64,000 nt of DNA, taken from contig WHVA01000057.1 of the NCBI GenBank assembly GCA_015179125.1, positions 248,001-312,000 of the forward strand. Reading direction: 5' to 3'. The notes beneath the pieces were generated by a model. The model saw only the letters and a list, made by a program, of their open reading frames with translations, did not search any database and was not told the origin of the DNA. The stretch's first letter is position 1. Every line of letters begins with the position of its first letter. A program made the translations under genes and the position numbers. Below, piece after piece: positions 1-64,000 of the stretch. The stretch is from Gautieria morchelliformis (Eukaryota > Basidiomycota > Agaricomycetes > Gomphales > Gomphaceae).

Positions 1-646
1 TCATTGGTTTTCAGAAAGCTGCCTGGAGAATTGTGGCATGTTTTTGCTGAATTTCTACGTAAGTCTCTTGGGCACCAAGAATGGCACCAATGCCGTTTGA
101 ACACTATAAACGAGTGCATCCAACACCAGATGATAAGTCAATCACTGTCAATGTTATTCACGCAGATTTATTAATGTCCAACAAGAAGACGCAGGCCTTA
201 CCATACATGCCTGAGAATCAACGGAAGTCTGTGAAGGAGGTGTGTCATTTTGCATACGAACCTTGCCGCACCACTTTCATTGCCTCTCAGAACCCAACCC
301 AAAGCTTCTGGCTTCTGGAGATGCGAAGCTCTCCTCCCTGTTGCGGCAATTTCTGTTTCTGGTAAAATTCGCAATCTGTCTGTCTGTCCGATCAGTAGAT
401 GTGCCTGAGTACCTTAGTAACGGCACTGGTCTGCCCTTTTAGTGTGAGTGAGCCATACTATTGTTAAACACGTCTGAATCAAAATCAAAATCAAAGAAAT
501 TCTTATAGAATGCTATGTGATTATGTGTGATGTTGCATTGCGACTGCCACGTGATGTTTCTACACAGGCATTGACCATATTTGGATGGTGAGCTCTTTTA
601 ATGGAATGGCCATGGTCCTCTTAAGCCTCCATCTTGTGGTGTCCCA
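1..646. other. No recognised gene
   Basis: This stretch carries short open frames on both strands but nothing I recognise as a protein family. It may hold upstream exons or flanking sequence of the Ndc10-like gene that follows. No repeat, tRNA or clear promoter was seen. Confidence 0.4.
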
Positions 647-2836
647 ATGACTCAATTCAACGAGTTCTCCCCTCCATTTCTGGATGTGGACTCCAAAGCG
701 GCTGCTATTGTAGCTACTGACATGAACTGCCCCTCTGGGCCGCTGTTTCCCAAGTCTCTGTGTGAGCATGCCCTTGCTAACACGGTCTTGCCTGCAGAGC
801 CACCACACTTGATACTAGGTGGGGTGCATAAGTCCATGCATGACTTAGAAATCGAGTCCTACGCTGTAAGAGATGATATGAGGGGCAAATGGCAAACATA
901 TATGCAGACAGAACAGACCTATGCACGCTATGTGTGTGCCTATGAGAAGTGGTGGGAAAATGACCAGTGGCTCCATATGCAGCAGACCCAGACTATGCTG
1001 CCGTTCCTGCATTTCCAATCCTGGCAAGTAAGGTAGTTCTGCTCCTGAACTATGAGACTACTTGGAAGCAGGTATGTTCACTTGACACATAAGTATACAC
1101 TGATTTGGACCTTGAGCTCACGATCAACAGTTCAAATGTGGAAGCAATGGGGAAACGAAACAAAGAACTAGCGTGGGCAAGCATGTTATCAAGAGCGCAA
1201 TATCCACCCTCAAAAACCATCGAAAATTGAACCAACACCTCTACACTAACATTCCAGGGTCTCAAATCAGGCTTCCAGATGACATCCAAATACAAGAGAT
1301 TGAACAAGCCACTGCACACAACGAGCCTGATCACCACAGAAAATCTCAGACTTTGAAGGTCACAGGTTCGTCCAGCGGTGAGTGTAGGGGTTATTATTAT
1401 CCTGATCAGTAAATTCCTAGGTTTCCACAAGACACTTATACTCATGAAGATCTTGAGGCAATCTCCCATGTCTGTCTAACAATGCCTGTGACCAAAAGGC
1501 CCTCGTTAGAAGCCTTCGAGACCGAGCAATGATACTGCTCACAGCTGGCTCAGCATACTGAGGGGACAGCCTTCACCCCTTAGAATGGTCTGACCTGGGC
1601 ATATGGAATGTCCCGAATGTCAGTGCTGGGTTTGATGCTGAAATTGCAGTAAGTTGGACTGTTGTTATTGTTTCGAGGATGGTAAGCCAACGGGAAACAA
1701 GGCCATGATTATGCTGTCCTATAATTCAAAACATAACCAAGATGGCCAACTCGATGAACATGGTGTCATTCGTCATTGGTTTTCAGTGTTATGCCCCATT
1801 GGAGCCTTGGCTCTTCATTTTTTTGCACAATTCCACATCCTAAACATTCATCGACCTTTGTTTGTACCAGATTTTTCTGACAGTGCATGTATGGCTGGGT
1901 ATGGACGGTATGGATGCAAGGCATGGTATGAGTTCAAAGTGTTCTATGCTTCAGAGATCACCAAGCCCATGTCGTATGATAGTACATGCCCGCTAGCATG
2001 CATGCATCTCCATGAAGGCACTCATTTCTTTCGAGATCACCTTGAGAGGGTCAAGGCTTTTCACAAGGCCAGCAACATTGATCTGAGCAAGGCGACCCAT
2101 GCAACATGTGTCTATGCGGCTGAAATCTCCCATGCTCATGGAACATCCATGGACGACACTAAGGCCCTTGGTGGTTGGAATGATTCTGGAGCCTATAGGC
2201 CATGCTATGACACTAAATCCCACTTCCAGCTCTTCTGGGTGCCATGATGTTCAATGCTGCAAAGCCGGAAAACCATGCCCTTGCTTGAGACTGCCTAGGT
2301 AAGTTGCTCTAGAGTCTATAAGGCATTATAATGTTCACGGTTTGTGCTTCAGATCAGAACATCCTAAAGAGATAGTAGGTGGCATATTTCCCTGGGTCGA
2401 AGAAGAAATGGAGGCCCTTCATAACCGTCGGGATGCACATAAACAGTGTAGGGACTTCGCTCTGGATTGTTTCTTAGCTTTGTTAGGTTTCACGTGGAAA
2501 ATCCTGGTGCAGGACCTTGCTGTCCTATTTCAAAATGCTCCAGACTCCCACATATTCTCATATGAACCATTCAACTGACCTGAATTCAGGGTGTTTGCTG
2601 CACTTGTGCCAAAACAAATTGTAAGGGCAGAAGACAATGCTTGTGCCGCATTCATGAATTTGCCAGAACACATGGCACAAATGTTGTATGGCACTGTTGA
2701 ATCCTCAAAACTCTCTCAGCAGGAACAAATGTGTCAGATAAAGGTACAGTTTTCACAACTTCAAGAACAGATGATACAGATGGGTGGGAGCATCGGACTA
2801 CTGGCTGAGGCAGGACCGCCTCGCAAAAAAGCTTGA
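647..2836 (+). pseudogene. Ndc10 / Crypton-type tyrosine recombinase-like gene, decayed
   Basis: Successive short exons read as the basidiomycete Ndc10-domain family, which derives from Crypton tyrosine recombinases. In order: an N-terminal helix motif TYARYVCAYEKWW near 910-945; VVLLLNYETTWKQ near 1027-1065; a segment around SAISTLKNHRKLNQHLY near 1195-1245; SLRDRAMILLTAGSAY near 1510-1560; ALALHFFAQFHILNIHRP near 1808-1857; THATCVYAAEISHAHGTS then ALGGWNDSGAYRPCYD near 2095-2210; and C-terminal IFPWVEEEMEALH near 2378-2420, ending in a Gln-rich coiled coil at 2836. The W and Y of GGW..CYD fit the recombinase C-terminal motif. Introns of about 50-110 bases separate the blocks. There is an in-frame stop after TAGSAY (about 1558) and a frame change near 990-1000, so I call it a pseudogene. 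An autonomous Crypton and a domesticated host copy cannot be told apart here, and no terminal repeats were found. Confidence 0.75.
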
Positions 2837-2950
2837 ATGAAAGGTAATTACATATCTTTCAGGAATCACTCTCGGCTTACATCGTGGGTAGCTGCCACCG
2901 CCGGTGATCACTCTCCATCCCCACCCCCAGTGTTGAACGGTCTGGACGCC

Positions 2951-3046
2951 CTGCAGGCTGTCACTAACATGTGTGACGACGCTTCCCTCTCTGTTGCCCT
3001 GCAGGCTGTCACTAACATGTGTGACGACGCTTCCCTCTCCGTTGCC
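2951..3046. repeat. 48-bp tandem duplication
   Basis: Two adjacent copies of a 48-bp unit beginning CTGCAGGCTGTCACTAAC, at 2951-2998 and 2999-3046, differ at one position (TCT versus TCC). The duplication is recent and lies between the Ndc10-like gene and the MITE. Confidence 0.9.
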
Positions 3047-3126
3047 CTGCTGTTTTCAGCACTATCACCAAGGTATCATAGGCCGATTGGTCACGCTTCG
3101 TTTTTGCAATCGGACTCTGTGAGTTC

Positions 3127-3890
3127 CAGGGCTGTCCACGAGTCAACCTGCAGGTTACCTGGACTTGGACGCACAGGTTTGCCAGCTTCCAGAAGTGGAA
3201 CCTGGACTTGACCTGAGTTTTTCTGCAGGTTGACTTGGACCCGCAGGTTAAACCTGCGGGTGACTTGCAGTGACTTGCCGGATTATTCCGAGCTGACTCA
3301 CCCCATGCGAGTGCATGATGCGTCTCCTCCCGTGGGGATGGCCCTCCTCCATGGAAAGACATGGCCCAGGTCCCTGGCCAGGTGCAGATCATATGAACAG
3401 ACAGTGAGTCACATGGTCTGTTCGGACTCGCAAGTCTGCACAACTGATGGCCCTACATAGGTAAATCAGTGGGCAGCAATGCCACCACATCGGTGTGGAG
3501 GAACGGGCATACTCGCAGATCACCTGAGAGCTGCGAGTTCTCTACCGGTTCGTGTTTTTTTTTTCTGTGCTTCAGGTCTCTATTCAATTGTCTAGTAGTC
3601 AAGGAAGTCAACCCTGTAATCCATTGTGGAGGAACCGGCATACTCACAGATACCTGAGATGACTGACTTCTCTACTCCAGAAGGAGGTAATAGTAGTTGA
3701 ATGACATGAATTCTTGGCATTTAAGGCTTGCAGGTCTGCAAGTCACCTGCGGAATTCCAAAGGCCAAACCTGGACTTGGCAGGTTTTTAGGTGCCGGGTC
3801 ACCTGGACTTGTGGGAGTTGTATCTGCAGGTTAAAATCGCAGGTTGAACTGCGAGTCACCTGCAGGAACCTGGACTCATGGACAGCCCTG
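3127..3890. mobile_element. hAT-type MITE with 8-bp target duplication
   Basis: The terminal inverted repeats are CAGGGCTGTCCACGAGTC at the left and the complement of CAGGGCTGTCCATGAGTC at the right, with one mismatch in 18. The element is flanked by an identical 8-bp duplication GTGAGTTC at 3119-3126 and 3891-3898. CAGGG ends plus an 8-bp duplication are the hAT signature. The subterminal 100-150 bases at each side are packed with short motifs of the type ACCTGCAGG / ACCTGGACTTG in both orientations, as expected for hAT transposase-binding repeats. A partly duplicated module (TGGAGGAACNGGCATACTC) occurs inside near 3497 and 3629. No transposase frame is present, so the element is non-autonomous, 764 bp long. 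Confidence 0.88.
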
Positions 3891-4186
3891 GTGAGTTCAA
3901 GTCTGTGTCAACTTACTCCATGAGTTCAGGTCTGTGCAAACTCACCTTGTCAAACAATACAACTCATGATATTGCCTTTCCACTAGATAATACAGCTCAA
4001 TAATCTTGTTACAAATAATCTTGTTACACTTTTTACCCCCAAGTCGCTGATACCACAGCCACAGCCTTGATTGAATAACCCAAAAAACTCTATACCTCTG
4101 CTTCCCACAGCTACTTCCATTTTCAGCTGGCCAGAGCCGCTCGAGAAGTTGATTTCAAGGTATTTGAGCTGCACTTGGTTCCTGGG

Positions 4187-4570
4187 TGGTTCTGATGCCG
4201 TATGTATTCAGAACACAATCATCTGTTGTACTAGCAATCTTGGCTCCAATATACTTGCTATTCAACTGACTCTGATGGAAAGGAATCCCGCCAAGCTATC
4301 TTGGATATCACTGCTCATCCTTTCCACTGGAGCTCATTAACCGCTTGGATTCTCAAATAGTGTTCAATCGGCTCTCGCATCAGTCAATATATGAAATTGT
4401 TTCACTTCGTCTGCATGACGTTATGGAAAGGATCAAGGATCGATGAATTCACCTGTAGGTAACACAAGTAATCCAAGTAACATGCTCTTGAATTACATCG
4501 GTTGACCTTTACTTTACATCCCCACCAGTGCATGATTATCTGGCGAATGAGCTTGGCCAGGCTCACAGGT
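4187..4570 (+). pseudogene. Hsp78/ClpB-type disaggregase remnant
   Basis: The sequence reads as the second AAA+ module of a ClpB/Hsp78 chaperone: NTIICCTSNLGSNILA (sensor-1 region) near 4212-4260, then ESRQAILDITAH, then in a shifted frame ELINRLDSQIVFNRLS (the arginine-finger helix) near 4328-4375, VSLRLHDVMERIKDR near 4400-4446, and after a probable intron HDYLANELG near 4530-4560. Hsp78 disaggregates proteins in the mitochondrial matrix using ATP. The frame change near 4313 and in-frame stops after KDR show it is dead. Only about 120 codons of an expected 800 or more remain, so it is probably a gene fragment rather than a decayed full copy. Confidence 0.65.
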
Positions 4571-5309
4571 TCAATCTGCATTAAATTTCAGTCTTCATAG
4601 CTCTTACTTGATATAGGTGTGGCTCAAAGGTGTCTTTATGAGTTCTGGAGCACCATTGCAACAATATCTACTGACTTTACACATTACCGTTGCCAGAGCC
4701 CTTGTGGCTAGACTCTTTCTTGGCAGTAGGTCTGTTGCCTCCGTCTTCTTGCGCGTTTTGACACAGATATGATCAGGTGTTCACTATTATCTCACATATA
4801 GTTGTGGAGGATGGTTTCTTTCCTGGCACATTGTTCTTGATATCAAAGTGGTACAAGGCACACATTTTGCTTGAAATACATGCCCAAATGGCTTATTTGA
4901 TGCTTAATTTATTCATTTGACAGCGAGAGAACGTTGGTCATCAAACTTCTATGCTATACATTGGTTGGTACTACATAGAACTCTTGTAACTTAAGCACTC
5001 AAAGTGCTCCAGGGTGTCTCATCAGCAACACGTTTGGGGGTGTCTATTAGCTGCTGGTATAATGTTGGGTATGGAAGGGGTGTTTGGCCATGCTGCCTGG
5101 AGGTTTATGCTTTGCTGTTACCAGTTACGGTCAGGTGACACAACCAGGTGGATTTATTATATCAAGGGAAGTTGAACTATAGCCACCACGATCGTTGCTA
5201 TTTTCATGCTTCCTGATTTTGTCGAGAATACCAAGTGACCAAGTGCTTGTTGTCCTACTATTTGAAACCTGATGGTCTACTGATATATGGTCCACAGCTT
5301 AGAAAGGAA
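4571..5309. other. No recognised gene
   Basis: AT-leaning sequence without a convincing reading frame. It may contain further eroded Hsp78 or DIRS-like sequence, but no motif is clear enough to call. Confidence 0.4.
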
Positions 5310-5785
5310 TGTAGAGGACAGGAATTATAGGCAGTAGGACTGGACTTGGTGCTCAAAAGAAGACTAGAAATTAATTCACTCTCAGTGAATTTGGTTGTCA
5401 CTATTAATATTATACACTACCTAGAAATTAATTCACTACAGGATTTCTAGGTCAATAAATCGAAGGAGAATAAGACTAATTTACTTGCCTCTCTCAGTGA
5501 ATTTGGTTGTCACTGAGAGAGGGGGAAATGTGTCTCACTGTGCATATACTACCACCCGGCCCTTTAGCGCCCATGGCGCGTCGAAATGATTATGTAAGGG
5601 TGCCAGTGGTGAAAGGAAGAAAAACAAATCGAAATAGAAGTACAAATCTTTGGTAGAAAATTTCGGAAAAATTCTGAAAAATCAAATGATCATAGTAGAA
5701 CAATCTGACAAGAAATTGGAAGGAAATACGAATGGTGGAATTTATTTGGCTTGATTTTGGTGCAGGAGCATAAATGCACCCAACA
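5310..5785 (-). repeat. Solo LTR (family A) with 5-bp target duplication
   Basis: Read on the minus strand the element begins TGTTGGGTGCATTTATG and ends CCTCTACA, so it has the TG..CA ends of an LTR. It is flanked by an identical 5-bp duplication AGGAA (5305-5309 and 5786-5790). It is 476 bp long and shares its sequence with the LTRs near 45.0 and 45.8 kb. A palindromic motif related to CTCTCAGTGACAAC..GTTGTCACTGAGAG occurs twice in its 3' half. No internal retroelement sequence belongs to it, so it is a solo LTR formed by LTR-LTR recombination. Confidence 0.9.
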
Positions 5786-5919
5786 AGGAAGTTGGTGGAA
5801 AAACAGATGAGCAAGGACGTGGGTGGTATGGATGACGGAGATCCTGGAGGAGCATATTGAGGGTTTATTCTTGCTGTGTACAATGGGAAGGTGTGGTGGT
5901 TCACTATGATACTCGACTG

Positions 5920-7104
5920 TCATGATACTCCCCCGAAGGGGCTCCAGAGTGAGTTCACCGGATGACCATCAAGAGCGGAGACGACGCAGAGTTCTTCATA
6001 GAAACATATATGGAAAGATGGCGGCGGTTCAGGAATGGGGGAAAAGAAGGCTAAGCTGAGCTGAGGAATATAAAAACCCATGGAGTTGAGGGATGCGTCA
6101 CAGAAAATGGTCAAGTCGGCATCGGATGCTCGCCAGACTATGGAGTCAAGCAAGCAGAGGCCGCTGGAGGCGTCGATGGTGTCGGTGAGCCAGTTTAAAT
6201 CGTGGATGATGGCACGGTTGAGATGGAGTGTGGCTTTGGGAATGGATTTGCCAGCGATCTTCGCGTAAGATGATTGTAGGGCAGGTCTGAGTAATGGGAA
6301 GAAGTTGAGCGACCAGTTGATCCATCCTAAGAGGCGTTGCCAGTGGACGAGCGGATGGCGGCGTGAGATTGAGGCGTCGGTGAAAGAGCGAATGGCGGCT
6401 ACTAAGGCGGCTTTGCTCTCAGCAGGGAAGGATATTGACATGTCGTGCGGGTTGATGTCGAAGCCGATGATACGCAAAAACATGCCGAAGGCTTGTTTGG
6501 ATTGCTCGTGCAGCAGACCTATTTCATCCCATAACAGTAGCAGAGCGACTTGCTTGAACGGGAAACGTTCACCATATGGTTTGTATAGGTACAGAGCCGG
6601 GTCCAGGTCATGGGACCAGGCATCGTCCATGTAGTGCAGCAGGTCCTTGATATTCTTTACGTGAATTGCGATCCAAATAACAAGTCCCATGAAAAGACAC
6701 CATACGCGTGCGGCACTGCGGGTGCCGAATTCCATGCAACGGTCCACATGGCGTTGTCCATCTATGGTGACGACTTGCTTAATTTGCCAAAGAGGATGCA
6801 CAGGCCAATGGCGATAAGCACCTGAGACATCGTCTTTGAAAAGCCAAGCAGGCGGTCTGTTGAATTGGTGGCGGAAATGGCGCAGGATTGCACCAAAATC
6901 CTGGAGATTGTCGAAACGTACTGAAGCATCGTCTCGGGCGATCCAGGAGTTGAGTGACCCTACCACCACTGGTATCGTGGGGATGTGTCGCACAATGGGG
7001 GCATCAGTGAATTTCGTGTTAGGAAGTGAATGGAGATGCTCGATATTGCTAACTTCGGGCATGCTCTTCATGGATCTGCGGGGAGAACGAGGCCTTATGA
7101 GCAA
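5920..7104 (-). mobile_element. DIRS-like retroelement fossil: reverse transcriptase-RNase H part
   Basis: A 394-codon open frame reads as a reverse transcriptase followed by RNase H. Visible motifs are FKDDVSGAYRHWPVHP (RT motif A type), FGTRSAARVWCLFMG, the catalytic LLHYMDDAWSHD (YMDD), LLGWINWSLNFFPLLRPALQ, and DLTIFCDASLNSMGF (RNase H). The layout and the FGTRSA..LHYMDD wording fit DIRS-type tyrosine-recombinase retroelements of Agaricomycetes rather than copia or gypsy. No recombinase or terminal repeats of the element are visible, so only this part of a fossil survives. A family-A solo LTR sits just beyond its 3' side. Confidence 0.7.
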
Positions 7105-7498
7105 CCCATCCCTATCTCCGAGAAGACCACAGTGGTCTCATGGAAGCGGGCTGAGAGTGTGTCCAGCATGGACAGTGCCAGCATCTATATTGACCCCAAA
7201 GTCAACATAGTGACAGGCAGGGTGCAATGCTACATACCTCATCCCGGTTCCCATCACGAGGTAATGGAAAACGAGTGTCTGGGATGGCATCTGCTAGTCC
7301 CCCATACTCTGAAGGCTGGCTGGGCATCAGGTGTCACTCACAAAGCATCCGCTGCACTCTTAGAACATTTGTGTCCCTGTGAAATGTAACTACTGGCATA
7401 AATTCAATGTATATTGCTATCAAATTGCCTCCTTGAATACTACCTAGGTTCAATCCCAATCGTGGATCTATTTCATCATCTCGTCTGCACACCTGTCA
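7105..7498. other. Spacer between DIRS-like fossil and alpha-kinase gene
   Basis: An open frame of 119 codons on the plus strand (7030-7389) overlaps the retroelement fossil on the other strand and matches nothing I recognise. I see no gene here. Confidence 0.35.
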
Positions 7499-9872
7499 CT
7501 ACCTCCTTTTGCCTTTCCCCATAGAATGTGTCTTACATTGAGTCCCTGAGTCGTCATCTGTTTCTGCCTTCTCATCCTCATCTTCCTCCACATCATCATC
7601 TTCCTCCACATTATAATCACCAGTTTTTGATAGGCCATAATCCCCTATTTCCAATGCCTCACAGATGCGGTGGCAGTTGGGTTGAGCAATGTAGGTCTCA
7701 ACTCCCTAGGTTCTGTGGTCCCCAACACCTGAAGTCCTGAGAGACATTGAGATTATCTACAGCATCAACATATTCAGACATACCCAGATGCAGAATGAAA
7801 CATATGGTCAAAGATAATCTGGCCTAGCTTGGAAGGATTGCCATCACCTTTCATTGGCAGTCTGCCTTGAGAAGCTAGTGATTTGTAGAGGTGTTATTCA
7901 ATAAGAACTGAAAGATTAGAGCTACGTACTTTGTATGTCTGCAAGGACCATTTCACCATGGGTCCAGACCAGTGAGAAGTGTGCGAGGGCATAAAGTGAA
8001 GCACCAAGCCACCCAGCCTGTTCATGCCAGGGATGCTCCGTAGTGCCACTCCATCAGCGAACAACCGTCACATGAAATAGCTCAATCAACCAGACAACAT
8101 CATCATCTCCATACATGTCACCAGGCTTGATACCAGATGCAGGAGAGGGGTCATCCCAGTACTTTTCCCCCATGACTTCACGAACCAGGAAACAATCAGA
8201 GAATGCGAGATCTGTGAAAGGGCCAGATCGGTGAAGTATATTCCCCACACCACCATAAACATGCAGCGCACCATCAGAAACCAGGGTATCAGTCTCTTTT
8301 GCACGAGAATAGAATGCATTGAGAACTTCTTGACCGATCTTCAAACGCTGGGCCTCGGCAGTAAGGAAACATGCATTGCTGGCTATGTCTCTATTCTTGG
8401 GGCCATCTCCAACATGATAAAACCTCTTGAATACCATGCGCTGCTCTTGAAAGTTTCCCTGTAAATGTGCATCAGTATGGATGGCAGAGTAAACATCACG
8501 AGCATGCCAGTGACATACACAATACACATGTTTCATTGTGCCAGAAAAAGTATGCACATTGTTGATCTTAGCACTCTCATACTCATTGGTATTGTCCCAG
8601 TTTACCTGCCACTTTCCGGCATCATCCTGAAAGAGGCAGGCTACCTGAACAGTAATCTCCGTCGCAGGCTTTGCCATGAGACTACCACCACCAGGTGCCC
8701 AACAAGATTGTAATGGACTATGTACTGTCAAATGGATAGCAGAGTTGGGCCCATATTCAGGCAAGGTTTAATCACGTACCAGATTTTTTGAATGGAGTAT
8801 TGCCAGTGCCTGAGTCTGATGAGTGACGTGCCCTCTTTTTCCCGGCACAGGCAGGCCATAGTTGATAGGGTCCCACTAAAAAAGAGTAAGTGTCCTAATC
8901 TGGCCATGCACAACATTGAACGCACCCTCTTACGAATGAAATACCACTCCAATGATAACACCGCCCCAACATTTCTGATTTTCTTGACATCGCCAGGAAG
9001 TTGTTGAAGGAGGATAACATTCTCACCAGAATGTGCATCCCAAAATTGACCCACCAGTGGCAGGTTTCATCCGTGAAGCTGGACTTCACCATGCTCCCTG
9101 TTGCTGTGAGTATGGAAGGACGTGTGACTACACCTATGGCATGTACAATTTCATCTCGAGTTCTTCAGTCTTCAACCACACTTTGTTCCAGGTCTCCACA
9201 GTTTTTGCTAGTATGTCTGAGCCAGCGACAATAAATACAACATGTGGTGACGTTCACTGGGTCTTACCTGAGAGTGCTTCATTGCGAGTGTGTTGCAGTT
9301 TATAGAAACCTAACTCTGGAGCTGTCCTTCCATCGACAAAGGGAACTATGTTGACAAAGCGCTTCTCGGCATTAGTTGCACCACCGACTTTGAGCCTTGA
9401 CAGGCCCCCACTTGTCGGAGGGCCACACGGTGGCAATAGGCTCGCGAGCCCTTTGTTCAGGTGGCTTTGTATGTGGGTGATGCGTTCATGTTCATGCCGT
9501 TGAACTTCACCGGTATCCTGCCCATCTGAGAAAAACAATGTAAGGCATGTAATTACAATGTGAGATAAGTGGCACACCTTTGTGTTTGCATTTGCCACAC
9601 AGTTCACCAGGCATATGCTGGTAAGTTAAGCTGCACTTGTGACACTGCAGCCACTCCTGGATAAATGTTTAACCCTATCAGTTATGCCATCAGATACCTC
9701 AACTTAGCTTGATGTGGGCATGCTCAATGGCATCATCAGCTTTGTTCTGAAGAAGAAAGCATTTACCACAGAGCCCGGGCGCAGCTTTCAACTCAAAGAC
9801 CTGTCCACATCCGAGCCCTGGCTCAGCCATGGCACACTCCTGAGTCTGTAAAGCTGGTTCTGGAGGCACCAT
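7499..9872 (-). pseudogene. Fungal alpha-type protein kinase with zinc ribbons, decayed
   Basis: Minus-strand exons read as the basidiomycete alpha-kinase (MHCK/EF2K-like, atypical Ser/Thr kinase) family. An ATG at 9872 opens a CxxC-rich N terminus (GLCGKCFLLQNKADD; then CHKCSLTYQ..CGKCKHKG near 9585-9645), followed by a helical segment (9270-9550). The kinase core shows QRMVFKRFYHVGDG near 8420-8455, LTAEAQRLKIGQEVLNAFY near 8305-8375, and SDCFLVREVMGEKYW near 8150-8200. It continues with WSGTTEHPW, LYALAHFSLVWTHG, and EMVLADIQ, the catalytic ADLQG-type motif, near 7940-8000. A later exon reads IIFDHMFHSASG and then HCxxxC-type NCHRICEALEIG near 7650-7690, followed by an acidic tail ending at 7499. 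In-frame stops at 8054-8056 and 7706-7708 mark it as dead or recently damaged. Confidence 0.75.
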
Positions 9873-11504
9873 TGTTCAAGTTGTGGAGCGTTATGGGATT
9901 TTTTAAGGTGGAATGGCCAAAGCGGCACAATTGTGAGATGCTTTATACCTGTGGAGATGCAATCACAGGAATAGTGGTGGGATCTGAATGCCCGTGCCAC
10001 AGTTGAGATTCAAAATTGCAACACCCACATAGGTCTCATCCCACTTTCAGGTGCAAATCCAATCCAAAGGCTGGCTGCATTGACTCCTTTGTTCAGGGCA
10101 TAATCCTTGTTACTAATACAAGTTACTTCTAAAATAAAAAATGTTCACCGGAATCGACGCAGGATCGTGGATAAAGTCCGGTGTAACGATGCACTGCGTC
10201 AATTCACTGGCTGGAGATACAAATTGAGCTCTAGCAATCAGAGTGCCCAAGGGTACATTAGCACCATGGGTGTCCTCAGCTGGCTGGCCAGTTGGCATGA
10301 TGCATGACCTGGCCAAAATGTGTGGCCTTTTGGCCAGGTCATGTATCATGCCGAGTGATCCGTTGAAAGTTGAGTATCACGCACAATGCTGTTAGAACAG
10401 ATAGACTATGCTTGAGACCCGTGAGATGTTGATGGGTCACCATCCGGATCTTGTGCTGGTTCAGCTGTTTCAGCAGAGAGATCCTGCAAGAGCGAGATCC
10501 TGCCAACATGGAATCCTGTAGCGGCGGTTGGGCGCCAGTCCCCAACTCTGATTCAGTGATCACGGTCATGAGGCACTGAGAATAGCTCATGAAAAAGTGT
10601 CTTTACCTGAGCTGGGGAAGGGATGTCACAGAAGGGAAATGGTAAATCGCGGAAGAGATGGTACATATCCAAGCATTGGGACATAGCCTGGCCCAAAGGA
10701 GAGATGAAGTACAGGATAAAACAAGTCAGTGAAGGAGTGGAAGGAGATCAACAAACAGGAAAGACATACCGTGAGATGGCCACAGGTGACTGGTATATGA
10801 GGTCTATGGAAAAGCGGAGGAGAAAGAGGAGGCATGTAAACATAAGATATATCAAAAGGATGTGGGACAAAAATAATGAACCGGGAGAAAAATATTAAAT
10901 GGACATACCAGGCCGAGACCCCAAAGAAATCAAACAAATTCACAAGCCATCAATTACGGTGCCTGACTGGGCTCAGGTCTATTTTACTTTAGCTATGTGA
11001 TATCAAGGTATTGAAAATCACTTACGACGATCGGTTTTGTGGTGCCTCACATGAGTCGGGCACTGTACATGTGACACTGGCATGCTGTGAGCGGTTCGAT
11101 GTGTTGCAAATTTAACTTCTGGCCTGGGTTCCCTCGTTGCTCTCGGACACTTTTTGGCCACTGTGTGAGACACATTAATGTAAGTCTACCTTCTGGCCTC
11201 GGCTCCCTTACCATTGAGGCCTGAGGACTCGCTTGACATTGCTCTTGGTGACTGGGCTCAGGTATATTTGAGGTACACTGTGATACTAAAAAGTATGTTA
11301 TCGGAACTTGTATCATTGCAAGTGTACCTACTAGCCTGTGCTCCCTTATTGGTGAGGACTCGCTCGACCTTGCTCTTGGCAACTGGGCTCAACTATATTT
11401 TAGGTACCCTATGTGATGTTATAGGAACATGGTCAATCAGGGGCTGTCCCTGGTCATCTAAATTTATTGGTAAGTTTTCACTCACAAAATATCTTGTTTG
11501 TCCA
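9873..11504. other. Intergenic stretch with degenerate repeats
   Basis: No recognised gene. Scattered short frames exist. The part 10,955-11,430 is repetitive and is described separately. The plus-strand frame around 10,910-10,970 (ending PSITVPDWAQ before a GT) looks like a coding exon of an unknown protein. Confidence 0.4.
10955..11430 (+). repeat. Degenerate repeat units, related in inverted orientation to 19.2-19.5 kb
   Basis: Three loosely similar units share the motifs GACTGGGCTCAGGT (10,967; 11,252; a variant at 11,380), a following short AT-rich segment, and CTTCTGGCCTGGGTTCCCTC-like text (11,118; 11,190; 11,331). The first unit (10,955-11,170) also matches the reverse complement of about 19,200-19,500. 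The matching parts could be a decayed exon-intron-exon segment, since the shared block contains a GT..AG interval near 10,978-11,008. Confidence 0.5.
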
Positions 11505-12246
11505 TTATGCAGTATGATGGCTGTGGACAGATATTCGACCAGAACAACAATCCGACTGTAAAAACCTGGGCAAAATCTGACAAGATATCTAAAGCTACGT
11601 TTGCTGAGCAAAAGGAGGAAATTAAGGTGAGCTAAAAGTACCCTGCCGTGTTCCTGTAGGCTAACATTGCATGCTGTGCAGAAAATGCCGCAATGCACAG
11701 GGTGCAGTGCGGTGTATTTGAACTTACTCGGCACATATTGTGGCGCTTGCAAACTGGTGACAAGTGAGTGGTGAAGTAGTCAGTATGTGCTTGACTGACT
11801 TTATGGATAGATAGAAGCCAGTCAACCATGGCGGCAGCGGCTTCCACTGCCGTTATGCCAAGGATGGCTTCGCACCAGTCGCAAGCCACCAATTTCCATG
11901 TCAATGTTCCTACTAGGCAGTCACCCAACCTGGGACTTAGAAATGTGGTGCAGGCTTGGAACTTGAATCAGGCTGTTTGTGAGGCAAGCAAGCCGCCAAA
12001 CATTTCCATTGAAGGCACATTATGGATTTATCCTAGGCATACTGCGAAGAAGCCTCAGCAGGTGCATATCTCTCTGTGCTTTGGATTACTCCTAAATTCA
12101 GCGTATTCCTAGATTTCACATCCCGGCTCAAGGCATGTGGTTCCATATACCACACCAGCCAAGGAGGCTCTTGCCAGGTTTCTTGCAGAATTGCACAAGG
12201 ATTATTCAACTGTGCCATGTGATGATACGGTACGGAGGAGCATAAA

Positions 12247-12929
12247 TGTTACGACCGTTCCGCTCAACCATCTCTGCCACCTCCGGGACACCTCCGCACC
12301 ACCTCTGACTCTATTTCGCAACATCCACAACCCTCAACCCCAACCCCTTGTTCTTCAGTACCCCTGGCCACCTCCAGTCACTGGCCCCTGCACTCGACCC
12401 TGAACACAGCAAGATACCATTTCCATAATCAGGTTGTTCTGATTCCTATTGTACTTACGCACCTTTGTTCTTTGCCATTGTACTTAGTCTACCCTGCACC
12501 CCTTGTCACCCCCTTGTTCCGCATTAGTTACTTACCCCGTATGTCTATCCAATTCCCACCCTCTCCGGAATTTGCTTAGTACCATACTATTACTTGTTGC
12601 TTCAGCTCTTTGTATAAAACCCCCTCATGTATGTCTCCATTTCTGCAATCAGATAATCGACTTTGATATGTGAATCCTTTCGCACTATCTCCTGTTCTTA
12701 GCACAGCAAGTCTTGCAAGCTCCATCTCTCTCCGCCCTCAACATTCTGTCTTCCGCCTCTTCTGCCTCCTCCGACCCTCGACCCTCAGCACTCTTCTCGA
12801 CTTCCACCTTCTCCGACATCTGGAAGTCAAATCCGAAATACTTAGGACGATAGTTTATCAGGGGCGCAACACATAAGTTGAAGCCGTTGTCCTTCTAGTT
12901 CCGACCCCCGGAATTTCCGATACATAACA
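12247..12929. repeat. Solo LTR with 5-bp target duplication ATAAA
   Basis: The 683-bp element starts TGTTACGACCGTTCC and ends GATACATAACA, giving TGTTA..TAACA ends. It is flanked by ATAAA at 12,242-12,246 and 12,930-12,934. A TATA-like TGTATAAAACC lies near 12,610 and a long pyrimidine-rich segment follows. TGTTACGACC termini are common in Agaricomycete gypsy LTRs. It sits inside an alpha-kinase exon and no internal retroelement sequence remains. Confidence 0.92.
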
Positions 12930-14172
12930 ATAAAGCAATAATGGATTCCATTGCAACGTAAGTCATTGATTTATAAGCCAGTTAGTAACTGATTGTCTTT
13001 GAAGATATGGGCCGCATATGACACTTTGTGAACAGAAGGACAATATATCATTGTCTCCCCTTGTTGTGACAGCCCAGGATTCAACAATACGTGCACTACA
13101 CAGTCAGTTGTCACAGATTGACAATCTTTCCAAAAATGATGCCACAGGTAATAAACTGACTCTTCGTGCATATACATGGGCACCACAGCTTGGTGCTAAA
13201 AGAGGACAGGATGTAAGTCACAGTGTAATGAACTGGCTGGACTGGCTTAAAGATTACTCCCATAGCTCTTTGAACAAGACAGTGAAGATGAAACTGGTGA
13301 TCATGATAGTATTGGATCAAAGTGTGTCATTCCATCCAGTTCAAGAACACTTCGTGTAAGCCCTCACCATGGACGTGGCAGTAGCCAGGCCCTTTCTCAA
13401 CCTTCTTCATTAACTGAATATTGGAGCACGTATAATGCTGCACTTGCTGCACCCTCCTTCAATCCTCCCTTGTCTGCTTTGTGATACGATGCATACCCTT
13501 TCTGCCATGTCACTTGGAAAACTAGCACATTTGGACAGGTTGAATATGGATCAGCTCAAGAACTTGTCCTAGTAGCTAATGACTGGACCTCACACTGCTA
13601 CCAAAGTGCACCTCACGGGGGATACCTTGGCCACGGAATTGAGAAATATGCATTTAGGGTTAGTTGTGGCATGTAATGTGTAGTAATGCATTGATGTATC
13701 TATTATCAGGGCCAAGTTGCAGAGACTGAACTGGCCATCTTCCATATCAATCCCCTCTCCTCACTGTTTATTATGTCAAATGATGACAATGAAGAAAGTC
13801 TGTCATGTGCCTTGACGCACCTAGCTACTGGAGATTATTTCATGGAATCTTTCCATCGCCACGCTGAGGTATGCAACATACAACTTCCAAGTGAATTGTC
13901 CAATTGTATCTGCTTGCTAGTGCTTCCCTAATGTCTATTTAGGGATGTGGTTCAATGCAAAAAGGGCCTTCCTTAGTATGGTAGACCAAGACCGGATCAA
14001 GCCACAGCCTCACACAGGGGTTGACAACCAGTCTTTGCAGCATCCTACATTCCTGGCTGCCCCCCTCTTGCAGGGAGAGTTCTGAAAATACTCTGGATCC
14101 GAACGTACTGGGTGCAATGGCAAAACAGGATGCACATCATACTGTTATTGACAGCAATAAACAGGTCCTTCT

Positions 14173-14724
14173 TGTTATTTGAGGAGAAGGAGAATATTTC
14201 AGTCAGGACAATTTTTTGTTATCAATCATTCTCACCTTTCACCATATTTCTTATCATTCCGAGAACCATTCCGAGCTGAGAATTATTCTGAGTCGAGTCG
14301 AGTTGAGGCGCACATATGCGTATCATTCTCCACATATTATCGAGTCGAGCCCTTGTGGACATCATACTTGACATCATCTATCCAGGAATTAGCCATCTAG
14401 GGGTCATAGCATCATATTTGACATCATTTTGACCCTAACTCCTAGCTCCATTATTTTCACATGACTGTCTACTCCTATTGTGTATTGCTTAAATACTTGG
14501 ACTCTAGATACGAATATATCAGCGACTTAACAATCTTTTTCCTTAGAGCTTCGAGTTATAAACATCTTTGGATCATTATTGTTTCCTCCTCACCTCTTGC
14601 TCTAAGAACACTGCTCAATTCTAACACTCTAGAACACTGCTTTTATTCTTCACCAGAACACTGCTTAAGATCTCTATCACACTATTGTTCATTCGACTTC
14701 AACCTCTTAATCTGATTTATATTA
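14173..14724. repeat. Probable solo LTR with 5-bp target duplication CTTCT
   Basis: The 552-bp insert begins TGTTATTTGAGGAG and ends TTATATTA, flanked by CTTCT at 14,168-14,172 and 14,725-14,729. Inside are a TATA-like segment and three spaced copies of AGAACACTGCT (about 14,609-14,665). It interrupts the alpha-kinase catalytic region. The right end is not the canonical CA, so the family assignment is less sure than for the other solo LTRs, but the duplication and continuity of the kinase frame at both sides support insertion. Confidence 0.75.
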
Positions 14725-15069
14725 CTTCTGTGTGGCCTTCAAGGTATTCTAACTGAAGATGAATTCATCTTATTTGACCCACAAGTACACATGTAAGTGG
14801 TTTGCTCAGAACTTCTTTGAGGGTTATCTCACTTTTTGAATTGCAGTGCCCAGCAAACCGACTCGGGTTCTAGTGCCATCAACATGTTCCTGAGGGAACA
14901 TGTGTGTAATCACATTTGCACAGTTTTGGAGCTGCCAGCACATGCAAGATCTTCAGCAAGTGAAGAGCATGCTGAAATGGCTGCACAACCAAGAGGTGGG
15001 GCTTTGAGAATCGAAGACCTGTTTGTCACACTGTATTGTACTCCGAGCATGACTGACATCAGCCTATAG

Positions 15070-17556
15070 TGTTGACAATGAATCAACATGATTGTAAGAG
15101 CTTGAGGGTTATGAAACCTACATAAAACAAATTGTGATTTGACTATTCCTTCGAGTACAAAGTTAACTAAAAGGCCACAAAATATACAAAATATTTTATA
15201 ATTTGTAATCACCGCACACCCCAGGTCACTCCAGATAATGGCCCACCATTATGTCGACAATGGTGGGGGAGGGGCCACGGGACAAACACAAACCTGCCAG
15301 TTGGCCCAGACATAGTGGGTGGTGCCTCAACTACTTGCATGAGTACCATCCATCTTGACTAAAATCACAACTCACAAATTCCAGCATCACTTGTCACCAT
15401 AACATCTCAGGCCCCAAGTTTGACGCAGTGTTGCTGAATGAGCTCTAAGGGTGTGAGGGTTGAAAGAGTCTAGGAAGGGCAAAAACAAGTGAGGGCTCAC
15501 ACAAATGATAGTGCACAGGGTGCCAAACTCACGTGGTTCATGTACACAGTGAAGTCGCCTTGCACTTGGTTCAATGAGCAGACTGCGATGGCGGCGGTGG
15601 GGGGCAGGAGTGGGGCAGGCAAGGAGTGTGCAAGGAGGTGGTGGAGGAGCAGTGGCGTGGGGGTGGAGCATGATACACACAGTGTGGGTAGGCATATGCA
15701 TCTGCATGTCTATGCATCAGATGGAATAGGAGAAGTAGGGAAAGAGGGGGAGGGGGGGGGAAGGGGGTGCACCGAGTCGTGCACCTGCTCGTCTCGGAAC
15801 ATGTTCTGGCCCTCAATGGTCCACCAGCCTGCACTCCAACATCGCAGGGGTGAGGATGCTGAGCGCACATGTGTGCCACGTGGGGCCCTGGGGATGCAAC
15901 AAGGGAGGTGAATGTCTCTGTGCAGAAGTAGGGCACAGAGACGTTGGCGCAATCATGAATGCGCTAAAGTCAGAGAGCTGCATGCATGGCACACAGTGCG
16001 CGTATGGCCCTTACGCCATACACGCACTGTGCACCTTTAGGCAGATGCCAATGTCAGGTGTGTCCAGCAGGCACGAGAGAGTGATGTACTTGGCGTATAT
16101 GACCCATCTGTCGATCCACATATGTATGAAACTTGGCCTCTATACCCATGACATGTTGCGCGAGAACAGTATGAAACAAACATGGATTCCACAGGGTAGA
16201 GAGATTTGGGGATTCGGAAAGGGCCGTTAATGGATGATGTCATCTTTAATGATGTCAACAACCCAGAGGCATTGAAGCAGTTGCAACGTAATTTCAACAT
16301 TTGCAGAGTCCCTGACTGACAACATGCACACTGGACAGGTATGTGCTTACTTATGATGCTCAAAGAGAATGATTTTCTTAATGGCACCCTATTAGCACCC
16401 TGTGGCATCATCCTCAAAGTCCGCAGTGAAGGTGCCACCTGAGGAACTGGAGGCACTGTTTTCCTCAAATCTAATCCCACACGGCCGCCTGGTAAGTCCT
16501 TGTTAGGGGACCTTTGCGTCGAAGCTAACATAGCATCATCTATTTCAGGCAGCGCCTCGGCCAGACGTGCAAAGCCTTCTCAGACGGATCAAGGATCATC
16601 GGTGGAAATCCTGTGTGCTGTTTTATTATGGTGATTTGCCTCAACTCACATCTTCGTATGACAGCCATCACCACTTGTCAAAGACACCACGGCCCTCGCA
16701 TCAGGAGCCACATAGGACGCGCGATCATGTCGACTTGCCACACCCTACTGTGCCAACCGACACCACACTCATGGGTAAGCAGGAACGCAAGCCTACTTTA
16801 CTCCTAGAGCAGATGTCAAAGCCCAACAAAGGCAAGGGCATGGACCCTCTTGAGAGAGGGTGGCCAGGAATATTCAAGGATGGGCTTCTGCACACTCAGG
16901 TATGCTATGGTTGCCCCCACCATGCGGATGCGAGCGAGGGATGGAGTTGACACTTGAAAGAGGACATTGGCTCCTCTCTGTCTATGGATCTTCTCGTAGC
17001 TGCTGTGTACCATTACTCACATTCTCTGATGTCTAGCACACTGAAGTAGCAATTCAAGCTGTCCAGCTTCGGCTTCTCGGGCTAAGGTTATGGTCAGTCT
17101 AGAATAGCTTGGAGATGGCAAAACTTTTGACATCTACTTAGGACCTGAGCACTGGTGGTCTGCTTACCATTTCATCCATCACTTTCAACTTTATCGGTTT
17201 GCCTATAAGCACTCCTCATTGTCCAGAAAAAGTGACGGATTTCTGCAGCAACACTATGGCAGGGTACTCCTCAGCCTGGAGGATCCACACCACTGTGGCA
17301 AGTTTGGGCATTGCAGCTTGTCGGAGCTGTCCAACACCATACACCATCCTTTTATTTCTGTTCCTTTTATTTCCATCTTCCCATCTGGCTTGGACCACAC
17401 CAGGTCATTGATTATCCAGGGATCGACAAATATTCTTGTCTATGGTAAAAATGACCGAGAGTGAATAATACTGCGTATTGAGACAATGTGTCTTTAGCCC
17501 TCTGGATGAGGGTAAATATTATTTGAAAACTGATACAAAAGTTGCATTCTTTCAGT
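15070..17556. other. Intergenic stretch, no recognised gene
   Basis: Open frames of 100-165 codons occur on both strands but look compositional (Cys/His/Pro-rich) and match no family known to me. There is a purine run near 15,735-15,766 and a strong hairpin at 15,992-16,031. A smaller inverted repeat, CCCACCATT..AATGGTGGG, lies near 15,242-15,268. Confidence 0.4.
15992..16031. repeat. Strong inverted repeat (17-bp arms, 6-nt loop)
   Basis: CACAGTGCGCGTATGGC (15,992-16,008) faces its reverse complement at 16,015-16,031 with one mismatch and the loop CCTTAC. No gene is adjacent whose regulation it would explain. It could be a miniature insertion relic or a structured transcript. Confidence 0.8.
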
Positions 17557-19190
17557 CTAAATAGTGGTGTGAGCATACATGATATGCATCATTGCTTGAA
17601 AGACGGCCCAGACATTCTCTAACGTCACTACCGTCTGTAAAGATTGAAAGGCCGCCTGTGCATGAGCAGCATATTCAGTGCTGGAGAACCAAATGATACC
17701 CTCCCCACCCAGCTCATCCTTGAGCTTCCAGATCAATGAAACATCTACCAGCTGCAGGCAATCTTCACCACTGTATTTATGTGGCAATGCATAGAAATGT
17801 TTGGGGCAACCCCTGAAGGGTTTTTCATACCACGGTCCTTGCGTACATAGTGATTGTTGAAATGATCCTGCAGCTGGTCTAGCTCCTGTTGAATTAATGT
17901 TGGCCAAAGCCATTGCACAAGATCACTGCACATAGAAGTAAGTCCAAATATTTAACCTCACAAAATACACTTTCTACTGCCGATTATCATTGCTATCATA
18001 ACCATAAAGTTCTGAACCTTTCTGCCACACAACCTTGACATTGTCTCCCCACTGAAGGCATACACAAAGCCATCCATGCTCAAGTGTCATGTTATGAATG
18101 CTTGGCAGGAAGCAATGTGCAGGAAGGTCGGTTACTGGTAGTTCTGGGGAAAAGGCCTCACTAGATGTCATCAAAGTTAAATCAGATTGTAAAATACAGT
18201 AATGCAAATACACTACCGTAGTGCACTTGCAAAACCATAAACCTGGGTTTGTCTCCAATCCACAGTCTGTTGTGGATTGAATAGGCATTCCTGGATAACC
18301 AGTCAGTTTCAGATATCCAGTGACACAAGAAGTACAAACTTACCACCAAGCTCTTCGACCAACAAAAGATACAGGTAAGCGATCACCACTCTGATGCGAT
18401 TGTTTGGAACTACCCATTGGCCAAGCCATTTTCCTGACCATACATCCCGAATGCCCCAGACTTGGAAGCCGATTGAACTTAACTTAACATGCCCATCTCC
18501 ACTCCACTCATAGTGGGGTCAGGGGACCAGCAATGAGCCACGAGGGACTTTCTTCATGGTGGGAACATGTAATGAAAATCCCTCAGGGTCTTGGAGGTGC
18601 ATCTCAGTTTCAACATAGTCTCTGCAAAATCTTCATGAGTATCTTCAAAATATTAAGATATATAGTGCATCTTACCTGGTAAGGTGCACCCCTTGACTCC
18701 TTGCAATGTTTTCTTTGACAATTCATGGACCATGTCGCTTCATGGGATCTTTTGCCATCTCATCCAATACAAGTTGCCATTTAACTGAATCTGGCAACAC
18801 CGCAGTTGTTCATCCGCTGGTTTTGAGTCCCAGTTTGGCTCAGCATCTGACAATAGATGCCGGACTATAGCATGATAAAAATCAGTTTATTCAACACAAT
18901 AAAATAAAACTGCACCTTATGACAACTGGTGCTCGGCCTTAAGGAGTTGGCTGAGGGTGTGCTTGTTGATTACACCACAGCGGTCGTAATCCCAAAGTAG
19001 TGTCTGTAGTTGAGGGTCATCACTTGAAGCTAAGCAAAAGGTTAGAGTGAAATTCACCTGGAAACACATTCAGAACTCACAGAAGTCCTTGTATTGATTT
19101 TTCCCGGTTGGGTTTTGGTTATAAGAGCTGGAACTGGGGCCAGAATGTGGCAGATCGCCAATCCTAGGCTCCTCATCGATCCCAGTCTCC
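17557..19190 (-). pseudogene. Basidiomycete DDE (rve-type) integrase-like transposase, decayed
   Basis: Minus-strand exons follow a family common in Agaricomycetes. The N terminus reads NPTGKNQYKD near 19,100-19,130. It is followed by helix-turn-helix-like segments DDPQLQTLLWDYDRCGVIN near 18,975-19,025 and LVLDEMAKDPMKRHGP near 18,735-18,785. The rve core has the first Asp in WSGDGHVKL, then GIRDVWSGKWLGQWVVPNN, the second Asp in QSTTDCGLET (about 18,255) and Glu in MTLEHGW (about 18,085). The C-terminal part reads LWPTLIQQELDQLQDHFNNH and KNPSGVAPN, then KYSGEDCLQLVDV, ending near 17,557. In-frame stops near 18,516 and 18,732 show decay. The three acidic residues are kept. Its cut-and-paste or other mechanism is unknown to me, and no terminal repeats were found. 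Confidence 0.72.
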
Positions 19191-19199
19191 TCTCAGCTC

Positions 19200-19500
19200 A
19201 TCGCTGGAAAAGAAAGGCAAGGTAGTAGTACAACTTACTGCACTGAAACTGAGTGCAGGAAGCGGCCACTCAGCGATTCACGCAGACAGAGGCCAAAAAA
19301 GTCAGAGAGCAAAGGGAGCCCAGGCCAATGACTTGCAACACGTCGCACAGCACGCACCATGCTGCTATCATGTGAGACACCAACTCGCAGTGTGCCGGTG
19401 TCGCCTGAGGCAACCCTGATCAAGCTGATCATCGTAAGTAATTTTCAATACCTATATCACATAGCTAAAGTAAAATAGACCTGATCCCAGTCAGGCACCA
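19200..19500 (-). repeat. Inverted copy of the repeat at 10.96-11.17 kb
   Basis: The reverse complement of this stretch begins GGTGCCTGACTGGGATCAGG and continues with TCTATTTTACTTTAGCTATG, closely matching 10,959-11,000. The likeness fades downstream over about 200 bases. A 65-codon minus-strand frame (19,235-19,432) contains MVRAVRRVASHWPGLPLL, with a weaker counterpart in the other copy. The source protein or element is not recognised. Confidence 0.6.
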
Positions 19501-20930
19501 TAGTCAATGCTTACCTGAGTGGGAATATCATCAGCATAAATAAAAAAGATGCTGGGAAACCAGAAAAAAGCCACTCAGGATAAGAAAGAAAATGGGAGCA
19601 TGATTGGGATCAAACCAAACCTTCCAGGGAAATCTGAAACAAATGGCACAGGAGATCAATGAACAAAATCCTGCACAGGATGTCATGCATGCAGGACATG
19701 CTGTGTCAACAGAACCCTCCCCATTCATTCGGAGTCAGGGGACATTCGTCAGCTAACCATTCTGCTAAGTATCTCTCATTTTGGTCTCAGTTCACTTCCA
19801 GGTCGTTGCCCAAGTGCGGGTTCTCCCAAATTTCTCTTGATACATCTAGGATGAGGACCCTTGCCCAACCACCGCACATCCTTATCACATACAAGTCAGC
19901 GGGAACACTCACAAGGCAGGACTTTATCCACATTTGCACTCAAAAAGAGACACACATGGCTATGATCATGCACGGCTTTGCATCAATTCGATGCATGGCT
20001 GTAAATTGGATCCATTCACGCTGGCATGTCAATGCAACAAATGGACTTGAAGGATACATAAGCAGTCCAGCGCCTATGATGCACGCACAAAGATATCGAA
20101 CACAGTTCCTGTGGTCATCTTCAGGAAGGGCACTCCAAAACTCCCTGAATGCCATTGCTCGCCGTTTCTTGTCCAAGGATGCACCCACACAGAACTCGAA
20201 CACAGGTCAGTCTGATCCTGTGGTCATCACTCCAAAACTCCCTGAATGCGGCTTTGCACCAGTCGTGATTCAGATATTGAATCTCCAGGGTGTCCCTCCA
20301 GAAAACTTGAAGACATACAACACCTTGGAAGACTCCGAGCTGTGAAAGGACATCCAGGAGTCTTCCTACGTCCTCATGTTCTCATGAACATAATAGCCTG
20401 ATGGTTCTCCTCAGAAACAGGCCAACCATGCCACAAGTATATGCAAATGGCGGGTTAGTAGGAGCTCCAGAGGTTGTGATATCATCATGAGCAGTGAGTC
20501 TTTCGAGGCTGACTAGATGCACTGGTTCTCATTCAAAGGCACTCTAGTGTATGAAGTATGAAGTCGCTCTTACAGTGCGGCTTGACAGTGGTATGCGTGT
20601 TGTCCCAAATAGTCACCCAAGTAAAGACATCCAGAAAATCTAGTTGTTTATGTTGGAATTGAGAACGAGCGCAACCCCCCTCATCATGCTCACTCCCTCG
20701 ATATCCCCGCCCCCAGCAAAGTTTGCCATTATAATGTATCCTCAGCATCTGGGCTATATATATCGGGTTATTTCTCTGCTTTCTAAGGTCTCATGTTGCA
20801 CCCGAATGTCTCCCTGCATTTCTAGTTCAGGCTGCGACTGTTGGCGTGGCATGTGTTCTCACGTGTAACCATGTGTCACTCCATCACCATTGTGGCGGCA
20901 TGCACTGCAAACCTCTGAGATTAGATGCCC
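19501..20930. other. No recognised gene; contains a 228-codon open frame
   Basis: The plus-strand frame 19,659-20,345 is the longest here but shows no domain I know. Its second half contains an internal direct repeat (the text around CTCCAAAACTCCCTGAATG at 20,131 and 20,230). The minus strand is also partly open. Coding status is undecided. Confidence 0.3.
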
Positions 20931-20934
20931 AACT

Positions 20935-21908
20935 CCTCTGGCAAGAATCAATACCAGAATGGCAACAGTGAGCCATTGCTTCTTATTGATATCCGCAGAG
21001 ATTCTGATGCTCAACTAAGTTACGAATGAGGATATCCTTCATGCTGCCCTATTTCAGTATGCGAAGGAGCGCCTCCCACTTCAGCAGCAACTCACCAGAC
21101 TCAAGAAGGAACTCAACTATGATATCAAGTTTGTGATTCATAAGATTGCTTATTTGTCATACTTACAGAAACAACAGACTGACAAAACTCAAACAACTCA
21201 ACAAGGCATTCAATTTTCCAACAGTTCGGAAGCCACCACCCGCTGAGGTCTCCACACAGCTAGTGTTGCTGGCCCTGGCTGAGGATGTGGGTGGTTGCAA
21301 GGGGATCGGGGGGATACGAGATAAGCTCAAGGATCGGCGCTGGATGATACCCAGGTATATCTATCACTACTCACCATTTTGACTGCTGTGCACTCACTAC
21401 ATTGTAAGCAGATTGTATGTCAAACTCTGCGAATGTTTGCACCTGAAGGCCTCGATCACCATTTCCCAGGATCAGCTTGCATAAAATGAGGTCGATTGAC
21501 CACACTAGGACCATTTCATGAAATTGCAGGGGACGGACAAAACTCGATGAGTTTGTGATATACTGGAATAATCATACCATTCATTCACAGCCTGAGAAGT
21601 TGATGCCACCTGGCACAACTCCCAGGCACATATATACCTGCCCCGAGGAGTGGGGAGCAGAATCACTCGCCATCCCTCTTCAAACCAATGAACAGGACGA
21701 AGCTGATGTTGAACATGAGATACAAGAATTGTGTAATTCTCTTGACATGCCTCGCTCTGAGGCTTTTCACTGGGTAGATGAGGACTATGACCCGACAGCC
21801 CAACTACTTTACCAACAGTTAGGTTCTCCCCCTATCACAGCATTATCTGCATGGGATCTATTCATGGCCATGTTGCCAGCATTGCAGGATATGTATGGGG
21901 AAGAATAG
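20935..21908 (+). pseudogene. DDE integrase-like relative lacking its catalytic core
   Basis: The N-terminal part resembles the same superfamily as the gene at 17.6-19.2 kb: SSGKNQYQNGN near 20,935, then KLKQLNKAFNFPTVRKPPP near 21,190-21,245 and LVLLALAEDVGG near 21,260-21,295. The C-terminal part follows at 21,530: KLDEFVIYWNNHTIHSQPEK, LMPPGTTPRHIYTCPEEWG, and a long acidic end finishing with a stop at 21,906-21,908. The roughly 200 codons that should hold the DDE triad are absent between about 21,380 and 21,520. It is therefore a deletion derivative that cannot encode an active enzyme. Frame changes also occur in the first part. Confidence 0.6.
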
Positions 21909-21939
21909 ACACAAAGGACTGTGTACCTGCTAGATAAAT

Positions 21940-22080
21940 GACTATAGATCAACTACTAATAAAGGAGATTATCTCAAGAATAAGTATAGAACACCAGTTG
22001 CAAATGGCCGGAGACCCGGAGTCAAATCACAAACCGCAAAATCGAGGCGCGACCTTCCAGACTGAGCTATTTGTTTTGGA
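21940..22080 (-). mobile_element. tRNA-derived SINE, copy 1
   Basis: On the minus strand the sequence starts with a near-perfect RNA polymerase III A box, TAGCTCAGTCTGGAAGG (about 22,055-22,071). It continues to a degenerate B box GATTTGACTCC (about 22,017-22,027) and an acceptor-like TCTCCGGCCA (about 22,006-22,015). A non-tRNA tail shared with copy 2 runs to about 21,940. The 5' acceptor half does not pair with the 3' half, so this is not a functional tRNA. It lies 30 bases past the DDE-like gene. Confidence 0.6.
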
Positions 22081-22198
22081 TAGTATTATCTGATCACCTG
22101 GATGCGTTGTGAATGCGAACTTCACAGGGCATGAGGTCATGTCTTGGCCGCTATGTAACATCGCCCCACTAACCTGCGCATTCAGTCTTCATCACAGG

Positions 22199-22440
22199 AT
22201 GTAATTTTCTGACTCTTCCCTTGTCATTTCCATTCCCCTAATTATCGCTGTGTCCTTCGTCAGCATTCTTTCCACAGGACATGAGTTTTGCAATATCCCC
22301 TGCTCTGTTCCTCTCCTGTCCTTGGTTGGCATTCTTCCCATAGCTTGCATGAGTTTCTGACACATCCCTTGCCATCCCCACTGCTCTGCTAATCACCCCA
22401 TCCTTGGTCGGCATTCTAGCTCTGCCATTATCATAGGCCA
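22199..22440. repeat. Degenerate minisatellite, unit about 66-82 bp
   Basis: Landmarks of the form TCCTTGGTNGGCATTCT recur at about 22,252, 22,318 and 22,400, each followed by a similar block (CCATAG..CATGAGTTT, ATCCC..GCTCTG). A partial fourth unit precedes them (22,199-22,250). The minus strand is open through all units (82 codons), but the protein is only a repeat translation. Confidence 0.65.
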
Positions 22441-23389
22441 CCTTGTCAACAGAATCCCCAGGGATGACCCAATGAAGGTTCATTGCTCTTCATGTTAGAG
22501 AAGGCGGTGGTCCTCATCAATGGGCAGGGTGTCATGCACAGCCGCTAGGGCCTAAGTCTGAGACGCCCATTTCAAGCCTAGAATTGACAGGATCACAAAT
22601 GAATTCTACAAGTGCCACTTTCATTCAGTGGTGTTGAACTGTCAGACGGGACGACAATATTATTTGTCACAAAGACGAGAATTACAGCCCCATGGACGTC
22701 ACGGGCAATGGGTGGTGTTCGTGCAACCGGATGGACATCGTCAAGATGGTACGGTGTCTTTCTACTGGGGTGATTCCTATTCCTGGATGGCTGCGCTTGT
22801 TCAAGGAGTAAGTCCACAGTGGTGACAGATTACCTGTGCACCGAGGATTCTACTCGGATAGACCAAAGACCTGAAGCAAAGAAAGTATTCTAAAGCAATG
22901 GAATCATTGAGCCACACCCAAAGATGGCTCTAGGTCTTCGAACAGGTTCTGATCTAAGTACTACAGGCAAGGGATTCCGTTGCTAAGTGCTAAGTATTGA
23001 GGAGTGCTTGGAAGACAAAATTAGTTGGACTTGTCTTGGAGTTTCAGGGCAGCTGGATACTGGAGTACTGGACATGTGTACTTTCTCTGTTCTTACCTTT
23101 CACTGTAACGGTAGTGATACTGATGAAGGGGTCAGCTTAGCTAGAAAGCGGCATAAGTCAACTGTCAAGTTAGAAGATACACTTATTTACAGTCCACGCT
23201 GCTCATCATTGAACAGGAATGCCACCAATGCTTTGCAAAGCTCTGTCTGAAGAATCTGTGAGCAGTGTGAAAAAATATGAAGTTCATGGTTACCTTTCCA
23301 ATGCCTGTGACGATGTGATCCGTCCCTATTATTTTGGGGATTTTTCCCGCTGTGTGATTTGCATGTAAGAGTATTTGTACAGTATACCA
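22441..23389. other. No recognised gene
   Basis: Short frames on both strands (for example 22,628-22,825 and 22,987-23,250, plus strand). None matches a family I recognise, and no repeat or structural RNA was seen. Confidence 0.4.
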
Positions 23390-23525
23390 GTCAACTACTA
23401 TGTATGAAGGTTTAGATTGTCTAAAGAATAAGTATATAATGCCAGTTGCATATGGCCGGAGACCTGGAGTCAAAACACAAATCGCAAAATCGAAGCGCAA
23501 CCATCCAGCCAACCTCAGCCAAGGG
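23390..23525 (-). mobile_element. tRNA-derived SINE, copy 2
   Basis: This second copy has the same orientation. Its A-box region reads TTGGCTGAGGTTGGCTGG (about 23,504-23,522), followed by ATGGTTGCGCTTCGATTTTG, B-box-like TTTTGACTCC and TCTCCGGCCA. The tail GCAACTGG..CTTATTCTTTAGAC runs to about 23,390. The shared part with copy 1 is about 115 bases and roughly 80 percent alike by eye. Confidence 0.6.
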
Positions 23526-24061
23526 TGGACTCTGGCAATTGTGGGTCAGAAATACCTGCATCTATACCCATGGTGTCCATCAGCATAAGCAACTCACCGG
23601 GAGCCATTGTCACTACAGCGGGAGTAGCACCAGGATCGGAGGCCACAGTATCAGACAGTGGCTTGGCTAGCAGGCCCTCGGCTGAGGCTCCCCAGCCTCA
23701 CACACCAACAAGCTTGATCCCAGCAAGGGATCCGACCCCACCACCGGTGGTGCCGTCTCCACCTTTGTCCACTTGAATTATACACTGGAATGCCCTGTTC
23801 ACGTCATTCAGTTGAAGTCATATTGAAAAACATGTGTGGGTGTACAAGCACAACACCTGGCTTCCACTCTATGAATTCCAAACCCTTTGCACCTTCTCTG
23901 ATGCCTGGGAGGAATGGGCGAAGGGACTGAATGGATACTTCCCTGTCCATGTCCTCCATGAACAGTTCTCAAAACCAGCATGGCATCAGAGCATGCAGGG
24001 CGTTGTTACGGAAGCTAGTTTAGATCCCATTGTTCTCCTATACTATAAAGTAGGTAGCTAG
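23525..24061 (+). pseudogene. Possible GCR1_C-like DNA-binding domain gene fragment
   Basis: A Pro/Ser/Thr-rich frame (23,525-23,776) precedes, in a different frame, VWVYKHNTWLPLYEFQTL and then AWEEWAKGLNGYFPVHVL (about 23,834-23,960). The W..EW..GLNG..PV..L..+F pattern resembles the GCR1_C domain, a DNA-binding module found in fungal transcription activators and often carried on mobile-element proteins in Agaricomycetes. The usual W-R and RRK tail is not clear (here PAWHQS), and no start or complete exon set can be drawn. Function is inferred from one motif only. Confidence 0.4.
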
Positions 24062-24073
24062 AAGTCCTTCTTC

Positions 24074-24226
24074 CTCAGTACTTTGCACTCGAGCAATTAC
24101 TGAGGTAAGACATTCCGTATATTTCTTATAGTCATTTTACTTATACGCTTGTATAGAATACTTGCATAGGTAACCTTATACTAGTACTTTGCACTCGAGC
24201 AATTACTGAGAATACTCGCATAGGTA
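24074..24226. repeat. 105-bp direct repeat
   Basis: AGTACTTTGCACTCGAGCAA followed by TTACTGAG occurs at about 24,077 and 24,183. A second shared piece, AGAATACT(T/C)GCATAGGTAA, follows each copy (24,156 and 24,211). The origin is not clear; it may be a decayed LTR. Confidence 0.6.
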
Positions 24227-24239
24227 AACATATTTATAA

Positions 24240-25199
24240 CAAGTCTTACAGAATGGGACCCCACTCTTGACACAGGACAGCTATATACCTCACAGTCTCC
24301 CAAATAAGCCGGCCGAAGTTAGAGTACACCACGTAAATAAAGCACCATAAACAGTTCAGAAGTTGCAACGAAGCCATCCCGACTGCGTACATAAGTGAGA
24401 GGAATGGTGGGAGCTGTGCTCGTGCACCGTTGAGGGTGATCAGGAATCAATAGGAGTACGGTACAAGGGGAATCAGATATCGGAACGAGACGACCAAAAA
24501 TTATGCGACATATGGTCAAGTATTTCAGAAAGCACTCACCAATGAATATTTAGCCACGGCGTGCTTCTGCATACAAGGAATAAGGGTGTGGGAAGTAAAC
24601 AAGAACTTCAAAATGTCAGGACGACACCAGCTGGCACTGATATACCTACAGTGATGTTAAAACCAGTACCACACCAGATACAGCGCCAGACCAACCATGA
24701 AGCGCAAGGCCGATATCCTGGAAATGTATCACAGCAGCCTCTTCCACGGAGTGCAATAGAAAACCAGAATGGTAGCCATGAGGCCACCAGAAGAATAAAT
24801 TATGGCCGAAAGGGGATATCAACACTTGCTAGCTACGCGGCACTAACATCAGATGAACGAACCATGCTCCTAGCCTCATTCCGTTACAAGACCGGCCGCA
24901 CGCAAATGATAACTATGTACAACCGTCGACGCGTCAGAGCTATCGGAGTGAGAGGCGTCGTGAGCGCAAGGGGATCGAGCAGGGCAGAAGCAGCAGCCTT
25001 CAGCTTGTTGTCGGTCGTCGCCCAGCCATGCGCTTGGCGCTCGCGACGGAGAGGAGAGGTAAAAAGTACCGTAGCTACCCCGTGGCACCCATTCGAACAT
25101 CGAACAGGACCAAGTGCTGGCGGCGCGTCGAGGTCCCCAACGTAGCGCCGGGTTATCGACAACACGGGTACCGACAGGGCGGCGCCGCGACTCCGACCT
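24240..25199. other. No recognised gene; locally CpG-rich
   Basis: A plus-strand frame of 194 codons (24,561-25,145) and overlapping minus-strand frames exist. The section 24,880-25,180 is unusually rich in CG dinucleotides compared with its surroundings. I recognise no domain on either strand. Confidence 0.35.
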
Positions 25200-25671
25200 C
25201 ACCATGCTGTGCTTTGAATGTACCCGTTTAGTAGCGTGTTCCGGAATCTATTATACCATGCCTGTTTGAGTCCATAGAGCGCGCGGCGTAATTTTAGGAC
25301 TGGACCCGATCCATCGTTGAAGCCTTCGGGCTGTTTCATAGATTTCTTCTTCCGGTTCCGAATTGAGGTATGCCCCTATTACGTCCATCATCTCGACCTC
25401 ACAGTCGAGTGTATTGGCCATTGCCAATAATAGTCGTAAAGAATCGAATTTCACAACTGGTGAAGTGATGTCATAGTAGTCCATACCTGGCCTTTGCGTG
25501 GACCCTTGAGCTACCACTCTGGCTTTCCCTCTGTCAAATTCTCCGCCCGGTTTACCGCAAAGACCCATCGGCATCCAATTACGGCAATTATATTAGCTCC
25601 CAGGTACCGATTTCCTGCTGTTGAGCTATTTCTGTCCTAATCGCTCGATTGATGGCCTGTCATAGTGATGA
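25200..25671 (-). mobile_element. Ty1/copia fossil, reverse transcriptase part (left of Helitron)
   Basis: The minus strand reads as the start of a copia reverse transcriptase: GTWEL, then KARVVAQGSTQRPGMDYYD, SPVVKFDSLRLLLAMANTLD, MMDVIGAYLNSE and YGLKQAWYNRF in successive pieces. It is an old, broken fragment interrupted in several places. The Helitron inserted at 25,671/25,672 separates it from a related stretch beyond 32,422. Confidence 0.8.
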
Positions 25672-25702
25672 CTAGCCAATAGACCCGTGCTTCGCACCGG
25701 GT
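25672..25702 (-). repeat. Helitron 3' terminus: hairpin and CTAG
   Basis: The minus strand reads CCCGGTGC-GAA-GCACGGG, a stem with one bulged G, then TCTATTGG and the terminal CTAG followed by host T. This is the CTRR end with subterminal hairpin that acts as Helitron transfer terminator. Confidence 0.85.
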
Positions 25703-25799
25703 TATTTAGGGTTAACATTGCACATGGGTAGTTAATAGAATCAAAGAATTATTTGGTGAAATGCAACTACATACATTAAATACAAATGGAAATACATAT

Positions 25800-28700
25800 T
25801 TAATCAGGCTTCAGCAACACTTCTTTGTATACAATATTAGAAGTTTTGTTCCCCTCCCCTAAAAGAATATGGACTCTGTTCCAATTAGTGCCCCTTGACA
25901 CTGCAACATACAACTGTCCATGTGAAAATACCACGTATCGCAAGTCTATGCCTACCGTGCCAAGAGACTGCCCTTGAGACTTGTTGATAGTCATGGCAAA
26001 GGCCAGCCTGACAGGAAACTGGCGACGCTGGAGCTCAAATGGCAATTGGTCTGAGGTGGGTGTCACTGTCATCCTAGGGATAAATGCAGTCTCTCCTGCA
26101 AATGGTCCAGAAATGATCCTCACAAAGAGTACCCTGTTGGTCATATTGATGAGACGCAACCTTGTACCATTGCAGAGTCCACGACCAAGGTCAATATTCC
26201 GAAGAAGCATGAGTACCACTCCAGGTTTAAGCCTGAGTTGAGATGGAGGAAGCCCACCCATGTTGAGTGAGTTAAGATACTCCACAGGATACACATTGCC
26301 ATCTTCATTTCCTTTGACCGAGTCCGCACTGGGATAGAGACGCTCATCCCCAGGGAATACATTGAGCACCTCAGCATTAATCTCATCCATTTCCATATTG
26401 CGAGGGCAAAGGATGGCACGTTCCAAAAAGTATTTGTCTTGGAGTGCCTCCCCAGTACCAATGTTAGGATAGATAGCTGCAATGAGATCTGACACCTGTG
26501 GTCCACAGATCATGTGCTGAGGAAGTGTGAATGAATTGTCCAAAGGGAGATCCTTTCCCTGACCAACGTCAGAGAGCCACTGAGCAAATTGTTCACTCTG
26601 GGGATCATGAGGGTCGACCCGCATATTTTGAGTAAGATGGAGGACCTTGACATGATGCCACAAAGGGGATCTTTGGATCGAAGCACCCACGATCTCCTCC
26701 TTGTTACCTCGAGGAACAACAGGCAGAGTTTGCTGGAAATCTCCACCCCAAGCCACAGTAATACCACCGAATGGACGATCTGGACGCTCTAGGACATCCC
26801 TGCAGGTTCTGTCGACAGCTTCAACTACATGACGATGCTGCATAGGCACCTCATCCCATATGATCAAATGGACCTGCTTGAGAAGTTCTGCCAGTGGTGA
26901 GCCTCTTTTGATGTCACATAGAGAACCCTCATGAATCAGAATTGGTATCTTGAGCATAGCATGTGATGTTCTGCCCCCAATCAGAAGCAATGCTGCAATT
27001 CCTGAAGATGCAATGCATAGGACAATAAGGCCCCTTCCTCTGATAGAATGAGCCAGGGTATTCCAGGTAAAGGTTTTGCCTGTACCACCGGGGCCATTGA
27101 CAAAGAACAGAAGACCCTCTCCATTTATGGCTGAATGGAGGATCTCATCATGGACACGCCTCTGTTCTGCATTAAGCTTGTCAATATTGGTGGCAGCTTT
27201 TTCCAGCTCTGTAGCTGGGTCATAGTCCCGCTGCTCAGCTATCCAACGGTTCCCTACCAATCCCTCCCAGTGCCCCATTATCTGTGGCATATCTGGGAAC
27301 TCATCCAGAGACTTCCCCCCCTGACGTATGATCTTGTCAATGAGAAAGAGACCAAAGTCATAGATTTGATCATTGGTAGGATGGTGAATGCCATGCCTAT
27401 TTTGAAGCTGATGCTCCAGGTCATCACAAATACACTCCCGAAACTCCTCCCATATTTGAGCAGGCTGAGCAGGGTTACACCGAAGGAGAATAGTGACAAA
27501 TAACCTCCTGAGCTGGAAACCTGTTTGTATATGTGCAGCCTCCTGAAGACACTGTGTCCACTCCGAATCATCTTCTAAGAGGCCCCTTGCCAGGCATGCA
27601 GCCTTGTAAGTAGGACAAATGACACCATCAAATGATCTAAGCTCCTCAAATGACATTGCTCCTCTGACAACTGTAAGGAGGGTTCGCAAGTAAAAGCACT
27701 CTCCAGAGGCTGGACTTGCAAAATGAAGGCGACCGAGACTGAAACCCTGCTGGCGAGGTTTCCACCGCTTGGGTGACTTCTCCCAGACATAGTGCTCAGG
27801 AAATTCCACATAGAGCCATTCACATGCCTCAGGATATCTGTGATTGGCTTCAAAATAGGCCATGAGCATGGTCTTAGCACCATCTGCCCTTTGCAAAACC
27901 ATGCCTGGATCCATATGAGGATCAAATATCACATTGTGCTGGCCTGGCAAATGGACTGGAAGTGCCATAACAGCAGGGACCTGAACATGCATTTTATATT
28001 CCAGCAGTCTCCAAGCACCTTCATGTGAGCTGACATAGCGTGCATCGAGGTACTGTTTAACCTCATCCCTCTCCTTATTAATGGCCATTGTGGTCCTGTC
28101 GGGCCCCTTGTACATATACTTGTGAATGTACTTGATAGAGCGCACATTGAAAGTGGGTTCCACATTAATATGGCATTCAAATTCCAAGAGGAGGGTGGGA
28201 CAATAGGGAACCACGTCGCGGTTGTCCATGATGTTGCCTCTGACATTATGCTGTCTGCCATCATTAGGACGGCGATACTGTGGATAGCCATCTTCAGTGA
28301 CAGATGTCACCTCACGAAATTCCTTTGGGAAATGTTTAGAACACTTGCCCTCTGTCATGCAAGAAGCCCGAGGACGCGCTTGTCCACAGGGGCCATGAGT
28401 CATTAGATCACAAACTAATTTGTAGAGCCTTGGATGCTCTTGCTGATCAGGAAAGACAGCCCAAACCAAAGCATCCACAGCTTCCGGTGTCCTGATCTTA
28501 TCCTCCTCTTTAAACCATATAAGAAGGTGCATATGAGGGAGCCCCCGCTTCTGGAATTCGATCACATGGACACGTGCGACTGCGCGACCAAGGATACCAT
28601 CCTTCATGATACGTTTGATCAATTGCTCCTTCTTGAGATGAAAAACCCTTGCAACCAAGTCAGGACGATCACTGGGAGTCTGGCCTGGCTTGAGAGCATC

Positions 28701-30623
28701 TTTGATTTCCTTCCACTGGGGGTTTGCTGTCATTGTCACAAAGATATCTGCTGGACCATGCTTCCTAGTGATCGCCATTGAATTTTGAAAATTCTCATTC
28801 ATATCCCTGGCGCTCCCAGTAAATGTAGCAGGCAAGATGACCTTTTTTCCCAAGTTAGCTGGATTGGGCTGATTGTCCTCAGGTCCAAATGTATCAATCA
28901 TCTGATTGTAGACCTCAGCCCGCAGCTCATGTTGATGGTATTTGATCCAATTTAGCTTCTGCTGTTCAGTCGCTGCCCAAGCATCCACAATGTATTGCTG
29001 AAAGAGCTTGCCAGCCAGGAAGAGAGTTTCAGCTTCACCCTCCCTCGGAAAAAGACGATAACGATAGTATTTTGACATGGTCACACGCCTGTCACTTGAA
29101 GGGTCCTCCCCCTCCCCCTCCTCCTCCTGGCCTTGTTGTGGAAGAGCTTGGCCTATCCGTGGAATGTCCCAATCCCAGCCTGATTCACCTCTGGGAAAGA
29201 GAAGGACATAGTGTAGTGGTGCATACAATGCATGCTCAGCCTGAATTCGTTGCAGTTCTCCACCTCTAAGCTGAATGACAATGTCTCTAGTGCCTCCAGG
29301 CACACCTTCTCCAGGGAGCACAATGGCAATCTCATCCGCTGTAGGAATATTATATCTTCTCTGGTCTGTATGTGCTCTGTAGGTGAGTCTGGCCTCCACA
29401 GTCAACCTATCTGGCTGGTTCCTAAGCCTTTCCATCGCCTGCTGATAGATGGGAACCAATGGATTGTGAGCCTGCATCATTTCCTGGAGGTCACTTAAAA
29501 CATCTGAATCCAAAGGATCAAATCTGTTATTGACCTCCCTACGCCGCAAAGCCTCTGCTGGATCATAAAAGTAGAGCTGCGCATAGCTGGGTTTCCTATC
29601 CTGACCCTCAGCAGGAAGAAGAGCGCCATGAATATGATAGAGGCCTCCCTGAATTTTGAAGACATATGGCCCAGGTCTATTCACGACCTTGTGATCTATG
29701 TTCACTCCCACAGAGACAAATGCCAGTGCAGCATTATAGTTCCGAATCTTTTCCCTAAACTGTTTGCCACGCCTGTCTTGGCTGGCCAAAAGAGTCTTTA
29801 ATGGTTCTGGAGGTTCCATCAACAATTCAAGGTGTATCTGGCCCTTTGAACAACATATACCAAATTTGGGCTCGGCAATAGTAGACTTGGTCAGACGCTC
29901 TGCCTTCCAATGCCATGCTTTACATTTTGGGCATTTGTTATCCATAGCACCAAGGTCATGAGGTGCAATCTGTTGTTCAATCAAAGGGCGACGTGCTAGT
30001 GGAAGGTTTCTTAAAGGCATTGGTGGAGGCAGTGGAAGTGGAGGGGGCTGAGGAGGAGCAGGTGGATGCAGAGGCTGTGGAGGCACAGGGGGCCCTGGAG
30101 GCAGAGGCACCGGTTGTTGTGGTGCAGGCTGCTGCTGGAGTGGCCTTTGATCTGGGAGAGGTTCAGGGTGTCGTGCACGCCGTCGTCCCTGTCTCTGTTG
30201 TGCCAGAGGTCTAGGATTGATATTAGCAGCCTGGGCCCGCAACGCAGCTACCGCTGCAGAGCCTACAGGGACAGGAGGAGGAGGTGCTATCTGGGCATTA
30301 GCAGCCTGGGCCTGCAATGCCGCTACTGCTGCAGAGCCTACAGGAACAGGTGGCGGTGCTAACAGGGGATGTCTCTGACGCACAGGTGCCAGAGGCATAT
30401 CAGCTAACTGTTCCTGTATGGCACGTACAGCATCCCGAGGACTTAGATCAGGTGGAATGGCATTTGAAGGTCCAGCCACAGGAGGCCAAGGAATTGCATT
30501 GTTCTGAGGGAGTAGAGGTCGAGGAAATGGCTGAGGAGGTGGAGGGTCAGGATTTCGAAGACGTTCTTGAGCTGCAGCGAGAGCCCTATCCCGACGACGC
30601 ACAGAAGGGGACGTCATTGGCAA
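25800..30623 (-). CDS. Helitron Rep/helicase protein (1607 codons from first Met)
   Basis: This protein nicks and replicates the Helitron by rolling-circle transfer. Domains in order: Pro-rich segment about residues 30-215 with a duplicated VPVGSAAVAALQAQAAN motif; Cys-rich finger CPKCKAWHW..CC about 231-260; Helitron-like N domain from about 500; HUH nuclease motif GLPHMHLLIWF with HMH near 697-699; Tyr motif KYIHKYMYKG near 831-838, giving the two-tyrosine arrangement. The Pif1-type SF1 helicase follows, with Walker A GPGGTGKT near 1173-1180, Walker B LIIWDEVP near 1250-1256, TINKSQGQSLG near 1550 and HGQLYVAVSRG near 1567. It ends in a TAA-side stop at 25,800. The frame remains open about 75 bases upstream of the first Met (EPSTPERDRQEERALERQQR) to a possible 3' splice site near 30,690, so the native N terminus probably lies in an upstream exon. 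No stop or frameshift was seen. It appears functional. Confidence 0.93.
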   Translation of the reverse strand: MPMTSPSVRRRDRALAAAQERLRNPDPPPPQPFPRPLLPQNNAIPWPPVAGPSNAIPPDLSPRDAVRAIQEQLADMPLAPVRQRHPLLAPPPVPVGSAAVAALQAQAANAQIAPPPPVPVGSAAVAALRAQAANINPRPLAQQRQGRRRARHPEPLPDQRPLQQQPAPQQPVPLPPGPPVPPQPLHPPAPPQPPPLPLPPPMPLRNLPLARRPLIEQQIAPHDLGAMDNKCPKCKAWHWKAERLTKSTIAEPKFGICCSKGQIHLELLMEPPEPLKTLLASQDRRGKQFREKIRNYNAALAFVSVGVNIDHKVVNRPGPYVFKIQGGLYHIHGALLPAEGQDRKPSYAQLYFYDPAEALRRREVNNRFDPLDSDVLSDLQEMMQAHNPLVPIYQQAMERLRNQPDRLTVEARLTYRAHTDQRRYNIPTADEIAIVLPGEGVPGGTRDIVIQLRGGELQRIQAEHALYAPLHYVLLFPRGESGWDWDIPRIGQALPQQGQEEEGEGEDPSSDRRVTMSKYYRYRLFPREGEAETLFLAGKLFQQYIVDAWAATEQQKLNWIKYHQHELRAEVYNQMIDTFGPEDNQPNPANLGKKVILPATFTGSARDMNENFQNSMAITRKHGPADIFVTMTANPQWKEIKDALKPGQTPSDRPDLVARVFHLKKEQLIKRIMKDGILGRAVARVHVIEFQKRGLPHMHLLIWFKEEDKIRTPEAVDALVWAVFPDQQEHPRLYKLVCDLMTHGPCGQARPRASCMTEGKCSKHFPKEFREVTSVTEDGYPQYRRPNDGRQHNVRGNIMDNRDVVPYCPTLLLEFECHINVEPTFNVRSIKYIHKYMYKGPDRTTMAINKERDEVKQYLDARYVSSHEGAWRLLEYKMHVQVPAVMALPVHLPGQHNVIFDPHMDPGMVLQRADGAKTMLMAYFEANHRYPEACEWLYVEFPEHYVWEKSPKRWKPRQQGFSLGRLHFASPASGECFYLRTLLTVVRGAMSFEELRSFDGVICPTYKAACLARGLLEDDSEWTQCLQEAAHIQTGFQLRRLFVTILLRCNPAQPAQIWEEFRECICDDLEHQLQNRHGIHHPTNDQIYDFGLFLIDKIIRQGGKSLDEFPDMPQIMGHWEGLVGNRWIAEQRDYDPATELEKAATNIDKLNAEQRRVHDEILHSAINGEGLLFFVNGPGGTGKTFTWNTLAHSIRGRGLIVLCIASSGIAALLLIGGRTSHAMLKIPILIHEGSLCDIKRGSPLAELLKQVHLIIWDEVPMQHRHVVEAVDRTCRDVLERPDRPFGGITVAWGGDFQQTLPVVPRGNKEEIVGASIQRSPLWHHVKVLHLTQNMRVDPHDPQSEQFAQWLSDVGQGKDLPLDNSFTLPQHMICGPQVSDLIAAIYPNIGTGEALQDKYFLERAILCPRNMEMDEINAEVLNVFPGDERLYPSADSVKGNEDGNVYPVEYLNSLNMGGLPPSQLRLKPGVVLMLLRNIDLGRGLCNGTRLRLINMTNRVLFVRIISGPFAGETAFIPRMTVTPTSDQLPFELQRRQFPVRLAFAMTINKSQGQSLGTVGIDLRYVVFSHGQLYVAVSRGTNWNRVHILLGEGNKTSNIVYKEVLLKPD

Positions 30624-30780
30624 CCGCTGCTGACGCTCCAGAGCACGCTCCTCCTGCCTATCACGCTCTGGTGTAGAGGGCTCCCTTGAATTACAGTCAG
30701 TTTCAAATCAAGCCAAAATATATATATATAAAGGATACTCACATTTTCACAATGACTGTAGCTCACGACCAACAATAGGG

Positions 30781-31126
30781 GATACCAGGGAGGCAGTCAA
30801 TGTCCACCTAAACCGTCTAAACCCAATGTGTGCCACCAAACCAATCCCAGTTCACAGACCACACTGGCTAACAGAGTTATAACTCTGGCCGGAATCAAAC
30901 TGCAATGCAAGCTCCCAGTGCACAATCCAACCAACCGACCACCCATCCAAACAAATCCACCACAGATACCAGTGAGGTGGTCAATCCGCCTAAATCCAAT
31001 GTGCACCACCAAACCAATCCTAGTCCACAGACCACACTGGAGTTGTAACTCTGGCCAGAATCAAACTGCAATGCAAGCTTCCAGTGCACAATCCAACCAA
31101 CCAACCACCTCAATCACTCTAGGCAG
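30781..31126. repeat. 184-bp tandem repeat, two copies, in Helitron
   Basis: GATACCAG(G/T)GAGG begins units at 30,781 and 30,965. Both continue with matching blocks (CCACCAAACCAATCC, CACAGACCACACTGG, ATCAAACTGCAATGCAAGCT, CCAGTGCACAATCCAACCAA). Similarity is roughly 85-90 percent by eye. It lies just upstream of the helicase gene. Confidence 0.85.
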
Positions 31127-31299
31127 GACAGAGAGATTAGCACGGCACAAAGCCCAGCAAAAACCAAGGAGGGAAACTAATGGCCAAGTCAACATTAGCT
31201 TGAAAATACAACATACAAATGGCAAAACCATACTGAATAGCTGGGACCGAAAGAAATAGCAAACTGATCAGTTAAGGTCAAACCCAAAATTGGTGCCAA

Positions 31300-32180
31300 A
31301 AAGGAAAATTGCTATGAGAATAGGAACATACCTAAGTAAGCTTGAAAAAAAGCCAAATAAACTTTAAAAAGCAAAATCAAAAGAGAAAAAACATACCCAA
31401 GGCACTGCAGAGCTGTTGGCATGAGTAAACCACCCAAAAAAGCGAAAATAAGGGCAGGATGCTCACCAGAATGCAGACAGACACCCACAGGTAGAGTGAA
31501 GAGGAGGTGAGAGGTGTAATCTGGCCCGAAAAGGGGGGAAAATGGGGCAAAAAAGCGAAAATTAACACAGAAAAGGGAAATTGCTCTGAGCATGAAATCA
31601 TACCTAAGAGATATGAGGCTGAGAGGGTAGATCTGGCATAAGATAGGCCAAAATAAGCCTTAAAAAGCGAAAATAAAAGAGAAAAACATACCCAAGGCAC
31701 TGCAGAGCTGTTGGCATGAGCAAACCACCCAAAAAAGCGAAAATAAGGGCAGGATGCTCACCAGAATGCAGACAGACACCCACAGGTAGAGTGAAGAGGA
31801 GGTGAGAGGTGTAATCTGGCCCGAAAAGGGGGGAAAATGGGGCAAAAAAGCGAAAATTAACACAGAAAAGGGAAATTGCTCTGAGCATGAAATCATACCT
31901 AAGAGATATGAGGCTGAGAGGGTAGATCTGGCATAAGATAGGCCAAAATAAGCCTTAAAAAGCGAAAATAAAAGAGAAAAACATACCCAAGGCACTGCAG
32001 AGCTGTTGGCATGAGCAAACCATCCAAAAAAGCGAAAATTGGGCCAGGATGCTCACCAGAATGCAGGGAGACACCCACAGGTAGAGTGAAGAGGAGGTGA
32101 GAGGTGTAATCTGGCTTAAAAAGGGGCCAAAAATGAGCTAAAAAAGCGAAAATTAAATGAGAGACACACCAGTGAATTAA
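31300..32180. repeat. 295-bp tandem repeat, about three copies, in Helitron
   Basis: A 295-bp unit is repeated with near identity between the first two copies and more divergence in the third: identical frames end at 31,593 and 31,888, with a variant ending at 32,192. On the minus strand each unit contains GT-type candidate donor sites (CTTAGGTATGA, TTGGGTATGT, TCTGGTGAGC), so the array could behave as leader sequence with repeated splice signals upstream of the helicase. Confidence 0.85.
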
Positions 32181-32422
32181 AAGCTTCTGCATGCCTCATC
32201 AGGGTCAGTCAATTGATCCAGGAGGTGAGAACATACTTGAGACAGAAATAGATGTGAAAGAAGCACGCTGGGAGGACGGTGGGAGGATGATGGCAGAGGG
32301 AGAGAACGCGCGTCGTGCGCAGCATCTTAGTCAGTATGCGTGGTCTGTTTGCGTCTTAGTCAGGATTACGTAAAACGCAGGCACCCCCACAACCACCCGC
32401 GCACCCATCTTTATACTATTGA

Positions 32423-32650
32423 TTTCATTGCTGACTAATGCTCGGTCCAGCCGCTGGGTCTGGATCGTTCAGTTTCCGGTAATCTGGTCTGGTGATTGTC
32501 CGCTACGTCGGAGTTCCCGTGCCGGTGCCTCGGTTTCTGGCAGTACTTAATACATGGTTCTTCACGCGAGCTGGTGAATATGATTGATGCTCGTTGTACT
32601 CTGAGCTGAAACTCCATCTACTAATTGTCTATCAAGCAAATGCTGCGAAA
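32423..32650 (-). mobile_element. Ty1/copia fossil, linker part (right of Helitron)
   Basis: The minus strand reads RGTGTGTPT and RPDYRKLNDPDPAAGPS, typical of the poorly conserved copia segment between integrase and reverse transcriptase. It is the other flank of the Helitron insertion and belongs with the fossil at 25,200-25,671. It is old and broken. How far it extends to the right is unclear. Confidence 0.5.
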
Positions 32651-33440
32651 AAAAGAACCCCGGTGCTTAATATAAGTTCTCGTACCAGAACAGCCAGAAA
32701 GCATGTTACTAGGTGTAGAGTGGCCAAGGAACTGCCAGGGTCGTAAATAATTCATGCCGGCATGGATGGGAGGAAATGAATGGTGAAATAAACGCGGTTG
32801 CAAAGCGCCGCACTGGAATACGTCCACTGTGTCTCGCTGCATGACTGAAAGTTTCCCAAGAGATACATGTACAGTTCCGAACTAGGCAGCAAGTCTTGCG
32901 ATCGCCGGCAGACAATTAATGTCAGAAGCGACCAGCATGTGTCTTAGTCTCCCATGAACGCGACAGGCAGACACCGACTAATTGATTACAGGGTGTGAGT
33001 GTGCCAGGGCCCAAGTCGCGTAGTTCTCGTTGATGTGCAATCTACACCGCATGCTTCTATACCATAACATCGGTACCACGAGAGGCAAAAGCTCAACGTC
33101 CACTGGTGTACCGAATCATGGGTAGGCAAGTCAACATAAAAATATAGAAGCAGCGCGCTATATCTAACTTTACCACGCGATAAGCGCACCATCAAGAGTT
33201 CCGTTGCCTCGTGAGAGACAACCATTCCGGTGCCTTCCGCCGCTCACGAACTTGCCAATCCGTAAAGCGTTCCTGAGCGATTGGACGCGCCGCGTTTGGG
33301 TGTATTATTGGATCGCCATCATATGGACATACACTCCAGTCAGATGGCTGTTTGCTCAAACAATTGCTTTGCTCGGATGCCAAGGCTGTGAAAGTTCTGT
33401 ATGCTTACTCGACTATTGGTTATCAAGACATTGCCGCGTC
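32651..33440. other. No recognised gene
   Basis: Short frames only. The right part presumably holds distal promoter sequence of the manganese peroxidase gene. No further repeat was seen. Confidence 0.4.
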
Positions 33441-33556
33441 TCATTGGCGAGGGTCCGCCACCTGTGTAAAAAAAACATATAAATACGGGGTAGTGGAACA
33501 CAGACCCTCACCTCACTCAGGTGGAACAACAGGCAGAACAGTCTTCAACGGCCAAC
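33441..33556 (+). promoter_or_regulatory. Promoter of the manganese peroxidase gene
   Basis: An inverted CCAAT box (CTCATTGGCG, 33,441-33,450) is followed by a TATA box, CATATAAATAC (33,476-33,486), 71 bases before the ATG at 33,557. A second ATTGG lies near 33,415. The start context is CGGCCAACATGAG. Metal-response elements could not be called with confidence. Confidence 0.7.
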
Positions 33557-35027
33557 ATGAGCTTCAAAACTCTCCTCGCTTTCATCGGTATCTCCGTGGC
33601 ATCTGTCCAAGCCGCAACCCTTGGCAAGAGGGGCGTGACCTGTCCTGATGGCTCTACGACCTCCAACGAGGCGTGCTGCGCATTCTTCCCTCTTCTCGAG
33701 GACCTCCAAACGAACCTGTGAGCAGCCCCATAGGGTAACCGTTTTTTGTAGTCACTCGCTGACCATGCTCAAGGTTTGGCGGCAACTGTGGTGAGGATGT
33801 CCACGAGACACTGCGTATTAGCTTCCGTGAGCTCCAATCCCAAGCACCAATCTGCCTTGACTGATCAGTTTCATTAAAGACGACGCCATTGCGTTCTCGA
33901 AGTCTCTAGGACCGTCAGCCGGTGGAGGTGCTGATGGGTCCATGCTCATCTTCCCCAACGTCGAGCCCAACTTCGTGGCGAACGCTGGTATCAGTGACAG
34001 TGTTGCTTTCCTGACCCCCTTCCTCCAAAGGCACAACACCATCAGTGCTGGTGACTTAATCCAGTTTGGTGCTGCCGCCGCCATCACCAACTGCCCGGGT
34101 GCACCCCAACTTGAGTTCTTGGCCGGACGTCCCAATGCCACTGCCCCTGCCATCGACGGACTGATTCCCGAGCCCCAAGACTCCGTCGACAGTATCTTCG
34201 CCCGCATGGAAGATGGCGGAAACTTCTCCCCCCCTGAGGTCGTTGCCTTGCTGACATCCCACACCATCGCGCGTTCGGACCACGTCGTCCCTAGTTCACA
34301 ACAGGTTCCCTTTGACACCACGCCCTTCACTTTCGACTCCCAGATCTTCGTCGAGGTGCTTCTCAAGGGAACCGGATTCCCCGGAAACGGCTCCGCTGAC
34401 GATGTCGGCCTCGGTATGATTCACCTCTGTAGACGTCTATTGACGCTAATGTATTCTACCCCAGGCGAGGTGGAGTCCCCCCTCCCACTGGGGTCTGGTG
34501 CCGACGTTGGCGAACTCCGTTTGCAGTCAGACTTCGCCATCGCTCGTGGTAAGTGTGTCTCAAGTGCTAAGTGACCCTGACAAACCTGTTCCCAAAGATT
34601 CTAGGACCGCATGCACGTGGCAAGGCTTCGTCAACGAGCAGGAGAAGATGGCCGGCGCCTTCAAGACTGCCATGGCTAAGCTGGCTATCATTGGCCAGGA
34701 CCGATCCCAACTCATCGACTGCTCTGACGTCATTCCCCAACCCGTCCCTGCGACGGGCAAGCCTGCCACGTGAGTAATCATCTTTCCTATAGAGGATCCG
34801 AGTTGATCGCGTCGCCCGTGTGTAGATTCCCTGCCACAAAAACAATCGCCGACATTGACCAGTCATGTGCCGAATCTCCCTTCCCGAGTCTTGCCACCGA
34901 TCCCGGTGCGACACAGTCCCTGATCCCGTACGTGGCCGTCTATAGCCTGTCATAAAGTACACACACTGACCATGCGGATTGCAGTAACTGCCCGAACGAT
35001 GCGTCGACCTGTATCATTTTGGCATAG
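33557..35027 (+). CDS. mnp: Manganese peroxidase, secreted, class II, complete 7-exon gene
   Basis: A haem peroxidase that oxidises Mn(II) to Mn(III) with H2O2 to attack lignin outside the cell. Exons: 33557-33717, 33774-33826, 33880-34413, 34465-34548, 34598-34769, 34826-34927, 34985-35027; 382 codons in total, all introns GT..AG. The signal peptide [19 protein letters not shown] is followed by a short propeptide ending KR before GVTCPDG. The distal His (SFH|DAIAFS) spans the exon 2/3 junction. The Mn(II) ligands are present: both Glu in [10 protein letters not shown] and Asp in SHTIARSD, which also holds the proximal His. The position of the catalytic surface Trp of lignin and versatile peroxidases is Ala (EVVALLTSH), so this is a manganese peroxidase. 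The C-terminal CPNDASTC pair fits the extra disulfide of long or classic MnPs, although the tail after it is short (IILA). It is intact and host-like in GC content. Confidence 0.95.
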
Positions 35028-35929
35028 GTCCCCTCTCTGGCGGCCTGACATAGTAGCAAATGGTTCGATATTTAATTCCAGGCCGACCACAAGCGTTTTC
35101 TTTCGTGGTTTATTTAGCTTCTGTGATCTATGCATGACTTAATATATCAAATCGCCTTCCATGAACGAATGCGAGGATCGTTGATAAGGAGAAAGCCACC
35201 CAACCGATATCGCTAGCAGAGAGAGGCGCAACAACGTCCCCCGGGTTCTTCAGTGTCTCAATTGAACTTGTCCAGACCGCAAGACCGGGATACACAACAC
35301 CATCGGATCCTGCCAGTGGTTGCAGTTTAGGCCCCGCCATATGCAAGAAGTGTCAGATAATGTCCGAGCTTTAGCTCAAAGCAGATTCACCGTCTCCTTA
35401 CCCAAACCTCCCTCCGAGCTTTGGCCGCCTTTGCCTCAGTGGGCGGCTGTGGCCTGTGCCTGACCTTTTATCCTCGTACGTAGATAAGAGCTAGGCTAGA
35501 CGTTGAGTAAGCTGCTTACGTCCAGCCCTGAATCCCTTTGAACTCCGATCATCGATGTTTCTTTTTGCACATGGCATTTGTGATGGCTCGAAAAGAACCC
35601 CTGCAAATCCCTACATATCCATGGTTCGTCGGGCTCTAAACCTGCGGTCAATTTCTGATAGAACTTTGGTCCAGATTGCACCCAGGCCCCGAAGTTCCTC
35701 AAAAAATGAACATGTGCCAGTCTCGAGTGCAACTTTTTTTTCTCGTCATTCGATTCAACCTCAGGCTAAGCCTATGTGGTCACTACACAATATGACTAAT
35801 AAGCGTGTCTTCCCCCTCGCCCCCCCAGTGGGCTCCCATCCCACTGCTATTCGTTACGCAAAAATGATGCAAGTATGAGAGTGCTCCCTCGAGTGTTCAC
35901 ATATGCGGGCGGTGGCGGTGCAGCAATGA
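35028..35929. other. MnP downstream region, no recognised gene
   Basis: Contains a 72-codon minus frame (35,128-35,346) beginning MHMAGPKLQPLAG that looks coding-like but is unrecognised, and short frames near 35.5-35.9 kb. The left part must include the MnP transcript end. No clear polyadenylation signal was identified. Confidence 0.35.
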
Positions 35930-36935
35930 TAAATACTGAGGTCTATTCCTTTAAGAACAGTCAAGCCAATAGCAGTTGTGTCCACGTCGTTTCTGTAGGA
36001 GTTCGGTTTTCATCGGGCAGTGAATAAGGCCCAGATGCATACGGATAATCCACTGTGATGAATTGCCCCTTTGTCTGCATATTGAAATAGGCATCAACCG
36101 CTGTATTGTCAAAATGTTACTTAAGGCGCACACTTGAAAAAGTTGAACTGGCGCTCTGGTTGCACGAAATCGACCAGCCGCCTGGTTCAGAGGGGAACAA
36201 CAAGCAAAACAAAATCAGCGAGTGGCGAGTGGTAAGAAGGAAAGACAGGCACGCTGACGACATACCGGTCTCCAGTGGCTTCCAGTATTAAAAGCTGTGC
36301 AAAGTTGTCTTCGATGGGCTCATTTTCGGATGTGTAAGAGATCAAACACATTTGGTTCTCGCTGAGATACTCCCTTGCCCTAACGACGGGATCTCCACAG
36401 ATCTAATAGTTGTTGTGAGAGATTTGTACAATCCCTAGGGAGCTTGCATTTTCCACTTTGTCATCAATGAAGATAGTCCCGCGGATCCATTTCTGTGTGT
36501 GTGACAAAACGTGGCGGTAGAAACCGAGGTGGGGCTTTCGCTCCCCACCCGCTGCAGACGTAAACACGCCGTCGAAGGGGTTCCAGGTGGACGCGTCGAC
36601 TTTGGTTTTCGGGACTTGGTGGTCAGGAGAGGAGATGTTGGACAGTGCATACACACAGTAGTGTCCGCGAGTTTTAATGTCTCAAAGGAGACTAAACATG
36701 CCATGATCGTAAGACAGGGTGTCGCGAGCAGCTTGAAATGCAGTTGTCGTGACTTGTGTCTCCAATGATAGCAGAACACTGGGCATAGCATTCCTCCTGG
36801 GACATGTTTCCCTTCTCATATTCAAACCAGACTGGTGAGCGAAGTAACCTCCTAAGATCTTGAGACGTTACGGCTGGATTCGAGGCTGGAGACCACGTGA
36901 ATAATACGTCACCAATGTCGAAAACTATGTTCTCG
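35930..36935 (-). pseudogene. HAD-class II terpene cyclase fusion (drimane-synthase type), truncated relic
   Basis: The minus strand shows a HAD-like N-terminal domain: VFDIGDVLFTWSPAS (about 36,876-36,920), RRLLRSPVWFEYEKG, QAARDTLSYDHGMFSLL, VYALSNISSPDHQ (about 36,610-36,650), FTSAAGGERKPHLGFYRHVL and IFIDDKVENA. It continues with DPVVRAREYLSENQ and ENEPIEDNFAQLLILEATGDR (about 36,270-36,330), the link to the terpene-synthase beta domain, and then NDVDTTAIGLTVLKG (about 35,955-36,000), whose DxDTT is the class II cyclase acid motif. Fungal enzymes of this fusion make drimane-type sesquiterpenoids from farnesyl diphosphate; the HAD part removes phosphate. Breaks: at least one frame change near 36,725, an in-frame stop near 36,683, no in-frame Met, and loss of everything after the DxDTT region (about 200 codons). 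Confidence 0.72.
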
Positions 36936-37059
36936 ACAGACGGAGGATTGTGTGAGACATGAAATTAAGGGGAAGCTACGGCCGAAGCAACACATGTAAA
37001 AACTCATATCTTGATGTCGTTGAGGTATGACATCCTGCAACAACGAGACAGGTGGTGTG

Positions 37060-37613
37060 TAGGGATGCACACCGTGCCGTACATCCACGGCTGTACGGTG
37101 CCGTATTACGGCCACGGCACCCGTACCGTCAAGGCTCGGTGTGCTGTGCCGACGGTACGGTATACGGTACAGTTTGACACCGTATATACCGTACAAATAC
37201 GGCCGTGTACGGTATGTACAGTATGTATACGGCATGCATCGGTAAACGCCGAAAACGTGTTAGCCGAGCCAAAAACACAGCGCCTGACGGGCGCTACTGC
37301 TGGCACGTACACATCGGGCATGCCTAATTAGTCTGCATAGGCTGACATAAAGCGCAGCTACCTGTGTAGGCCACATAGGCGAGCATACTAATATAATGAA
37401 ACGTCATAGTCTATGCGGATCGGTCGCTAACCGATCTTCCAATAGCCCCACCGTATAATATTGCCGTCAACCGTAATACGGCCGGTACGGTGCCATACCG
37501 TACCGTCAGAGGGGAGAGGTCTTGATCATACGGACGACATACAGTCTGCCGTATCCGTCAACCCGCCGTACATTATACGGCCGTGGCCGTAATACGGACG
37601 GTGTGCATCCCTA
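37060..37613. mobile_element. hAT-type MITE rich in CCGTA repeats, 8-bp target duplication
   Basis: Terminal inverted repeats TAGGGATGCACACCGT are perfect over 16 bases at both ends. The flanking 8-bp duplication GTGGTGTG lies at 37,052-37,059 and 37,614-37,621. The 554-bp body is packed at both ends with CCGTAC / GTACGG / CGTATTACGG words in both orientations, so long foldback structures are possible. There is no coding capacity. The ends and duplication fit the hAT superfamily, a different family from the MITE at 3.1 kb. Confidence 0.92.
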
Positions 37614-38286
37614 GTGGTGTGAGGGATTTGGTGAGACAGATATAGATAGGTTGAAGGGTGTGGCGCCCTGCCAACAAAACTGTTGAAGACTAGATAGTCA
37701 GAATAGACTTTGCATACCTTCCATGTTCCACCACAAGGAAATAACGCCAGACATACACAGTACGTGAAGTTCACAGAACCTCCGGAGAACTGTGCCTCAC
37801 CCGTGAAGGACACGGTCTCAGACTACCCATGTGGAACTGTCAACGAGAACGCACTTGAGAAGGACGAAACTCACTGCACCTATAGATTCGACAGGCCTGA
37901 GTGCAAGGCCATCGGTATGCGACACTGAGCACATGACCCGATTTGACATTCACGTACAGCACCTCAGCCAACATACGGAGCATTGGCAATCAAGCACGCC
38001 AGGTACCCGAAAGGATCAATTAATGTGACCAGACTTAAGCTCCAAGAATCAACACACCATCGCGTTATCCACCACAGAGGCCGAATGCATGTCATGCAGG
38101 GATACGAGTGGAACTTACGGTAACAGACGTGCGACGAGGTGAAAAGGCATTTCGGGTCAAAATACAAGTCCGGATAAAATTTGGGTAATGTCTGAGTAGG
38201 TTCCCGGATAAAATTGAGGGTAATGGCTAGGACCAAATTACATCAGTGTTATCATTGTTTGGTCATACACTGTAGCTTGCTCCACC
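37614..38286. other. Unrecognised Cys-containing frame and spacer
   Basis: A 72-codon plus frame (37,710-37,928) has four Cys in its second half (ENCASP, DYPCGT, ETHCTY, RPECKA) and ends with a stop. It could be an exon of a small secreted protein, but there is no signal peptide in it. The rest is unrecognised. Confidence 0.3.
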
Positions 38287-38835
38287 ATGCCTTGGCCAGC
38301 TCACATTGTCACAAAGTCCTCTCTTCTGCTGGACACAGAGACAATCCAGAATAAGTTCTTTGGGTTCTATAATAGTATTCTCAATGAATGCTTCCCTTCC
38401 CCCCATTTCATGGTCACACCCCAGTACACCACTGCAGAGGCTCAAACAGGTGGTCCTGACGCCATCAATTTTGCGATCACTTATGTCATTGAGCTGTTGG
38501 GTGTCGACAGCCCCATTTTCTTCATTGAAATCAAGCCTCCCACATACCTTCCTTCCATAGCCACACGTCAATATGCTGAAAACCAAGTTCAAACCCGGTT
38601 CAAGCAACTTGCCCATCTTGTTGCAATACCAAAGTTGTATGGAGTCAGCGCTATAGGAAGACAACTCTCTTACTACACATATGAAAGAGCCAGTGGTACT
38701 GTTGAACCCGTTGCCTTGGCAGACTCCATCTCCAGTGTTGTGGACACTGCCCCTATTGGGAGGTGGAACACAAATATCATGCAGGAGGAGGGTCATGCCA
38801 AGTTCTTGGTGTCAAGATTGGTGTTTAGGCGTTAA
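38287..38835 (+). CDS. Conserved basidiomycete protein with PD-(D/E)XK-like motif, 182 aa
   Basis: An intact single-exon frame from ATG 38,287 to TAA 38,835. It resembles a protein family abundant in Agaricomycete genomes and of no known function. Features are a Trp/His start (MPWPAHIV), FFGFYNSILNECFPSPHFMV, then DAINFAITYVIELL, and FFIEIKPP about 25 residues later. The Asp followed by E-x-K on a predicted beta strand is the layout of PD-(D/E)XK nuclease-fold proteins, so nuclease ancestry is possible but unproven. A conserved-looking C-terminal block GVSAIGRQLSYYTYE follows, and then DTAPIGRWNTNIMQEEG. There is no signal peptide or membrane segment. Neighbouring sequence gives no operon-like context. 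Whether it is host or element-borne is unknown. Confidence 0.6.
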   Translation: MPWPAHIVTKSSLLLDTETIQNKFFGFYNSILNECFPSPHFMVTPQYTTAEAQTGGPDAINFAITYVIELLGVDSPIFFIEIKPPTYLPSIATRQYAENQVQTRFKQLAHLVAIPKLYGVSAIGRQLSYYTYERASGTVEPVALADSISSVVDTAPIGRWNTNIMQEEGHAKFLVSRLVFRR

Positions 38836-41800
38836 TATCATGTATTAGTGAACACAGCGAATGCCCGAATGACTTGTGCGAATAAGTATGCCGTTTGGGG
38901 AATATGTGAACGAATGAATGTTCACAAGATAGGAGGGTTGCCAGAACGGGGCTCGCCCTATCTACAGTCGTAGCGAAATGGCCCATGGCACTTGACAATA
39001 CAACGTGCAAGGTGTCACGGAAGGGCTGTCTAAGGAGCGACAATCCCTTCGCCAACAGCGCAGAAAATAGTTCGAAGGCTAAGGTAACGAAGATGAAGCA
39101 TGAGAACTCACCAGTGATGCCTAAGTCCTCTGCTGGTCGAAGATAGAAATCTCCAAGAGAAGGCTCAAGACGATGATCACAGCGAGGTCAAGTTTGCACA
39201 AGATGGACGACGTATGATAATTGAACTGGAGAATATACATGCGAATATAAACTACTTATATCGAATGCTCGCAAGGTATTAGCAAATAGGAAAGAGGCCG
39301 TTGTGAGTCAGGGTCAGATAGGGGTGCGCAGTCATGATACTAAGTAGATGTAATAAACATACAATAGAGTGAGGGAAGAATGCAAACATGAAACAACAGA
39401 GAATAAAGGTGGCGAAGGCACTTATGGACAAAACCATGTCTTGGGACCCACATACATGCTACCCTGCACGGACTCTTTGTCTACCAGGTTGATCCCGCAC
39501 GACCTATGGAAGGGACGTCCTACGAACACACTTTGGCCATACGAACACCCAATGGGGTTGGATTAAGATGATGGGGTTAATGATGAACCATCATGCCGGG
39601 TGAATGGTATCGATCATATTTGATGGTGTGCCTGCTGGCGAAATGCGTGAGCAGCGAATAGCAGTTCGGAGAATGGGACGAACAGCGGGTAGAGTGGATG
39701 TAGAGGGGGAGTGGTCGGTGGGTGGGGTGAACTCTGGCAAAGATGCTAGGGAGTGACGAGAGGGAACATAGAGACAGTGGGGTAAGAGAAATAGACAGGT
39801 CTTGACACTTGGCAGTAGTAGAGGAAATTAAGCAAATGGTTGCGAGCTTTGGTATGGATCTATGTATTCTGTTGTTCAACCTTCCCTTACATCATTCTAG
39901 AGTGTTGTGATGTATTTTGTCCCTGTGAGCTAGTCTGTGGCATCACCATTGGTCAGTATCATTGATGGTGAGGAGAGATATACTTCACAGAAGTTGGGGA
40001 TCAACCAGTGTATTACTCAGTCTAGCTTCCTTCCATTTCATGTAAAATAATCTTGATTTTCTGTGCTGTTTCAGTGAGGCTACTATGGACGTTCCTCTCC
40101 CCTTTGGTTTGAAGTTTTACTTGCAAACATCATGAAGTTTCCATTCCCAGTTACCTCTCACACTTAAATGACTTGTGTGTGTACATATTAAGTGCACATT
40201 GCAGATAAGTCCGAGTCCGAAAATAATGTATTTCCAATTGTGTCTATAAATGTTCACTGGAGATGCCGGCTTTATTGGGATCCCCACTCCAACTGCAAGG
40301 AGGGGAGGGTTCTGCCGACATAACCTCAAAGGATACCGACCTTTTCTGCAAGATTATGTTGTATAAAACACTTCACCACTTTTTTTTATATCCCTGCATT
40401 ATCAGTTACTATTCCAGTCCTATTTCACTTGGTTGACTGCCATCATTATCTTGGCCTCTTGTAATATTAGCTTTGTCCTTATTCTCATTGCTTTGTCCAG
40501 GTGATATTGTATTAGTACCTTTCTGTGGTTCCCATCATTATCTTGGGTTCAGCTTCACTTTTACACCCGCACTGTTATTTTTGTGGCTGCGCTCTTTTAT
40601 ACGACTTATATTCATCCCCATTCACCTGTGTACATCAGTCATTTGGTGTTCTTCTCCTAGTCTGTAGGTAAGTCTTTCCTGTTGTCCATTTACTTCTTCG
40701 CTGATTTTCTGCAATGTTGTTCTTTTTTTGAGATGCTGTTTCCATGTTATATCTGTGTTAGACTATGTCCACCATGTCCCATCTAAGCACCTGTCCATCT
40801 TCTACTTCTCATGCCACACCTCAGTCAAGTGTACTTCCATATTAGTGTTCTCCTCCCTACGATAACCTGGAGACAGTTCTTCTGCAACGCACCTGCATGT
40901 TTTTGTTATCTTTGTGTTCAAGACTGCACATATCTGATATCTCTAACTCCTACTGACCGCCATGTCAAGCAAGGTTTAGTTGATTGTATATTGTGTACAG
41001 TTCATGATGATTGTGTCTTCTCTGATACTGCCTCTTTCACCTCACTTCAGGATCGTTGCATGCTGTATCTTTCCGGTTCGCCAACACGTCCTCTTACAGA
41101 AACCACTGAGAAATCTGCACCCCTGCAAAGAGGATGGATGCTCCACGCCGCTGCCGTCGTCGAATGAAGAGCACATGGTCCTCACTGAGTTCCCTTTCAT
41201 ACTTTGATATATACATGCCTCTTTCTAGCTTTGCCTTAAGTGCGGCGCCGCATTCAACTCCGGACCGATGGATTCATGAATCCCCAGGTTTTGCACGAAT
41301 ACCACTTGTAACAAATATGGTGTGTATATAAAGATTGTGCCACTCTTCACACAGTGAAGAAATCATCTAGATCTAACTTGAAGACGTATGGCGTGCCCAA
41401 CTAACGGCGTCGGGAACGGGCACTGTTGCGCCGCTACCGATGTCTTATAACTGTCTCTCTTGCAGGCATTATAACGTCTCGCCTCAATACCTCAGGTCGA
41501 GCCGGCATCCCGTTGATGCCGTGCTTAGGACTCATTGGCGTGAACCGTGACGGCCGCGGCGCTCTGACTCTACTACGTACTTGTTGTACACATGAGGTTC
41601 TACAACGCGGACAAATGATCAGGACAAGACAATTCGCCGATAGGTATTGCAGTGAACCAGGCGAGGGTTACCATCATGTCAGACTCACTGTGCTTGTCCC
41701 AGTTCAAGGCGTACCGCGTTCATCTTAGTCCACTCCCTTCTCAATCCCTTCCATTCTGAGTCTTACTCGCCTTCCCAGAGGTTACTCACTTTCTCGCCAG

Positions 41801-41975
41801 CTACTACCAACCTGTCAACTGTCCAATGCGGAGTCAAAGTGGCGCTGGCTCGGTGCGAGGTCTGGGTACTTCACGAGATATACGAAGGACTGGGATGGAG
41901 TTGCCACTGGAAGATGTCGATGAGGATACGCTGTCTACATAGCACAATCTCAGAAGCTAGACTCAAAAGTTTCCA
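38836..41975. other. Long stretch without a recognised gene
   Basis: Several short frames (up to 118 codons, for example 40,811-41,167, plus strand) do not match known families. The section 40.3-40.9 kb is T-rich. A TATA-like GTGTATATAAAG occurs at 41,321-41,332 with no gene attached. No terminal repeats could be paired. Confidence 0.4.
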
Positions 41976-42790
41976 CTATAGGGTCATAGGCAGAGTAAGC
42001 CAGCGTACGCCGAAACCCAAGAGAGTCAGAGCGGCAAGAGGAACGACGCGACGCGCAAGAACATGCATAGACAGTGCTGTCGGCCCTTTCGCTCCTTCAG
42101 TTTCAATGTCTAGAATCTCCTGCAAAGTGAGCGGGGCTAAGTTCCATTCCAAATGGTGAGTACCGTGGTGAAGAAGTGAGGACGCAGGGGAAGAGCTCAC
42201 GGAGGTCTGCTACTTCGAGATACTCTTTGAGACGATATTTCTTCGTACTTTGGCTAGTCGCAAATTTTGAGTATAGGGATGACCATGGGACAGGAACACA
42301 GACGTCACAATTACCACTCCTTTACTCCTCACCCAGGAGAGAATAACTTGTGCAGGTGTGGCGTTGAGCCTTTTTGCCGCTCGCTGGATGGGCTTGTCAA
42401 CTGGGCCGCCAGACACCTTGGTTATAGGACTTTGCGAAAAACCATGACCACATGTCAGGACACATATGAAGTAGCCTGAATTATTGAACGTACGTGAGGG
42501 AGCTATAGGCTTCGGTGACAATATTGAATTTCGCGGAAAACTCCAATAGGGAGGCATTCTGAACGTAGTTGTATGGGTGAAACAAGACCTATACTCCACA
42601 CAAATTAGTCACTTGTGCATAGTACGCCACCGTGCTTATACTGACCTGATTCACTGCAGGGACAACTTTCGCAGTCTTCAGAAGTTCTATGAGATTCTCA
42701 CTTGACTCGCAACGTGAACGGCAGTCGGAGACTTTTGAGCTCTGCATCTTTACCTTTACACCACTAGGGGCATCGTAACGGCGATGCGTC
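41976..42790 (-). pseudogene. Aldo/keto reductase, 5'-truncated relic
   Basis: The minus strand gives NLIELLKTAKVVPAVNQ (42,650-42,700), then after an intron VLFHPYNYVQNASLLEFSA and NIVTEAYSSLT (42,490-42,600), and after another intron PITKVSGGPVDKPIQRAAKR followed by NATPAQVILSWVRSKGVVIVT (about 42,300-42,432). RLKEYLEVADLR comes next, and a last exon EILDIETEGAKGPTAL runs to a stop at 41,976. This is the second half of an NADPH-dependent aldo/keto reductase: substrate loop, the GWxxxKGVxxIP-like region here as SWVRSKGVVIVTS, and the nucleotide-binding C terminus. The catalytic Asp/Tyr/Lys/His N-terminal half is missing, and the frame changes near 42,260-42,290. The intron pattern suggests a genomic duplicate, not a retrocopy. 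Confidence 0.7.
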
Positions 42791-43739
42791 ACCTTGGTAC
42801 AAAGCCGTAAGTATGTTACTCAGCTTCACTGAGCAAGGTACCTTCGGCTCTGAACCAAGGTGTAATCGCCGTGACAACTGGCTTAATGGTGGGAGTGGAG
42901 TTCAGTGGTGCTGACATCTCCAAAGCCAATATTTCTGTCCCGTCCGAGATCATCTCTGTCATCGTGGCGCAAGCCCGTTTCGAGTTGCAATTGGAGCGTC
43001 GAAGCGAAGAGGGAGGCCGACAGTTTCGTACAGTCCTTAGGATCTTCGTAACCTTTCCATCCACGTCTTCGTCCTATCGTGGTCGACAGTGGTTCTGAAA
43101 CGACACTAGCAGCGCCGCCTCGTTATAGCAATACGGGCATAGGTCCCATTGCTCCATACTGAAATGAATTCACTCCGTGGAGGAACTGTGGACTGGATGC
43201 GATTCATATTGCCCTGTTCTCGGAGAAGACACGCCTCGACTAGGGCGAATTATTTATCAAGTACCCAGGGTGGCATGGCAAGCCTCATATCTGGAGTGTA
43301 TATCCGAGCTATTGGTATCTAGCGACTGATCCCGCAAATTCCAGGGATTCGCCGAGCATATTCGTTGCCCTGCCTGCGGGAGTCTACATACTGGCACGAA
43401 TACCTGAACGGCCTCGTATATCGGAATGCAGCTCCCTGCCCTCCGAGCGACGGAGCGTATTATTACGTGGATTCCAGTGACTGGTCCACAATGGGAGTCG
43501 CTCAGGGCAAGCTGCTAGCTTGGGTATAAACTTCTACCACGAGAGATACGATAGTACAGTGCATCTCGCTCTTTCGGCCCATATCCTATGAGACATCACA
43601 GCAAATTGCCAACGGAAATCGCAGGATGTCATGGATCCCCCGAGTGCAGCCACTGCTTCATATGATGTCCAGGTTGTCTCGACCCTGCCTCGTCTATCAT
43701 CGGCCGGTGCTATAGATCTTCAAGACGAGCCGTCGGCTT
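42791..43739. other. No recognised gene
   Basis: Frames of up to 82 codons on both strands near 42.8-43.1 kb, and a plus-strand coding-like piece near 43,400-43,530 containing PPSDGAYYYVDSSDWS. Nothing matches a family I recognise. Confidence 0.35.
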
Positions 43740-44347
43740 TTTTCACGAATGCTTTGTGAAGCTCAGGGCGGCATGCGCGGTATCACGACACTTGTGGGCG
43801 TAGAATATATTTGCCTTTCGTCGCCAAATATGCTGCGCGTTTGCTTCACTCGATTTATGCCTTGCAGAGGGAATCCTTAACGCCACGCGTGCCCTATACT
43901 TATATGTACCATTATCGTCGACCTGAGTATCGACAGAACAGTGTTTGTTACTAAGATCAAACCTGTCCTCCTTTCCATAATAGTCCCCGGGCTGTCTGGC
44001 ATACTGTAATACCGACCTATGCATCGATATATCAGCAAGTCCGGTACTCTCCAAAGAACCCGATGCAGGTGATCAGTCTCGGAAGTAAATGTCGGACGCT
44101 CGAGAAATGCAGACAATTGATCTTCCCCATGAAGCTTCTCCATCACGGAGAACGGTGCATCAACAGAATTGGAAGGGTCAAAGTCCCATTCATAAATCTG
44201 TGGGACAGGCAGTGTCTGGTCGAGATGTTTCAGCAATTTGAGAACGAGAATCTCTCGTGTGAGCCTATCTTGGATCCACTGGTAAGATTTCTCGTCGGTT
44301 TTGAAGTTATACGTGATCCTGGCCACCAATAGCTCCGCATCAGCCAT
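43740..44347 (-). pseudogene. Aminoglycoside phosphotransferase (APH)/choline-kinase-like fragment
   Basis: A minus frame from ATG 44,347 reads LLVARITYNFKTDEKSYQWI, LTREILVLKLLKHLDQTLPV (the small lobe, with the helix-C type Glu), PQIYEWDFDPSNSVDAPFSV and MEKLHGEDQL, the hallmark N-lobe-to-hinge text of fungal APH-family kinases. Downstream the reading continues in a second frame with QPGDYYGKEDRFDLSNK and then dissolves. The phosphotransfer lobe (HGD..N, D-x-D) is not found. It is a truncated, frameshifted relic. Fungal members of this expanded family have mostly unknown substrates. Confidence 0.6.
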
Positions 44348-44763
44348 TTTTAACCCATAAACCTTTTAAAAGATGTTTATCTCGAGCAAGCTGAACGTTC
44401 CATGATGCGAGTTACCACGTTGAAAAAACCGCAGCCAAGTCGTGTGCAATCCAGGACTTCTCGTCCAAGCAACGGTAGACAGCAGATTGTAGGTTTGGTT
44501 GTTTAGTTGTGGATTGTAAATTGATGGTGCCTTTGAAGAAATATGGCAGGGCATCTAAGCGACACTTCGCGTCAATAGCCAAACAATCATAATGTATGTA
44601 CCTTATCCGTGTCTATCATGATGTAGCTAGACTAACTCAAATTTAATCGGTAAGGACGTAGAACCTGCACCAAGGGCGTACTTTTTGAGTAGTCTTGTGA
44701 TAGTTTGATGGAGGCGTCTTTTCCACAAATCAGCGCCTAACTGCGCAGCTTTTACAATGGGGT
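44348..44763. other. No recognised gene
   Basis: Short frames only. No repeat or RNA gene seen. Confidence 0.35.
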
Positions 44764-45340
44764 GAGCAAGTAAATTAGTCTAGTGTTCCTTCGATTTATT
44801 GACCTAGAAATCCTCTGTAGTGAATTAATTTCTAGGTAGTGTATAATATATTTACAGTGACAACTAAATTCACTGAGAGAGTGAATTAATTTCTAGTCTA
44901 TTCTTTTGAGCAACAAGTCCATACCTACTGCCTATAATTCCTGTCTACTACAGACTGGGATGAGCTACTTCCACTGGTGGAATTCCAATACAACAACCAT
45001 GTACATTCCACAACACAGCAGACTCCTGTCATGCTCAGTGAATTTAGTTGTCACTGAGAGAGGGGGAAATCTGTCTCACTGTGCATGTACTACTACCCGG
45101 CCTTTTAGCGCCCAAGAGCTCATGCGTCGAAGACATTTCAGACTCCGCTGGGTGCAGCCGCCTGTGAAAATAGAAATAACAAAGTGGAATGGAGGGGTAG
45201 AGAGTAACTAGAAAACTTCGAAAATTATCAAAGAAATGGATGCATGGTACAAGAACAATGTGAGAAGAGATTGAAAAATCATACAACAAATTGAATATAT
45301 TATGCTTGATTTTGGTGCAGGAGCATAAATGCACCCAACA
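44764..45340. repeat. Family-A solo LTR inserted in a gypsy fossil, its 3' half inverted
   Basis: From 45,340 leftward (minus strand) the LTR starts TGTTGGGTGCATTTATG and matches the copy at 5.3-5.8 kb down to a palindromic CTCAGTGA motif near 45,033. The rest of the LTR appears in the opposite orientation at 44,764-44,950, ending CTACTACA. A 5-bp target duplication is still visible: the base run GACTG follows the LTR end at 44,951-44,955, and its complement CAGTC follows the other end at 45,341-45,345. So a solo LTR inserted first and a later inversion flipped the right half together with about 80 bases of its target. Confidence 0.8.
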
Positions 45341-45812
45341 CAGTCATACTGCCTCTCATTGACAAAGAGGCAGAGATATTGCTCCAGCTCCTGATTGACC
45401 TGTTCCGTCTATCTGTTACCCTGTGGATGGTATGCTGTGGTGGTAGCCAGCTTTATTCCAAGTAGGCGGTAGAGCTCCCGAGTCAGTTCCGTGACGAACT
45501 GCGGATCTCAGTCAGAAATGACTTGCTTCGGGAGCCCACGCAACTTCCAGACATGTGCAAGGAACAGGCGGGCCACTCCGAGGGATGTGATCATCGTGTG
45601 CATTGGAATGAAGTGGGACACCTTGCTTACCAAGTCCACAACGTTCATGATTGCATCATAGCCATGAGACTCTGGGAGTTCAATGATGAAGTCGACACGG
45701 ATGGTGTCCCAGCAGGATTCTGGAATCGGGAGTGGAACAAGGTCTCTGATGCCTTCTGGCTCAAATCAATGAGCTACATACAAAGGCTACAGATTCATAC
45801 ATGGCAGAAAAA
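44951..45812 (-). mobile_element. Ty3/gypsy integrase fossil, split by LTR insertion and inversion
   Basis: The part 45,341-45,812 reads on the minus strand as a gypsy integrase core: FIPMHTMITSLGVARLF, VWKLRGLPKQVISD, then TAYHPQGNR and EQYLCLFVNER. A small piece (44,951-45,030) reads on the plus strand LLPLVEFQYNNHVHSTT, a following part of integrase. It is related to but distinct from the gypsy element at the right end of the window. The fossil is old, broken in several places, and carries two family-A LTR copies. Confidence 0.75.
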
Positions 45813-46301
45813 TTGTTGGGTGCATTTATGCTCCTGCACCAAAATCAAGCATAATATGTTCGATTTACTGTATGGTGTTCCAATTCTTTCTCACATTGTT
45901 CTTGTACCATGCATCTATTTCTCTGATTATTTTCGAAATTTTCCAGTCACTCCTTATCTCTCCATTTCATTCTGTTATTCCTATTTTCACAGGCGGCTGC
46001 ACCCAGCGGAGTTTGAAATGACTTCGACGCGCGAGCCCTTGGGCGCTAAAGGGCCGGGTGCACGTATATGCCTTCTGAGACAGGATAGTGCTCCTCTCTC
46101 AGTGACAATAAATTCACTGAGAGAGGCGAGTAGTATCTTTCATATTTACATAGCATGTTGACTGAAAATCATGTAGTGTATTTGATTCTAGGTATTGTAT
46201 TAATATATTAGTGACAATAAATTCACTGAGAGAGTACATTTGATTCTAGCTTTCTAAGAACTCTACCGAACCTTCCCTGCCATAGCCCCTAGTTGCTAAC
46301 A
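45813..46301 (+). repeat. Family-A LTR, plus orientation
   Basis: It starts TGTTGGGTGCATTTATG at 45,813 and ends GTTGCTAACA at 46,301. It is 489 bp long and matches the copies at 5.3 and 45.0 kb in inverse orientation to both. Two palindromic CTCAGTGACAATAAATTCACTGAG motifs lie at about 46,099 and 46,213. The flanks are A-rich (AAAAA versus AAAAT), so a target duplication is likely but not exact. Together with the copy at 45.0-45.3 kb it forms an inverted repeat of about 300 bp around the integrase fossil. Confidence 0.8.
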
Positions 46302-46329
46302 AAAATTTTCAAGAGTGTTCAGTGAAGCA

Positions 46330-46640
46330 GGATGATGGAAGGATGCTGAAGAGCTGGAGGGTAAGGTCATGGAGGCAAGGAAAAGGGTCCTTGGTGAGGA
46401 GCATCCCGACACCCTGACCACCATGGGTGACCTTGCCTCAACCTATTGGAATCAGGGCCGATGGAAGGATGCTGAAGAGCTGGAGTTTCAAGTCATGGAG
46501 TCGAGGAAGAGGGACCTTGGTGAGGAGCATTCTGATACCCTGACTGCCATGGACAACCTTGCCTCAACCTATCAGAATCAGGGCCGGTGGAAGATTGCTG
46601 AAGAGCTGGGGGTTCAAGTTATAGAGTGGAGCGTTTTGTA
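46330..46640 (+). pseudogene. TPR repeat fragment (kinesin-light-chain / fungal NLR type)
   Basis: Two 42-residue TPR units with the signature RKRVLGEEHPDTLTTMGDLA, then STYWNQGRWKDAEELE, followed by a second unit RKRDLGEEHSDTL..NLASTYQNQGRW. At DNA level the 126-bp unit is repeated with about 85 percent identity (start points about 46,363 and 46,489). A third partial unit starts at 46,331. Such repeats form the C-terminal sensor part of fungal NB-ARC/NACHT NLR-like proteins. No nucleotide-binding domain is nearby, so this is a detached, probably dead piece. The left side abuts the LTR. Confidence 0.75.
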
Positions 46641-47198
46641 CTCTTGTGGAGTGACTGAATATATTCAGGATCAATGGAGCGCCTCCTGTGCTCCATCTTG
46701 GATCTGTACCTTGAGCAGCCCCAGAACTTTGCCCTCATGAGTTTGGTGCTTATCACGCACCTTTCAATTTCTGAATCGCACATAGTGAAGTTCTTTCCTT
46801 CAATCAGAGCACAGGGCCCATAACCTGCCTGTTACATGCAATGACTGAGTTTGGAGGAATAAAAGATTAGAATCCTACTATGGGTGGACACGAGTTTAAA
46901 CTCCCTTATTGGGGTGGCCACATGAAGCCGAGCTCAGGTAAATAAATAATTAGCCATTGACTTTAGCGTCAGATCTCTTCGAGGCCCAATCTTTGGACAC
47001 AAGATGACGTGTCTGAAATTAATGAGACATGTCATAAGGGCGCATGTAGGCAGGTTGTCTTGCTGACAGCTTTTGCACGTGACTGCTGTTATATTATGGA
47101 TGGGAATGCCTAGCTTCATTCCAGTGCATCCCAAGGTATGGATTCACGCACATGCTAGTCACCGACCCTGGATCCATTACACGCACATGTGACATCAC
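46641..47198. other. No recognised gene
   Basis: Spacer between the TPR fragment and the copia fossil. It contains no recognised frame or repeat. Confidence 0.35.
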
Positions 47199-49560
47199 TT
47201 GCACATGCATCTTGCCGGTCCCTTTAACCCTGAGCCGAATATTTGGATAGTCGCAATACAAGCGAATCTCATGAAAGCAAATGCATGGCGACTGATCACA
47301 GAAAATATCCAAAGACCCATGGATGCAGGAAAAGCGGAAAAATGGGTACTGAAAAGAAAGGAGGCTGCCGGCATCCTACTTATATCCCTAGCTCCATCGC
47401 AATACATCCACATCGAGGGCATCAGGGACAACCCTATTGAAATGTGGAGAAGGATAAGGCTTGCACACCAATTATCTGTGGTGACACCAACCACAGCCCA
47501 AAGAAAAAGGAGCAACATCAAAACTGGTGCAATGTGCAAGAAGCAAGGCCACCCGGCAGATTGGTGCTGGATCACCCACCCTGACCTCAAACCTGCGCAA
47601 AAAGGCCATATAGCGGAAGAGCTCACTGGAAATGCGAGTTTGTGATCCTCAGCCTCACTATCTGCCAGCTGCGACACTGATCTGAGTTGGAACACAGACA
47701 TGGGGCCACCACATGACTCCTCACTATCATTGGCTGTGAAACTACAAGAACTACCGAGTGCCCATTCAACTGCTGACAAACAAAGTGGTGTATTCAGCAG
47801 GGAGAGGGCAAGTCTTATTCACTCCCATCATCAACAGGAGAGCAGCACAACCACAACATGTTTGTTTCTCCCAAGTTCTCCATGTACCCACACTCCAAAA
47901 CAACTTGCTCATGGTCCTCCACCTCACCACGCACCACAACTTCACAGTTTACATCATCAAGGACTATATTTCGTTCACCCAAGATAGCAAATTGTGCTTC
48001 TGCACCACCATATGAAATGGAATGGGCTTCTTGACCAGGAACATGATCCCAAACCCAGAAATCACACTCACCACTTCTTCATCCATTGTAGATCAATATT
48101 TGTTGCACAAATGACTAGCACACGTTGGAGACACCCGACTGGAGAAACTTCTAAAGAATAGGATGCTCAATAGAATACACATCAACTCAAATGCAACCAT
48201 TCCTCTGACTTGTGAGCCGTGTATCGCAGCAAAGCAACACCACAACCCCTTTCCAAATAAGAGCAATAGCCGCACAGCCAATCCACTTGATCTTATCATT
48301 TCAGACATACATGGGCCTCTCCCAGTTTGCACAACATCTGGATATTGTTACTGGATCACTTTCACAGATGACTGCACAAGATACAGGAGTGTTTACCTCC
48401 TAAAAACAAAGGATGAAGCCTTTGATGCCTGCAGGGCCTATGAAGCACTTGTGGAGAACCAATTGAACATGAGAGTGAAGCACATCAGAGATGACAAAGG
48501 GGAGAATACATCAGTCAAAAATGGGGTCAGCATTTCCAACACTGAGGAACTTTCCATGAAGATACCACGAAGTGTACACCACAGCAGAATGGAATTTCAG
48601 AATGGACCAATCAGACCCTCATCAAAGGAAGTATTGCAATGCTGCAGCAAGTGCACCTCCTAGAATCGATGTGGGGAGAAGCCCTAAGATTACTAGTCTG
48701 AATCGTTGATGCCACTCCAACCTCTGCGCTGACAGACAAGACACCATACAAGGCATGGTTCGGCCGCAAACCGAACCTCAGAATGCTATGCACTTTTGGC
48801 TGCACAGCTTACGTTCATGTGCAAAAGGATGAGAGAAATGGCTTGCAACCCAGATATCACTAGTGCATTTACCTTGGTTTTGAGGATGGTTACAAGGGCT
48901 GGCACTGCTTGGATCCCACCACAAAACACATTATCATATCCCGAGACGTCATTTTTGACAAATCTGAATTTCCAGGCCTCTCTATTACAAATTGCCCCAA
49001 TGAATCCCTTCTACCTTCATATGCACCACCCCCCATCCAAGCTGCTGCTCCACCCAATGAACAGCCAGACCGAGGTGCCGAACTCCCAGAGGCCAACCTT
49101 GAAAATCCACCTCATCCTGGACCAGTTGTCCTACCAGCCAACCCTGACCCTCCAGCTGACCCTGACCCTCCAGTTGACCCTGACCCTCCAGCTGACCCTG
49201 ACCCTCCAGCTGACCCTGTCCTACCCCCACCTCCTGCCCCTCCTCATCGTTCTGGCAGGAACACTGCTCGACTCGATTACTGGCACCTCCATGATCCTTT
49301 CCTCCATCCCTAACAACTGCCAGAACATGAAGATTATCGCCCTGAGGAGGGTGCAACAGCCAATGCTTCAATCATCCAGGCCCTAGAATTCATTTGTGAT
49401 AAGCAAGACATCATTGAATTGGTACTAAATGCAACAATAAAGTATGACCACATCCCCAAACATTTGCAGAAGCGATGCAACATGGACTCTCCCCCTTATA
49501 TTTTTGATGTAAGAGTCCAATGTGCCCGAGCATGTGGTAGAGAGACACATCCACATCAGT
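47199..49560 (+). mobile_element. Ty1/copia fossil 1 (gag, protease and integrase parts)
   Basis: In order: a gag-like frame (47,199-47,645) with KANAWRLITENIQRPM and a zinc-knuckle-like CKKQGHPADWCW; integrase zinc region and core (48,163-48,663) with PLTCEPCIAAKQHHNPF, DLIISDIHGPLPV and YWITFTDDCTRYRSVYLL; then a Pro/Asp-rich linker (48,909-49,313) with SGRNTARLDYW. The reverse transcriptase is missing. The copy is old, broken in several places, and truncated at its 3' side near 49.5 kb. No LTRs were identified. Confidence 0.8.
49140..49228 (+). repeat. 18-bp tandem repeat in copia linker
   Basis: The unit CCTCCAGCTGACCCTGAC is repeated about four times with small changes, encoding a DPPADP repeat in the fossil linker. 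Confidence 0.85.
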
Positions 49561-50197
49561 TCCAGGATGCAAAGGTGTGACTGAGTACAATTGTGCATGT
49601 CTTATCCTCTTACATAAAAATACTACATATAATACGATGGAACAACAAGGTGCATGATCTTCCAAGGCTGAAGATGGCTATGCACTGTAGGAAATGTCAG
49701 AACTTAAATTCAGTTTCCAATGCACTTATACTGATTGTCTGTCCCAATTTGAACTTTTTTAAGGGTTCCAGAAATTTACCAAAGTACAGAACTTGTTTTC
49801 AGTACTAATTTGAACGACACAAAAGGTTGCAAACCAGTTTTTTTTTTGACCCATCAACAGGACCCTTTTTTTTTAAGTTCAAAAACAAACTTTGTTAATT
49901 GTTTCTCAAAATTAATATACATGCAAGTGTCCAATGGTTAATGACTCAAGAAATGATAACCAGGATAGCAGAGTGCAAAGCACTGCATGCAGAGAAGATA
50001 CACCTATCAGGGAAATTTGAAAACTACGTGGCTAGTCATCTTCTTCTAGATCTGGATAGACAAAAACAGTGCAAGCAAGGTCCCCACTGTGATCGATGAT
50101 TCTCTAAGAACACTCTTGGCATCATGCTGATATAGTCTCTAGCGAGTATCATCAACTCACTGCGGCCACTGTCAGCACGCTACACTCGTGCCGAACT
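49561..50197. other. Spacer between two copia fossils
   Basis: AT-rich. It contains two poly-T runs (49,840-49,848 and 49,866-49,874). No recognised gene. Confidence 0.4.
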
Positions 50198-53100
50198 GTT
50201 AGGAAAAGTACGAGCGTCGAGTAGTTCGGCATAGTCCGAAGCTTATCTAGGAAGTGGTTCGTGCTCACGTTCTTACTCATTCTGAGACACGCGTATTTGT
50301 ATGAGCGTATGTACAATAGTGTAGTCCCAGTGTGTCTTTCGCTGCCACTGGGAAGTGAGTACCTAACCTGTATAATGAGATCAAAGCTAACTAGCTTGTA
50401 GCTTACAATTGTCTTTAGGTAGTGTATAACTATCTAGTGTGTCTTTCACTGCCACTGGGAACTTACAATTGTCTTTAGGTTATGGGCCCCAGCCCTACCT
50501 TCTGAACGCAAAAATCCACTGTAACAATGCCAGCTACACCCTTGCTAAAATGAACAATTACCAGTCAAGTACTGGTACTGCCTACTCTGTGTTCCCAAAT
50601 TTGCACCATGATAATTACTTTTCATGGAGCGCAAGTATGGAGTCGATGTTGCGATCCCTCAACCAGTGGGAGGTTGTGATGGGAAGAGTCCCCGGTCCGA
50701 TACATGCTGACTCGAAGGCTCCTACGGAAGAGGAATTGGAGCTAGAAGAAGCTTGGATGCTCCGGATGGAGCGTGCATACACAGAAATTGATCTGCGTCT
50801 TGAAGAACAGCAACGGACGGCAATTCGTGATAATCGCGACCCATGCTTGGCCTGGAACACACTGCATATGGTGTATGGCAATCGTTTAGCAAATACGAGA
50901 GTGTTGCTGCTCGGAGAAATCACTCACATTCATTATGACAGTTCCGGTATCATGGAGCATAAAGCCAGGATGGACTCATTACGTTTGAGGCTCATAGAAG
51001 CTGGCCATCCCGTTCCGGAGCCACTCTATCTTGCTTCTTTCTCAACACACTCCTGGAGGAGTTTGACGCAGTTACCAATACCATCGACTGGGATCATGAT
51101 ACGGTGGCGGAATTGGTTGGCAATCTGCGTCAGGTGGAGATAAGGAAGGGTTTGCGCACCGGGGCAGAGGGCTCAGCGTTTGCTATAGCAAAGAAGAAGC
51201 AACAAAAGCCCGGAACCACCTCAACTTTGACCTCGCAGGGGGCCACGCAGAGCACCCCACAGAGTGCGAGGGGGAGCAAGCCGAAGAAGTCTTCGGGATG
51301 CTCAGGCAAATGCTATAATTGCAGAGGTCAAGGTCATTTTGCAAAGGATTGCCCCTCTCCGAAGAAGAAGAGGGACAGCGGTTTGCAACAAGATACAAAA
51401 AAGGACTCACCGACTGGCGATCAGGATAAGACCAAAGGGAGTCCTTCTACGTCACGCGGCTTATTCTCAGTCATTGAGACATTGATGTTCTTGGGCAATA
51501 GTCCTGTTACGCGGCACTGCTTTATTGATACAGCGGCGTCAGGGAACTTTACGCCAAAAATAGAGGACTTACACGATTTCGTCCCATTCACGAGTCCTAG
51601 GTCCTTCACTGCCGCAAATGGTGTGGAGGTGCAATCGAAGGGTAGCGGTACTGTGAAAACCAGGATGAACAATCATGGAGAATGGAGGACCGTTGAAATC
51701 CCGCACGTCCAGTGGGTGCCAAGCATTTATACGCACCTATTCTCTCCTGGACAGCTTATCAAATATGGGTTCAAAGTAAACCTCCACAGAGATGGCTGTA
51801 CCATCAAAGACTCGGCGAATAGATTAGTAGCCGAAGTATGTGAAAGAGGAAACACTTACCCTGTGGATTTCTCGATCGTGTAGCCGCGTAACCCATGCCC
51901 GATTGTTCACTCGTGAACAATAGACTCGATGAAGCAGTAATGGCACTTACAGTGAAGGAGGAGAATGATGCTATGCGTTGGCATCAGAGGCTCGGACATC
52001 TGAACGTCGCGGACATGCGCAATTTGGCAGCGAAGCATGCCACAGGCATGCAAATAATAGAAGATCAGATCAGTAGTTGTAAAGATGTCTATCTTAAGCC
52101 TTAAGTCACAAGAGCACGACAGAACTTGACCAATGTGTGGTATTCTGATGCTATGTAGTGACAGTGTAAGGGTAAGATGCGATGGGGACCGCTAGCCGGT
52201 TCCCACACATAAACTATACAGTGGGTCCCTAAGGGGCCCACCGGGATTACGTAAATAACTAATGTACATGTAGGTACATGGGTTATTTACAGTAGTGTGG
52301 ATTGTTTGGCGTGCATACACGGTAAACAGCATAAGACGCCGTTTAAAACAGGGAGAACCAGAGCAACTCAGACAGGTGAATTGATCCATATGGACTTGGG
52401 TGGTCCCATGGAGACGACCAGCTTTGATGGGAAAAAATATTTCCTGATCATCGTGGATGATTATACACGAGCGATTTGGGTGGAACCACTTACCCTCAAG
52501 TCGGAGGTCATTTCCAAGGTACAGGAGTATATCCAGTTATTTGAAACTGGTTATGAAGCCAAGGTCCGAGGCATTATGGCCGACAATGGAACCGAGTTCG
52601 TTAATAATGAGATGAACCAGTATTTAAAGGAAAAAGGAATCACCTTGTATACTTCAGTCCCTTACATGCATGAACAAAATGGCGTCGCTGAAAGAGCGAT
52701 CCGCATGATTACCGAGGGGGCGCAAGCGATGTTGTACGTATCCAAACTGCCAAAGACCTTGTGGTCAATGGCAGTGAAGACCATGGCATACCTTCACAAT
52801 AGATCGCCTGCATGAGGTAATGGGGGAATTACGCCGATTGAGCGCATTACGGGTGAGAAGCCAAATTTAGCTCACCTGAGAGTTTTTGGTTCCCCAGTCA
52901 GTGTTGCAATCCCTAAAGAAAAGAGGAAGATATGGGATGTACAGTCACGTATGGCGTACATGGTGGGGTATGAACCATACTCCACTGGATACTTAGTCTG
53001 GTATCCAGGTACGCACCATGTGGATAAAGCGAGGGACGTCATCTTTCATGAAGATGCAGTAACCCCCGCAATACCTACAGTATACAGCGACAACGATATG

Positions 53101-54520
53101 CCTCGCAGTGTTAGCGAGTCAATGACGATGAAACCGACATCGTACGTACCTCAAAAATCCTCAGCAGCACCTCAAGCTCCAGCTGTACCCCCGCGACTTT
53201 TTATACGCATCCCAGCACGCCCTACGTGTGTCGAATATGGCCCTGAGGATCAGGGCCATGCTATAATTGAAGAAGTCTCCCTGGATCAGCCTGAACAAGA
53301 ACGGTCAAAATTAGTTTCAGACGTACCTGATTTTCCTCAAGGAACAACACGTTCAGGCAAAGCGCAAGGAGCGATACAAGCCTTGCTAGCGACCGATGAG
53401 CAATTTCAAGACAGTGTAATAATGTCAGCTAATATTGCAGGAGAGCCAACGAACATAAACGATGCAGTGAACTTACCTGGTGAAGAAGGTGAAGCGTGGG
53501 AGCGAGCACGCCAGGCAGAATGGCAGAACATGGTCGATCATGACGTGTTCAGCGAGCCTGCAGAACCTCCTCCCAATACACAGGTGCTCAAAACGGGCAC
53601 GGCACTGCGTTCGACACGTCACAATGACATAATCACCAAATGCAAAGTTCGGATCGTCGCAAAAGGATAAAGTCAAGTCCCGGGTCTCCATTATAATGAG
53701 ACCTACGCTCCTGTGATACGATGGGAAACGTTCCGCATCATTCTAGCTATCGGCGCGGTGTATCTTACAGCTATCTGCGTATTTTCAAAATTTACAATAA
53801 TAGACAAATCAAATAGGACGGCCTTGCAATCCATCAATTCGACGTAAAATCAGCGTATTTACATGGAGTCATGCAAGAAAATGTATGGGTCGAGCAACCA
53901 GAAGGGTTTAAAATACCGGGGAAGGAACACTTACCAGTGAGATTGAAGAAAGCCCTTTATGGAACGAAGCAAGGCAGCAATCAATGGAGGAAGACCCTCG
54001 AAGAGTTTATGAAGACGCTCGAATGGACCTGCTCAGAGCACGATCAAGCGTTATTCTTCAAAACGTGGGATGATGGATCGTTGGATTCTGGGTCGATGAC
54101 GCTACATCAGTAGGTCACGAAGATCGACTCATGGGGCTTGAAGACGCATTCAGCAATCGATTCGGTGTGTCCGGTCAGGGAGACGCACATTGGATCCTTG
54201 GGACAGCCATAACTCGTAATGCTAAGTCTCATTTTATCCATATCTCGCAAGAAAGTTATATTGAGGACATAGCGGCGAAATTCAAAGTACAGAATACAAA
54301 ACCACCCAAAATTCCCATTCCCCTCGGCATCGACTTCTCCGCGACCGCGAATGATGACGAACAAATGAAGGATTTCCCCTATCAAGAACTTATAGGCAGC
54401 TTAATGTTCGCTGCCACCGTGTCGCGCCCTGACATAGCACATGCTACCAACTTGGCACGATACTTGTCAAATCCTAGCCAAACTCATTGGAATCTGGCTA
54501 AGCGAATCCTTCAATATGTA
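50198..54520 (+). mobile_element. Ty1/copia fossil 2 (gag to RNase H region), cut by a Helitron-like element
   Basis: A nearly continuous copia order. Gag from about 50,550 (FPNLHHDNYFSWSASMESML) with zinc knuckle CYNCRGQGHFAKDC near 51,312; protease FIDTAASGNFT near 51,520; pre-integrase RWHQRLGHLNVADM near 51,977. Integrase has its Asp in MDLGGP, Asp in ADNGTEF and Glu in NGVAERA (52,390-52,700). Reverse transcriptase shows DVKSAYLHGV, LYGTKQGSNQW and SLMFAATVSRPDIAHA, and the start of RNase H is at 54,500. The region 50,198-50,500 (starting TGTTAGGAAAAG) may be its 5' LTR with short duplications. The copy looks broken, with several breaks, and holds one foreign insert at 52,078-52,289. Its right end is replaced by the Helitron-like element at 54,521. 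Confidence 0.85.
52078..52289. mobile_element. 212-bp structured insert in copia fossil 2
   Basis: Flanked by a 7-bp duplication CAGTAGT (52,071-52,077 and 52,290-52,296). It contains two hairpins: GTGGGTCCC-TAA-GGGGCCCAC (52,221-52,241, one G.T-type mismatch), and GTAAATAAC..GTTATTTAC (52,251-52,290) enclosing ATGTAC..GTACAT. There is no coding capacity and no clear terminal inverted repeat. It is a small unclassified insertion. Confidence 0.6.
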
Positions 54521-57500
54521 CAAGCCTGGCCTGCGCTTCGCTCCGGCCAGGGTGTAATGGACATGGAAATCATAGAATTATTTCATCATAGACAATGTTT
54601 TCCGTAGAGTCCTTGCCTGATGGAAAGCGAACTCGGACATCATCTCTATGACGCACACGTGACAAAGCGGTGTACAGTTGACCATGGGAGAAAACAGGAG
54701 TGGAAAGATCTATGGCCACACGCTCAAGGGTAAGACCTTGACAGCTATTGAAGGTAGTTGCATATGCAGGTGACAGAGGGAATTGCTTGCGGAGAAGAGT
54801 GTGGCCTGTAGAGGGCAACAAAGAGGTGAATGTGATGTGGGGAAGGAGGATGTTTTCATTGTCAATGTAGTTTAGACCTGCATGGACACGGAGGGCGTTG
54901 ACAGTCACGAGGTTTTTTCCTAAGTGAGTGACAACCACTCTACAGTTCTTGATCAAGCCACGCGCGATGGAAAAATTGCGCATCATGCGATATAAACCAC
55001 CTAGGTGGATGGAGAGGGAGTGGCATGGCAAACCAGGAGGCGTTTGGCGGGCGACATAGTCAAGCATTGGTTGTGGTGATAGGACATTGGCGTCTTCAGT
55101 TTCTTTAATAGAGTCGGCTGCGGTATATGTGTGTTCGGGAGTGTTTAAGCGGTGAAGGCATATGGAGTTATACATGTCACGTTGAGCATTTGTGGGGGCA
55201 AGGATGGAACGTGTGAGGCATTGAGCTGCATTAGCCAATATATGGGAAGGAAAGACAAAGTCGACAACATCTGATGTAGTTGAGATACGTTCGATGATAT
55301 TCAATGAAACCTTGGAAGATGGGCCATTGCCTATGAGATCAACAGCAGCAGCAAAATCAGGATCATCTGCATTACGGATTGGAGTTGTCATGAACGGATT
55401 TCAAAGTCTCTCCACAGAGGTGAACTGCGGATTGAGGCATCAATAACATCCATTTTTGAACCTTTACGGACGACAGGACATGTTTGACTAAAATCACCTA
55501 GAAGGATGATCTTTCCTCCAAAAGGAAGAGAGTTTTGCATAACACGTTGAAGGGTGTCATTGACGCATGCGAGAACAGCACGGTTTGCCATGGGTGCTTC
55601 ATCCCAAATGATGATGGAAGCTTCTTTTAATAGTTGTCCACGCGGATCGTCAGGTTCAATAGGGGAACGAAGGAATTCACATAGTTCATTGACTGGAACC
55701 TTGAGATAGAAAGGTTAGCATTCATACCAAAGAATGGAATCCAATTTCACTGACTTTAAAAGCAGCATGTGTTGTCCTACCGCCAGGATAAACCTGTGCC
55801 GCAAAAGCTGAAGTAGCAGTGGGTAATACAATTTCTTGTTTGCTGCGTCGTGAGTCACAAACAGTGTTGGTCAGGAATGTTTTACCACGACCTGCGGGTC
55901 CATCAATGAGTAATCGTAAAGGCATTTTAGTGTCTGCAGCATGTTCTATTTCAGCAAAGATATTTTGTTGTTCAGAGTTGAATGATGCCTGGCATATTTG
56001 GGAGCGGTGGTGGAGGAGACTGGGATTTGCAGACCATTGCAGGAGTTCGTGTTGGATTTCACTTCCACGAAGACGTGGTTCTGGTAAACCAAAGTCAGAC
56101 AATTGTTTTCCATGTTCATCCAAGGACTTGGATAATTCATAGAGAGCAGCGGTGTCTGCGAAGTCATGGTTGCCACCTTGGCTGTGTAGGAAGTCACGGG
56201 AGAAGTGTTTCTTGAATGAGTTCCAAGTGGTAAGAGGCAGAGGGCAACAGTCATTTGTTAGGAGATGAATGAACAATAGACGCAACTGCTGTGGAGTGCG
56301 TAAGCATTCCACAGCCTCTGTGAGACAGCTGTCACCTTCAGATACATTGGCAAACAACCCTGATAGGTGTGCAGCTTCTTGAAAGGTAGGTTGTATAACT
56401 CCATTGATGGTTCTTAAGTCATCAAAAGACAGAGCTGGTCTGTGCAATAACAGCAACCGGATGTAGAAACGTTCGCCTTCAGAGGGACGAACTATCTGTA
56501 GTCTTGAAATATGTGGTTTGTTAGGTTTCCGAAGTATGATGTGCATCATAGGCTGGCCATGGACATTTGGTCGTTCAATGTAGAAACGGGGGTTGACTGG
56601 TTGATTCATGTTCAACTTTTGGAGGCGAAACAATCGGTAGTAGTCTGCATAGGAGATGTCTGCAAAATTGCGCTCAAGGTTGTAATTGTCTTCAAATGAA
56701 CCTCTAGGGCGACAAAAGTAACGGTCAAGCTTGGAGAGTGTGCTTGTTGATTGATGGGTGCGCTCATATTGATGAAAAAGTGTTGAGTTAGGAGTGTGCA
56801 CTGGAAGTGCAGTAACAGATGGATCCTTGGAGGTGATGTGAAATCCCAAAATTCTCCATGCAGCTTCACCTGCAGATAAATATCTGGCATCCCAGAACTC
56901 TGCAATTTCATCGACGGAAGACATGGATGAATCTTTAAGTTGCACCCACGTACGATCAGGACCTGTAATTGGTGAGAGAAGTGAGGGATGAGTCATCAAG
57001 AGACCTACCTTTGTGAATGTACTTGAAGATGTATTGGAATAAATGACCTGTACTTGCAGCTTCAAAGTTGATGTGGCAGCGATATTTTCTGATCAACAGA
57101 AGGCAGTGTGGGACCACCATTTCATCCCCAGGGTGACGACGATGATAAGAAACATGGCCATCATCATCCAAAGTGGTCATCTGCTGTAGTTGGCGAGGAT
57201 AGTTAAATCTACACATCCGTAAACCATTTTTTTCACGCTGACAGTAACGTGAACATGGTCGGTTTTCAGGTGGGTGACTATGGAGCATATGGGTTTTGAT
57301 TAAGCCTGAGTCTTCAATGTTAGAGGGAAGTTCGGCAGAAATTACAGCATTGATATCGTCAGGTGTTATACAATCAGCTTCATATTTGGTGAGAATGTGG
57401 CAATGAGGTAGGCCACGCTTTTGAAATTCAATGCAATAGATGGTGTACAACCGCCGTCCTGCATTTGGAAACATGGTTGATAATGTTTTGAGGAAGTGAG

Positions 57501-58751
57501 CGAGTTTCCGTTTGAAGACACAGCACACTATAAGTGGGGCATCTTCAAAACCTTGCCCAGGATGTAGTTGTTGGGAAATTTCAGGCCATTGGGGATTGCA
57601 TGTCATAGTGATGAAGAAAGTTGGGGGTCCGTATGTTGAAGCAAGGGCAAGAGCATCTGCAATCTGCTCACTTGCCCATTTTCTTGAACCAAGAAAGGAC
57701 GCAGGTAAGTAGATATTATTAGAAGAAGGGTTTTGCTGTGCTGAGACCCTCTGTTGATTGCGGCGGATGTAGTTGAGTCTGCACTCAAGGTCACGTGTGA
57801 ACATGTCCACCAGATATTCATTGCACAGACGTCCAAAAATTTGAAAGCGGGGTTCTCAAAGAAGCATGGCGCGATAGTACCACATTTGTGTTGACACACT
57901 GTCACTGTCTGCATCAGATGCACAGACGCCAAGTCCTTCATTGACACCCCATCCTAAAGTTCCATGCGGGAAAAGGAGGGGATATGCAAGAGGCTCCCAA
58001 AGACGGCTAACGGCTGGGATGGATTGATTTTTGCCATTGGTTTTAGCAATGGTGAGTGAGCGAGGATGGAGGTCAGTGTGAGTAGAGTTGCGAAAGCACA
58101 TGATGGCCGCAAACTAATGCAGATGGTTAGAGATGGAGTAATGAAGAAGTTCCAATGTCCCACCTCATTTGTACCCAAAGAATCTTTGAGAACAATGGAC
58201 GCCTCTGGATACATAGATGGTTGAACCAAAGACAGTTGGCGTAAACCGTGAACAAAAGGATTGATGCGCAACAATGCATCCATCATTGCTCCTATCCAAG
58301 TCTCAGGGAGACAATGAACCCAATTTTGGTGTGGTGCCTGGCTTGCAAGAAAGCCATCATATAATAACCACCGGATAGCAGAATCACGGTGTGTAGGGCG
58401 CAGGCGATGATAAAGGCGACCCTGAACAGAGAAGAAACCTGGAGGACCATGGAGCCCGGGAAATTCAGATGTCGACTCCAGAGAGGAAAATGAGAACACC
58501 AAGTTCAGAATTCGTGATAGAGAGGAGACACTGCTGTCATTCAGAAAAACATTGTATTCTTCAGGCAATGGAGGAAGATGCTTGACATCCATTCTTCGTT
58601 TACCTCCTTCACCACAACAGAATCCGGGTCGCTCCCCAGTTAAGAGTTGGACGTGACAATGTGGACATTCATGAGGTTTCCCAACACAGTTTGCACCCCA
58701 TTCAAAAGAAGGAGTGGGCACTCTAGCAATAAACCACATGCATTGTGTCAT
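54521..58751 (-). mobile_element. Second Helitron-like element (left boundary and coding part)
   Basis: The copia reading stops at 54,520 and a 27-bp hairpin CCTGGCC..GGCCAGG (54,525-54,551) begins at once, followed 19 bases later by the helicase stop codon at 54,570. This gives an unusually short 3' end. No CTRR motif follows the hairpin, so the terminus differs from the Helitron at 25.7 kb and may belong to another clade. The 5' end was not located; it probably lies beyond 58,751. Confidence 0.6.
54570..58751 (-). pseudogene. Helitron-like Rep/helicase gene with introns, decayed
   Basis: Exons on the minus strand: N terminus 58,751 to about 58,164 with CPHCHVQLLTG..GFCCGEGGK (zinc finger); a second exon from about 58,113 (FAAIMCFRNSTHTDLHPRS); Helitron-like N domain with RKWASEQIADALALAS, TFFITMTCNPQWPEI and HUH motif GLPHCHILTKY near 57,395-57,430. 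FQYIFKYIHK (two-Tyr region) is interrupted by an intron near 57,005 before GPDRTWVQL. The helicase shows Walker A DGPAGRGKTFL near 55,880-55,912, an intron near 55,710-55,766, Walker B SIIIWDEAPM near 55,590-55,625 and GGKIILLGDFSQTCPV. It continues with ATTFNSCQGLTLERV and FSHGQLYTALSRVR to the end at 54,570. An in-frame stop at 57,855-57,857 and a one-base frame change near 55,391 inactivate it. About 1,340 codons are expected. Confidence 0.88.
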
Positions 58752-59082
58752 AGTGAAAAGAATAGAATGAGAAGGAGAAGGAGTTCCAGATCAGAGGAGT
58801 CGCAGATTGGAATTACGCGGTGCAACAGTGTTCTTCCTTGATCAATGACTACGAGGTGCATCTACAACACAATGTTGGTAAGAACATAGAGAATGGTGCA
58901 CAACATACATGAGTGGGGCCTCTCCTCTGATACTCAGGATAGATTTCAATGTGCATAATAAGGAAGAGGTGTCAGTGAGATGCCAACGAAAGTATGGAGC
59001 TGTACCGGCATATATTTAAAGCAATAGATGTTGCAGAGTCTAATGGTGGGATACAGGCAAACCGCCGAACCCAATGGATCGG
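58752..59082. other. Upstream region of second Helitron helicase
   Basis: No recognised gene. A TATA-like ATATATTTAAAG occurs near 59,010. It may be leader sequence of the element. Confidence 0.35.
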
Positions 59083-59623
59083 AGATGTGTAAACCTCGGA
59101 AAAGAAAAGCCATTGTACGTCCAACACATGTGTAATCTTCGGAAAAAAAACTCCGTTTCGTACAAAGAAGTCGATGGGATGTTCAGTACGAACAGACGGT
59201 AAAAAAAGTGGACAGATAGTGTTCTGGATGTAACCCGATTAATCGGACTGATGCTACCAAACGATGTGTAATCCAAGGAAAATACCATACAACAGAGGAA
59301 GTAAGCTGATTAATCGGAGAAAGCAGGAATGGTCGAGTAATCCTGCAAAGAAGCCGATTTATCAGTAGATGCCATAAATGCATGAGTAATCCCCCCCAAG
59401 AAAGACCTCGGCCGATGTGTAATACTCAAAAAAGAAAAGCCGTTGCATGTCCAACGCATAGGTAATCCTCAGAAAAATAACCTCTGTTTGGTACAAAGAA
59501 ACCGATCGGATGCACAGTACGAACGGATATGTAATCCCGATAAAAAAGTGGTCTGATAGAGTTCTGTAAGTAACCCGATTAATCGGACTGATGCTACCAA
59601 ACGATGTGTAATCCAAGGAGAAT
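59083..59623. repeat. Diverged tandem repeat, two units about 331-341 bp apart
   Basis: Unit 1 (about 59,083-59,282) and unit 2 (about 59,414-59,623) share GATGTGTAA, AAAGAAAAGCC(A/G)TTG, GTAACCCGATTAATCGGACT and GATGCTACCAAACGATGTGT. CCGATTAATCGG is itself a 12-bp perfect palindrome present in both units. Overall likeness is roughly 75-80 percent. Its position upstream of the second Helitron helicase recalls the repeat arrays in the first Helitron. Confidence 0.75.
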
Positions 59624-60821
59624 CACTCGCAGAGGCAGCGCCCGTCTTCGGTGGGGAAGCCCCCGGCGTCGCCGTGTGCATGCGGGTCATGCGAGAAGGT
59701 GCCACCGCTCGGGGATAGATTGGGAAGCTCATCGACGGCCTGGAGGAGATGGTGTCAGCGCCTTTCCATGATGTGCTGAGTGGTATAAGCAAAGATCCAT
59801 GTTGGAGACCTGAAAAGGGGCGGTGAGTGAGGAGGAAGAAGGAAAGTATACATAGATGGATGGAAGACGATGAGATGTGAGAGGAGACGCGAATTGTACT
59901 TACAACACTGTTAATGTCTCAAAGAGGCAGTCCTCGTGTAAGCCTACTGGATGGAGGGTCAGAGACGTGAGGTGTGGACGTCTCGGTGGGTGAGGAGGTG
60001 GGCGGACTGGAGCACGAGAGGCATCGTCCACCGCTGTGCTGTCCACTCGTGCATGGCGGTCGTTAGAACAGAACGGCGAGGATGCTCACGCTCGCTGTCC
60101 CTTTCCCTTTCCCTCTCACTCCTCGCCTCATCCTCCGGCGGTCGCTTTCACCCCTGGCTCCTCACCCACGAACGCGTCGATCGTATGTGGTCTAAAGAGC
60201 AGCCCCTGCGGGCCATTGGTCGCGAAGCAGTTGGGAAGGACGTCAAGAGGTGGTTAAGTAGTAGATTGGCATTTGGATGTCTGCTGGGAGGGAAGAAGGG
60301 AGGCTAGGTCGGGAAAACGGCTACCTCTGAGATCAGGGGCGTATGGTATATCGCGTCACAGAAGAAGCTTGGTTGGAACGTTGAGGAACTGTGATTTGAA
60401 CAGTTGTGGCCATACTACACTGCGGTGGGCATCAGCGACGGGACGGGAAACTGAGAAGCAGGACCGTGTACCTGTTTACCGTGAATCCCATGCCAAGAAT
60501 CTCCCCTGAGCCTGTTTGAAGACTGGGGTTGGTATCGTTGATGATGGTGAAGAACTACGTACCTGCATACGCAGCCAGACGTGTTCTCTTGAAGTCGGAG
60601 GCTGGCTGCTTGGCCGACAGCAGTTGTGCTGCCGTTTGGAAAGCGCATCAAGCTGTTGGTTCCTCCCAGAACGCTTCCCGGACCATCAATAGCCCAGAAG
60701 AGGCCTTTCCCACCAGTTTGCTCCGTGGTCGTCAAGCATTTTTGTGAGGGCAACACTAATGACGAAGCCACAACCAAAGATACTCAAGGAGATAAGAGCC
60801 GATACTAGGACAATGACCAAC
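59624..60821. other. GC-rich stretch without recognised gene
   Basis: Several overlapping frames on both strands (for example minus 60,415-60,777 with KGLFWAIDGPGSVLGGTNSL and plus 59,951-60,307) look partly coding but match nothing I recognise. Base composition is clearly richer in GC than the flanking mobile DNA, so a host-gene remnant is plausible. Confidence 0.35.
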
Positions 60822-61160
60822 TGTGTAGTGGGTATCCTCAGGTTATCACTCTACCAACGAGAGATACATGGGGACTTGCCTGTGTAGTGGGTATCCTCAG
60901 AGATCAAGCTGAGGAAACGCCACCACACGGGCTACAGTCTTATAGCGCTGGCAAGGCTTACATAATAGGGGAGACGGAAACTTGTAGAGGGTTACGGAAG
61001 GTGACGGAAACTTGTAGAAGGTTACGGAAGGTGACGGAATGTGACATGTGACGGAATGTGACGGAATGTGACGGAAGGTTATGGAAACTGACGGAAGGTA
61101 ACGGAAACCCATGGAAGGAAATAGAAACTTGTGGAAGGAAATGCGTGAACCCTGACATCA
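60822..61160 (-). repeat. 3' LTR of the gypsy chromovirus fossil (left limit approximate)
   Basis: On the minus strand the LTR begins TGATGTCAGGGTTCACGC at 61,160, directly after a polypurine tract. It contains many short repeats of the type CCTTCCGTCAC / CATTCCGTCAC (60,985-61,140), a TATAAGAC segment near 60,935, and two copies of GAGGATACCCACTACACA (60,822 and 60,880 regions). The left limit is set at the TGTGTAG start and is uncertain. Confidence 0.6.
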
Positions 61161-61197
61161 CCCCCCTCTCAATGCTTGTCGTCCCGACAAGCACAGC
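61161..61197 (-). other. Polypurine tract and hairpin before the gypsy 3' LTR
   Basis: The minus strand reads CTTGTCGGGACGACAAG, a 7-bp-arm hairpin (61,178-61,194), then CATT and the purine run GAGAGGGGGG (61,161-61,170) touching the LTR start. This is the expected plus-strand priming site of an LTR element. Confidence 0.75.
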
Positions 61198-61210
61198 TGC
61201 CACCTAGCCC

Positions 61211-64000
61211 TCAACATCTACCGAGACATCGTTTCAAAGTATGCCACAGGCGGGACCACCATCTCTCCTGGCCCTTCCCTTCCTGGTAACGCAGGTCAAT
61301 GATGAGCTCAGGGGGATTGGGGTCCATGGGCAAGTGCGGCCCTCGGAACCTTGCTCGACGTATTCGCTCTCCTGCCATGTTACGGAAACGCCGCCCCACC
61401 CAGCCTTCGAAAGTGTAGGGGGTTCCACAAGGGGGGGTTCCATCGTTGAGGAAGACAGGGTCGCCGACGTAGTACGTGTTCTCTCGTCTGTGTCGGGGTC
61501 TGAGGAATGCGAGTGCAGGGCGAGTGGGCGCCTGAGTCTCTGCTGGTGTGAGGTCCTCAGAGCTGACGGACCACTTTGAAGACCATGCGACGTCGAGATC
61601 ACGGCAGTCAAGCATCCTTTGTAGCTTGGCTTCACTGGCTGCTCTGGACGACGAGAAGCCGGAGAAGTGCAGGAGAGTGGGATCAACACGTGACATGTTT
61701 GGCAGGTCAGAGAGGTTTTGGGTGAAGCTGGGGAGGGCAACAAGCTCAATGGCGGGCGAGGACATGGTTGATGGATGTGGTGGGGTCGATGCAGTGGAAG
61801 TGAGCGGTCACAGGTGGAGAGGGGATATATAGCTTATCGGAATGAATTGGTTAGGCGGAGGCCGATATCGCTTATCTTTGGGGTTCTGGACCCTTGACAT
61901 CATAAGTAGAAGCCCTGCCTGCTGTCCAGTCGAAGAGAGTTTGCCTGGAAGGTTCTGTGAAGTTCTGAAATCTCTGGAAGGGGAGGGACATATATGTGGC
62001 TGCTGAGATACGCTGAGGTGCCTCTGGGTTCTGCCGGTGAAATTCTTTAACGAGTCCTTTGCCCCAGAGACATCTTTCACTGGTAGCCAGAGATCGTCGG
62101 CAGCTCCATAGCCCTTCCAGCGCACGAGATACTCCAACCTTCCACGGAACATCCTGCTGTCTAGAATCCTTTCAACTTCATATTCTTCGGCTCCATCCCG
62201 TATGACAGGGGGGGGTGGAGGGGCATGACGTTCAAGGATTGGGTCATCTTCATATGGCCGAAGCAGGACGACAGAGAACACTGGATGTGTGCGACCAAAG
62301 GATGTAGGAAGATTTAGACCATAGGCATTTCGTGAGACCACCTTATTAACGGTGTAGGGGCCTAGCCACTTGTGGTCTAGCTTCTTCATTGGGCGAGTGG
62401 TTGTGATGTTTTGTGCATTGAGCCAGACCTTGTCACCAAGCTTATAAACTGGGGCTGCTTTATGGTGCACGTCATAGAAGCGTGCCATGTCCTCTGCTGC
62501 CTTGGACAGGGCCGAACAGCTTCTCTTGTGGCCGCTTCCATCCGTGTTGTGAACTCATCCAGGGCCTCGAGTCGAGTTTCCCGGACTGGTTCCAGTCCCA
62601 GCCTTGGATGTTGGCCACTGTCCAACATGAAGGGTGTAGTCTGGGTTGAGGCATGGATTCGGTTGTTATAGGCAAACTCGGCCAAGGATATCCATTCAAA
62701 CCAATCATCCTGACGCTGGTTGACGAATAGTCGAAGGTATTGCTCAATCTCCTGATTAACCCTTTCAGTCTGTCCATCAGTTTGGGGGTGATAAGCAGTA
62801 GAGGCAGCAACTTTGACACCAAGAAGTTTGTTCAGTTCACGCATGAACTGGGAGATGAACTGTGTGCCTCGATCACTGATGATTTCTTCAGGGAGCCCAT
62901 GAAGTTTCCAAACATGATCACGGAAGAGTTGGGCAACTCCCACCGAAGTTACATCTGAAGTGGTGGGAATGACATGTGCACGCTTTGAGAGGCGATCGAC
63001 GACAACAAGGAGAGCATTATAGCCATGACTGGTAGGCATTCTACGATCAAGTCAACAGACATAACCTGCCATCTACGGTCTGGGATACGGTTTGGTAGAA
63101 GCTTGCCAATGGGAGAAGCAGGGAAGGTTTTTGTCCGGTTGCACAGGTCACAGGCCTTCACGTATTTTGCAATGTAACGTCCCATCCCAGGCCACCAGTA
63201 ACTCCGAGCAACTAGTTCAGTGGTTCTCCAACGACCAGGGTGACCGGTGAGAGGCATGTCATGGTGCGCTTTCACTATGTCATGTCGTAGTTTTGCATCA
63301 AGCGGCATGTACACTTTGTTGTGATAGAGGACAAGCCCATCCTGTTCAGACCACTCTTCTCCTCGTAAATTTCCAGAGGAGCCCAGTTCTTTGAGAGCCT
63401 TGACAACCTTTTCATCCCGGTCTACACAGTTCCTTACTCGATTGAGGAAAGCATCACCTTCACCTGGGACTAACTGCGCACCAGCCTCTGGAGGATTCGC
63501 CTTGATGTGGAACAAGTCAGGGTAAGTACGACTTGATTTTGGTTGTCTTCCTCCCCCCGCTTATGATCCACGCGTGTGAGAGTGCATCAGGCTTGGCTGA
63601 ATGACGACCAGGACGATGGATCAGCTCAAAATCAAAGCGAGAGAGGTAGAGTGACCAGCATGCTTGACGACGGTTCAGGTTTTGTGCAGTGCGGAAGTAG
63701 GTGAGATTCTGATGGTCATTGAGAATCTCAATCTTGTGCTTCGTTCCCTCTAAGATGTGGCGCCATTCCTCTAATCCCCGAATCACAGAAAGAAGCTCCT
63801 TGTCATGGGTGGCATAGTTACGTTCAGCATCATTGAGGCTTTTGGAGACAAACCCCACAGGCCCCATTTGCCATCATCACATATCTGGGACAGTACTGCT
63901 CCTGTGGCATAGGCTGAGGCATCTGTTTCAAGACGGAAATGTTTGTCTTGATCAGGGAGGACAAGGATCGGTGTTGAGGTGATGAGGAGTTTGAGCTTGT
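61211..64000 (-). mobile_element. Ty3/gypsy chromovirus fossil, runs off the right edge
   Basis: The minus strand carries, right to left: end of reverse transcriptase and RNase H (63,517-64,000; NYATHDKELLSVIRGLEEWR, DHQNLTYF, RQACWSLYLSRFDFELIHRP); integrase zinc region and core (62,500-63,515; HPGRWRTTELVARSYWWPGM, CDLCNRTK, DRGTQFISQF, TAYHPQTDGQTERVN); and the chromodomain (61,808-62,488; YEVERILDSRM, LEYLVRWKGYG, DLWLPVKDV). A separate 184-codon frame of unknown role follows (61,211-61,765; NTYYVGDPVFLNDGTPP) before the polypurine tract and LTR. It is broken in about three or four places in the visible part. The chromodomain is expected to direct integration to histone-marked chromatin. 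The open 184-codon frame suggests modest age. Confidence 0.88.

Follow-up and report, generated by a model that had tools for sequence, protein, structure and literature searches.

The window analysed here is a 64,000-nucleotide stretch of Gautieria morchelliformis DNA (contig WHVA01000057.1, positions 248,001 to 312,000). A first-pass annotation described its positions 25672-32422 as an apparently intact and recently or still active Helitron. This locus raises two questions: whether it holds a complete Helitron of a recently mobile family, and how Helitrons in this genome come to stand head to tail with one another. With respect to the first, we are highly confident that the element belongs to a large family that was recently amplified, and that it is autonomous and of the canonical (Helitron1) type. 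The evidence consists of both termini, an A|T target, an undamaged gene, near-identical copies, non-autonomous elements sharing its 3' end and an empty site. All genome searches covered 122 Mb in 1113 contigs.

Termini and limits of the element

The element is carried on the minus strand, beginning with TCAATAGTATAAAG at 32422 and finishing with CTAG at 25672. The features discussed below are as follows.

25150..25671 (-): target on the left side, probable remnant of a decayed Copia-like reverse transcriptase (C441 is a continuous paralogue)
25671 (+): target base on the 3' side, A on the plus strand, equivalent to T after CTAG (flank reading, empty-site comparison)
25672..32422 (-): the complete 6751-bp Helitron, autonomous and of subfamily A (two termini, flanking A|T, the 99.96% copy L021, empty site)
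25672..25703 (-): 3' terminus with the hairpin (25684-25701) and final CTAG (116 exact occurrences genome-wide; none of the reversed pattern)
25800..30623 (-): RepHel transposase frame, 1607 codons to TAA (domains, motifs, Helraiser match)
30685..30742 (-): probable 58-nt intron (borders kept in 10/10 copies, length of the middle variable)
31355..32156 (-): leader tandem repeat, 295 bp x 2.7 (computed from the sequence)
32387..32394 (-): GGTTGTGG core, found at 5' ends in several families of Helitrons here (possible Rep binding site)
32393..32422 (-): 5' terminus, TCAATAGTATAAAG... (exact 30-mer in five places in the genome)
32423 (+): target base on the 5' side, T on the plus strand, equivalent to A before TC (flank reading, empty-site comparison)

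The TC start, hairpin-CTAG end and A|T flanks noticed in the first-pass annotation are all present in the sequence, as is the repeat-bearing leader. The 5' TC and 3' CTRR ends, which are common to other copies, are those of canonical Helitrons (Helitron1). The 3' subterminal hairpin of such elements is present as CCCGGTGCGAAGCACGGG, which stops 12 nt short of the 3' end, although its free energy is not significant when compared to shuffled sequences. Folding the terminal 60 nt gives the expected stem (-7.3 kcal/mol), but because 19/200 shuffles fold equally well (z -1.3), the fold alone is weak evidence for a hairpin. A search of the window with up to three mismatches allowed gave a single occurrence each for the 32-nt 3' end and for the 30-nt 5' end, and none in shuffles. 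The 5' end of the wider clan, TCWATAGTATAAAG, was found in 222 places in the genome (reversed-pattern control: 1). The GGTTGTGG core near the 5' terminus is a possible binding site for Rep.

The end points given by the first-pass annotation are exact to the base: the copy L021 has the same ends and lies between unrelated flanks that start at the same two bases. In the window family, CTAG is followed by T in 64/64 flanks read, a count that omits L001, L003 and L012 (repeat loci) and L014 (duplicate flank) and for which L004, with one change in the 32-mer, was unmatched. TC is preceded by A in all 27 non-junction 5' ends read (a single duplicated flank accounts for two of them), and by G at Helitron junctions. 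The window copy itself lies outside any array, with host sequence on both sides. The 60-bp insertion flank of L014 (C52) recurs in L101 (C424), the first contig being short and the second longer; this is probably a case of an allelic or duplicate contig.

An empty site was identified within the same genome, which bears out the comparison suggested in the first-pass annotation. The joined flanks (170 + 170 bases) match a paralogue, a diverged Copia-like relative in C441, at 73% overall with gaps elsewhere. At the insertion point, C441 runs through without a gap or additional base and is exact over AGTGATGA|TTTCATTGCTGACTAATGC. Because C441 is continuous across this point, the insertion was exact and no target duplication was produced, as is the case for canonical (Helitron1) insertions into A|T. 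Matches at C981 (three) and C167 are weaker; as whole matches, rather than base by base, they too extend across the insertion point. Judging by its motifs, the stretch at 25150-25671 is probably what is left of a Copia-like reverse transcriptase.

The transposase gene and its start codon

The long frame was reported as an uninterrupted Rep/helicase protein of 1607 codons, a count that starts at a mechanical TTG. It is indeed open, and it matches PF05970 (PIF1, 7e-75), PF14214 (Helitron_like_N, 3e-61) and PF21530 (Pif1 2B domain), while residues 205-1578 match the Helraiser transposase (7lcc, E 1.1e-266). The frame contains HMH at residues 697-699, two tyrosines in IHKYMYKG (833-840) and a GPGGTGKT Walker A motif, and all of the helicase motifs searched for were found. 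As in canonical Helitrons (Helitron1), Rep (HUH, two Tyr) and a PIF1-like helicase are thereby combined in a single protein. Helentrons carry an endonuclease domain; no such domain is among the six Pfam families matched at E-values up to 0.001, again in keeping with Helitron1.

The start codon of this gene is probably split by a 58-nt intron, giving a predicted protein of approximately 1628 aa. In 10/10 copies from three subfamilies (the window, L021, L027, L009, L013, L017, L010, L019, L020 and L028), AT|GTGAGTATCC and a 3' AG are retained around a middle of variable length. When the borders are joined, AT (30743-30744) and G (30684) form an ATG in frame with the long ORF. Without splicing, an ATG is immediately followed by TGA, and another in-frame TGA is found a short way upstream. 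Because the joined borders give an in-frame ATG and there is an in-frame TGA upstream, the leader exon probably supplies just two bases of the start codon. The earlier proposal of a native N terminus in an upstream exon therefore stands in part: the leader exon would contribute AT, while an upstream coding exon would be unneeded.

Copies, subfamilies and age

The five places with the exact 5' 30-mer (C137, C460, C637 (the window), C817 and C837) have ends that are 6.73-6.75 kb apart, with one change in the 3' 32-mer of C837. L021 (C137) aligns to the window element over all 6751 bp at 99.96% with one gap. Further copies with both termini, which were to be looked for according to the first-pass annotation, are thus present within the genome. 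Among matches to the 3'-terminal 601 bp, the best 40 of 761 candidates are all 99-100% identical. As 40 of 761 candidates were scored for the 3' end and 29 of 4544 in the protein search, the copy counts are lower bounds.

Twenty 3'-end copies were retrieved, 17 of them as full 10-kb stretches (two overlapping); C90 and C285, at contig starts, were left out of the copies examined. These copies include members of subfamily A (L021 and L027), subfamily A' (L009, L013 and the second element of L012) and subfamily B, which has a different leader (L010, L017, L019, L020, L025 and L028). Non-autonomous elements of approximately 3.6 kb (L011, L012, L018, L022 and L026) have only the last 250-290 bp in common with the window element, at 73-74%. 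Further retrieved copies fall outside these four sets. Among the subfamilies, the sequence of the 5' leader differs and the position of the end is constant.

Full-length or nearly full-length uninterrupted frames were found in 10 of the 29 places scored (of 4544) in the protein search: C637, C460 and C837; C572; C174, C251, C529, C592 and C208; and C226, from residue 21. For the window frame, dN/dS was 0.33-0.45 in comparisons with eight A' and B copies; ratios against L021 (0.30) and L027 (0.42) each rest on very few changes. In the codon-level comparison with the window frame, each of the ten copies has at least one frameshifting gap (in L021, one base is missing), and L027 has a 434-bp insertion. 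Given these ratios and frameshifts, selection for function has acted on the lineage, while the individual copies read are decaying. The frameshifts in all ten relatives could also suggest that the window element is already a fossil and owes its open frame to chance, but the ten long open frames, the dN/dS ratios of 0.33-0.45 and the near-identical copies make this most improbable. On these sequence comparisons, the window Helitron is young and multicopy and was probably mobile in the recent past, and the claim of recent activity is backed, as a recent burst, by the near-identical copies.

If the element follows the Helraiser model, Rep would nick at A|TC and the helicase would strip off one strand as far as the hairpin and CTAG. 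A TC-CTAG circle would then arise and would be joined into another A|T without target duplication. The transposase would probably be made from a spliced message, with intron removal assembling its start codon. As a reference for its young family, the element is complete and sound. In itself it is an ordinary Helitron of an already known kind; the pattern of arrays described below is more interesting.

Flanks of single insertions

The 3' flanks are AT-rich at positions 2-14 (0.66-0.79, compared to 0.46-0.55 at A|T sites of the window). TATAWA occurs within the first 20 nt of 14/62 single-insertion 3' flanks (shuffles: mean 3.2, maximum 10), hinting at landing directly upstream of promoter-like sequence. 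One flank comparison merged six similar flanks (62 to 56). We do not claim that ordinary 3' flanks mimic the element's own end, because their match to TCWATAGTATAAAG is weak beyond composition (shuffles P 0.033; other offsets equal or better). An open frame at 33942-34574 (+), approximately 1.5 kb from the element, resembles part of a class II (ligninolytic) peroxidase, which would suggest a wood- or litter-decaying basidiomycete host.

Head-to-tail arrays

In 119 of the 222 places in which TCWATAGTATAAAG occurs, the four bases before it are CTAG. The first 47 listed of these 119 junctions were read. The upstream partner is a member of a second family (D) in 42, of the element's own family in four and, as judged by eye, of a third family in one. 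Since three families serve as upstream partners, partner-specific recognition is unneeded. Family D ends with CCACCTAG and is abundant (CGGGTAYCCACCTAG has 1072 exact occurrences in the genome); the D elements upstream of L020 and L028 have sequence that is 65-68% identical to the RepHel gene of the window. In the window family, 5/64 3' flanks are junctions of this kind.

When the D copy of L028 was used as a query, the best 40 of 1668 candidates (itself included) were 99-100% identical over 1 kb. The 3' flanks of these 40 uniform copies were read, and all begin with T. Twenty-eight abut a Helitron 5' end exactly, with six types of 5' end represented (8, 8, 7, 3, 1 and 1). Three more (L129, L132 and L161) lie in, or at most six bases from, such an end. 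The remaining nine are elsewhere, including L162, which by eye is in an apparent RepHel gene. Of the 28 abutting neighbours, 24 are less than 98% identical to any other neighbour, as compared within this sample. The GGTTGTGG core lies within 70 nt in 26/40 of the D flanks and in 39/47 of the junction 5' ends, compared to 22/9184 A|T sites of the window. The figures for the 40 copies come from one D subfamily, and the types of 5' end were defined after the sequences were seen.

Several related observations were made. At C140:6382-22533 and C25:66378-74657, D 3' ends occur in runs on one strand with a spacing of 2-4 kb; these are probably long head-to-tail Helitron arrays, and part of that in C140 was read in L023. 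In L124 (C186:108962-109032), a clan 5' end follows a small array of TCTATAGTA units. These resemble the first nine bases of that end and may be the trace of events that recurred there. In L130, L131, L139, L152, L160 and others, D-type 5' ends begin with TT, not TC, and retain the GGTTGTGG core.

Order of insertion

Which member of a head-to-tail pair arrived second? We consider it likely that the newcomer goes in between the host A and the T with which the 5' end of the resident begins; this A|T is the nick site of the resident, and arrays would thus extend in the 5' direction. This reading is preferred over insertion behind CTAG because of the flanks of the D copies and of L161 and L129. 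First, 28/40 uniform D copies are found exactly before 5' ends, and these are of six types. Second, the residents are diverse (24/28 neighbours below 98%) while the D copies are uniform. Third, D appears to lie within a resident 5' end in two cases. In L161, the sequence behind the D 3' end, as read on the 3' side of D, continues TAGTATAAAGTTGC, and D seems to sit inside the resident end at TCTA|TAG. L129 looks like D in reverse orientation inside another resident 5' end, at base 15/16. Fourth, insertion of this kind keeps A before TC, as in 27/27 non-junction ends. Other observations count against this order: type B makes up 33/47 of the junction 5' ends but 4/27 of the non-junction ends, though its first 16 bases are those of another type, and such insertions are rare in the window family itself (5/64 flanks). 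The supporting figures must also be read with the post hoc naming of types, the comparison of neighbours within the sample and the single D subfamily in mind.

Alternatively, the newcomer could enter behind the CTAG of the resident, at G|T, with arrays extending in the 3' direction; we regard this as rather unlikely. It would accord with the unrelated upstream partners in 5/7 pairs whose downstream elements are at least 99% identical, and with the partner ratio of 42:4, which approximates that of the 3'-end counts (1072:116, from patterns of different length). The ages at L020 point the same way, and thus against 5'-end insertion: its upstream D is relatively old, reaching no more than 98% identity to any scored copy, while the B element next to it matches that of L019 at 99.5-99.7%. 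This order, however, requires a G|T target, which is absent among the 27 non-junction 5' ends read, and requires that several diverse families were recently active after one uniform D subfamily had spread. L161 and L129 also point in the opposite direction. Age order from nearest relatives alone was rejected as a guide, as the results are mixed: L020 suggests insertion behind CTAG, L019 is undecided and L028 fits the other order.

That head-to-tail pairs are rolling-circle concatemers, or composite elements moving as one unit, is very improbable: L030 and L063 are alike in both halves (99.5-99.7%; one of the two, on a contig of 14 kb, may be an allele), but upstream and downstream families differ in 43/47 junctions. 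Of the seven pairs that are nearly identical downstream, six are unrelated or diverged (95%) upstream, and of the six pairs that are at least 97% identical upstream, five are different downstream or reach no more than 96% identity there. Based on this pairwise comparison of junction halves, composite transposition was rejected as the general cause.

Returning to insertion at resident 5' ends, we lean towards a broader interpretation in which transposases in this genome prefer the 5' ends of resident elements, from families sharing GGTTGTGG, as landing sites and reuse the A|T of the nick. The arrays would then result from independent leftward insertions and not from rolling-circle read-through, and Helitrons would be the main targets of Helitrons.

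Comparison with known Helitrons

Like Helraiser of bats (PDB 7lcc; PMC5876387), the window element has Rep and a PIF1-type helicase with two catalytic tyrosines in one protein, a 5' TC, a hairpin and CTAG at the 3' end and an A|T target. It differs from Helraiser (PMC5876387) in its inferred split start codon, its tandem-repeat leader and the array-dense genome in which it is found. HELPO1 and HELPO2 of Pleurotus ostreatus (PMC4289320) are likewise fungal Helitrons with autonomous and non-autonomous members, RepHel (approximately 1400 aa), AT-rich flanks and young copies. In that survey, 37 elements were validated in one strain, compared to 116 exact 3' ends here, and the word "tandem" is absent from its main text (PMC4289320). 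Recent A|T insertions and circles are described in wheat (PMC13286980).

Head-to-tail or tandem Helitrons are already known from maize, bat, rice and Drosophila (PMC2267711; PMC5876387; PMC5148889). The maize case (Du 2008, PMC2267711) has the same CTAG|TC junction of two different elements, and both insertion orders were proposed for it. It is a single case (PMC2267711), whereas here 119/222 clan 5' ends follow CTAG and 28/40 copies of one D subfamily abut a 5' end. FoHeli of Fusarium oxysporum (PMC5148889) is similar in having multiple 5' termini, and self-insertion at or near 5' ends has been considered for it; unlike the window family, it has non-canonical (Helitron2-like) ends, and single cases are involved (PMC5148889). 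For preferential insertion at Helitron 5' ends, no report was found in the literature searched, which was screened by title and the start of the abstract and lay mostly outside subscription journals.

The array pattern makes the origin of head-to-tail Helitrons answerable by strain comparison, as it offers dozens of junctions and a clear prediction of order. It suggests that the 5' initiation site of a Helitron also serves as a target. If true, this would explain how Helitron-dense islands and satellite-like arrays begin.
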